This document shows, in pieces, positions 1 through 35,045 of a stretch of 35,045 nucleotides of DNA. Within the stretch, counting starts at the first letter, position 1. Each line of letters starts with the position of its first letter. The notes beneath the pieces were generated by a model that did no database searches, was not told where the DNA came from, and worked only from the letters and a program-made list of their open reading frames with translations. Origin of the DNA: Prevotella sp. (GTDB lineage Bacteria > Bacteroidota > Bacteroidia > Bacteroidales > Bacteroidaceae); the NCBI GenBank assembly GCA_017477435.1, contig JAFUVV010000013.1, positions 1 to 35,045 on the forward strand. Reading direction: 5' to 3'. A program made the translations under genes and the position numbers.

Positions 1-28
1 CTTCTTGCCTCTTGCCTCTTTTTTCTTC
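1..28. repeat. degenerate heptamer tandem repeat
   Basis: Four 7-bp units are visible: CTTCTTG, CCTCTTG, CCTCTTT, TTTCTTC. They are of the same kind as the period-7/8 tracts found after several stop codons in this window, so an upstream gene probably ends just outside the window edge. That last point is inference. Confidence 0.5.
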
Positions 29-59
29 CCGTTATGATGCATATATTCTTTTTTTTTCT

Positions 60-67
60 TAACTTTG
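60..67 (+). promoter_or_regulatory. Bacteroidetes -7 element for the DUF4199 operon
   Basis: TAACTTTG matches the Bacteroidetes -7 consensus TAnnTTTG exactly. It lies 43 bp before the DUF4199 start codon. A canonical TTTG at -33 is not seen at the expected distance, so the promoter call rests on the -7 element and position. An AGGAG at 96-100 could serve as a ribosome-binding site. Confidence 0.5.
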
Positions 68-110
68 CGCTGTCTAACGTTTTAATGCAAAAAATAGGAG
101 AAAAAAGAAA

Positions 111-629
111 TTGAAACCGATCAACCCTGTATCACTTATACAGCTGAAGGCCTTTGCCCGTCAGGACGGTGCTATCCTTGGCCTGTTTTGGACGGCAAGC
201 TTTGCGCTGATGATACTCTTTCCGGCCAATGCCCTCTCGCCCCTGATGGCCGTTGCCACGCCATTTCTGGTAGGATGGCGGTTGAAATCATTTCGCGACA
301 ATGCACTCGAGGGACACATATCCTTCCGGCGCGCGTTCGCATATACGGTATATACCTTTTTCTATGCGGCAATCATCTTCGCCTTCGTGCAGGTGATCTA
401 CTTCCAGTTCCTCGACCACGGCACGTTCTTTAACATGCTCCGCGCAGCCATTGCGCAAGGAGCCGACGTCTACCGACAGGCAGGTTTCGACGTCGACGGA
501 CTAAGTGCCTCGGTGGATACGTTCCAGCAGCTGGGAGCCATCAACGTGGCGTTCATGTTCATGATGCAGAACATTGTCATTGGATTCATCCTCGCACTGC
601 CCATCGCTGCGATAATGAAGAAGGCATAA
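111..629 (+). CDS. DUF4199 family membrane protein
   Basis: The 172-residue hydrophobic protein has about four membrane segments (near residues 20-40, 42-55, 75-100 and 145-170), as expected for DUF4199, a Bacteroidetes inner-membrane family without a defined activity. The start is TTG at 111; AGGAG lies 10 bp upstream and no ATG occurs before the first membrane segment. It is first in a tight + strand run and is followed by a GT2 glycosyltransferase, a pairing common in this phylum (from memory). A role in membrane-linked glycan transfer would be a guess from context. The gap to the next gene is filled by a heptamer repeat. Confidence 0.85.
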   Translation: MKPINPVSLIQLKAFARQDGAILGLFWTASFALMILFPANALSPLMAVATPFLVGWRLKSFRDNALEGHISFRRAFAYTVYTFFYAAIIFAFVQVIYFQFLDHGTFFNMLRAAIAQGADVYRQAGFDVDGLSASVDTFQQLGAINVAFMFMMQNIVIGFILALPIAAIMKKA

Positions 630-692
630 ACTGAAAACCCAAAACCGAAAGCCCAAAACTGAAAACTCAAAACTGAAAACTGAAAACAGAAT
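630..692 (+). repeat. 7-bp tandem repeat filling the DUF4199-GT2 gap
   Basis: Nine consecutive 7-bp units follow the stop codon (627-629) without a gap: ACTGAAA, ACCCAAA, ACCGAAA, GCCCAAA, ACTGAAA, ACTCAAA, ACTGAAA, ACTGAAA, ACAGAAT. The GT2 start codon follows at 695. A change in unit number would alter the spacing between the two genes but neither reading frame. Confidence 0.9.
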
Positions 693-694
693 AA

Positions 695-1693
695 ATGGAA
701 ACAGTAGTGAATATAAACAATGAGATATGGCCCGACATCAGCGTTGTCGTGCCCCTGTACAACGAAGAGGAATCTCTTCCCGAGCTATACGAGTGGATTG
801 AGCGAGTGATGAACTCGGAGGGCTTCACCTTCGAAGTGATTTTCATCAACGACGGCTCCACCGACCGCTCGTGGGATGTGATAGAAGAACTTGGCCGGCG
901 GTCGGACAAAGTGCGTGGCATCAAGTTCCGCCGCAACTACGGCAAGAGTCCCGCACTCTATTGCGGATTCAAAGAGGCCAAAGGCCGCGTCGTGATAACG
1001 ATGGACGCCGACCTGCAAGATTCGCCCGACGAGATTCCCGAACTCTATCGCATGATAACCGAGGAAGGCTACGACCTCGTGTCGGGATATAAGCAGAAAC
1101 GCTACGATCCACTCTCGAAGACCATACCTACCAAACTCTTCAATGCAACAGCAAGGAAGATAAGCGGCATCAAGAACCTTCACGACTTCAACTGCGGACT
1201 AAAAGCCTACCGTGCAGAAGTGGTGAAGAACATAGAGGTCTACGGCGAGATGCACCGTTACATCCCATACCTTGCCAAGAACGCCGGTTTCGACAAGATT
1301 GGCGAAAAGGTGGTGCACCATCAGGCACGAAAGTATGGCAAGTCGAAGTTCGGGCTCAATCGCTTCTTCAACGGCTATCTGGACCTTATAACGCTCTGGT
1401 TCCTCAGCAATTTCGGAAAGAAGCCCATGCACGTCTTTGGCTTCCTCGGCACCCTCGTGTTCCTCATCGGATTCATAGCAGCCATCGTCATTGGCGTCGA
1501 CAAGCTCTATTGCCTCGCCAGTGGCATACCGGCCCGACTCGTGACCGACTCGCCATATTTCTACATCTCGCTCACGATGATGATGATAGGCACGCAACTG
1601 TTCCTCGCCGGTTTCATCGGCGACCTGATCAGCCGTAGCTCGCAGAGCCGTAACGACTATCAGATAGCAAAGACGATAGGGATAAAGAGTTGA
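695..1693 (+). CDS. GT2 family glycosyltransferase, polyprenyl-phosphate type
   Basis: The protein is 332 residues long. The N-terminal GT-A domain shows VVPLYNEEESLPE (about 16-28), the FINDGSTDRSWD nucleotide-binding segment (about 51-62) and the DADLQD metal-binding motif (about 104-109). The C-terminal third has two membrane helices (about 246-268 and 287-312). This is the layout of DPM1/GtrB-like enzymes that move a sugar from a nucleotide donor to a polyprenyl phosphate on the inner face of the cytoplasmic membrane. Donor and acceptor cannot be read from sequence. It lies 65 bp after DUF4199 and 30 bp before the DUF6452 gene in one apparent operon. Confidence 0.92.
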   Translation: METVVNINNEIWPDISVVVPLYNEEESLPELYEWIERVMNSEGFTFEVIFINDGSTDRSWDVIEELGRRSDKVRGIKFRRNYGKSPALYCGFKEAKGRVVITMDADLQDSPDEIPELYRMITEEGYDLVSGYKQKRYDPLSKTIPTKLFNATARKISGIKNLHDFNCGLKAYRAEVVKNIEVYGEMHRYIPYLAKNAGFDKIGEKVVHHQARKYGKSKFGLNRFFNGYLDLITLWFLSNFGKKPMHVFGFLGTLVFLIGFIAAIVIGVDKLYCLASGIPARLVTDSPYFYISLTMMMIGTQLFLAGFIGDLISRSSQSRNDYQIAKTIGIKS

Positions 1694-1719
1694 GAAGTAA
1701 GTAGGTGAGTAGCGAGCAG
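1691..1719 (+). repeat. degenerate heptamer/octamer tract overlapping the GT2 stop codon
   Basis: Units TGAGAAG, TAAGTAG, GTGAGTAG and CGAGCAG can be aligned. The first begins with the TGA stop of the glycosyltransferase gene. The units are more diverged than those at 630-692, so the alignment is softer. Confidence 0.45.
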
Positions 1720-1723
1720 ATAT

Positions 1724-2209
1724 ATGAAAATACGTAAGATGGTATTCTTTCTTGTGGCGTCGGTGGCATTTGCTGCGTGCTCGTCTATCGACTGCCCGTT
1801 CAATGCGAAGGTGGAGATGAAGTATCGGCTTGTCGGCGATGTGACTACGCTCACCGACACCCTCAGCGTATATGCCCTGCTCTCGAGCGACCTCGACACC
1901 GTATATCTGAACCGAGCCGTCGACGTAGACAGCTTCTATCTGCCTGTGAGCTATGTGCGACCGGCCGACGTGTTGTTGTTCCGTTTCACAGATGCCGACG
2001 GCAATGTGACATTCGACACCGTCACTATCGAAAAAGAGAATATTCCACATTTCGAGGCCGTCGACTGTCATCCTGCGTATTTCCACAATATCACCGGTGC
2101 CTCGACGACTACCAACCGAATAGAATCAATCGAGATAGCAAACCCCAAAGTGACTTATGATGTGCAGAACCCAAACATATACCTCCGCCTTAAGGCTGCT
2201 GCTGATTAG
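1724..2209 (+). CDS. DUF6452 family lipoprotein
   Basis: The 161-residue protein begins with a lipoprotein signal (MKIRKMVFFLVASVAFAAC; lipobox AFAAC, Cys at residue 19). The remainder is a predicted beta-rich domain with paired cysteines (CSSIDCPF). I match it to DUF6452, a Bacteroidales family of unknown function usually next to DUF6048, as here. The last 53 bp overlap the start of the DUF6048 gene in another frame, suggesting coupled translation. It is expected in the periplasm or outer membrane. Confidence 0.8.
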   Translation: MKIRKMVFFLVASVAFAACSSIDCPFNAKVEMKYRLVGDVTTLTDTLSVYALLSSDLDTVYLNRAVDVDSFYLPVSYVRPADVLLFRFTDADGNVTFDTVTIEKENIPHFEAVDCHPAYFHNITGASTTTNRIESIEIANPKVTYDVQNPNIYLRLKAAAD

Positions 2210-2849
2210 CTTGCTGCTGCTGGTAGTCGGCCCGGCCTTTGCTCAGAAGCACATTGCGGAGGCTGCCAAGAAAGACAGCACCCGGCTGTTTCGTGGGATT
2301 GCCGTATCGGTAGATGCCGTGGGAGCAGCACAGATGCACTTGAGTTCCTACGGTCAATATGAGGGCGGGCTGCATGTCAATCTGAAAGACAAACTGTTTG
2401 TCGTGTTTGAAGGCGGACTTGGCAAGGCCGATGCCGACGATCCCAATTCAGAGATGCGATATAAGACGAGCGGGCCATACGGAAAGGTGGGCGTCGACTT
2501 CAATCTGACCAAGAACCGGCATGATATATATCGTATCATTGGAGGTATACGCTATGCCTTCACTTCTTTCAAATACGATGTCGAAGGCCCCGTTGTGACA
2601 GATCCGAAATGGAAGGACGAGAAGCAGTTTGCGCTCGAAGGGATAAAATGTTCGCAACACTGGATGGAGCTTGTCGCCGGTGTGGATGCAAAGATTGCCG
2701 GTCCGTTGCGGCTGGGGTGGACGGTGAGATACCGCCGCCGGCTCGTACACTCCGATGGCGACAACGGCGCACCGTGGTATGTCCCGGGGTATGGGCGGTC
2801 GGGTAACTCGCGGCTCGGAGGAACGTTCAATATCACATTCGAACTATGA
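2157..2849 (+). CDS. DUF6048 family protein
   Basis: The 230-residue protein has a Sec signal peptide ending near VVGPAFAQ (about residues 22-29). The mature part is rich in alternating aromatic and polar residues and ends in a beta-barrel-like strand (TFNITFEL), consistent with the DUF6048 envelope family. ATG at 2157 or 2160 is the only plausible start before the signal peptide, which forces a 53-bp overlap with the DUF6452 gene. The TGA stop shares bases with the next ATG (ATGA at 2846-2849). The function is unknown; pairing with DUF6452 suggests the two proteins work together in the envelope. Confidence 0.8.
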   Translation: MMCRTQTYTSALRLLLISLLLLVVGPAFAQKHIAEAAKKDSTRLFRGIAVSVDAVGAAQMHLSSYGQYEGGLHVNLKDKLFVVFEGGLGKADADDPNSEMRYKTSGPYGKVGVDFNLTKNRHDIYRIIGGIRYAFTSFKYDVEGPVVTDPKWKDEKQFALEGIKCSQHWMELVAGVDAKIAGPLRLGWTVRYRRRLVHSDGDNGAPWYVPGYGRSGNSRLGGTFNITFEL

Positions 2850-3859
2850 CGAAGAAAAAGCTTGTTTTCCAGATACTTTTCCTCCTGCTGCTCATTGTAG
2901 GCACGGTGCTGATAGTGAAGCAGAATGCCAGTTTACCCTATGTGAAGAACCAGGGGCGCGTGTTCGGCACATATTATCATGCCACATATCAGGCTGAACG
3001 CGACATGCAGCAACTCATCGAAGAAGAACTGAGAAAAGTTGACAGCGAATTCTCGATGTTCAACGATACCTCCACAGTTTCCCATATAAACTGCAACGAG
3101 GAGACGGCACTTTCAGAGATGTTTCTCGAAGTGTTCGGCTTGGCAGAGCGTATCAATAGCGAGACCTCCGGGGCATTCGATGTGACGGTAGCTCCGCTCG
3201 TTAATGCATGGGGGTTTGGGTTCAAGTCGTCGGAGTTTCCTTCAGATGAAGTTGTCGACAGTTTGCGCTCGTTCGTTGGGCAGCAGGGAGTGAAAGTTGC
3301 AAAGAAAGGCGCAAAGTCTGTTCTCACTAAGGCTGACAGCCGTACGATGCTCGACTTCAGTGCTGTGGCCAAAGGATATGGCTGCGATGTGGTGGCACGT
3401 ATGTTTCGCAGCCGCGGAGTGAAGAATTTTCTGATAGAGATTGGTGGCGAGATTGTTGCCAGCGGGGTGAATCCCGATAGGAAACAATGGTCGGTGGGGG
3501 TGAATAAGCCAGTGGAAGATATAGCTCAGAATATCAACGAGCTCGACACCGTTCTCACTATTACCGATTGCGCTATGGCCACGAGTGGCAACTACCGCAA
3601 TTTCTATGAGCGCGACGGAAAGAAATATGCCCATACGATAGATCCCCATACAGGTCGGCCCGTGAGTCATTCGCTCCTCTCTGCCACGGTCATTGCTCCG
3701 TCCTGTGCTGTTGCCGATGCCTATGCCACTGCTTTTATGGTGATGGGTGAGGAACGCGCACGGCAGTTGCTCGAGAAGCACCGCGAACTCCGTGCCTTGT
3801 TTATCTGTGCCGGCGACGACGGAGCCCATCGGATATGGCAGAACATTTCGCGCAAGTAG
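2846..3859 (+). CDS. apbE: ApbE family FAD:protein FMN transferase
   Basis: The 337-residue protein has an N-terminal membrane anchor (residues 6-24, no convincing lipobox) followed by an ApbE domain. Visible hallmarks are the SMFNDTSTVSHIN segment (about 70-82), DFSAVAKGYGCDVV (about 171-184), HTIDPHTGRPVSHS (about 268-281) and the ADAYATAFMVMG magnesium-site segment (about 295-306). ApbE enzymes transfer FMN from FAD to a threonine of extracytoplasmic flavoproteins such as Rnf or Nqr subunits, using Mg2+. No such partner lies in the window. Translation is probably coupled to the preceding gene through ATGA. Confidence 0.93.
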   Translation: MTKKKLVFQILFLLLLIVGTVLIVKQNASLPYVKNQGRVFGTYYHATYQAERDMQQLIEEELRKVDSEFSMFNDTSTVSHINCNEETALSEMFLEVFGLAERINSETSGAFDVTVAPLVNAWGFGFKSSEFPSDEVVDSLRSFVGQQGVKVAKKGAKSVLTKADSRTMLDFSAVAKGYGCDVVARMFRSRGVKNFLIEIGGEIVASGVNPDRKQWSVGVNKPVEDIAQNINELDTVLTITDCAMATSGNYRNFYERDGKKYAHTIDPHTGRPVSHSLLSATVIAPSCAVADAYATAFMVMGEERARQLLEKHRELRALFICAGDDGAHRIWQNISRK

Positions 3860-3929
3860 CCTGTAATAAAGGTTATTCCTGTGTTTTTCGTGCAGGCTCC
3901 GACGGATATTTACTTAAGAAAAGTAAAGG

Positions 3930-4616
3930 ATGGAAAACTCAAAGGAAATATTCAATCGCTTACTGTCGCTCCCGTTGTTCTCGGGGCTCAGCTACGACGA
4001 CGTCATCGAGATAGCGGGCTATGCCCGTCTCGACTTCCACGAGGTGACGGCAGGCGAGGCGATTGCCCGTGAGGGCGAGGCGAGCGATCATGTCATTTTC
4101 ATGATATCGGGAAAGGTGACTACTACTTCCTATTCCGACGACCGTGCCTATTCTCTTACCGAATATCTCGATTCGCCATTTGCATTCCAGCCAGAGACGT
4201 TGTTTGGCAAAAATCAGTACTTCGTCTGTACGCTCACGGCACTGACCACATGCAGCTATCTCGTTCTTTCCAAGCGCGATCTCGTTCGCATTTCTGAAGT
4301 GAACGAAGTCTTCCGGTTTAATCTTTTCAGCTTTCTGTCCACGAGCAGTCAGATGCTCTATCGCCGGCTATGGCGCGTTCCGCCGCGCACTCCAGCCGAG
4401 GCAATAGCTCGCTTCCTGCAACTGCACTGCTTGCGTCCGGCCGGGAGAAAAGACATTCATATTAAGCTCAGACGTTTTTCCGAGGAGACAGGAGTGAACT
4501 ATTATGCTCTTTCGAAGACCATTGCCCGCATGGAGGACGAGGGTCTGCTGAAGCATACACGAGGAGAGATAAGCATTCCTGCAATGGAACGACTTATAAA
4601 AGACACAAGAAACTGA
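3930..4616 (+). CDS. Crp/Fnr family transcriptional regulator
   Basis: The 228-residue protein has an N-terminal cyclic-nucleotide-binding-like beta-barrel (about 15-120: LPLFSGLSYDDV, AIAREGEASDHVIFMISGKV) and a C-terminal winged helix (about 150-225: TPAEAIARFL, EETGVNYYALSKTIARMEDEGLL). No Fnr-type cysteine cluster is present, and the usual cAMP-binding Arg-Ser is not evident, so the ligand is unknown. It sits 70 bp after apbE on the same strand and converges with the ribose-type operon across a shared terminator. Whether it controls that operon cannot be told from sequence. Confidence 0.9.
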   Translation: MENSKEIFNRLLSLPLFSGLSYDDVIEIAGYARLDFHEVTAGEAIAREGEASDHVIFMISGKVTTTSYSDDRAYSLTEYLDSPFAFQPETLFGKNQYFVCTLTALTTCSYLVLSKRDLVRISEVNEVFRFNLFSFLSTSSQMLYRRLWRVPPRTPAEAIARFLQLHCLRPAGRKDIHIKLRRFSEETGVNYYALSKTIARMEDEGLLKHTRGEISIPAMERLIKDTRN

Positions 4617-4677
4617 CAGTGTAGGGATAATCCCAAATCGGCCATTGGATTGAAAAAAAGCCGATTTGAGAAAAAAC

Positions 4678-4765
4678 AAGTAGCAAGAAGTGAGATTCTC
4701 GCCCATGATATAGACATAAACATTGTCTATACAGGACATCCTGCTCACCTCTTGCTACTTTTTTT
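4678..4765. terminator. nested bidirectional terminator-like hairpin
   Basis: A 17-bp stem pairs 4678-4694 (AAGTAGCAAGAAGTGAG) with 4744-4760 (one G-U pair). Inside it a second perfect stem pairs TATAGACA (4709-4716) with TGTCTATA (4724-4731). T residues follow on the + strand (to 4765) and an A run precedes on the left (4671-4676), so the - strand transcript also ends in U. It lies between the convergent Crp and sugar-transporter genes. Another 9-bp inverted repeat (4634-4642 with 4660-4668) lies just before it. Confidence 0.75.
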
Positions 4766-4783
4766 ATTGCCTTTTTCTTCTTG

Positions 4784-5782
4784 TTACTTTCCTGCAACTA
4801 CAATCATTGCAAGGCCGAGGATGAAGAATGCAAACATAATGGCAAGATACTGGTTTGTCTTCTTGTCGGCACCTTTAAATTCCTTCCATACGAACACTCC
4901 CCATAGAGCAGCAATCATCGGTGCTCCTTGTCCGAGGGCATAGGATATGGCTGCTCCTGCCTTGCCTGCTGCGATGTAGCTGAGAACAGTACCGAGTCCC
5001 CAGATGCAACCGCCGAGAATGCCAACGAGGTGGAGCTTGCAGCTGCCTTTAAAGTATGTGCTGTAGCTGACGGGCTCGCCCTCAACAGGGTGCTTCATGG
5101 CGATGGTGCCCCAGAGGAAGTTGCTCAGGAAGATGCCCAGACCGAAGATGAAGAATGCCGTATAGGGAGTTGCCATGCCGGCTGCGGGCTGCTCGAAGTT
5201 GTCGAGGTCCATGCCTTTGGCTACGAAATAGTAGAAGCACGACATCAGCACACCGGCGATGATTGCCAGCACGATGCCTTTCTTTCCGCTCGATGAATTC
5301 TTCTGCATGCGTCCCGAGGCGATGCCGTTCACTACGATGGCCACAACCACGAGTGCCACGCCAAGGAAGAGCAGTACGGGGTTGCCCTTTGCCTGAAGGA
5401 TGTAGGTCTGAATCACGCCCAGCACAAGAGCGAGTCCCACACCGACGGGGAATGCAACCGACATGCCTGCAAGCGATATGGAGGCACTGAGCAGGATGTT
5501 GGACAGATTGAAGATGATACCGCCGATGATGATCCACGCGAATGTGGAGCACGACACCTGCGACAGGTCTTCAACGAAACTGCGGCCCTGGCTGCCGATG
5601 CTGCCGAGCGTGAAGCCGATGAGCAGCGAGAACAATACGATGCCAATCACATAGTCCCAATAGAACAACTCGTAGCGCCAGCTCTTGCCGGCAAGTTTCT
5701 GGGTGTTACCCCACGAACCCCAGCACATCATTGTGACAACGCACAGAATGACGGCTAATAGATAACTGTTTACAATGAACAT
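4784..5782 (-). CDS. GRP-type sugar transporter, likely ribose uptake
   Basis: The 332-residue protein has about ten membrane segments and resembles the glucose/ribose porter (GRP) part of the drug/metabolite transporter superfamily; CWGSWGNTQKL near residues 20-30 and the repeated glycine-rich helices are typical. These are cytoplasmic-membrane sugar uptake proteins. As last gene of the operon, 19 bp after ribokinase, ribose or another pentose is the likely substrate. From memory, the Bacteroides ribose-utilization (rus) locus also combines a transporter, ribokinases and secreted glycohydrolases. A rhamnose-type specificity cannot be excluded. Confidence 0.85.
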   Translation of the reverse strand: MFIVNSYLLAVILCVVTMMCWGSWGNTQKLAGKSWRYELFYWDYVIGIVLFSLLIGFTLGSIGSQGRSFVEDLSQVSCSTFAWIIIGGIIFNLSNILLSASISLAGMSVAFPVGVGLALVLGVIQTYILQAKGNPVLLFLGVALVVVAIVVNGIASGRMQKNSSSGKKGIVLAIIAGVLMSCFYYFVAKGMDLDNFEQPAAGMATPYTAFFIFGLGIFLSNFLWGTIAMKHPVEGEPVSYSTYFKGSCKLHLVGILGGCIWGLGTVLSYIAAGKAGAAISYALGQGAPMIAALWGVFVWKEFKGADKKTNQYLAIMFAFFILGLAMIVVAGK

Positions 5783-5801
5783 AGTTTTTAAAATTTATTG
5801 A

Positions 5802-6719
5802 TTAATGTATGATTTCTTTCTCATAGGGAATACTCATCCACGCTCCTAATCGCGTGACGCTCAGCGATGCTGCCTTGTTTGCGAAACTGATGGCGCTGGT
5901 GAGTTCTGCACCCCGGCTCAGCGCTACGCATAGCGCTCCGCAGAAAGTGTCGCCCGCTGCAGTGGTGTCGACGACTTTCGTTTTATGAGTCGGGATGTTG
6001 ACGAGGCATCCTTTGAGTTCTGTATAGGCTCCGGCGGCTCCGGCGGTGATGATCACTTTCTCGATGCCGCGTTTCTTTATCTCGCGTATAGCTCTGATGG
6101 CAGCTTCTTCGCTGTCGACCTTCACTCCGCTCATGCCTGTTGCTTCGGTTTCGTTGGGTGTTATGATGTCGACGAGCTGCAGCAGTTGGTCGGGTAGCCC
6201 GTCTTTGGGGTAGGGGGCTGGGTTGAGAACGACCGTTGCGCCATGCTCTTTTGCTATCTGTGCTGCGCGGATGAGTGTGGGGATGGGTGTCTCGAGCTGC
6301 ATGAGCAGAATGGCTGCATCTTCAAAGAGTGGCTCTGCCTTGTCGATGTCGTCGGGCGAGAGCATTGCATTTGCACCGCTGGCAACGATGATGGAGTTTT
6401 CTCCGCTGTCTTCTACAGGGATGAGTGCTACTCCCGTCGATACTCCGTCTGTCAGGCAGACGTGCGACGTGTCGATGCCTTCTTCGGTGAGTAGCTGGAG
6501 CGATTTTGCGCCGAAGCCGTCGTTGCCCAGGCGTGCTATGAACGCAGTGTCGCCCCCGAGTCGGCACACGGCAACGGCCTGGTTTGCGCCCTTGCCGCCT
6601 TGGTTGGTGATGAAGTCGTGGCCGATGATGGTCTCACCGGGCAGGGGCAGGTGGTCGACGCGTATCACCATGTCGGTGTTGCAGCTGCCCACAACTATTA
6701 TTTTCTTTTTTCCTTCCAT
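5802..6719 (-). CDS. rbsK: ribokinase (PfkB family)
   Basis: The 305-residue protein, close to the usual ribokinase length, carries both PfkB signatures: the N-terminal GGKGANQAVAVCRLGG segment (about 41-56) and the C-terminal DTTAAGDTFCGAL (about 245-257) with the catalytic Asp and anion hole. NPAPYP and TPNETEA, typical of ribokinase rather than fructokinase, are present. It phosphorylates D-ribose with ATP in the cytoplasm. Its start is 1 bp from the end of the ADP-ribosylglycohydrolase gene, so the two are almost certainly co-transcribed. Confidence 0.93.
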   Translation of the reverse strand: MEGKKKIIVVGSCNTDMVIRVDHLPLPGETIIGHDFITNQGGKGANQAVAVCRLGGDTAFIARLGNDGFGAKSLQLLTEEGIDTSHVCLTDGVSTGVALIPVEDSGENSIIVASGANAMLSPDDIDKAEPLFEDAAILLMQLETPIPTLIRAAQIAKEHGATVVLNPAPYPKDGLPDQLLQLVDIITPNETEATGMSGVKVDSEEAAIRAIREIKKRGIEKVIITAGAAGAYTELKGCLVNIPTHKTKVVDTTAAGDTFCGALCVALSRGAELTSAISFANKAASLSVTRLGAWMSIPYEKEIIH

Positions 6720-6720
6720 A

Positions 6721-8226
6721 TTATTTCACTTTATCGTAGAAACTAATTTTTCCCATGTGGAAGCTGTTGTCCTTGTTTGGATTGAGCAGGCGGACCTGCA
6801 TTTTGTGGTGTCCGGGCTTCAGGTCGTACTTGCAGAATATCTCTGGCAGTCGCTTCCTGTACAGTTGTGGTGCTTTTACGCGTCCCACTACTTTGCCGTC
6901 GATGACGACTTCGATGTCGGCCACGTAGTCGGGCTTTTCTCCTCTGTACCAGCTTCCGATGACGAGCCCCACGCCGTCGAACTCAATCGGTTTTTCGTGG
7001 TTGAAGTCGATTCCATCGATGCTGCCGGCATATTTCAGTCCTTTAAATCCTTCCTCGAGTCTTACGGCTTTCGGGCGTTGCTTGTTGATAACGACTTTGT
7101 CGCCGTCGATCTTTCCGCCGTTGCGCTTTATTACTTGCAGGGCGTGGCGGTAGCTCATGTCGTAGGCCTTGTTGAGCGAGATCGAGGTATGGGCGAAATT
7201 CCGGTCTTCCACTTCGCGGCATTGTTTCATCCATACTTCCGGTATCTTGTCATATCCCATCACGGTGCCGAGTATGCCGCCTGCCGTGGCGGGGTTGCAG
7301 TCGGAGTCTTGTCCGCAACGTGTCGATATCTCGAGTGTCTTTGCAAAGTCGCCTTCGCCATAGAGGAGTCCCATCACTACGTAAGCACTGTTGAGCGAGG
7401 CGTCGATGTTGAGGATGTCGTTCACTCCGTTGGGGCATCCGATGTCTTCGCTCCATTTGTCTTGCACGAGTTGCCACGTCTTCTTCCAGTCGTGGGGATA
7501 CATTTTATGCCAGGCAATGACGTCGCTGATGCACTTGTAGAACGTGCTTCGCTTTGGTATTGTCTTCAGTGCTTCCGACACAATCTCTTCAATATTGTCG
7601 GTGGTGAACGCGATGGAATACATTGCACCGACGAACACTCCTCCGTACCATCCGTTGCCGTAGTTCATGATGTGTCCGATGCGGTCGGAGAACCTTGACG
7701 CCTGGTTTGGCATTGCCGGCGACATGAGTCCGGCGAAGTCGGCTTCTATCTGATAGTCGATGCAGTCGGCATGGGGGTTGTAGCGCCAGTCGCCCGAGAG
7801 TGGGGGCATGATTCCGTTGAGAATGTTGACGCGTGCAGCCTGGTTGGCGTGCCACAGATGGTAGCCGGCGTTAGCGAAAGCCATTGCAAACGAGTCGACA
7901 GGAGCGTCGAGCCCGAGGCGTTCGAACACGTCGACGAACGTCAGGTCCATGTAGATGTCGTCGTAGAGTCCGGCATTTCTCTCGTAGTACGACGCCATGC
8001 GTCCGTCGGGCCATTCGATATTGATGCTGTCGGGAATCATCCGGCTCTGGTAAACGAACTCGGTTGGTCCGCCGTATGTGCAGCCTATTGTCTGCGCTGC
8101 CCAGCCTCCTTTGATTTTGTTGAGCAGTTCGCTCTTGCTGATGACGAATTTTTCCTTTGCTTGCGTGTGCTGCATTCCGAGCGTGAGGAATGCGGCGATT
8201 GTCAGGGCGGTGAGTAGTCTTTTCAT
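6721..8226 (-). CDS. secreted ADP-ribosylglycohydrolase-like protein
   Basis: The 501-residue protein begins with a Sec signal peptide (cleavage near MQHTQAKE, about residue 23). The ARH fold is indicated by DDIYMD at about 89-94, the helical core, and GQDSDCNPATAGG at about 305-317, matching the metal-binding G-x-D-x-D motif of ADP-ribosylhydrolases. An added C-terminal beta domain (about 395-501) ends in SFHMGKISFYDKVK. The family cleaves N- or O-glycosidic bonds to ribose and uses Mg2+. Export and linkage to ribokinase and a sugar transporter argue for release of ribose from ribosyl compounds outside the cytoplasm rather than reversal of protein modification. The true substrate is unknown. 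Confidence 0.85.
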   Translation of the reverse strand: MKRLLTALTIAAFLTLGMQHTQAKEKFVISKSELLNKIKGGWAAQTIGCTYGGPTEFVYQSRMIPDSINIEWPDGRMASYYERNAGLYDDIYMDLTFVDVFERLGLDAPVDSFAMAFANAGYHLWHANQAARVNILNGIMPPLSGDWRYNPHADCIDYQIEADFAGLMSPAMPNQASRFSDRIGHIMNYGNGWYGGVFVGAMYSIAFTTDNIEEIVSEALKTIPKRSTFYKCISDVIAWHKMYPHDWKKTWQLVQDKWSEDIGCPNGVNDILNIDASLNSAYVVMGLLYGEGDFAKTLEISTRCGQDSDCNPATAGGILGTVMGYDKIPEVWMKQCREVEDRNFAHTSISLNKAYDMSYRHALQVIKRNGGKIDGDKVVINKQRPKAVRLEEGFKGLKYAGSIDGIDFNHEKPIEFDGVGLVIGSWYRGEKPDYVADIEVVIDGKVVGRVKAPQLYRKRLPEIFCKYDLKPGHHKMQVRLLNPNKDNSFHMGKISFYDKVK

Positions 8227-8244
8227 GTCTTGCTTATGTTATAA

Positions 8245-9408
8245 TTATTTGTGTATCAATAGGAACAGCTCTGCTGCTTGCCATAGGTGTGTGCGGCATT
8301 CGTGTCCGCCGTCGTCTTTCCACACCTGTTCCCACGTGAGCGGATAGTCGGCCGTGCTCATCACGGCGAGGCTGAAGTCGTTGTAGTAGTGGGCGCGTGC
8401 AGCGTTAAGATAGGGGTACATGCGTATGTTCTTCCGTCGCGTCTGCCATTCGTAGGTGTCCTTGTATGTCTCCTCTTTCATCACCGTGCGGCGTTCCGGC
8501 GTCATCCAGCACAGGTCGGTGTATTTATCGGCCGTGTCGGGCAGTGCCCACAGCTTCGTGTCGATGCCGTTGGCCTCCATTCCTTTGATGATCCATGCCG
8601 TGGAGTAGACCGGACATACCATGCCGTCGACGAGTCCGGAGATGTAGTTTTTGCCATTGGGTCCCACTTTTTTCAGTCGCTCTGCTTCGTTGAGGAGTTT
8701 CTGCCGGAATGCCTTCGTCTTGCCTTTCCAAGGCGAAATGATGTAGAGGGCTTGTCCTATGTTGTCCGACTCCTCATAGTCGTCGCTGCGAGCATGGTCG
8801 TAGATGTTGCTGAGGCCGACTACCCATGGTTTCATCACGCTTTCGTTGCCTGTTATCTTGAGCACCATCATCGCGTAGGCTGCGTCGCGGTAGAACGGTC
8901 GGCTGTATAGCTCGGCATTGGGTAGGGGGCTGCCGTCGGGTTGTATGTTGAACAGCACTTCGTGGAGCAGCACCCTCAGTACGCGGTCGTAGCGCTTGCC
9001 GGCGAAGAGCGGCAGCCTGACTCTTTGGCTGGTACCGGCGATTCTATTGCCGTCGATATACACTCCGCGCTCATCCTCCCAGATGCGTATCTTCTCTCCG
9101 CTTCGTTTCGTGATCACGACCTCATATCTGTCTGGCATTATCGTGTCTTTCTCCATTTTGCCAAGGTCGGCAACGACGGTCTTGCCGTCGAGCGTTGTCA
9201 GCCGGCCATGCTGATATATCATCTTCTGCCGGCGTCCCATGCCGAAGAAGAAATAGTCGGCTTCGGGTGCATCCTTCGTAAGGTGGCACCGGCTGCGGAG
9301 CTCCTGGAGCTGGGCTTTGTAGTCGCCTGTGGACAACGGCTTGAAGCCTTCTGCCTGTAGCCAGAAAGCAGAGAATAGAGCGATTGCAGATATTAAAAGC
9401 CTTTTCAT
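8245..9408 (-). CDS. secreted protein of unknown function, likely alpha/alpha-barrel hydrolase
   Basis: The first gene of the ribose-type operon encodes 387 residues. The start at 9408 puts a clean signal peptide (MKRLLISAIALFSAFWLQAEG) at the N-terminus; an upstream ATG at 9429 would add seven residues and leave almost no leader after the promoter. A beta-rich N-terminal third (about 30-130) is followed by a helical part with motifs RPFYRDAAYAMMVLKITG, DDYEESDNIGQALYI and WKDDGGHECRTHLWQAAELFLLIHK, the look of an (alpha/alpha)-toroid glycosidase or lyase. I cannot name a family. It precedes the ARH-like gene by 18 bp, so it probably works in the same periplasmic pathway. Confidence 0.75.
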   Translation of the reverse strand: MKRLLISAIALFSAFWLQAEGFKPLSTGDYKAQLQELRSRCHLTKDAPEADYFFFGMGRRQKMIYQHGRLTTLDGKTVVADLGKMEKDTIMPDRYEVVITKRSGEKIRIWEDERGVYIDGNRIAGTSQRVRLPLFAGKRYDRVLRVLLHEVLFNIQPDGSPLPNAELYSRPFYRDAAYAMMVLKITGNESVMKPWVVGLSNIYDHARSDDYEESDNIGQALYIISPWKGKTKAFRQKLLNEAERLKKVGPNGKNYISGLVDGMVCPVYSTAWIIKGMEANGIDTKLWALPDTADKYTDLCWMTPERRTVMKEETYKDTYEWQTRRKNIRMYPYLNAARAHYYNDFSLAVMSTADYPLTWEQVWKDDGGHECRTHLWQAAELFLLIHK

Positions 9409-9434
9409 CGCAAGGATATTAGATTTCAATGTAG

Positions 9435-9465
9435 CAAAGTTAATACAAACCGAGCGGAGAGCAAA
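9435..9465 (-). promoter_or_regulatory. promoter of the ribose-type operon
   Basis: On the - strand TTTG (9462-9465) is followed after exactly 19 bp by TAACTTTG (9435-9442), a perfect Bacteroidetes -33/-7 pair. The predicted start of transcription is about 20 bp before the ATG at 9408. Confidence 0.85.
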
Positions 9466-9510
9466 ATAAAAACGAAAGTTTTTTATTTTCTATCCCGAGG
9501 TGCAGTTTAA

Positions 9511-9550
9511 TTTCAACGTAGTTAGAGTTAATACAAGCCGAGCGGAGAGC
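9511..9550. repeat. decayed copy of the operon promoter region
   Basis: About 40 bp repeats 9424-9462 as a direct repeat with one indel and a few substitutions. The outer parts (TTTCAA and CCGAGCGGAGAGC) are kept, but the -7 element has drifted from TAACTTTG to TAACTCTA on the - strand, so this copy is probably inactive. Confidence 0.75.
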
Positions 9551-9620
9551 CATCCCTCGCCCTGCCATTGGTTGCTTGCCTTTCCTCACTTGGGCAGGGA
9601 CTGAGGTCGCGTGTGTCGAC

Positions 9621-9720
9621 TACAGTACAAGATTCATGTACTCGCAGTACAAAGCCCATGTACTCGCAGTACAACGTTCATGTACTCTGAGTACACGGCC
9701 CATGTACTGCCGCCAGTACC
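9621..9720 (-). repeat. 22-bp-period palindrome array 1
   Basis: Four units AGTACA-N7-TGTACT start at 9624, 9646, 9668 and 9690, exactly 22 bp apart, with 3-bp linkers CGC, CGC, CTG. The centres are AGATTCA, AAGCCCA, ACGTTCA and CGGCCCA, the reverse orientation to arrays 3 and 4. After a longer 6-bp linker, AGTACC (9715-9720) looks like the remains of a fifth left arm. The array lies upstream of the ribose-type operon promoter, 14 bp from a long hairpin. Confidence 0.93.
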
Positions 9721-9734
9721 GTTTCATGCAAACG

Positions 9735-9773
9735 AATAAAGCGCACGGCAGTCTTGCTGTCGTGCGCTTTATT
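9735..9773. terminator. long GC-rich hairpin, possible terminator
   Basis: A 17-bp stem (9735-9751 with 9757-9773, one G-T wobble) encloses the 5-bp loop TCTTG. The core GCGCACG/CGTGCGC is flanked by AAA and TTT, so it could end transcription in either direction, but no gene is known to run into it from either side. Confidence 0.55.
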
Positions 9774-9866
9774 GCTCTGATCATCTGCGTTCAAGCTTGC
9801 GCTGCTATGCGAGATGAGTCCTTGAGCCTTAACGATGATTGCTTGCGCTATCCACCGGCTCTTTTC

Positions 9867-9884
9867 TGAGCCTCTTGTCGGATT
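9867..9884. repeat. duplicated tRNA-Thr 3' end
   Basis: Eighteen bases (TGAGCCTCTTGTCGGATT) are identical to 9978-9995, which cover part of the T-arm, the 3' acceptor strand and two bases beyond tRNA-Thr. The copies are direct repeats 111 bp apart and similarity stops at once. This is the form of an attachment-site remnant left by a tRNA-targeting element, but no integrase is nearby. Confidence 0.7.
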
Positions 9885-9927
9885 GAATATCCGATGGCCT
9901 GCCGGCGGCAGTCCTTTCAAGATCTTA

Positions 9928-9965
9928 TAAAAAAAGGCATTGAAAGTAAACTCTCATGCCTTTCT
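9928..9965 (-). terminator. terminator of the SRP RNA/tRNA-Thr transcript
   Basis: Read on the - strand, AAAGGCAT (9963-9956) pairs with ATGCCTTT (9940-9933) across 15 bases and a T run follows. It begins about 15 bp after the tRNA 3' end. Confidence 0.75.
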
Positions 9966-9979
9966 TTGATCACATCTTG

Positions 9980-10053
9980 AGCCTCTTGTCGGATTCGAAC
10001 CAACGACCCCGAGATTACAAATCACGTGCTCTGGCCAACTGAGCTAAAGAGGC
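9980..10053 (-). tRNA. tRNA-Thr (anticodon TGT)
   Basis: A cloverleaf folds on the - strand: acceptor GCCTCTT/AAGAGGC, D-arm GCTC..GAGC, anticodon loop TTTGTAA, T-arm GTTGG/CCGAC with TTCGAAT. The anticodon TGT reads ACA and other ACN threonine codons. The middle of the anticodon stem is a U-U mismatch (CGTGA/TCTCG). CCA is not encoded. The gene starts 4 bp after the SRP RNA and is probably processed from the same transcript. Confidence 0.95.
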
Positions 10054-10057
10054 GGGT

Positions 10058-10158
10058 GGGCAAGCTGCTCATATCGCGCCGCTACAACCTAATACCCTTG
10101 CTACGTTCCCGTCCTGGGGGATTCAAAGGGAGCTGGCCGTATGAGACTTGCCCGTTTG
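10058..10158 (-). ncRNA. ffs: bacterial SRP RNA (4.5S type)
   Basis: On the - strand GGGCAAG near the 5' end pairs with CTTGCCC at the 3' end. The apical region contains CCCCCAGGACGGGAACGTAGCA, carrying the conserved AGG..CGGAA..AGCA core that binds the Ffh M domain. Length about 100 nt fits the small bacterial SRP RNA, which targets nascent membrane proteins with Ffh. A promoter (10165-10195) lies just upstream and tRNA-Thr just downstream. The 5' end is set by the promoter position and is approximate. Confidence 0.85.
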
Positions 10159-10164
10159 CGGGTG

Positions 10165-10195
10165 CAAATGTAATACTTTTCAGCCGAACGGCAAT
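10165..10195 (-). promoter_or_regulatory. promoter of SRP RNA and tRNA-Thr
   Basis: TACATTTG on the - strand (10172-10165) matches the -7 consensus. ATTG lies 19 bp upstream (10195-10192), one base off TTTG. Transcription would begin near 10158, where the SRP RNA fold begins. Confidence 0.7.
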
Positions 10196-10232
10196 CTTTC
10201 TGACAATGTTTTTTCCTTTTTTAACATAAAAC

Positions 10233-10271
10233 ACCCGCAGATATTATAATAATAATGTGGCTGTGGCGGGT
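10233..10271 (-). terminator. weak terminator candidate after the GH63-like gene
   Basis: ACCCGC (10271-10266 on the - strand) pairs with GCGGGT (10238-10233), followed by TTTT. The stem is only 6 bp and the loop is long, so this is tentative. Confidence 0.35.
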
Positions 10272-10285
10272 CGTAGTCGGCAGTG

Positions 10286-12196
10286 TTATTTTACATTCTT
10301 TATTGCGTTGTTCTCCATCAGGGCGATGTATGCGAGCAGTGCTCCCCAGTGATAGAACTTGTCGCTGCGCACCTCGTCGTCGCCCTCGCCGGTGGTGGCA
10401 TTGTAGTTTTCAAACACGTAACCATTCTTCAGCCACGACTTCAGCAACAGTGCCTTTGATTTCTCGGCAAACTGATGGCGCACGTCGGGGAAATTGTAGT
10501 TGCGCAGCCCCATATAAACAAGGAAGTTTAGCGGAGCCCATATGCGGCCGCGCCAATATTCGTTGTCGCTGAAAGCGGGGTCGTTGCGCGGGGTGGCGGG
10601 GATGATATATTCGCCCCAGTATTCATCGGGATTGGTCAGATGAGCCTCTATTATGCGGCGCGCCTGCTCTTCTGTCGGCACTTTTGCAAGCAGCGGATAG
10701 AAGCATGTGGGCGATGTGCGGCGGTTGAGCGTCCCGTCTTTTGTCGATCGGTTGTAGTAGAATGCCGACTTCTCGTCCCACACCTCTTGCAGATTGCGTT
10801 TCATTGTCGCCCCACGCTTGCGCAGTTGACGGGCATCCTTCTTCTTTCCAAGTTCGTCGGCAATGAGCGCCAGATAGTCACAGTCCATAGCATATAGCGA
10901 TGAGATGCCTACGTCGTTTTGTTCGAGCAGACTAGTCTTGGGGTTAAACTCCACACCGTCGTACATCTGAGAGTTGTCTAAACCCGATTCAAGTATCGCA
11001 CCGTATCGGCTGTGCTGGGCATACTCCGAGCGATAGTATGTTATCATGCCATACTCGTTGCTTCCCAGCGAGAGCAGTCCCTTGTTCAGTCGTTTCTCCA
11101 TCCACCACTGGTTCCATGCCATTAGTTCGTCGTAGAGATACTCCAGTAGCCATTTCTCGCCATATTTCTTATACAGAGTCCACACGGCCATCGAGCCCAC
11201 CGGTGGCTGCGAACGGTCGCGCGAGCGGAAGCCGTTGTTGAAGTAGGCGTTTGGTACAAACCCTAGTCCGTCGGCAGCCTTGGTAATCTCTATCGCGTTG
11301 GCGTATGCCAATTCCTTGTTGCCTGCCGAGAGCATTATCGCGGCGAAGTATGTGTCCCAGCAGAAGAGGGTGAAGCCGCCCATGTCGTCGCTGCCAAACC
11401 ACTCCACACTCCATATCCTGCTTACGGGCGTTATTACCTTTCTGATGGTGGGGTCGTAGATGTTATCCCATCCCAGCACACTCTGCATGGCGTTGTAGCA
11501 GTCGTAGTCGGAGCCATATTGCCGGCGCTTCTCCGTCTCCAGCTGTTTGCCGTGGCTCTCCACAAACTGCTGTGCCTCGGCGATGGTTGTCTCGCTGCCA
11601 GAGCAGACAATGGCTACCGGTCGGTCGAGCCGCACATGATACTCTTTCCCAAGCCGTTGCGACGGTGCACCCACGATATGTCCCTTGATGGTCATCTGCA
11701 TGCTGTTGGGTGACATGCGGAACTCGTTATCGTCGTATGCGAGTGTGTTGCCGCGCTTCCACATACCTTGTGGCTTCACTACGAGCGTCATTGCCGTGCT
11801 GCTATTCGCGGCCGGGGTGACGAGGATGATGTTTTTCTCGCCTTCGGCAGCCGATTCCACACGCATGTCTGTCCCGTTCCATTTCACGTCGATCGACGTG
11901 TAGCTGCCATCGTAGGAGTGCGGGCCGGGATGGAGCAGTGGCGCGTTCTCCCTGCGGTCGCCGATGAGGAATTTATCTGCACGGTGGCCATCATCGTCGA
12001 GCAGGCAAAGCTGCACGGCGAGACCGTAGGGCAGATAGACATGGTTGAGCACTGTGCGCGCGTCCCACGTGTTCCATCCTTTACCCAGATTTCTCTGCAG
12101 TTGGTCGTATCGTTGGTCGGGAGTTAATTCCGCGGCAGATGTTTGTTGCGATGCAGCCAGTAGTGCAATAGCGATTAACAGACGATGTATTTTCAT
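10286..12196 (-). CDS. secreted GH63/MGH1-like alpha-glycosidase
   Basis: The 636-residue protein has a Sec signal peptide (about 1-22). A beta-rich N-terminal domain (about 30-215) is followed by an (alpha/alpha)6 catalytic domain (about 230-630). Hallmarks of the GH63/MGH1 group are CWDTYFAA (279-286), ESGLDNSQMYD (403-413, candidate catalytic acid D407), EYWRGRIWAPLNF (546-558) and FENYNATTGEG (596-606, candidate base E597). The family hydrolyses alpha-glucosidic or mannosylglycerate-type bonds; the substrate is not predictable here. It stands alone on its strand without SusC/D partners. GH37 trehalase is a related alternative. Confidence 0.85.
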   Translation of the reverse strand: MKIHRLLIAIALLAASQQTSAAELTPDQRYDQLQRNLGKGWNTWDARTVLNHVYLPYGLAVQLCLLDDDGHRADKFLIGDRRENAPLLHPGPHSYDGSYTSIDVKWNGTDMRVESAAEGEKNIILVTPAANSSTAMTLVVKPQGMWKRGNTLAYDDNEFRMSPNSMQMTIKGHIVGAPSQRLGKEYHVRLDRPVAIVCSGSETTIAEAQQFVESHGKQLETEKRRQYGSDYDCYNAMQSVLGWDNIYDPTIRKVITPVSRIWSVEWFGSDDMGGFTLFCWDTYFAAIMLSAGNKELAYANAIEITKAADGLGFVPNAYFNNGFRSRDRSQPPVGSMAVWTLYKKYGEKWLLEYLYDELMAWNQWWMEKRLNKGLLSLGSNEYGMITYYRSEYAQHSRYGAILESGLDNSQMYDGVEFNPKTSLLEQNDVGISSLYAMDCDYLALIADELGKKKDARQLRKRGATMKRNLQEVWDEKSAFYYNRSTKDGTLNRRTSPTCFYPLLAKVPTEEQARRIIEAHLTNPDEYWGEYIIPATPRNDPAFSDNEYWRGRIWAPLNFLVYMGLRNYNFPDVRHQFAEKSKALLLKSWLKNGYVFENYNATTGEGDDEVRSDKFYHWGALLAYIALMENNAIKNVK

Positions 12197-12329
12197 GCTA
12201 TTTTCATTGTTTGTCTATATTTTTTCGGATGTAAAGTTACAATTATGAAGTCGAAACGTCAAGTTTTTCGTCTTTTATCTCTCTATTTTTCTAAAAAAAG
12301 AGTCTGAAACAAAAATAACCTCATATTTT

Positions 12330-12361
12330 TTTGTTTGGATGAAATAATTGTATTACCTTTG
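12330..12361 (+). promoter_or_regulatory. promoter of tRNA-Met
   Basis: TTTG (12330-12333), 20 bp, then TACCTTTG (12354-12361). The predicted transcript starts about 15 bp before the tRNA. Confidence 0.75.
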
Positions 12362-12383
12362 CACCCGCAAAACGAAAAAACAT

Positions 12384-12457
12384 CGCGGAGTGGAGCAGTT
12401 GGTAGCTCGCCAGGCTCATAACCTGGAGGTCGCACGTTCGAATCCTGCCTCCGCAAC
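12384..12457 (+). tRNA. initiator-type tRNA-Met (anticodon CAT)
   Basis: The anticodon loop is CTCATAA. The acceptor CGCGGAG/CTCCGCA leaves an unpaired C1-A72, the hallmark of bacterial initiator tRNA. The anticodon stem CCAGG/CCTGG has A-U, G-C, G-C where three G-C pairs are usual. The T stem GCACG/CCTGC contains one C-C mismatch. Both deviations are single-base; the C1-A72 feature still favours an initiator over an elongator. Confidence 0.9.
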
Positions 12458-12460
12458 TAC

Positions 12461-12497
12461 AGAAGCTCAGACAAGACGTCTGGGCTTCTTCGTTTTT
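12461..12497 (+). terminator. terminator of tRNA-Met
   Basis: AGAAGCTCAGAC (12461-12472) pairs with GTCTGGGCTTCT (12478-12489) across loop AAGAC with one T-G pair, then TCGTTTTTG. It is a typical Rho-independent terminator 4 bp after the tRNA. Confidence 0.88.
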
Positions 12498-12579
12498 GTT
12501 CGGCCCGATTCTCGCGTGCGCCTCATTAAAATATTGTTGTAAGGGCAGTGCTTGTATGTCTTGGGGAAAGCAATAAACT

Positions 12580-12613
12580 AAACTGCACATTGAAATTCGA
12601 TGTGCAGTTTTTT
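12580..12613 (+). promoter_or_regulatory. inverted repeat upstream of tetR: operator or attenuator
   Basis: AAACTGCACAT (12580-12590), 9 bp, ATGTGCAGTTT (12600-12610), then T residues. It could end transcription, but its core TGCACAT-N9-ATGTGCA recurs at 12653-12676 over the tetR promoter, which suggests a second operator. Confidence 0.6.
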
Positions 12614-12622
12614 GTGGAAATA

Positions 12623-12654
12623 TTTGTTTGTTTGAAAGAAACGGATTAATTTTG
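12623..12654 (+). promoter_or_regulatory. promoter of the TetR gene
   Basis: TTTG (12623-12626), 20 bp, TAATTTTG (12647-12654), matching the Bacteroidetes consensus. The start codon follows at 12703. Confidence 0.75.
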
Positions 12655-12677
12655 CACATGATAACCATGATGTGCAA
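12652..12677. promoter_or_regulatory. candidate TetR operator over the promoter
   Basis: TTGCACAT (12652-12659) and ATGTGCAA (12670-12677) form a 26-bp dyad with a 10-bp centre. It overlaps the last three bases of the -7 element and the expected transcription start, the usual place for a TetR autoregulatory operator. The link to this particular regulator is inferred from position. Confidence 0.6.
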
Positions 12678-12702
12678 TACTTAAGAGAAAGCGAGGAAAG
12701 AC

Positions 12703-13296
12703 ATGTCGATATCTAAAACGCGTCAGATGATGGTGGATGTTGCCCGCCAGCTTTTTGCCCAGAAAGGATTTGAGAATACCACAATGAACGACATTGCCCT
12801 GGCATCCGGCCGCGGACGAAGAACTCTCTACACCTATTTTAAAAATAAGGAGGAGGTCTACTATGCAGTTATTGAGGGCGAGTTGGAGCGTCTGTCTGAC
12901 AAGATGGACGAGGTGGCGGCGCGAAAGATACGTCCGCAGGAGAAAGTGATCGAACTCATCTACACCCACCTGAGCATGATCAAGGAGACGGTGATGAGAA
13001 ACGGCAACCTGCGTGCGGCCTTCTTCCGCAACATCTGGATGGTGGAGAAGGTGAGGAAAAACTTCGACGACGACGAGATCCAGCTGTTCCGTAAGGTCTA
13101 CACCGAGGGTAAGACCGACGGCGAGTTTGACATTGACAACGTCGACCTTGTGGCCGATATCACCCACTATTGCATCAAGGGCCTTGAGGTGCCGTTTATC
13201 TACGGTCGCCTCGGTCACGGCATGACCCCCGAGACGAGCAAGCCTCTGGTGGCAAAGTTCGTGTATGGCGCCCTTGGAAAAAGCATCGTGAAATAG
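12703..13296 (+). CDS. TetR/AcrR family transcriptional regulator
   Basis: The 197-residue protein has the TetR N-terminal helix-turn-helix (about 5-50: ARQLFAQKGFENTTMNDIALASGRGRRTLYTYFKNKEEV) and a helical ligand/dimerization domain. It lies 78 bp before fabG on the same strand, suggesting control of fatty-acid or acyl-chain metabolism with an acyl-type ligand; this is inference from context. A dyad over its own promoter and a second copy 70 bp upstream are likely operators for repression of itself, perhaps with fabG. Confidence 0.9.
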   Translation: MSISKTRQMMVDVARQLFAQKGFENTTMNDIALASGRGRRTLYTYFKNKEEVYYAVIEGELERLSDKMDEVAARKIRPQEKVIELIYTHLSMIKETVMRNGNLRAAFFRNIWMVEKVRKNFDDDEIQLFRKVYTEGKTDGEFDIDNVDLVADITHYCIKGLEVPFIYGRLGHGMTPETSKPLVAKFVYGALGKSIVK

Positions 13297-13374
13297 CCAT
13301 AGGAAAAGAAACAGGCCAAGGCTTCTGCTTGCGCCGGTAAAAAATGAAATATCAATCAATTAAAACAAATTAAT

Positions 13375-14121
13375 ATGGGATTACTTGAAGGAAAGACAGC
13401 TCTCATCACGGGAGCAGCCCGCGGCATTGGAAAAGCCATTGCCCTGAAGTTTGCAGAAGAAGGTGCCAACATCGCTTTCACCGATCTTGTCATCGACGAG
13501 AACGGTAAGGCAACCGAAGCAGAGATTGCTGCCAAGGGAGTGAAAGCGAGAGGTTACGCCAGCAATGCAGCCGACTTCGCTCAGACGGAGGAAGTGGTGA
13601 AGCAGGTGAAAGAAGAATTTGGAAGCGTCGACATACTCGTCAACAACGCTGGAATCACCAAGGACGGCCTTATGCTCCGCATGACCGAGCAGCAGTGGGA
13701 TGCTGTCATCGCCGTGAACCTGAAGAGCGCGTTCAATTTCATCCATGCCTGTGTGCCCATCATGATGCGTCAGCGCAGCGGCTCGATCATCAACATGGCC
13801 TCCGTCGTCGGTGTCCATGGCAATGCCGGTCAGGCAAACTATGCAGCATCGAAGGCCGGACTCATCGCCCTCGCCAAGAGCATAGGGCAGGAGATGGGGC
13901 CTAAAGGCATACGTGCCAACGCCATCGCTCCAGGCTTCATCGACACTGCAATGACACAGGCACTTCCCGACGACATCCGCAAAGAGTGGATCAGCAAGAT
14001 TCCACTGCGCCGCGGAGGTACCGTCGACGACATTGCCAACACTGCCGTCTACCTCGCCAGCGACCTGTCGAGCTACGTCAGTGGGCAGGTGATACAAGTG
14101 GACGGCGGAATGAACATGTAG
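13375..14121 (+). CDS. fabG: 3-oxoacyl-[acyl-carrier-protein] reductase
   Basis: The 248-residue short-chain dehydrogenase has the FabG length. It shows the NADP-binding TGAARGIGKA (about 12-21), NNAG (about 89-92), catalytic Ser in NMASVVGVHG (about 141-150), YAASKAG (Y-x3-K, about 156-162) and the C-terminal SGQVIQVDGGMNM. The enzyme reduces beta-ketoacyl-ACP with NADPH in fatty-acid elongation in the cytoplasm. It may share a transcript with the upstream TetR gene; no promoter is evident in the 78-bp gap. Confidence 0.95.
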   Translation: MGLLEGKTALITGAARGIGKAIALKFAEEGANIAFTDLVIDENGKATEAEIAAKGVKARGYASNAADFAQTEEVVKQVKEEFGSVDILVNNAGITKDGLMLRMTEQQWDAVIAVNLKSAFNFIHACVPIMMRQRSGSIINMASVVGVHGNAGQANYAASKAGLIALAKSIGQEMGPKGIRANAIAPGFIDTAMTQALPDDIRKEWISKIPLRRGGTVDDIANTAVYLASDLSSYVSGQVIQVDGGMNM

Positions 14122-14141
14122 AACCAAACCCAAAACACGCT

Positions 14142-14199
14142 GTGCACGATCCACAATCTCAGCGCCGACAACCCGACTACTGGGCTGTGGATTGTGCAC
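14142..14199 (+). terminator. hairpin after fabG, possible terminator
   Basis: A 14-bp stem pairs 14142-14155 (GTGCACGATCCACA) with 14186-14199, one G-T wobble. The 30-base loop holds a small CCC/GGG stem. Only a short T tract (CTCTTTAAT) follows, so termination may be partial. Confidence 0.5.
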
Positions 14200-14239
14200 C
14201 TCTTTAATAATCAAGCTTTTATCCTATCATGCAATAGCT

Positions 14240-14911
14240 ATGGAAGTTGTCTACGAAGACAATCACATCATAATCGTCAATAAGCACAGCGGCGAAATAG
14301 TGCAGGGCGACAAGACGGGCGATACCCCGCTTTCAGACATCGTGAAGCAATACCTGAAAGAGAAGTATGGGAAGCCAGGCAACGTTTTCCTCGGCGTCGC
14401 CCATCGTCTCGACCGCCCCGTCGGCGGACTCGTGGTCTTCGCAAAGACATCGAAAGCACTCACCCGACTCAACGACATGTTCCGCCGAGGCGACGTCCAC
14501 AAGACATATTGGGCCATTACCAAGCCCGCCTTCCCTCAGTCTGAGGGCGAACTCACCAACTGGCTCACCCGCAATGAGCGCCAGAACAAGAGCTACGCCT
14601 ACGACCATGAGGTGGACGGTTCGAAGCTCGCACGCCTAAAATATCACGTCGTCGGCCGCAACGACAACTACTGTCTCGTGGAGATAGAGCTTCTCACGGG
14701 GCGCCATCACCAGATACGCTGTCAGCTTGCTGCAGCCGGTTGTCCCATCCGGGGCGACCTGAAATATGGTGCACCGCGCTCAAATCCCGACGGTAGCATT
14801 TCGCTCCTCTCCCGCCGAGTGGAGTTTGTCCATCCCGTGTCGAAACAGACCGTCATCGCAGAAGCGCCATTGCCGGAAGAAAAGATATGGCACTCGTTCG
14901 GAGTGGAATAA
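14240..14911 (+). CDS. RluA family pseudouridine synthase
   Basis: Starting at ATG 14240 (MEVVYEDNHIIIVNK) gives 223 residues and the normal family N-terminus; an in-frame ATG at 14192 would add 16 atypical residues and lie within the hairpin downstream of fabG. The catalytic motif HRLDRPVGG (Asp at about residue 58) and the GRHHQIRCQLAAAGCPIRGDLKYG block (about 156-179) are clear. Family members isomerize uridine in rRNA or tRNA. The RNA target cannot be assigned, and there is no N-terminal S4 domain, so it resembles the short RluA/TruC-like members. Confidence 0.93.
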   Translation: MEVVYEDNHIIIVNKHSGEIVQGDKTGDTPLSDIVKQYLKEKYGKPGNVFLGVAHRLDRPVGGLVVFAKTSKALTRLNDMFRRGDVHKTYWAITKPAFPQSEGELTNWLTRNERQNKSYAYDHEVDGSKLARLKYHVVGRNDNYCLVEIELLTGRHHQIRCQLAAAGCPIRGDLKYGAPRSNPDGSISLLSRRVEFVHPVSKQTVIAEAPLPEEKIWHSFGVE

Positions 14912-14963
14912 AACCATAGTGAAATCATCAACAAAGTAAAACTTAAACTGACGCATAACCAGT

Positions 14964-17879
14964 ATGTTAAAGAGATTCGATAAATCTATTGTTAAAGTCT
15001 TTATTGCCCTGGCAGCAATTGCCGTTGTCTACGCTTTACCCTCGTGTCGGCACGAGGGTGAGGGCATCGTCACTGCCGAATATCGTAGCGAGATCGACAG
15101 CCTGGTCGGCAACTGTAAGACCGATGCCGAACTGCTCACGCTGGAAGACAAGTTCAAGGAGCAGCACCGGGCACTGGGCCGGGCAGCAGTATACAGGGAG
15201 CTCGGTGAGCGCATGCGCAACGAGAGCCGCTTCGACGATGCCAACGAATATCACATGCTCGAGCTGAACATCGCCACCGACGCAAATGATACCATCGAGA
15301 TGGTGCGGGCACTGAACAACATTGCCACCAACTATCGCCGCCTCGGATTTGTCGATATCGCCACCGAATACCACTATCAGGCGCTGGGACTCTCCAATGC
15401 CTTCAGCGACAGCACGTCGTTCCTGGCCCGTAAGAACCGCGTCAGGGCGCTGAACGGACTCGGAAACATCTTCCTCTCCATAGACAACACCCACCTTGCC
15501 GACAGCGTCATCCGCCTCGCACTGAAAGGAGAGAAAGAACTCGGCAGCGCCCTCGGACAGGCTATCAACTACGCCAATCTCGGAGCAATCTTCGAGATGG
15601 AAGGCCAGATCGACTCCGCCTGGGTGTGCTATCGCAACTCCATGGCGAAGAACGAGGAGATAGGCTCCGACGTCGGCATCGCCTTGTGTCACGACCACTA
15701 CGGCAGCCTGTATGAGAAGGCCGGACAATACGACCAGGCCATCAACGAATACGCCGCTGCCTACGAGCTCTCGAAGAAGTCGAAAGACGCCTACCACGGA
15801 CTCAATTCCTGCATTTCGATGGCAAAGATATACCATCATACGGGCCGCGACGACGAAGCCTTTAGATATCTCGACGAAGCACTTGCAAAGGCAAAAGAAA
15901 TAAAGTCGCTCGAGCATCAGATATCCGTCTACAAAATCTATTACGACATCTACAACCGCCTCGGCAACGACCGTCAGGCCCTGAGCAACTTTGTCGAGGC
16001 CAACGCACTCGAAGACAGCATGTTCAACATGAAGCGTATGAGCGACATACAGAACATCCGTGTCAACAGCGAGCGCAAGCGTCAGATGGATCGCATCGAG
16101 CAGACAGAGCGGCAGTTCTACGAAGAAAAAGTCAACAAACGTGTGGCGTGGACGGTAGCCGCGCTTGTTCTGATTGCGAGCATAGCGGCCATCGTGTGGC
16201 TCACCTTCGCCCTCCGCGTGCGTAAGAAAAGAGCAGAGATGTTGCAGGAAATCAATGCCATGCGCGACAACTTCTTCACCAATATCACCCATGAGTTCCG
16301 CACGCCGCTGACAGTCATACAGTCGGTGGCAGAAGAACTGAAGCAGTCGTCGCCCGACGACATCGACGAAGTCCACCATCAGGCATCCATCATCGAATAC
16401 CATGAGCGCGAGCTGTTGCAGATGGTCAATCAGTTGCTCGACTCAGCCCGCTTCCATCATCTCGACGGCAAGGTCGACAAGCCGTGGGCACATGGCGATT
16501 TTGTCCTCTTTGTGCGAATGATAGTGGAGGCCTACACGCCGCTGGCCTCTTCTCACAACCTGCGACTGCAGTATCAGACATCGCAGGAGCACATTTATAT
16601 GGACTTTGTGCCCGATTACATGCGTAAGCTTCTTGCCAATCTGATTAGCAACTCGGTGAAGTTTGCCCATCCCGACACAGACATCATCGTAGCCACCAGC
16701 GTGGTAGATAAATCGCTGTTGCTCACGATAAAAGACGAGGGCGTCGGTGTTTCCGAGGAAGACATGGCCCATGTCTTCGACCCCTTCTATCAGGCAGATA
16801 GCGGCCGCAAGACCATCGGCACGGGCATTGGCCTGTCGCTGGTGAAAATGGCAGTAGAGAATATGGGAGGCACCATAACTATGGAGAGCACCAAGGATGA
16901 AGGCACTCTCGTGACCATAACCATGCCTCTCACCCACGACACCGGCAACTATGCTCCTCTCTCCGAGGGCGACATGCAGGTCTACGACGTCCCGTCGGAG
17001 TTTACCCACACCTCCCTTCCTGCCGACACCGAGAGCAGCGAGGGCGACCTGCGTGTGCTGATAGTGGAAGACTCGCCCGACGTGGCAAAATACATTGGCA
17101 GGAATATCCCTTCCGAGTTTGCCGTCAGTTTTGCCTTCAACGGCATCGACGGTTTCGAGCGTGCCCGTCAGCTGGTGCCCGACCTGATTGTGACCGACGT
17201 TATGATGCCTGGCATCGACGGTTTTGAGCTCTGCCGGCGAGTGCGCAGTGACGAGCTGACGAGCCACGTGCCCGTGATTATTGTCACGGCTAAGGTTACC
17301 CAGCAAGACCGTGAGCGCGGACTGGAAGCAGGAGCCGACGCCTATATGGAGAAGCCGTTCCATGCCGACGAACTGAAGATACGTGTGCGCAAGTTGCTCG
17401 AAATGCGCCGCATGCTTCGCGAGAAATGGTCGTTGAGCGAGCAGCTGCATACCGTCCGACCGTCGGAAATCGCAAAGGCAGAGCCTAAGGATGACGATGT
17501 GACAACATCAGTAGAGCCTATGACAGAGGGAGAGCCGACAGACGCTCTTTCGCCTTTTGTCAGCAAGTTCACATCGCTGGTACTCAGTCAGATGGATTCT
17601 GGCAAGGTAGCCATCAGCGAGATAGCCATGCATATGTATGTCACTCGCGAGCAGCTCGGCCGCAAACTCAAGGCCACCACGGGCATGACGTCCTCCCAGT
17701 ATGTCACCATGCTGCGCATACAGCGTGCCCGCCGTCTGCTTCGCGAGCATCCCAAGATGCAGATGATAGAAGTGGCGATGAGGTGTGGAATCAGCGATGT
17801 TGCCTATTTCACCACCCTTTTCAAGCGCGAGACAGGCACCACGCCAGCGCAATACCGCGGGGGAACCTCCGACGACTGA
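14964..17879 (+). CDS. hybrid two-component regulator: TPR sensor, histidine kinase, receiver, AraC
   Basis: The 971-residue one-protein signalling system begins with a hydrophobic segment (12-28, ending LPSC). Extracytoplasmic TPR-like helical repeats follow (about 50-360), then a membrane helix (395-417), a HisKA domain with H443 in ITHEFRTP, and HATPase_c with NLISNSVKFAHP (559-570), DEGVGV and GTGIGLSLVK (619-628). The receiver domain (about 696-812) has phospho-acceptor D745 in VTDVMMPG and K797. An AraC helix-turn-helix closes the protein (about 865-965). It is expected to sense a periplasmic signal and control transcription directly. Unlike glycan HTCS with beta-propeller sensors it has a TPR sensor, so the signal is unknown. 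No SusC/D pair is adjacent. Confidence 0.93.
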   Translation: MLKRFDKSIVKVFIALAAIAVVYALPSCRHEGEGIVTAEYRSEIDSLVGNCKTDAELLTLEDKFKEQHRALGRAAVYRELGERMRNESRFDDANEYHMLELNIATDANDTIEMVRALNNIATNYRRLGFVDIATEYHYQALGLSNAFSDSTSFLARKNRVRALNGLGNIFLSIDNTHLADSVIRLALKGEKELGSALGQAINYANLGAIFEMEGQIDSAWVCYRNSMAKNEEIGSDVGIALCHDHYGSLYEKAGQYDQAINEYAAAYELSKKSKDAYHGLNSCISMAKIYHHTGRDDEAFRYLDEALAKAKEIKSLEHQISVYKIYYDIYNRLGNDRQALSNFVEANALEDSMFNMKRMSDIQNIRVNSERKRQMDRIEQTERQFYEEKVNKRVAWTVAALVLIASIAAIVWLTFALRVRKKRAEMLQEINAMRDNFFTNITHEFRTPLTVIQSVAEELKQSSPDDIDEVHHQASIIEYHERELLQMVNQLLDSARFHHLDGKVDKPWAHGDFVLFVRMIVEAYTPLASSHNLRLQYQTSQEHIYMDFVPDYMRKLLANLISNSVKFAHPDTDIIVATSVVDKSLLLTIKDEGVGVSEEDMAHVFDPFYQADSGRKTIGTGIGLSLVKMAVENMGGTITMESTKDEGTLVTITMPLTHDTGNYAPLSEGDMQVYDVPSEFTHTSLPADTESSEGDLRVLIVEDSPDVAKYIGRNIPSEFAVSFAFNGIDGFERARQLVPDLIVTDVMMPGIDGFELCRRVRSDELTSHVPVIIVTAKVTQQDRERGLEAGADAYMEKPFHADELKIRVRKLLEMRRMLREKWSLSEQLHTVRPSEIAKAEPKDDDVTTSVEPMTEGEPTDALSPFVSKFTSLVLSQMDSGKVAISEIAMHMYVTREQLGRKLKATTGMTSSQYVTMLRIQRARRLLREHPKMQMIEVAMRCGISDVAYFTTLFKRETGTTPAQYRGGTSDD

Positions 17880-17932
17880 CTGTTTTCCACATCGCGACAC
17901 GTCTGTCAACTTCAGGCAGAGACAATCACATA

Positions 17933-17961
17933 GCCGGCCTCGGACACTACCTGAGGCCGGC
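17933..17961 (+). terminator. GC-rich hairpin after the hybrid regulator
   Basis: GCCGGCCTC (17933-17941) pairs perfectly with GAGGCCGGC (17953-17961) across 11 bases; ATTATTATG follows instead of a clean T run. It lies 54 bp after the stop codon and 20 bp before array 2. Confidence 0.6.
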
Positions 17962-17980
17962 ATTATTATGCCATGGCTTC

Positions 17981-18065
17981 AGTACATGGGCTTTGTACTG
18001 CGAGTACAAGACCAATGTACTACGAGTACAACATTCATGTACGCAGAGTACAAAAGCCATGTACT
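17981..18065 (+). repeat. 22-bp-period palindrome array 2
   Basis: Four units AGTACA-N7-TGTACT start at 17981, 18003, 18025 and 18047, exactly 22 bp apart, with linkers GCG, ACG, CAG. The centres are TGGGCTT, AGACCAA, ACATTCA and AAAGCCA, so orientation is mixed within the array. One arm is altered (TGTACG in unit 3). It lies between the regulator and tamB. Confidence 0.93.
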
Positions 18066-18072
18066 TGACTAA

Positions 18073-18112
18073 TTAACAGATTAACAAGTTAACAGATTAA
18101 CATGTTAACGGG
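18073..18112 (+). repeat. 8-bp tandem repeat
   Basis: Five octamers follow array 2: TTAACAGA, TTAACAAG, TTAACAGA, TTAACATG, TTAACGGG. The GTTAAC/TTAAC words give local palindromes. Confidence 0.85.
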
Positions 18113-18192
18113 CGAAAGGGTAGTACAAATTGTCGTCGGTGTGCGGTGGATTGCCTGACGATGGGTCGGGCTGAAAAAAACTTTACTTTTCC

Positions 18193-18223
18193 TTTGTGTT
18201 GTCTTTTCCTTTCATTACTTTTG
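18193..18223 (+). promoter_or_regulatory. promoter of tamB-tamL
   Basis: TTTG (18193-18196), 19 bp, TACTTTTG (18216-18223), a full match to the Bacteroidetes consensus. It gives a leader of only about 16 bases before the GTG start at 18246. Confidence 0.85.
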
Positions 18224-18245
18224 CATGTATAAAAATATATAAGGT

Positions 18246-21200
18246 GTGAAGAGGCCTTTGAAATGGGCGGCTATTGCCGTGCTTGTCCCGCCAGCGGTCG
18301 TGCTGCTTCTGGCGTTGGCGCTCTATCTGCCCCCTGTGCAGCAGTGGGCGGCAAGACGCGCATGCGAGTATGCTTCGGAGAAGACTGGCATGCAGATAAG
18401 CGTAGGACGCGTGAAGATAGACTTCCCCCTCGACATCGGGCTCGACGATGTGAAGGTGATAAAAGAGATGCCCGCCCTCGGCGTGGACGCTGACACCATT
18501 GCCGATATTGGTCATGTGAGGGCCGACGTCGCTTTCTGGCCGTTGCTCAAAGGGCGTGTCGACATCGACAACCTGCATCTTGAGCATGCAAAGGTGGACA
18601 CCGACGGGCTGATTGCCTCCACTCATATTAAGGGACGGATCGACAATCTCGATGCTTCGCTGCATGGTGTCGACCTGAAAAACAACGTTGTCGATGTGGA
18701 CAAGCTCCGTCTCGACGGCGGCGATGTGGCCGTGGCGCTGAACGACAGTGTGCCCGAAGATACCACCGCGAGCTCCAAGCCGTGGAAGATACACCTCGGC
18801 GATGTGGCGCTGGAGAAGACTAAGTTTGCCCTCGACATGCTTGGCGACGGCATGCGGCTGAAGACCGACATGACCACCGCCACGGCAAAGGATGTCGACA
18901 TCGACCTTGAGAAGGGCCGCTATGCCGTGGCAAAACTCGATGCCGACGGCGCGGTCGACGCTCATATGCCAAAGGGCACCATACCTCCGTCGCTGGGAAT
19001 GGGCGACGATATCTGCGCCAGCAATCTCAGCCTCGGACTCGACTCGCTGGCGATACAGTCGCCAAACATCGATGTGGGCGTCAGACATTGTCGTTTCAAG
19101 GAGAAGACGGGGCTCGAGGTGAGCGATTTCTCGGGGCGTGTCCACATGGACGACAAAGACCTGACACTGAAGAACATGCATCTGAAGACGCCGTCGTCGG
19201 AGATAGCCATGTCGCTCAATTATCCTCTCGACGGCTCGTCGGAAGGGATGGGGCCGGCTGCGATGCTTGCCGACGGACGGCTCGATGGGAACATACATGC
19301 CACGTTGGGCAAGAAGGATGTAGTGAGATTCCTCGGCGACATGCCCGCCGACCTGCGTCGCCAGTGGCCCGACGAGCCTCTGACGGTCGACGGCCGTGTG
19401 GCTGGCAGCATGCAGAACCTGCGGCTCGACGGCGTCAGGCTGAACATGCCGTCGGCACTCGATGCCACAGTGAGCGGCAACGTGACAAACCTCGGAGGCG
19501 ATGGCGAGATGGGGATGGACATCGACGTGAAGGCCACGACGCGAAATGTGGGATTTGTCAAGTCGCTGATGCCTGCCGACGCAAGAAAGACAGTGAATAT
19601 CCCCTACGGTGTCAGTTTCGACGGGCATGTGACGAAAAACGGCTCGGCGATAGCCTCTACGTTCACTGCCGGTCAGGGACGTGGCGTGCTTAAAGGCAGC
19701 GTCAGCTACGACACACAGCGCACGGCATACTCCGCTCGCCTCAATGCCCGGGCTCTGCCGCTGCAGAACTTCCTCCCGCGGATGGGCCTGTCGCCGTTCA
19801 CAGGAAGCGTGAACATAGATGGTCAGGGCACTGACCTGATGGCCAAGAACACACGGCTGAAGGCCGACATCAAGGTGGACCGCTTCAGCTATCAAGGATA
19901 TCAGTTGGATAATATCCGTGCCGATGCCAACGTCAGCAGCGGCGTCGTCGGTGCCCACATCGACAGCAGTAATCAGCTTGTGAAAGGACAGTTCGACGTA
20001 AGCGGCATCAAAGGCGAGAAATATCTTAAGGCCACCGTCGTGGGAGATATCCATAATGCCGACCTCAAGCGTCTCGGAGCGACGACGATGCCTATGGACC
20101 TGGCTGCATGCGGACGGTTTGACATCGTCACCGACATGGACGACTACTTCGACGTCAGCGGAGAGATGGGCGATATCACGGTGAAGGAGGACGGCAGCGT
20201 GTATCGTCCCGACGACATCACCTTCGACGTGAAGACCACAAAGGACAAGACCCATGCCACGGTCAGTGGCGGCGATTTCAGCCTGCGGGCCGACCTCACG
20301 GGCGGATACAAGCAGCTCGGAAAACAGATAGGCGCAATAGGCGAAGAACTGAAGCAGACGATAGCCGAGCGGCGGTTCGACTACGGCCGCCTTCGGAGCC
20401 GCCTCCCAGATGCCTCCATCGGGTTCCACTCAGGCAACAACAACTTCATTGCCCACGAACTCAATCGCCTCGGGTATAGCTACAAGCGTGCCGACATCGA
20501 CGTGAACACCTCCTCGCAGCAAGGCATTAACGGCAGTGTGGCCGTCGACAGGCTGTCGATGGATGGATTCCAGATCGACACCATCCGCGCCACAATAGCC
20601 ACCGCCGACGAGACCATACGCTACTCAGCATGGCTGCAGAACAACAAAGACAATCCCGACTATGCCTTCCGGGCCCTGCTCTCGGGTAAACTGAACGAAA
20701 GCGGTACCGACCTCAGTGCAAAGGTCTACGACACCCACGACAAGCTCGGTATCGACGTGGGACTCTCGGCCGCTGTCGAAGAAAACGGCATACGGCTGTC
20801 GTTCACCGACCCCAACCCGATGCTCGGATATAAGACATTCCGTGCAGCAAACCACAACTACGTCTTCCTCTCCGACAGCATGCGTGTCTCGGCCGACCTG
20901 AAGCTCGCCGCCGACGACGGCACCGGACTGCAGCTCTACAGCAACGACGATAACACCGAAGCACAGCAAGACATCACTGCCAGCCTCCACCGATTCGACC
21001 TGGCGCAGATACTCAGTGTGCTGCCATATACCCCCGACGTGACCGGAGTGATCGACGGCGACTTCCACTTCGTACAGACCGACGGCGAGGTGTCGGTGTC
21101 AACCAACCTCGCAGTAGACAAGATGACCTACGAGAAGAGTCTGCTCGGCAACCTGTCGACAGAGTTTGTCTATATGCCGAAGGCCGACGGATCACATTTC

Positions 21201-22901
21201 ATCGATGGTATATTCTTCCGCGACGACCGTCAGGTGGCAGCTCTCACAGGTGCCTACACCTCCGGCGACAGCATACAAGCCACGGTGGAACTCGACCGCA
21301 TTCCGCTCGATATGATCAACGGATTTATCCCCCAGCGCATAGTGGGGCTGCGAGGATACGGCGACGGACAGCTGTCGCTGGCCGGGACACTAAGCCGACC
21401 GATAGTCGACGGCGAGGTATATCTCGATTCATCCTATATCTACAGCGAGCCCTACGGCGTGGAGATGCGCTTTGCCGACGACCCCGTGAGGATTGTTGGC
21501 AGCAGGTTGATGTTTGAGAACTTCGAGATGTTTGCCAACAACGACAGTCCGCTCAATATTGCCGGCAACCTCGACTTTACCAATCTCGACCGAATGACAC
21601 TCGACATACTCATGCGAGCCGAGAATTTCAAACTCATCGACTCAAAGGAGAATCCACGCTCAGAAGCATTCGGCAGCGCCTACGTCGACTTCTTCGGCTC
21701 GATGAAAGGACCGCTCGAAAGCCTCCAGATGAGAGGTAAGCTCGATGTGCTCGGATCGACAGACATGACCTATATACTACGCGACTCAGAACTGTCGACC
21801 GATACTCAGCTTGAGGAACTCGTCAGATTCACCAACCTGAAAGACTCCATACCGCAGAAGATAGCCAAACCGGCAATAGAAGGCTTCGATATGAACCTCT
21901 CCGTAGGCATCGACGAAGGAGCACGCATACTATGTGCCCTCAACCAGGAGAAGTCGAACTACATCGACCTCCTCGGCGGCGGCAACCTCCGGCTGGGCTA
22001 TAACGCTTCTGATGGCATCAGGCTCAACGGACGCTATACCCTCAACAGCGGCGAGATGAAATATTCGTTGCCGGTCATTCCGCTAAAGACATTCAACATA
22101 CAGAGCGGCAGCTACCTCGAGTTCACAGGCGAAGCCATGAATCCAATCCTCAATATCACCGCCACCGAAGGGGTGAAGGCAACCGTCAACGATGGCGGGG
22201 GAAGCGGACGGCCTGTTGACTTCAACTGTGGAGTGAAGCTCACACAAACACTCCGTAGCCCGGGAATACAGTTCATCGTCGAAGCACCCGGCGACGTAAA
22301 TATTCAGGACGAGCTCAACACGATGACCACAGAGGAACGCGGAAAAGTGGCCATCACCATGCTCGTTTCCGGCATGTACCTCTCCGATGGCAATACCTCG
22401 TCGTTCTCCATGAACAGTGCTCTCAGCACCTTCCTGCAGTCGGAGATAAACAACATCGCCGGCACGGCAATGCGATCGATGGGACTCAATCTCGGTATGA
22501 GCGTAGACAACGCCACCAGCCAGAGCGGACAGATGCACACCGACTACAACTTCCGCTTCTCGAAACGACTGTGGAACAACCGCCTCAATGTCATAGTAGG
22601 AGGAAAAGTATCGACAGGAAGCGAGATCGACGAGCGAAACAATACGTTCTTCGACAACGTAGAGCTCGAATATCGACTTAACAAAACCGCTAGCCAATAC
22701 CTGCGTGTGTTCTACGACAACAGCACCTATGACTGGCTCGACGGCGTCATAGGCGAGTATGGAGTCGGATTCAAATGGACACGCAAACTGCAGCACTTCA
22801 AAGATATATTCCGTTTCAAGAGCGACAACCGCAAACTGCCGCAGATTCAGACGGAAAAGAAAGATTCAACCAATAATGAAGCAACGAAGAAAGAAGAATA
22901 G
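18246..22901 (+). CDS. tamB: translocation and assembly module protein TamB
   Basis: The 1551-residue protein has one N-terminal membrane anchor (about 6-28). A long beta-helical/AsmA-like body with many repeated strand segments follows, and the C-terminal DUF490/TamB domain (about 1150-1510) contains SGEMKYSLPVIPLKTFNI, GSYLEFTGEAMNP and the CGVKLTQTLRSPGIQF block. TamB spans the periplasm and is linked to outer-membrane biogenesis and lipid transport between the membranes. GTG at 18246 is chosen because it sits just after the promoter and before the anchor. Its last 26 bp overlap tamL, so the two are translated together. Confidence 0.92.
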   Translation: MKRPLKWAAIAVLVPPAVVLLLALALYLPPVQQWAARRACEYASEKTGMQISVGRVKIDFPLDIGLDDVKVIKEMPALGVDADTIADIGHVRADVAFWPLLKGRVDIDNLHLEHAKVDTDGLIASTHIKGRIDNLDASLHGVDLKNNVVDVDKLRLDGGDVAVALNDSVPEDTTASSKPWKIHLGDVALEKTKFALDMLGDGMRLKTDMTTATAKDVDIDLEKGRYAVAKLDADGAVDAHMPKGTIPPSLGMGDDICASNLSLGLDSLAIQSPNIDVGVRHCRFKEKTGLEVSDFSGRVHMDDKDLTLKNMHLKTPSSEIAMSLNYPLDGSSEGMGPAAMLADGRLDGNIHATLGKKDVVRFLGDMPADLRRQWPDEPLTVDGRVAGSMQNLRLDGVRLNMPSALDATVSGNVTNLGGDGEMGMDIDVKATTRNVGFVKSLMPADARKTVNIPYGVSFDGHVTKNGSAIASTFTAGQGRGVLKGSVSYDTQRTAYSARLNARALPLQNFLPRMGLSPFTGSVNIDGQGTDLMAKNTRLKADIKVDRFSYQGYQLDNIRADANVSSGVVGAHIDSSNQLVKGQFDVSGIKGEKYLKATVVGDIHNADLKRLGATTMPMDLAACGRFDIVTDMDDYFDVSGEMGDITVKEDGSVYRPDDITFDVKTTKDKTHATVSGGDFSLRADLTGGYKQLGKQIGAIGEELKQTIAERRFDYGRLRSRLPDASIGFHSGNNNFIAHELNRLGYSYKRADIDVNTSSQQGINGSVAVDRLSMDGFQIDTIRATIATADETIRYSAWLQNNKDNPDYAFRALLSGKLNESGTDLSAKVYDTHDKLGIDVGLSAAVEENGIRLSFTDPNPMLGYKTFRAANHNYVFLSDSMRVSADLKLAADDGTGLQLYSNDDNTEAQQDITASLHRFDLAQILSVLPYTPDVTGVIDGDFHFVQTDGEVSVSTNLAVDKMTYEKSLLGNLSTEFVYMPKADGSHFIDGIFFRDDRQVAALTGAYTSGDSIQATVELDRIPLDMINGFIPQRIVGLRGYGDGQLSLAGTLSRPIVDGEVYLDSSYIYSEPYGVEMRFADDPVRIVGSRLMFENFEMFANNDSPLNIAGNLDFTNLDRMTLDILMRAENFKLIDSKENPRSEAFGSAYVDFFGSMKGPLESLQMRGKLDVLGSTDMTYILRDSELSTDTQLEELVRFTNLKDSIPQKIAKPAIEGFDMNLSVGIDEGARILCALNQEKSNYIDLLGGGNLRLGYNASDGIRLNGRYTLNSGEMKYSLPVIPLKTFNIQSGSYLEFTGEAMNPILNITATEGVKATVNDGGGSGRPVDFNCGVKLTQTLRSPGIQFIVEAPGDVNIQDELNTMTTEERGKVAITMLVSGMYLSDGNTSSFSMNSALSTFLQSEINNIAGTAMRSMGLNLGMSVDNATSQSGQMHTDYNFRFSKRLWNNRLNVIVGGKVSTGSEIDERNNTFFDNVELEYRLNKTASQYLRVFYDNSTYDWLDGVIGEYGVGFKWTRKLQHFKDIFRFKSDNRKLPQIQTEKKDSTNNEATKKEE

Positions 22902-25332
22902 TCTCTGGACGTATATTGCAGTCCTGCTCCTGTGCGAGGCAATATGGGCATGTTCAACCACGAGTGCAATACCCGATGGCGAACAGCTATTTACCGGGTT
23001 GAAGAAGATAGAATTTTCCAACTACGAAAAGAGCGACTATGCCACTGCCACGCAGGAAGAGTTGGGCTATGTGCTGGCTTCGGCACCAAACGGAGCACTC
23101 TTCGGCAGCAGCTACCACATGACCCCGCTGCCGGTAAGATTGTGGATATGGAATGCCTTCAGCCAGAGCGACGACGGATTCTCACGATGGATGACGAAAG
23201 CCTTCGGACAACAGCCAAAGCTGATAAGCAAGGTCAACCCCCGCCTGAGAACGTCGGTGGCTGAGTCACAACTCGACAAATGGGGGTATTTCAACGGGAA
23301 AGTCGACTATGACGTGATTGAAATGCACAATCCGAAGAAGGCAAAAATAGCCTATCGGGTAGACATGGGCCACTTGTGGACACTCGACAGCGTGGGATAT
23401 GAAAACTTTCCTTATGCCGCTGATACACTCATACAGCAGTCCCTCGGCGATGCAATCGTAAAAAAAGGAGAACCTTTCAACGTGAACAATCTCGAACTGG
23501 AGCGGCAGAGAGTGGCCCGGCTCCTGCGCAATAATGGATTTTATTATTATAAATCGGGCTTTGCCTCGTATCTCGCAGATACGGTGAATGTTCCCGGAAA
23601 GGTGGATTTGACCCTGCAGATGGCCGATAGTGTAGGCGATGAGGCTCTGCGTAAATGGCAAATCGGAAAGATAAATGTCAACCTCCGCAAGCAGTATATG
23701 GACGAACTGACCGACTCTGTCGGCCGTAGAGGACTGACGGTTAAGTTCCGTGGACGGCGTTCTCCTCTGCGTACGGGAGTGATACTGCGCAGTCTGAAAC
23801 TGCGACCAGGACAGCTTTATGACGCTTCGAAAGAGGAAGAATCTCTCAAGAATCTTCAGTCGACAGGACTCTTCAGCTTCACTTCAATGCGGTTCACACC
23901 GCGTGAGAATGAAGAATTAAGAATGAATAATGAAGAAACAGGGCCGGTGAAGGGCGAGCTACAAGAAGTAAGAAGTGATTCCTCATTCTCCAATCTTCAA
24001 TCTTCATCCCCCTCCGTTCTCGACCTGACAATCGACTGTCTCTTCGATAAACCTTACGATTTCTATATCGAGGCAAACGGCAGAGGGAAGACATCGGGCT
24101 ACATCGGACCGGAACTTGTCGTCGGTCTTACAAAGAGGAACGCTTTCCGTGGCGGCGAGAAGATCGACGTGAAAGCACATGGTTCCTACGAGTGGCAGAC
24201 AGGTCACCGCAGTGAAGGCAGTAAGTCGGGGATGAATTCCTATGAATATGGCGGCGAGGCATCGCTCATCTTGCCGCGTCTGCTGACGCCGCAGAGCCTT
24301 TTCCGCAAGCGGCGGTTCGACACTGGAAAGCCGCCACGCATGAGAGCGAGCCATAGGTATATGACCCCGACGACGACTATCCGCTTGGCCGTGAATACCC
24401 TCAACCGTGCCAACTACTTCAAACGGCACGTCGTATCGGGGGATATCACCTACGACTATTGGACTTCGCCGCAGTCGCACCACACATTCTCCCCGTTCAT
24501 GCTGTCGTATGAATACATGAATCACACAACCGCTGCGATGGACAGTCTGATGGATGAGAATCCGTTTTTGAGGATATCTATGCAAGACCAGTTTGTGCCG
24601 AAGATGAGCTATACGTACAGCTATGCCAGTCCGTCGACGATGCGCAACCCCATTGCCTTCAGTGCCACGCTGAGCGAGGGAGGCAATCTGCTTGCAGCGG
24701 GTTATGCAGTGTTTGGCGAGAAGTGGAGCGAGAAAGGCAAAACGATGTTTAAGAATCCCTTCGCTCAATTCGTCAAGGCCGAGCTCGACTATGTGAAGAC
24801 ATGGCAGTTGGGCGAGAAGTCGTCGGTTGCGGCTCATGTCAGCACCGGTGTCATATATAGTTACGGCAACAGCACCGTGGCTCCGTATTATGAGCAGTTC
24901 TACGTCGGTGGAGCCAACAGCATAAGGGCATTCAACGTAAGGAGTATTGGTCCGGGAAAATACAAACCGTCGAATAGTCGCATGTCGTATATAGAACAGA
25001 CGGGCGACGTGAAGCTGCTGGCCAATCTGGAATATCGTCCATTGTTGTTCGGAAAGCTGTATGGGGCACTTTTCCTCGATGCTGGAAACGTGTGGACACT
25101 TCACTCCGACGAGAGCCGGCCGGAGGGACAGTTCAAATGGGGGAGCTTCTTCGAAGAGATAGCCCTTGGCACGGGCGTCGGTCTGCGCTACGACATGGGC
25201 ATGTTTGTCATCCGTGTAGACTGGGGTATAGGACTGCATGTGCCGTATGACACCGGCAAGAGCGGGTTCTACAATATGCGCTCCTTCGGCGATAGTCAGA
25301 GCATTCACCTCGCTGTGGGATATCCCTTCTGA
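22876..25332 (+). CDS. tamL: translocation and assembly module lipoprotein TamL (BamA/TamA family)
   Basis: The start at 22876 gives an 818-residue protein with a lipoprotein-like signal (MKQRRKKNSLWTYIAVLLLC, candidate lipid Cys26 in IWAC). POTRA-like segments occupy about 40-410 and an Omp85 beta-barrel the rest, with the GGANSIRAFNVRSIGPG motif (about 677-693) and terminal Phe (AVGYPF). TamL is the lipidated Bacteroidetes counterpart of TamA and works with TamB, encoded just upstream with a 26-bp overlap. Upstream in-frame ATG 22759 lies inside tamB and lacks a signal peptide. Oddity: residues about 345-378 are encoded by a 104-bp repeat-like block (23907-24010). Confidence 0.9.
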   Translation: MKQRRKKNSLWTYIAVLLLCEAIWACSTTSAIPDGEQLFTGLKKIEFSNYEKSDYATATQEELGYVLASAPNGALFGSSYHMTPLPVRLWIWNAFSQSDDGFSRWMTKAFGQQPKLISKVNPRLRTSVAESQLDKWGYFNGKVDYDVIEMHNPKKAKIAYRVDMGHLWTLDSVGYENFPYAADTLIQQSLGDAIVKKGEPFNVNNLELERQRVARLLRNNGFYYYKSGFASYLADTVNVPGKVDLTLQMADSVGDEALRKWQIGKINVNLRKQYMDELTDSVGRRGLTVKFRGRRSPLRTGVILRSLKLRPGQLYDASKEEESLKNLQSTGLFSFTSMRFTPRENEELRMNNEETGPVKGELQEVRSDSSFSNLQSSSPSVLDLTIDCLFDKPYDFYIEANGRGKTSGYIGPELVVGLTKRNAFRGGEKIDVKAHGSYEWQTGHRSEGSKSGMNSYEYGGEASLILPRLLTPQSLFRKRRFDTGKPPRMRASHRYMTPTTTIRLAVNTLNRANYFKRHVVSGDITYDYWTSPQSHHTFSPFMLSYEYMNHTTAAMDSLMDENPFLRISMQDQFVPKMSYTYSYASPSTMRNPIAFSATLSEGGNLLAAGYAVFGEKWSEKGKTMFKNPFAQFVKAELDYVKTWQLGEKSSVAAHVSTGVIYSYGNSTVAPYYEQFYVGGANSIRAFNVRSIGPGKYKPSNSRMSYIEQTGDVKLLANLEYRPLLFGKLYGALFLDAGNVWTLHSDESRPEGQFKWGSFFEEIALGTGVGLRYDMGMFVIRVDWGIGLHVPYDTGKSGFYNMRSFGDSQSIHLAVGYPF
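23907..24010 (+). repeat. heptamer-repeat block inside tamL
   Basis: Five heptamers GAATGAA, GAATTAA, GAATGAA, TAATGAA, GAAACAG (23907-23941) are followed by AAGAAGT twice (23963-23976). Then come TCATTCT, CCAATCT, TCAATCT, TCATCCC (23983-24010), which resemble the first set in reverse complement. The block keeps the tamL frame and encodes a polar, low-complexity stretch. Elsewhere in the window such tracts are mostly intergenic. Confidence 0.8.
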
Positions 25333-25361
25333 CAGATCTGCAGATTGACAGCTTGACAAAT
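25330..25361 (+). repeat. 8-bp tandem repeat starting on the tamL stop codon
   Basis: Octamers TGACAGAT, CTGCAGAT, TGACAGCT, TGACAAAT run from the TGA stop codon (25330-25332) into the gap before the GH76 gene. Confidence 0.75.
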
Positions 25362-25391
25362 TCTCGACCGCACAGACTAAATAATTAAAAC

Positions 25392-26672
25392 ATGAGAAGG
25401 AAATCCTCTGCATTCAATCAGTTTTGTTGCCATCGTCGATTGATCCTGGCATTAATCGCGGTGCTGTCTGTGCCTATATCAGGCAGCGCTAATACATCTT
25501 TCGATGCCGATAGAGCAACAGCCGAGGGGCTTGTGAACACTTTCGTCGCCGCTACCAATGCGCTGACAGACAATTTCTGGGGTGCAAGCTTCGCAGGGTC
25601 AGAGGATCAGTACTATTTCTATACGTCGAGCCAACAGGCAAACAAGAAGAACGAGTGGTGGTGGCAGGCTCATGCCATGGATGTCATCATCGATGCCTAT
25701 CGCCTCACTGGCGGGGAGCGTTATCTGCAGATGTATGAGCAGTGGTACGACGGCATCGTGCGTTTCAACTACGAGCATTACGACGACGATCCATGGCGAA
25801 ATAACTCGGTTGATGATACTGAGTGGATTGCCATTACGCTGATACGTATGTATGAGTCGAGCGGAAACGAGAAATATCTCCTTCAGGCCCAGCGTCTCTA
25901 CGACAGCTATGTCATTACCACATGGGGTCCCGACGACGAGGCTCCGTGGTTTGGAGGTATCTCCTGGGAACGGGAGCCAAAACCGGGGAGGAAGATGAAA
26001 AATGCATGTTCCAACGGCCCCGGAGCTATAATTGCAGCCGGTCTTGCGCGTCACAGCGACGTGCTCAGCCGCAACGGTCGGGGCAGGGGACGCAGTGAGT
26101 ATGAGGCCGACCTTCGGAAAATCTTCGAATGGGAGAGGAAATATCTGTTCAATCAGGAGACAGGGGCGGTGTATGATAATATAAATCTCCGGCGTACGTC
26201 GAAACATGTGTTGAGCTACAACACCGGCACGTTCTTGGCTATGGCGATGGATCTCTACGCTCTCACTCACGAAAGACACTATCTCGACGATGCCATTCTT
26301 GCTGCCGACTATACGATGTGCAACCTCACCGACCCTGCGACGGGACTGATGAACAATGTGTCGTGGAGCATGAAAGGCGGCGACGGAGGGCTCTTCCACG
26401 GAATCTTCTTCAGATACTTCACCCGGCTTCTGCTGTGCGACGACCTGCCTGCCGACATTGCCGACAGATTCAGAGCGTTCCTCTCGGATAATGTGAAGTT
26501 GGCAGTGAAGTGTCTCAATCCCGATGTCATGATTTTTTCGAGAAACTGGCTGACGGAGTCGGTGGGGAAGAACCAGCCTGCACCGCTCACTCCCCACGTC
26601 ACGGGATGCACCCTGTTGGCCGCACAGATAGAGGTGACGAAACAGTCAAAACACGCTATATCAGACAAATGA
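25392..26672 (+). CDS. secreted GH76 family alpha-1,6-mannanase-like glycosidase
   Basis: The 426-residue protein has a long-n-region signal peptide (hydrophobic core about 17-33). The (alpha/alpha)6 GH76 domain shows NEWWWQAHAMDVIIDAY (about 87-103), the paired acidic residues D141-D142 in SVDDTEWIA that form the GH76 active site, SYNTGTFLAMAMDLY and GLFHGIFFRYFTRLL. GH76 enzymes cut alpha-1,6-mannan backbones such as yeast mannan; related specificities exist. The gene starts 59 bp after tamL without an obvious promoter and overlaps the CE15 gene by ATGA, so at least these two form an operon. Confidence 0.88.
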   Translation: MRRKSSAFNQFCCHRRLILALIAVLSVPISGSANTSFDADRATAEGLVNTFVAATNALTDNFWGASFAGSEDQYYFYTSSQQANKKNEWWWQAHAMDVIIDAYRLTGGERYLQMYEQWYDGIVRFNYEHYDDDPWRNNSVDDTEWIAITLIRMYESSGNEKYLLQAQRLYDSYVITTWGPDDEAPWFGGISWEREPKPGRKMKNACSNGPGAIIAAGLARHSDVLSRNGRGRGRSEYEADLRKIFEWERKYLFNQETGAVYDNINLRRTSKHVLSYNTGTFLAMAMDLYALTHERHYLDDAILAADYTMCNLTDPATGLMNNVSWSMKGGDGGLFHGIFFRYFTRLLLCDDLPADIADRFRAFLSDNVKLAVKCLNPDVMIFSRNWLTESVGKNQPAPLTPHVTGCTLLAAQIEVTKQSKHAISDK

Positions 26673-27907
26673 AAACACTGAAAACTCTTCTTTCGACAAT
26701 CATTCTGGTGGCGTTGCCATCGATTGTCGGTGCCCAGCAGCCGATATACTACGACCAGTGGACGGCAAAGATACATACTCTCCCCATGCCACTCATCTGC
26801 AGCGACGGCACCGAGGTGACTACTACAGCACAATGGGAACGGTTGCGGCGGCCGGAACTGCTGCGACTATTTGCAGAGGAGGAATACGGGATATTTCCTA
26901 CGGAGAAGGTGAAGATGAAGTCGCGCATCGTGGAGAGTTCCGACGATGCACTGGGCGGAATTGCTAAGCGGCGGCAGATTGAGCTGACGTTCTCTCGTAA
27001 AGGCATAGAGCACAAGGCTTTGATGCTCGTCTACCTGCCGGCGGCGGTGGAGAAAGCTCCGATGTTCATGGCACTCAACTTCAATGGCAACCATACCATC
27101 TCGGCAGAGGACGCAGAGATAATCTCCACCAACGACGCTGCTCGCGGAGCATCGGAAAGCCGCTGGCCGTTGCGGAAGATTCTGTCGGCAGGCTACGGTC
27201 TTGCCACTGCCCACTACTACGATTTCTTCCCCGACGACCAGCTTGGCTGTCCGCAGAGCATATATCGCCTTTTCGACGGCTACGAGGGCTGGATACGCCA
27301 TGGGTCGCAGGGGGGGGCGATAGCCGCATGGAGCTGGGGACTCAGTCGTATGCTCGACGTTCTGGAGAAACTGCCGGGTGCCGATGCCCGCCGTGTGGCA
27401 GTGATGGGACATTCGCGACTGGGTAAGACGGCATTGTGGGCAGGGGCGCAGGACGAGCGTTTCGCTGTGGTCATCTCCAACGAGTCGGGATGCGGCGGCG
27501 CAAAACTGTCGCGACATCTATATATGGAAGTCGTGGGCACGATTAACCGCACCTTCCCTCATTGGTTCTGTGCAAACTTCAAGAAATACAACGGCGACGA
27601 GTACAACATGCCGTTCGACCAGCATGAACTCATCGCCCTCATGGCGCCTCGGCCCGTCTACGTGGCTGTTGCCAACGACGATCACTGGTGCGATCCCTAT
27701 GGCAGTTATCTCTCGGCAGTATATGCCCGTTCGGTATATGAGCTCTACGGCTTCAGCGGACCGTCGTCGCTCTCTATGCCAGGGCCGGGCGAGAGCATCC
27801 ACGAGCGCATTGGATTCCACAATCGCCCAGGCAAGCACGACGTGAAAGATGTGGACTGGGACAACTACATAGCCTTCGCCGACAAGTGGATGAAGGAGAA
27901 TATATAG
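26669..27907 (+). CDS. CE15 family glucuronoyl esterase-like protein
   Basis: Starting at 26669, where ATGA overlaps the GH76 stop, gives 412 residues with a clean Sec signal (1-22, VGAQ). The alpha/beta hydrolase domain carries the CE15 nucleophile motif GHSRLGKTALW (S249), ESGCGGAKLSR (E272), RPVYVAVANDDHWCDP and IGFHNRPGKHD, holding candidate catalytic histidines H384 and H390. CE15 enzymes cleave ester links between glucuronic acid and lignin alcohols in plant cell walls. A longer frame from 26510 would lie inside GH76 and lack a signal peptide, so it is rejected. Confidence 0.9.
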   Translation: MKTLKTLLSTIILVALPSIVGAQQPIYYDQWTAKIHTLPMPLICSDGTEVTTTAQWERLRRPELLRLFAEEEYGIFPTEKVKMKSRIVESSDDALGGIAKRRQIELTFSRKGIEHKALMLVYLPAAVEKAPMFMALNFNGNHTISAEDAEIISTNDAARGASESRWPLRKILSAGYGLATAHYYDFFPDDQLGCPQSIYRLFDGYEGWIRHGSQGGAIAAWSWGLSRMLDVLEKLPGADARRVAVMGHSRLGKTALWAGAQDERFAVVISNESGCGGAKLSRHLYMEVVGTINRTFPHWFCANFKKYNGDEYNMPFDQHELIALMAPRPVYVAVANDDHWCDPYGSYLSAVYARSVYELYGFSGPSSLSMPGPGESIHERIGFHNRPGKHDVKDVDWDNYIAFADKWMKENI

Positions 27908-27940
27908 TTCATAGTTCATAGTATATAGCTTATAGTTGGA
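27906..27940 (+). repeat. 7-bp tandem repeat starting on the CE15 stop codon
   Basis: Units AGTTCAT, AGTTCAT, AGTATAT, AGCTTAT, AGTTGGA begin at the last two bases of the TAG stop (27905-27907). Confidence 0.75.
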
Positions 27941-28020
27941 GGATGATTGACGTGAGAAGATGGAAGAGAGATGGTTGTGCAAAGGCAAAGATTAAAAAAG
28001 CATAAACTTCTCTCTTTTAT

Positions 28021-28051
28021 TTTGTTCTTAGCTTTAATAGCAGTAATTTTG
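28021..28051 (+). promoter_or_regulatory. promoter of the nucleotidyltransferase gene
   Basis: TTTG (28021-28024), 19 bp, TAATTTTG (28044-28051). The leader to the ATG at 28098 is about 40 bases. Confidence 0.82.
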
Positions 28052-28097
28052 TGACAAATAAAAATTAGCAACTAAAACATAAGCAACAACAACGAAA

Positions 28098-29009
28098 ATG
28101 AAACCGACATTATTTCTATTGGCAGCTGGCATGGGCAGCCGTTACGGTGGCCTAAAGCAGCTCGACGGTCTGGGACCGAATGGTGAGACAATCATGGACT
28201 ACAGCATCTACGATGCCATTCAGGCTGGCTTCGGAAAGATAGTATGGGTTATCCGTCGCGACTTTGAACAGCAGTTCCGCGAGCAGATTCTTTCAAAGTA
28301 TGAGGACAAGATTCCCTGCGAGCTTTGCTTCCAGGGCCTCGACGCCCTTCCCGAAGGGTTCAGCGTGCCCGAAGGACGCGTGAAACCGTGGGGGACAAAC
28401 CACGCCGTGCTCATGGGCAAGGACGTCATCAAGGAGCCGTTCTGCGTAATCAACTGCGATGATTTCTATGGTCGCGACGCGTTCATGACAATCGGTCGGT
28501 TCCTCTCCGAACTTCCCGAGGGCTCAGAGAATAAGTATGCCATGGTGGGCTTCCGCTGCTGCAACACACTGTCGGAGAACGGTTCCGTGGCACGTGGCGT
28601 ATGTGTCTACGACGACAACCACCACCTGACCGACGTCGTGGAGCGCACGGAGATCATGCGCATCGACGGGACAATCTCCTACAAAGACGAGCAGGGCCAG
28701 TGGCAGCCGCTCGAGGAGAACGTGCCAGTGTCGATGAACATGTGGGGCTTCACTCCCGACTACTTCGCTCACAGCGAAGCCTATTTCAAGGAGTTCCTTT
28801 CCGATCCGAAGAACATGGAGAACCTCAAGGCCGAGTTCTTCATCCCGCTCATGGTGAACAAGCTCATCAACGAAGGTACATCTACCGTCGAAGTGCTCGA
28901 CACGACGAGCAAGTGGTTCGGCGTGACCTATGCTGCCGACCGCCAGGGCACTGTGGATCGCATCGCTCAGCTAATTGCCGACGGCGTCTATCCCGAGAAA
29001 CTCTTCTAA
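28098..29009 (+). CDS. sugar-phosphate nucleotidyltransferase family protein
   Basis: The 303-residue protein has the Rossmann-like nucleotidyltransferase fold. It shows the N-terminal LLAAGMGSRYGGLKQLDGLGPNGE signature (about 7-30; G-x-G-x-R with a downstream Lys), the metal-site INCDDFYG (about 117-124), a substrate region NMWGFTPDYF (about 217-226) and LDTTSKWFGVTYAADR near the end. It should join an NTP and a sugar phosphate into an NDP-sugar. The sugar and nucleotide are not predictable, and the variant signature differs from RmlA and GalU. It is monocistronic, with its own promoter and terminator. Confidence 0.85.
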   Translation: MKPTLFLLAAGMGSRYGGLKQLDGLGPNGETIMDYSIYDAIQAGFGKIVWVIRRDFEQQFREQILSKYEDKIPCELCFQGLDALPEGFSVPEGRVKPWGTNHAVLMGKDVIKEPFCVINCDDFYGRDAFMTIGRFLSELPEGSENKYAMVGFRCCNTLSENGSVARGVCVYDDNHHLTDVVERTEIMRIDGTISYKDEQGQWQPLEENVPVSMNMWGFTPDYFAHSEAYFKEFLSDPKNMENLKAEFFIPLMVNKLINEGTSTVEVLDTTSKWFGVTYAADRQGTVDRIAQLIADGVYPEKLF

Positions 29010-29029
29010 AGAAATACATTGCAATTAAA

Positions 29030-29080
29030 GACACTGACAGGCTGGCAACACTTGCCAGCCTGTCAGTGTCTGTGTTTTTC
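29030..29080 (+). terminator. strong Rho-independent terminator
   Basis: A perfect 19-bp stem (29030-29048 with 29052-29070) closes on a 3-base loop and is followed by TGTGTTTTT. It ends the nucleotidyltransferase transcript. Confidence 0.93.
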
Positions 29081-29154
29081 CATTAACACTTCAACTTTCA
29101 TACTTTTTTCCTTTACCCTTTTACCTTTTTTATTTTTTTCCCTTTGCATCGTTT

Positions 29155-29448
29155 TCAGGTCCAGAACGTCTTTTCTTCCGAAAGCGTCATCTTTCCTCCG
29201 CATTTCGGACACGTCTTTCCGTTCCATACGCTTATCCTGTCGCTCCCGCAATTCGGACACAGCCTTCCCACCTCGCTGCGGAACGAGGGAGCCACGTCGC
29301 CAATCACTCCTCCCACCACCAGGTTGCCTATGCTCCGGCAGTCGGGACAAGCGACGGCCGTAATGTGCTGACCGAAAAGGCCTTTACCCTCATACGTCGT
29401 AGCTACGTAGCCGCACTCCTCGCAGATATGTTCGCGTTGCCATGCCAT
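29155..29448 (-). CDS. small zinc-ribbon protein
   Basis: The 97-residue protein starts at 29448 (MAWQREHICEECGY). Four CxxC pairs are spaced as two zinc ribbons: C9/C12 with C34/C37, and C64/C67 with C80/C83. No catalytic domain is seen, and the family is not recognised beyond zinc ribbon; nucleic-acid or protein binding is the usual role of such folds. Frame extension upstream to 29652 would read through palindrome array 3 and gives repetitive sequence, so it is rejected. A -7 element (TATCTTTG) lies about 30 bp upstream. Confidence 0.8.
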   Translation of the reverse strand: MAWQREHICEECGYVATTYEGKGLFGQHITAVACPDCRSIGNLVVGGVIGDVAPSFRSEVGRLCPNCGSDRISVWNGKTCPKCGGKMTLSEEKTFWT

Positions 29449-29476
29449 GATATTTTGTCCTTTTTCTAACTGCCGA

Positions 29477-29484
29477 CAAAGATA
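29477..29484 (-). promoter_or_regulatory. -7 element for the zinc-ribbon gene
   Basis: TATCTTTG on the - strand matches TAnnTTTG, about 30 bp before the start codon. No good -33 TTTG is seen. Confidence 0.5.
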
Positions 29485-29540
29485 GCAACTTTCGTCGTAA
29501 GAACCTAATGGCGAAGAAAAAAACAGCCTTTTCTTCGCCC

Positions 29541-29649
29541 GGGAGAGTACGTCGGCTGCAGTACATGGCCTTTGTACTCCGAGTACATGGGCTTTGTACT
29601 GTGAGTACATGGCTTTTGTACTGCGAGTACATGACCTTTGTACTCTCCC
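29541..29649 (+). repeat. 22-bp-period palindrome array 3, the most regular copy
   Basis: Four units AGTACA-N7-TGTACT start at 29560, 29582, 29604 and 29626, exactly 22 bp apart. All eight arms are intact, with linkers CCG, GTG, GCG and centres TGGCCTT, TGGGCTT, TGGCTTT, TGACCTT. A further perfect 10-bp inverted repeat, GGGAGAGTAC (29541-29550) and GTACTCTCCC (29640-29649), encloses the array. It lies between the divergent zinc-ribbon and nrnA genes. Confidence 0.95.
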
Positions 29650-29746
29650 CAAGTCTTGCGCTCGCCTTCGCTGGTCGTCATCAGAGGCTCATCTGTCCCA
29701 TTTCCCTGCGAGCATAAAAAAGGTATAAAGAAAATCTTGTTTTCCT

Positions 29747-29777
29747 TTTGCGCTTTACGAGGAAAGATGTAACTTTG
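29747..29777 (+). promoter_or_regulatory. promoter of nrnA
   Basis: TTTG (29747-29750), 19 bp, TAACTTTG (29770-29777), a perfect consensus pair. It implies a leader of about 105 bases before the start codon at 29892; no clear structure was recognised in it. Confidence 0.85.
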
Positions 29778-29891
29778 TAGGTTATATTGAAACTTCTTGG
29801 GAGCCCTGACTTCTGTAGAGTAAGCTATGTTGCGTTTGTTTGCTGATGAGCAGAGCGAATAAAGGCAAGTTATATTTAACGGTATCACTGA

Positions 29892-30932
29892 ATGGAAATG
29901 GAATTGAATCTTCTTACACAGCAAGAAACAGATAGTCTTAACAATCTGATAGACAAAGGAGAGCACGTTGTGATATGTGCTCATAAAGGTCCCGACGGCG
30001 ACGCTGTCGGTTCGTCGTTGGCATGGGCCGAATATCTTCAGCAGCGTGGCAAGTCGGTGGCCGTGGCCGTGCCCGATGCGTGGCCCGACTTCCTGCAGTG
30101 GCTGCCAAACGCACAGACGATAGTGCGCTACGACAAACATCCCGAGCGCGTTGAACAACTGATGAAAGAGGCCGACCTCGTGTTCTGTCTCGACATGAAC
30201 GCCACCGACCGCGTGCTCGCCATGCAGCCCGTCCTGGAGGCATCGACGGAGAACCGCGTGCTCATAGACCATCACCTTAACCCCACGCTGCCAGCGGTGC
30301 TCTCAGTGTCGCACCCCGAACTGAGCAGCACATGCGAGATTGTGTTCCGCATCATCTGTCAGCTCGGAGGGTTCGAGCAGATGACACGCAGCATGGCCAC
30401 ATGCCTCTATTGCGGCATGATGACCGACACGGGGGCGTTCACATACAACTCCACACGTCCGGAAGTGTACACCATTATAGGTCAGCTGCTCACGAAACGG
30501 ATCGACAAGGACCGCATCTATCGCCGCGTCTATAACACCCTCAGCCACTGGGCACTGCGGCTGAGAGGCTACGTGATATACCGGAAGATGAACATCCTTG
30601 CCGACGGGCGGGCAAGCTATTTCGCCCTCACTCGCAAGGAGATGAGCGATTTCCATTTCATCAAAGGCGACGTGGAAGGCCTCGTCAACGAACCCCTGCG
30701 CATACGAGGCATGCGGCTTTCCATCTCCCTCCGCGAGGACGACCGCGTGGACAACCTCGTGTGGGTGAGCCTGCGATCCTACGACGACTTCCCATGCAAC
30801 AAGATGGCAGAGGAATTCTTCAATGGCGGAGGGCATCTGAACGCCAGCGGCGGACGGCTCTTCTGTTCTGTCGAAGAAGCCGAACAAGTCGCCCGACGCG
30901 CCGTCGACGCCTATGCCGGGCTGCTGAAATGA
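29892..30932 (+). CDS. nrnA: DHH family bifunctional oligoribonuclease/PAP phosphatase NrnA
   Basis: The 346-residue protein has the DHH domain (HKGPDGDAVGSSLAW about 33-47, CLDMNATDR, LIDHHLNPTLP with the DHH triad, CLYCGMMTDTGAF) and the C-terminal DHHA1 domain with GGGHLNASGG (about 313-322). NrnA degrades very short RNAs and converts pAp to AMP with Mn2+ in the cytoplasm. The start may be the first ATG or the one two codons later (29898). It is followed on the same strand by DUF4827 and glmM, an order I recall from other Bacteroidales. Confidence 0.92.
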   Translation: MEMELNLLTQQETDSLNNLIDKGEHVVICAHKGPDGDAVGSSLAWAEYLQQRGKSVAVAVPDAWPDFLQWLPNAQTIVRYDKHPERVEQLMKEADLVFCLDMNATDRVLAMQPVLEASTENRVLIDHHLNPTLPAVLSVSHPELSSTCEIVFRIICQLGGFEQMTRSMATCLYCGMMTDTGAFTYNSTRPEVYTIIGQLLTKRIDKDRIYRRVYNTLSHWALRLRGYVIYRKMNILADGRASYFALTRKEMSDFHFIKGDVEGLVNEPLRIRGMRLSISLREDDRVDNLVWVSLRSYDDFPCNKMAEEFFNGGGHLNASGGRLFCSVEEAEQVARRAVDAYAGLLK

Positions 30933-31012
30933 TCACGTCGACACCCAAGCCTAATTCGCCTTTTATAAGTTTAATTAACAACTAATATAGGTGTTGAGTG
31001 ATAGAAAGTTAG

Positions 31013-31020
31013 TAACTTTG
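31013..31020 (+). promoter_or_regulatory. -7 element for the DUF4827 gene
   Basis: TAACTTTG matches the consensus and lies 27 bp before the ATG; only a weak GTTG at 16 bp spacing stands for the -33 box. Confidence 0.5.
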
Positions 31021-31047
31021 CAAAGTTAAATTCATTAGAACCGATTT

Positions 31048-31695
31048 ATGAGGAAATCTATATTAGCATTTCTCGCTGTTGTTGCAGTTATGAGCATCTG
31101 CTCCTGCCGTCATCATGAGACGTATGCCGAGCAGAAGGAGAAAGAGCGTTCGGCCATCAACAGGTATATCGCCGACTCGGTGGTGAACGTGATAACAGAG
31201 GAGGAGTTTGTCAGCAATGGCTACGTGACCGATTTGTCGCGCAACGAGTTTGTGCTCTTCGAAAGCACCGGTGTCTACATGCAGATTGTGCGTCATGGTT
31301 GCGGCGAAAAGATAAAGGACGGTGAGACGGCTACTGTGCTCTGTCGCTTCACTGAGCGCAACCTGATGACCGACTCGCTGCAGCTGTCGAACGAGGTGCT
31401 CGTGTGGGGATCGATTGTCGACAAGATGACGGTGAAGAACACGTCGGGCACGTTCACTGCGTCGTTCCTCGTGAACAACAGTCTGATGTGGCTCGTCTAT
31501 GGCTCGCCGACAAACACGGCAGTGCCTGCAGGATGGCTCGTCCCGTTGTCATACATCAACGTCGGACGACCGCAGAAGGAAGGCGACGAAGTGGCGAAAG
31601 TCAGGCTCATCGTTCCTCACAGCCAAGGTCATAAGCATGCCACGCAGAGCGTGTATCCGTGCCTTTACGACGTCACTTACGAGCGTGGACGGTAG
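31048..31695 (+). CDS. DUF4827 family lipoprotein
   Basis: The 215-residue protein has a lipoprotein signal (MRKSILAFLAVVAVMSICSC; lipobox near SICSC). The later part (GEKIKDGETATVLCRFTERNL, TKNTSGTF-like strands, VPAGWLVPLSYINVGRP) resembles the FKBP-like fold expected for DUF4827, but the peptidyl-prolyl isomerase active-site pattern is not clear, so activity is uncertain. It should sit at the periplasmic or outer-membrane surface. It lies between nrnA and glmM on the same strand. Confidence 0.85.
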   Translation: MRKSILAFLAVVAVMSICSCRHHETYAEQKEKERSAINRYIADSVVNVITEEEFVSNGYVTDLSRNEFVLFESTGVYMQIVRHGCGEKIKDGETATVLCRFTERNLMTDSLQLSNEVLVWGSIVDKMTVKNTSGTFTASFLVNNSLMWLVYGSPTNTAVPAGWLVPLSYINVGRPQKEGDEVAKVRLIVPHSQGHKHATQSVYPCLYDVTYERGR

Positions 31696-31760
31696 TATCC
31701 CTACAGGCTATTTATGCATGTTGTCGTGAAATGACTACATGTTAATGTTTGTCATCTTAG

Positions 31761-31790
31761 CTTTTAACATTTAACTCCTTAACTTTTTAA
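31761..31790 (+). repeat. degenerate 7/8-bp tract before glmM
   Basis: Units CTTTTAA, CATTTAA, CTCCTTAA, CTTTTTAA end 9 bp before the glmM start. It belongs to the same class as the tracts after stop codons elsewhere. Confidence 0.6.
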
Positions 31791-31799
31791 CATAACCAC

Positions 31800-33209
31800 A
31801 TGTCTCTGATAAAATCGATTTCGGGTATCAGGGGTACTATCGGCGGCCATGCCGGTGACACCCTCAATCCTTTGGATATAGTGAAGTTTACGTCGGCCTA
31901 TGCAGCCTTCATCCGTTCTACGACCCCCGCTGGCTCGGGACGCATTGTCGTGGGCCGCGATGCTCGCATCTCCGGCGAGATGGTGAAGAACGTTGTCTGC
32001 GGTACGCTGATGGGGATGGGCTTCGATGTCGTCAACATCGGGCTTGCCACCACGCCTACCACCGAACTCGCCGTGCGCATGGCTGGTGCCGACGGCGGTA
32101 TAATCATCACTGCCAGCCATAATCCGCGCCACTGGAACGCACTGAAGCTGCTCAACGCTGAGGGCGAGTTTCTCACAAAAGCCGACGGCGAACAGGTGCT
32201 CCGGCTGGCCGAGGCCGAGGAGTTTGAATATGCCGACGTCGACGGTCTGGGAAAATATTGCGAAGACAACAGCTTCGACCAGCGTCATATTGATAGCGTG
32301 CTCGCACTCAGTCTTGTTGATACCGAGGCCATCCGCGCTGCGAAATATCGCGTGTGTGTCGATGCCATCAACTCGGTAGGCGGAGTGATACTGCCGAAGT
32401 TGCTCGACGAACTCGGAGTGGAGTATAAGATGCTGAACGGTACTCCCAACGGCGATTTTGCCCACAACCCCGAACCTCTTGAGAAGAATCTGCAGGGCAT
32501 CATGGACGAGATGCGCAGCGGGAAGTACGACCTGGGCATCGTTGTCGATCCCGATGTCGACCGTCTGGCGTTCATCTGCGAGGACGGCCGCATGTTTGGA
32601 GAAGAATACACACTCGTCAGTGTTGCCGACTATGTGCTCTCGAGCATGAAGGCTCAGGGCGCTGAAGCGAATCGGCTGAATACTGTCAGCAATCTCAGCA
32701 GCACGCGTGCCCTTCGCGACATCACCTCCCGCTATGGCGGTACATACACGGCAGCTGCCGTGGGCGAGGTGAACGTGACGACGAAGATGAAGGAAGTGGG
32801 TGCTGTGATTGGCGGCGAGGGCAACGGCGGAGTGATCTATCCGGAGAGCCACTACGGCCGCGATGCACTTGTGGGAATAGCATTGTTCCTTAGTAATCTG
32901 TCGCACAAAGGATTGAAGGTCAGCCAGCTGCGGGCCACCTATCCCGACTATTTCATTGCAAAGAACCGCGTCGATCTGACTCCCGAAGTGGATGTCGACG
33001 CAATATTGGCCCGTGTGAAAGAGATTTACAAGGACGAGCAGGTGAACGATATCGACGGAGTGAAGATTGACTTCCCCGACAAGTGGGTGCACCTTCGCAA
33101 GTCTAACACAGAGCCTATCATCCGTGTCTACAGTGAAGCGTCGACGATGGCTAAGGCAGATGCGCTGGGCAAGCGAATCATGCAGGTGATCGAAGAGTGT
33201 GCCTTGTAG
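31800..33209 (+). CDS. glmM: phosphoglucosamine mutase
   Basis: The 469-residue phosphohexomutase has the phosphoserine loop TASHNPRHWNALK (S106), the metal-binding DPDVDRLAF (about 246-254) and the phosphate-binding SNTEPIIRVYSEA near the C-terminus (about 436-448). GlmM converts glucosamine-6-phosphate to glucosamine-1-phosphate for UDP-GlcNAc and hence peptidoglycan and lipid A. The family also includes phosphomannomutases, so specificity is inferred from similarity and its place after nrnA and DUF4827. Palindrome array 4 starts 2 bp after the stop codon, so its 3' UTR would carry the array. Confidence 0.88.
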   Translation: MSLIKSISGIRGTIGGHAGDTLNPLDIVKFTSAYAAFIRSTTPAGSGRIVVGRDARISGEMVKNVVCGTLMGMGFDVVNIGLATTPTTELAVRMAGADGGIIITASHNPRHWNALKLLNAEGEFLTKADGEQVLRLAEAEEFEYADVDGLGKYCEDNSFDQRHIDSVLALSLVDTEAIRAAKYRVCVDAINSVGGVILPKLLDELGVEYKMLNGTPNGDFAHNPEPLEKNLQGIMDEMRSGKYDLGIVVDPDVDRLAFICEDGRMFGEEYTLVSVADYVLSSMKAQGAEANRLNTVSNLSSTRALRDITSRYGGTYTAAAVGEVNVTTKMKEVGAVIGGEGNGGVIYPESHYGRDALVGIALFLSNLSHKGLKVSQLRATYPDYFIAKNRVDLTPEVDVDAILARVKEIYKDEQVNDIDGVKIDFPDKWVHLRKSNTEPIIRVYSEASTMAKADALGKRIMQVIEECAL

Positions 33210-33211
33210 GC

Positions 33212-33296
33212 AGTACGTGGGCTATGTACTGTGAGTACATGGGCTTTGTACTGCGAGTACAAGAACGTCCGACTGAGGGTACATGGGCTTTGTACT
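33212..33296 (+). repeat. 22-bp-period palindrome array 4
   Basis: Four units start at 33212, 33234, 33256 and 33278, exactly 22 bp apart. Arms are AGTACG/TGTACT, AGTACA/TGTACT, AGTACA/CCGACT (degenerate) and GGTACA/TGTACT; three centres are TGGGCTT or TGGGCTA. The period survives despite the decayed third right arm. The array begins 2 bp after the glmM stop and lies before the shared terminator. Confidence 0.93.
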
Positions 33297-33348
33297 GAAG
33301 TCAAGATTGGCTGAAGGCGATTCTTGTTGTTGTCTTCATTCAAATATA

Positions 33349-33386
33349 AAAGTCTGCTAAGGATTTCCTTGGCAGACTTTCTTTTT
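33349..33386. terminator. bidirectional terminator between glmM and the deacetylase gene
   Basis: AAAGTCTGCTAAGG (33349-33362) pairs with CCTTGGCAGACTTT (33367-33380), one wobble, loop ATTT, then CTTTTTG. A-rich sequence on the left gives U residues on the other strand, fitting the convergent genes. Confidence 0.88.
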
Positions 33387-33404
33387 GTCTTTTCGTATTT
33401 AGTT

Positions 33405-34016
33405 TCATTCTATTCTCTTGAACTCGTAGCCTTCTCCTCGCAGCCATTCTATCGCCTCGGGCAGTGCTGTGCGCAGTTTGTCGATGCTTTTCAGCGAGTC
33501 GTGGAAGGTGAGGATCGATCCGTTGCGTGTGTATCGCTTCACGTTTTTCACCACGTCGTCGGCGTTGAGGAGTTTTGAATAGTCGCGTGTTACGACGTCC
33601 CACATCACGACGCGGTAGTACTTGCTCAGCCAGTAGTACACGCTGTGTCGCAGCCATCCGTGGGGTGGGCGGAAGAGGTGGGCGTGGATGAGCTCGTTGG
33701 CCTGATAGGTGTTGATGATATAGGTGGTGGTCCAGTGCTTGAACGAGCCGAGGTGGTTCATCGTGTGGTTGCCCACCTGATGGCCTTCGGCTTTTATGCG
33801 CTCGAAAATCTCGGGATGCTTTCTGACGTTGTCGCCCACGACGAAGAACGTAGCCTTTATGCCATATCGTGCGAGTACGTCGAGTATGAACGGCGTTGCT
33901 TCGGGTATAGGCCCGTCGTCGAAGGTCAGGTAGACTGCCTTCTCATCGGGGTTCATCCGCCATGTGGCATGGGGGTAGAGCCATCGGAGCCATCGGGCTG
34001 GTTGTTCTACTAGCAT
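33405..34016 (-). CDS. polysaccharide deacetylase family protein (CE4/NodB)
   Basis: The 203-residue protein is close to a bare NodB domain, starting MLVEQPARWLRWLYPHATWR. The metal-binding and catalytic motif VYLTFDDGPIPEA (about 28-40, Asp pair 33-34), GNHTMNH (second metal motif), RPPHGWLR and SILTFHDSLKS are present, so all five CE4 motif regions can be seen. Members remove acetyl groups from N-acetylglucosamine in peptidoglycan or other glycans. No signal peptide is obvious. The start codon overlaps the stop of the upstream DUF2723 gene by one base (TAATG), so translation is likely coupled. Confidence 0.9.
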   Translation of the reverse strand: MLVEQPARWLRWLYPHATWRMNPDEKAVYLTFDDGPIPEATPFILDVLARYGIKATFFVVGDNVRKHPEIFERIKAEGHQVGNHTMNHLGSFKHWTTTYIINTYQANELIHAHLFRPPHGWLRHSVYYWLSKYYRVVMWDVVTRDYSKLLNADDVVKNVKRYTRNGSILTFHDSLKSIDKLRTALPEAIEWLRGEGYEFKRIE

Positions 34017-35045
34017 TATTCTTCGTCGCTGACGTATCCTCCGCGCTGCTGATAAGCGAGGGAATAGCGGTTTATCTCGTCGGTGCGTTTCTCGGCAGTG
34101 GCTTCGTCGATGGTTGCGCAGACGCGGTTTATCTCGAACATGATGCGCAGGTTCTCGAGGTATCCGCGCTGTGAGAGTCCGAAGCCGTTGTCGTTTACGT
34201 GGATGTACCAGTCAATGTACTGCTTGGAGTTGTTGTAGATGGCGTCGATGTATCGCTTTGCATTCTCCTTGTCGCCAATCTTCACGTAGGTCCATGCAAA
34301 TTCTATTCCTCCGATGTAGCTTATCGGGAGGTTGTATTCGGGGAACACCTCTTCTGCTTTCTTGAGCACATTCTTGCATCTGACGGTGTCGCCTTTGTCG
34401 GCCAGTGCCGATGCCAGTTGCGACAGCAGGTGCTGGTGGGTGTAGCACATGCGTCGTACGGTCTCGTCGAGGTATACACCGTGCTTGTCGAGCCCGCCCC
34501 ACTTGTAGCGGTTCATCACGTTGTCGTAGACTTTGTCGACGTCGAATGTCATGTCTGAGTTGCCTTTCGTGGTGAACGGAGTGATGCGGTTGGCGAGTCC
34601 TTCCTTTATGAAGTTGTCGCCCAGGTTCATGTAGTTGCTTTCTCCCACGGTGGTGGCGACGTAGATGGGGCGCACCCAGTTGCTCTCAGAGATGAGTTCG
34701 AGCATCATGAGGTCGTTCTTTCCGAGGAAGCTGCGGCCTTTGAGCGAGATGACCATCTTGTCGGGGATGCTGTCGCCGGGGAGCTTCATGCCGCTCTTGC
34801 GCACGGCGTCCTTGTCGATTGTCATGAAGAGGGTGTCGGTCGGGATGACGTGGAGGGTCTCGTCTTCGGAGCGTACCCAGTACTTCAGTATGTTCTTCAG
34901 TTCGAAGGGTTCCTTTCCGAATTGGGCTTCTGCCTTTGTCTTATTTTCGGCATAGAATTCGAGTACCTGCTTCTTGAGCGACGGGTTTATGCGTACAAAC
35001 TCGTTTGTTCCGGCGCAGTAGTCTATTCTTGGCCACGAGATGGGC
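34016..35045 (-). CDS. DUF2723 family membrane protein, C-terminal part (cut by window edge)
   Basis: The frame is open from the window end, where it reads PISWPRIDYCAGTNEFVRIN, to the stop at 34016; the true start lies outside. The visible 342 residues are the soluble C-terminal part of a DUF2723 protein: SDTLFM-type strand region, GRSFLGKNDLMMLELISESNWVRPIY (about 100-125 of the visible part), then TPR-like helices. DUF2723 proteins carry an N-terminal multi-pass domain similar to protein O-mannosyltransferases, which is not in the window. It is transcribed into the deacetylase gene, suggesting a joint role in cell-surface glycans. Confidence 0.85.
   Translation of the reverse strand, partial: PISWPRIDYCAGTNEFVRINPSLKKQVLEFYAENKTKAEAQFGKEPFELKNILKYWVRSEDETLHVIPTDTLFMTIDKDAVRKSGMKLPGDSIPDKMVISLKGRSFLGKNDLMMLELISESNWVRPIYVATTVGESNYMNLGDNFIKEGLANRITPFTTKGNSDMTFDVDKVYDNVMNRYKWGGLDKHGVYLDETVRRMCYTHQHLLSQLASALADKGDTVRCKNVLKKAEEVFPEYNLPISYIGGIEFAWTYVKIGDKENAKRYIDAIYNNSKQYIDWYIHVNDNGFGLSQRGYLENLRIMFEINRVCATIDEATAEKRTDEINRYSLAYQQRGGYVSDEE

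What the first reader, a model, noticed from the sequence alone, without database searches (positions are those of the whole stretch)
29541..29649. A family of intergenic arrays of AGTACA-N7-TGTACT palindromes at an exact 22-bp period
Four loci in 35 kb carry the same architecture: exactly four 19-bp dyads (6-bp arms, 7-bp centre) joined by 3-bp linkers, for an invariant 22-bp period. The arms are nearly invariant, while centres and linkers vary, so the dyad symmetry and phasing are under selection. At 22 bp every dyad faces the same side of the helix, as for a cooperative DNA-binding protein. Each array can also fold in two registers, AGTACA..TGTACT with a 7-base loop or TGTACT..AGTACA with a 3-base loop. 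Array 3 is the best copy, with all arms intact, and is enclosed by a perfect 10-bp inverted repeat. I cannot place it in a named repeat family. A bound chromosome-organising protein, a REP-type mobile hairpin or an RNA 3'-end element are all possible.
Basis: seen in the sequence. Interest (0 to 1): 0.88.

Follow-up and report, generated by a model that had tools for sequence, protein, structure and literature searches.

The report
DUF6078 genes and their 22-bp arrays
Rows of short mirror-image DNA sites, set exactly 22 bases apart and scattered through this bacterium, belong to a pairing not found in the papers searched: genes of an uncharacterised protein family usually sit beside such a row, with site sequences that differ from gene to gene, as if each protein carried its own landing pad.

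Summary
The genome holds 550 exact AGTACA-N7-TGTACT dyads (reversed control 0). In 1.10 of 2.32 Mb, 81 of 81 arrays found by a four-unit detector extend to four dyads and no further; an arm-based detector gave 79 of 82. 78 of 78 placed arrays are intergenic. A second class, xxTATC-N7-GATAxx, has mostly five dyads. Among periods 16-32 only 22 gives many arrays.

The key is a gene family. DUF6078 (PF19555, function unknown) genes sit beside such arrays, with arms that vary between genes. In an unselected set, 8 of 9 have a 22-bp array just after the gene, against 0 of 546 control windows. The two DUF6078 genes found in this genome lie beside its two dominant classes.

Half-sites hold where centres drift (3/280 versus 80/196), with almost no compensatory change, favouring a DNA-binding protein over hairpins or RNA. 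Best reading: DUF6078 dimers bind each dyad; array copies have spread between genes. Binding, copying and function are not shown. Nearest analogue: REP/TnpA-REP, but DUF6078 has no HUH motif.

The parts
9624..9708 (-). Array 1: four AGTACA-N7-TGTACT dyads at 22 bp; centres nearer AAGCCCA than TGGGCTT (minus orientation)
17981..18065 (.). Array 2: four dyads at 22 bp, third right arm TGTACG; mixed centre orientation (><<<)
29560..29644 (+). Array 3 (the finding): four exact dyads at 22 bp; centres TGGCCTT, TGGGCTT, TGGCTTT, TGACCTT (plus orientation)
33212..33296 (+). Array 4: four dyads at 22 bp with 1, 0, 3 and 1 arm mismatches; starts 2 bp after the stop of a phosphoglucomutase/phosphomannomutase gene (31800-33209)
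29541..29550 (.). Left arm of the 10-bp inverted repeat around array 3 (partner 29640-29649); peculiar to this copy
29552..29559 (.). Left cap of array 3 (tcggctgc); consensus read outward from the arrays is G-C-M-G-C-C-R-R, both sides pooled
29645..29652 (.). Right cap position of array 3 (ctccccaa); does not fit the cap consensus well in this copy

Best explanation
Each array is a cluster of binding sites for a DUF6078 protein. A dimer reads one 19-bp dyad through two 5-6 bp half-sites (GTACA here). Four or five dimers sit on one face of the DNA because the pitch is two helical turns. A DUF6078 gene normally carries an array in cis, mostly directly 3' of the stop codon, in some members 60-130 bp 5' of the gene, and paralogues in one genome can use different half-sites. 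In some genomes, as here, copies of the roughly 100-bp capped array have spread through the intergenic space as a dispersed element, while half-sites stay under constraint and centres drift. SHOWN: geometry, class-typical unit number, intergenic placement, constraint on half-sites, gene-array linkage. INFERRED: that DUF6078 itself binds the array, as a dimer and cooperatively. UNKNOWN: how copies spread and what the complexes do; my preferred guess is a REPtron-like resident system whose protein also marks or represses its own gene.
Confidence: 0.66

Rival explanations
1. REP/REPIN-type mobile hairpins spread by a Y1 (HUH) transposase acting on single-stranded palindromes; DUF6078 is only a neighbour or cargo.
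For: Own genome has 4 Y1_Tnp (PF01797) hits; one Y1 gene ends 43 bp before an AGTATC array, another has an AGTACA array about 680 bp away. High copy number and intergenic placement and no target-site duplication suit this.
Against: Arms show almost no compensatory change. Both Y1 genes lie among other hairpin repeats, by eye. DUF6078 linkage holds in Bacteroides, Parabacteroides, a Treponema plasmid and faecal scaffolds. DUF6078 has no HUH motif in 31 sequences. Y1 linkage was looked at in the own genome only.
Confidence: 0.1
2. RNA-level element: the array is transcribed as a string of hairpins, either as a 3'-end or stability element or as an RNA partner of DUF6078 in the manner of type III toxin-antitoxin repeats.
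For: Cis arrays often start at or just after the DUF6078 stop codon, so they may be in its mRNA. In tandem intergenic regions 30 of 43 arrays have the centre in one orientation to transcription (p 0.014).
Against: Dispersed arrays are as common between divergent genes as the number of such regions predicts (p 0.73). Almost no compensatory arm change in the own class. Outer flanks do not pair. No Rfam family matches an array in the window at gathering score. Some cis arrays are 5' of the gene.
Confidence: 0.12
3. A passive minisatellite-bearing MITE without function, like BrickBuilt of P. gingivalis: copies spread once and now decay.
For: Dispersed, intergenic, capped on both sides, whole-array copying (in-register centre identity 23.4 of 28 versus 22.1-22.5 shifted).
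Against: Half-sites are constrained while centres are not, between and within species. Unit number is nearly fixed here. Two orthologous arrays persist between species whose flanks are 76% and 81% identical.
Confidence: 0.08
4. The arrays are operators of an ordinary regulon: DUF6078 is a repressor or activator and the dispersed arrays control nearby genes.
For: Cis arrays beside the DUF6078 gene could be autoregulatory sites, above all those 60-130 bp upstream. Weak HTH resemblance.
Against: There is about one AGTACA array per four to five intergenic regions of 110 bp or more, with no preference for promoters; arrays are rare within 90 bp of a start codon (9 of 83 versus 33 of 73 for stops). 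The sister genome lacks them at 6 of 6 aligned sites.
Confidence: 0.12

Closest known systems
REP elements with TnpA-REP (REPtrons, RAYT/REPIN)
   Same: Short palindromic intergenic repeats in high copy number with a partner gene, repeats concentrated near that gene in some systems, more than one system in a genome (passages of PMC8266576; PMC8049555).
   Different: REPs are palindromes of 20-50 nt preceded by a tetranucleotide, mostly GTAG, recognised as single strands by an HuH-superfamily protein. Here four or five 19-bp dyads at a fixed 22-bp pitch, almost no compensatory arm change, no HUH motif in the partner.
BrickBuilt MITE of Porphyromonas gingivalis
   Same: Dispersed element of a Bacteroidales genome with an internal tandem repeat of about the same length (23 nt) and conserved ends (passages of PMC4596501).
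   Different: Repeat number varies between loci and strains, 19 copies in ATCC 33277, leader and tail with terminal repeats like those of IS5-family elements; no partner gene named in the passages read; 'palindrom' does not occur in the text.
MqsA-like or C-protein-like HTH regulators
BOX and Correia elements (recalled, not searched)
   Same: Species-restricted, intergenic repeats of about 100 bp; BOX is modular with a repeated middle part and two ends.
   Different: No known cognate protein gene with its own array (recalled).

Membership tests
REP/REPtron (TnpA-REP) | Partner protein is an HUH/Y1 tyrosine transposase | tested here: not met
   The linked protein matches PF19555 and no Y1 model; no H-hydrophobic-H motif in 31 sequences.
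REP/REPtron (TnpA-REP) | Palindrome preceded by a conserved GTAG tetranucleotide | tested here: not met
   Conserved letters are AGTACA..TGTACT (or xxTATC..GATAxx) and caps GCMGCCRR; no GTAG in the column tables of units, linkers and 12 flanking positions.
REP/REPtron (TnpA-REP) | Partner gene has repeats of its kind beside it; repeats dispersed genome-wide | tested here: met
BrickBuilt-type MITE | Variable number of tandem repeats between leader and tail | tested here: not met
   Own AGTACA arrays have four units (81 of 81; 79 of 82); ends are about 8-bp caps. Numbers do vary (2-8) in UBA2739.
MITE in general | Target-site duplication | tested here: not met
   No consistent excess of direct repeats at any offset; the strongest was a 6-mer at offset 14 in 2 of 81 arrays.
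Lambda-repressor-like HTH protein | HTH fold in DUF6078 | tested here: inconclusive
DUF6078 (PF19555) | Score above Pfam cut-off | tested here: met
   Own two genes 102 and 75.9 bits against 27; 9 of 9 plasmid/phage loci above it.
Type III toxin-antitoxin | Direct (non-dyad) repeats placed 5' of the gene (definition recalled) | tested here: not met
   Repeats are dyads and in the unselected set lie 3' of the gene (8 of 9; 5' 0 of 9).
DUF6078 as array-binding protein | Direct binding to the cognate array | not testable with these tools
   Needs EMSA, DAP-seq or ChIP-seq.

The most novel reading that the evidence does not exclude
DUF6078 and its arrays form an undescribed class of two-part genome resident: a small protein plus its own row of double-stranded sites at two-turn pitch, found in Bacteroidales and on a Treponema plasmid. 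The site specificity can be re-coded between paralogues of one genome, and the rows can multiply until there is one for every four to five sizeable intergenic regions, setting out a species-specific lattice of nucleoprotein patches.
Probability: 0.5. Interest if true: 0.93.

Novelty: categorically new. Interest (0 to 1): 0.86.

Why it matters
It gives a testable role to a protein family with no known function that is present in 60 of 100 sampled genomes of the genus. It explains an abundant repeat as half of a gene-array pair. The pairs would be a natural library of protein-DNA specificities, since each gene lies beside a candidate site. Searches for 'DUF6078' and 'PF19555' in 5.39 million open-access papers returned none; subscription papers and preprints were not covered.

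Tried and rejected
Local duplication: rejected. Terminator or promoter element: rejected for the dispersed copies on context. Stem-loop maintained by pairing: not supported in the own class. In the TATC class the outermost base is complementary less often than shuffled (0.37 versus 0.50) but the second base more often (0.75 versus 0.57), and relatives' outer base more often (0.58 versus 0.49), so this test is clear for the own AGTACA class only. Target-site duplications: none consistent. Empty sites: one search gave 7 array loci with flanks in the sister genome. I aligned 6 and dropped L115:10315, whose left match lay 2 kb away. None of the 6 sister sites has an AGTACA array, but the intergenic DNA is too diverged to show a clean junction; one has an ACATAA 22-bp array. 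Arm class tracking protein phylogeny: not significant overall. HMM searches of solved structures, PHROGs and PADLOC with DUF6078: no useful match. Plain Foldseek searches could not be run; the two structure comparisons are second looks at Foldseek's own top chains. Viral contigs: no exact pair, no DUF6078 relative for three queries. Papers: apart from passages of PMC4596501, PMC8266576 and PMC8049555 I saw search listings only.

One array of 29 overlapped a predicted gene start; with the gene finder retrained on 1.10 Mb none of 78 did. The gene finder is my own script. Array counts depend on the detector: 82 with two or more units by arms (79 of four, 2 of three, 1 of two), 81 by a detector that looks for four units; lone dyads (3 in the 408 kb) were left out. 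A sixth, partial DUF6078 hit in the phage collection (MT839260.1, 47% covered) was not fetched. The six DUF6078 loci first found through their arrays were kept out of the tests.

Full report
WHAT IS THERE. The window holds four arrays of four AGTACA-N7-TGTACT dyads at exactly 22 bp. The genome it comes from (2,320,315 bases, 62 contigs, 78% complete) holds 550 exact dyads and 343 adjacent pairs, against 0 for the reversed pattern. I read 61 stretches, 1,101,479 bases. An any-arm detector (four units, 6-bp arms, 7-bp centre) found 117 arrays with at least 38 of 48 half-site letters agreeing: 81 AGTACA, 22 of a class xxTATC-N7-GATAxx, 14 others (ACATAA, ATTAAA, TCTTAA and so on). The control, a block-shuffled copy of the sister-genome stretches, gave 0. 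Scanning periods 16 to 32 at 41 of 48, only 22 gives many (96-108 by centre length); 18 and 20 give at most 3. The 81 AGTACA arrays extend to four units and no further, with background at positions -1 and +5; an arm-based detector gave 79 of four, 2 of three and 1 of two. The TATC class has five units in 13, six in 7 and four in 2 of 22. Extrapolated, about 171 AGTACA and 46 TATC arrays per assembly.

ANATOMY. Of 324 AGTACA units, arm changes are 92 one-sided and 1 symmetric double; a structure kept by base pairing would favour the latter. Centres read N-R-R-N-Y-Y-N (purine/pyrimidine symmetry 91-96%), yet exact complementarity is at or below shuffled (positions 1/7: 0.154 versus 0.437). Centres of different arrays match best in register (23.4 of 28 versus 22.1-22.5 in shifted register, p at most 1e-4): whole arrays were copied. 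No consistent target-site duplication.

PLACEMENT. 78 of 78 AGTACA arrays away from contig ends (3 more are at ends) lie between genes in sequence that is 82% coding by my gene finder; 43 tandem, 20 divergent, 15 convergent, as expected from intergenic regions of 110 bp or more (p 0.73). They come close to stop codons (33 of 73 within 90 bp) but rarely to start codons (9 of 83; p 1.5e-6). The centre orientation shows a weak bias in tandem regions (30 of 43, p 0.014), which I cannot explain. In a relative, one array (L150) lies inside a predicted gene.

DISTRIBUTION. Exact pairs occur in 11 of 398 same-genus genomes including this one (others 1-8) and in none of 35 same-genus and 24 more distant relatives. 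In those species the core is xGTACA-N7-TGTACx, and 30 of 49 arrays have four units, while UBA2739 has 2 to 8. RUG12886 looks like a chimeric MAG: some contigs are 96-97% identical to this genome and carry its arrays, the rest is a relative at about 70-92%. In 20 stretches of it (about 270 kb) no AGTACA array was found (one degenerate AGTAAA-like array scores 39 of 48), and at 6 of 6 aligned sites the AGTACA array is missing; at one, an ACATAA array with the same 22-bp geometry stands in its place. Survey stretches: 350 kb from 20 genus genomes gave 9 weak candidates (36-42 of 48), 273 kb from 20 other families 2 AT-rich ones.

CONSTRAINT. In 7 orthologous array pairs between species (some share a locus, 3 are anchored on one flank only) the 5-bp cores changed at 3 of 280 positions, centres at 80 of 196 (p 3e-32). 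In 4 pairs within the species the counts are 0 of 160 against 4 of 112, plus 3 of 36 in linkers. The half-sites are thus kept while centres drift.

THE PARTNER. In six species an array overlaps the stop codon of the same gene while mostly only the gene side aligns between species. That gene is DUF6078 (PF19555). These six were found through their arrays, so I tested without that bias. (a) Own genome: two DUF6078 genes found; the C10 gene has an AGTATC array and the C30 gene an AGTACA array, ending 108 and 130 bp upstream. (b) This genome and relatives carrying AGTACA arrays: 17 loci fetched by HMM, 2 partial genes dropped, the own C10 locus added, giving 16; 11 have an array on one side (7 on the 3' side, 4 on the 5'), with GTTACC, TGTTCC, TGTTTC, TGTTTA, TTGACA, AGTATC, AGTACA and AGTACA-N8 arms. 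Paralogues in one genome differ, for instance TGTTCC, TTGACA and AGTACA in G429. (c) Plasmid and phage collections: 9 loci (Parabacteroides distasonis 2, Bacteroides finegoldii 1, Treponema saccharophilum plasmid 1, unannotated human-faecal scaffolds 5). 8 of 9 have a 22-bp array just 3' of the gene. Five of the eight share a GTTTC core (AGTTTC, TGTTTC, GTTTCC twice, GTTTCA), two have TGCCA, one AGTACT-N8. Controls: 0 of 500 survey windows and 0 of 46 windows from the same loci, p 4e-17. Among periods 18 to 26 only 22 occurs. The class beside a gene tends to be the class dispersed in that genome: GTTACC dyads number 4 and 7 in the two genomes with a GTTACC-linked DUF6078, of which 2 and 1 are at the gene, and 0 in four others; TATC pairs 123 here, 4 in chimeric G422, 0 in five others; the AGTACT-N8 sequence at 13 places in 7 P. 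distasonis records, its own included. TGTTCC was less clear: G429 has one more adjacent pair at another place, but G432 and G426 have 10 and 9 single dyads, mostly of a different longer palindrome. Against the model, G388 (99% complete) has an exact AGTACA pair and no DUF6078 hit.

READING. The simplest account is a protein that recognises its own row of dyads. The row beside the gene suggests autoregulation or a homing or maintenance site. The dispersed rows are copies of that element, tolerated away from promoters and under selection to stay bindable. REPtrons are the nearest known kind in behaviour (passages of PMC8266576 and PMC8049555), but the tested defining features, an HUH transposase and GTAG, are not met. 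BrickBuilt (PMC4596501, passages) resembles it as a capped tandem repeat, but its number varies and no partner gene is named in the passages read. I call the pair categorically new because neither the protein nor the array falls in a described functional family in what I could search, and because nothing found there pairs such a gene with such a row; binding, copying and function remain open.

Noticed in passing
L061:7040-7200; L096:3300-3450 and 4370-4500 (own genome C1, C23): A second kind of phased array: CCTAGG-like palindromes repeating about every 10 bp (one helical turn), picked up as period 20. Not linked to a gene.
   Followed up: no
L240:1402-1854 and L241:1468-1941 (own genome C21, C56): Two IS200-like Y1 transposase genes lie amid hairpin repeats of another kind (by eye), look like separate REP-type systems, and each has a 22-bp array nearby.
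   Followed up: partly
RUG12886 (CACZRN01..., handle G422): Public MAG RUG12886 appears to be a chimera of this species (96-97% identical contigs) and a relative at about 70-92%.
   Followed up: partly
L033:5743-5996 versus L070:8598-8603: A 254-bp insertion present in RUG12886 and absent in this genome, with 6 bp of overlap at the junction; contains no 22-bp array.
   Followed up: partly
window 29560-29644 and other arrays: Centres like TGGGCTT/TGGCTTT recur in arrays with different arms (AGTACA, xxTATC, ACATAA), by eye, so something about the centre may be shared across classes.
   Followed up: partly
window 9979-10160, minus strand: Bacteroidales small SRP RNA directly followed by tRNA-Thr on the minus strand, 270 bp from array 1.
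   Followed up: no
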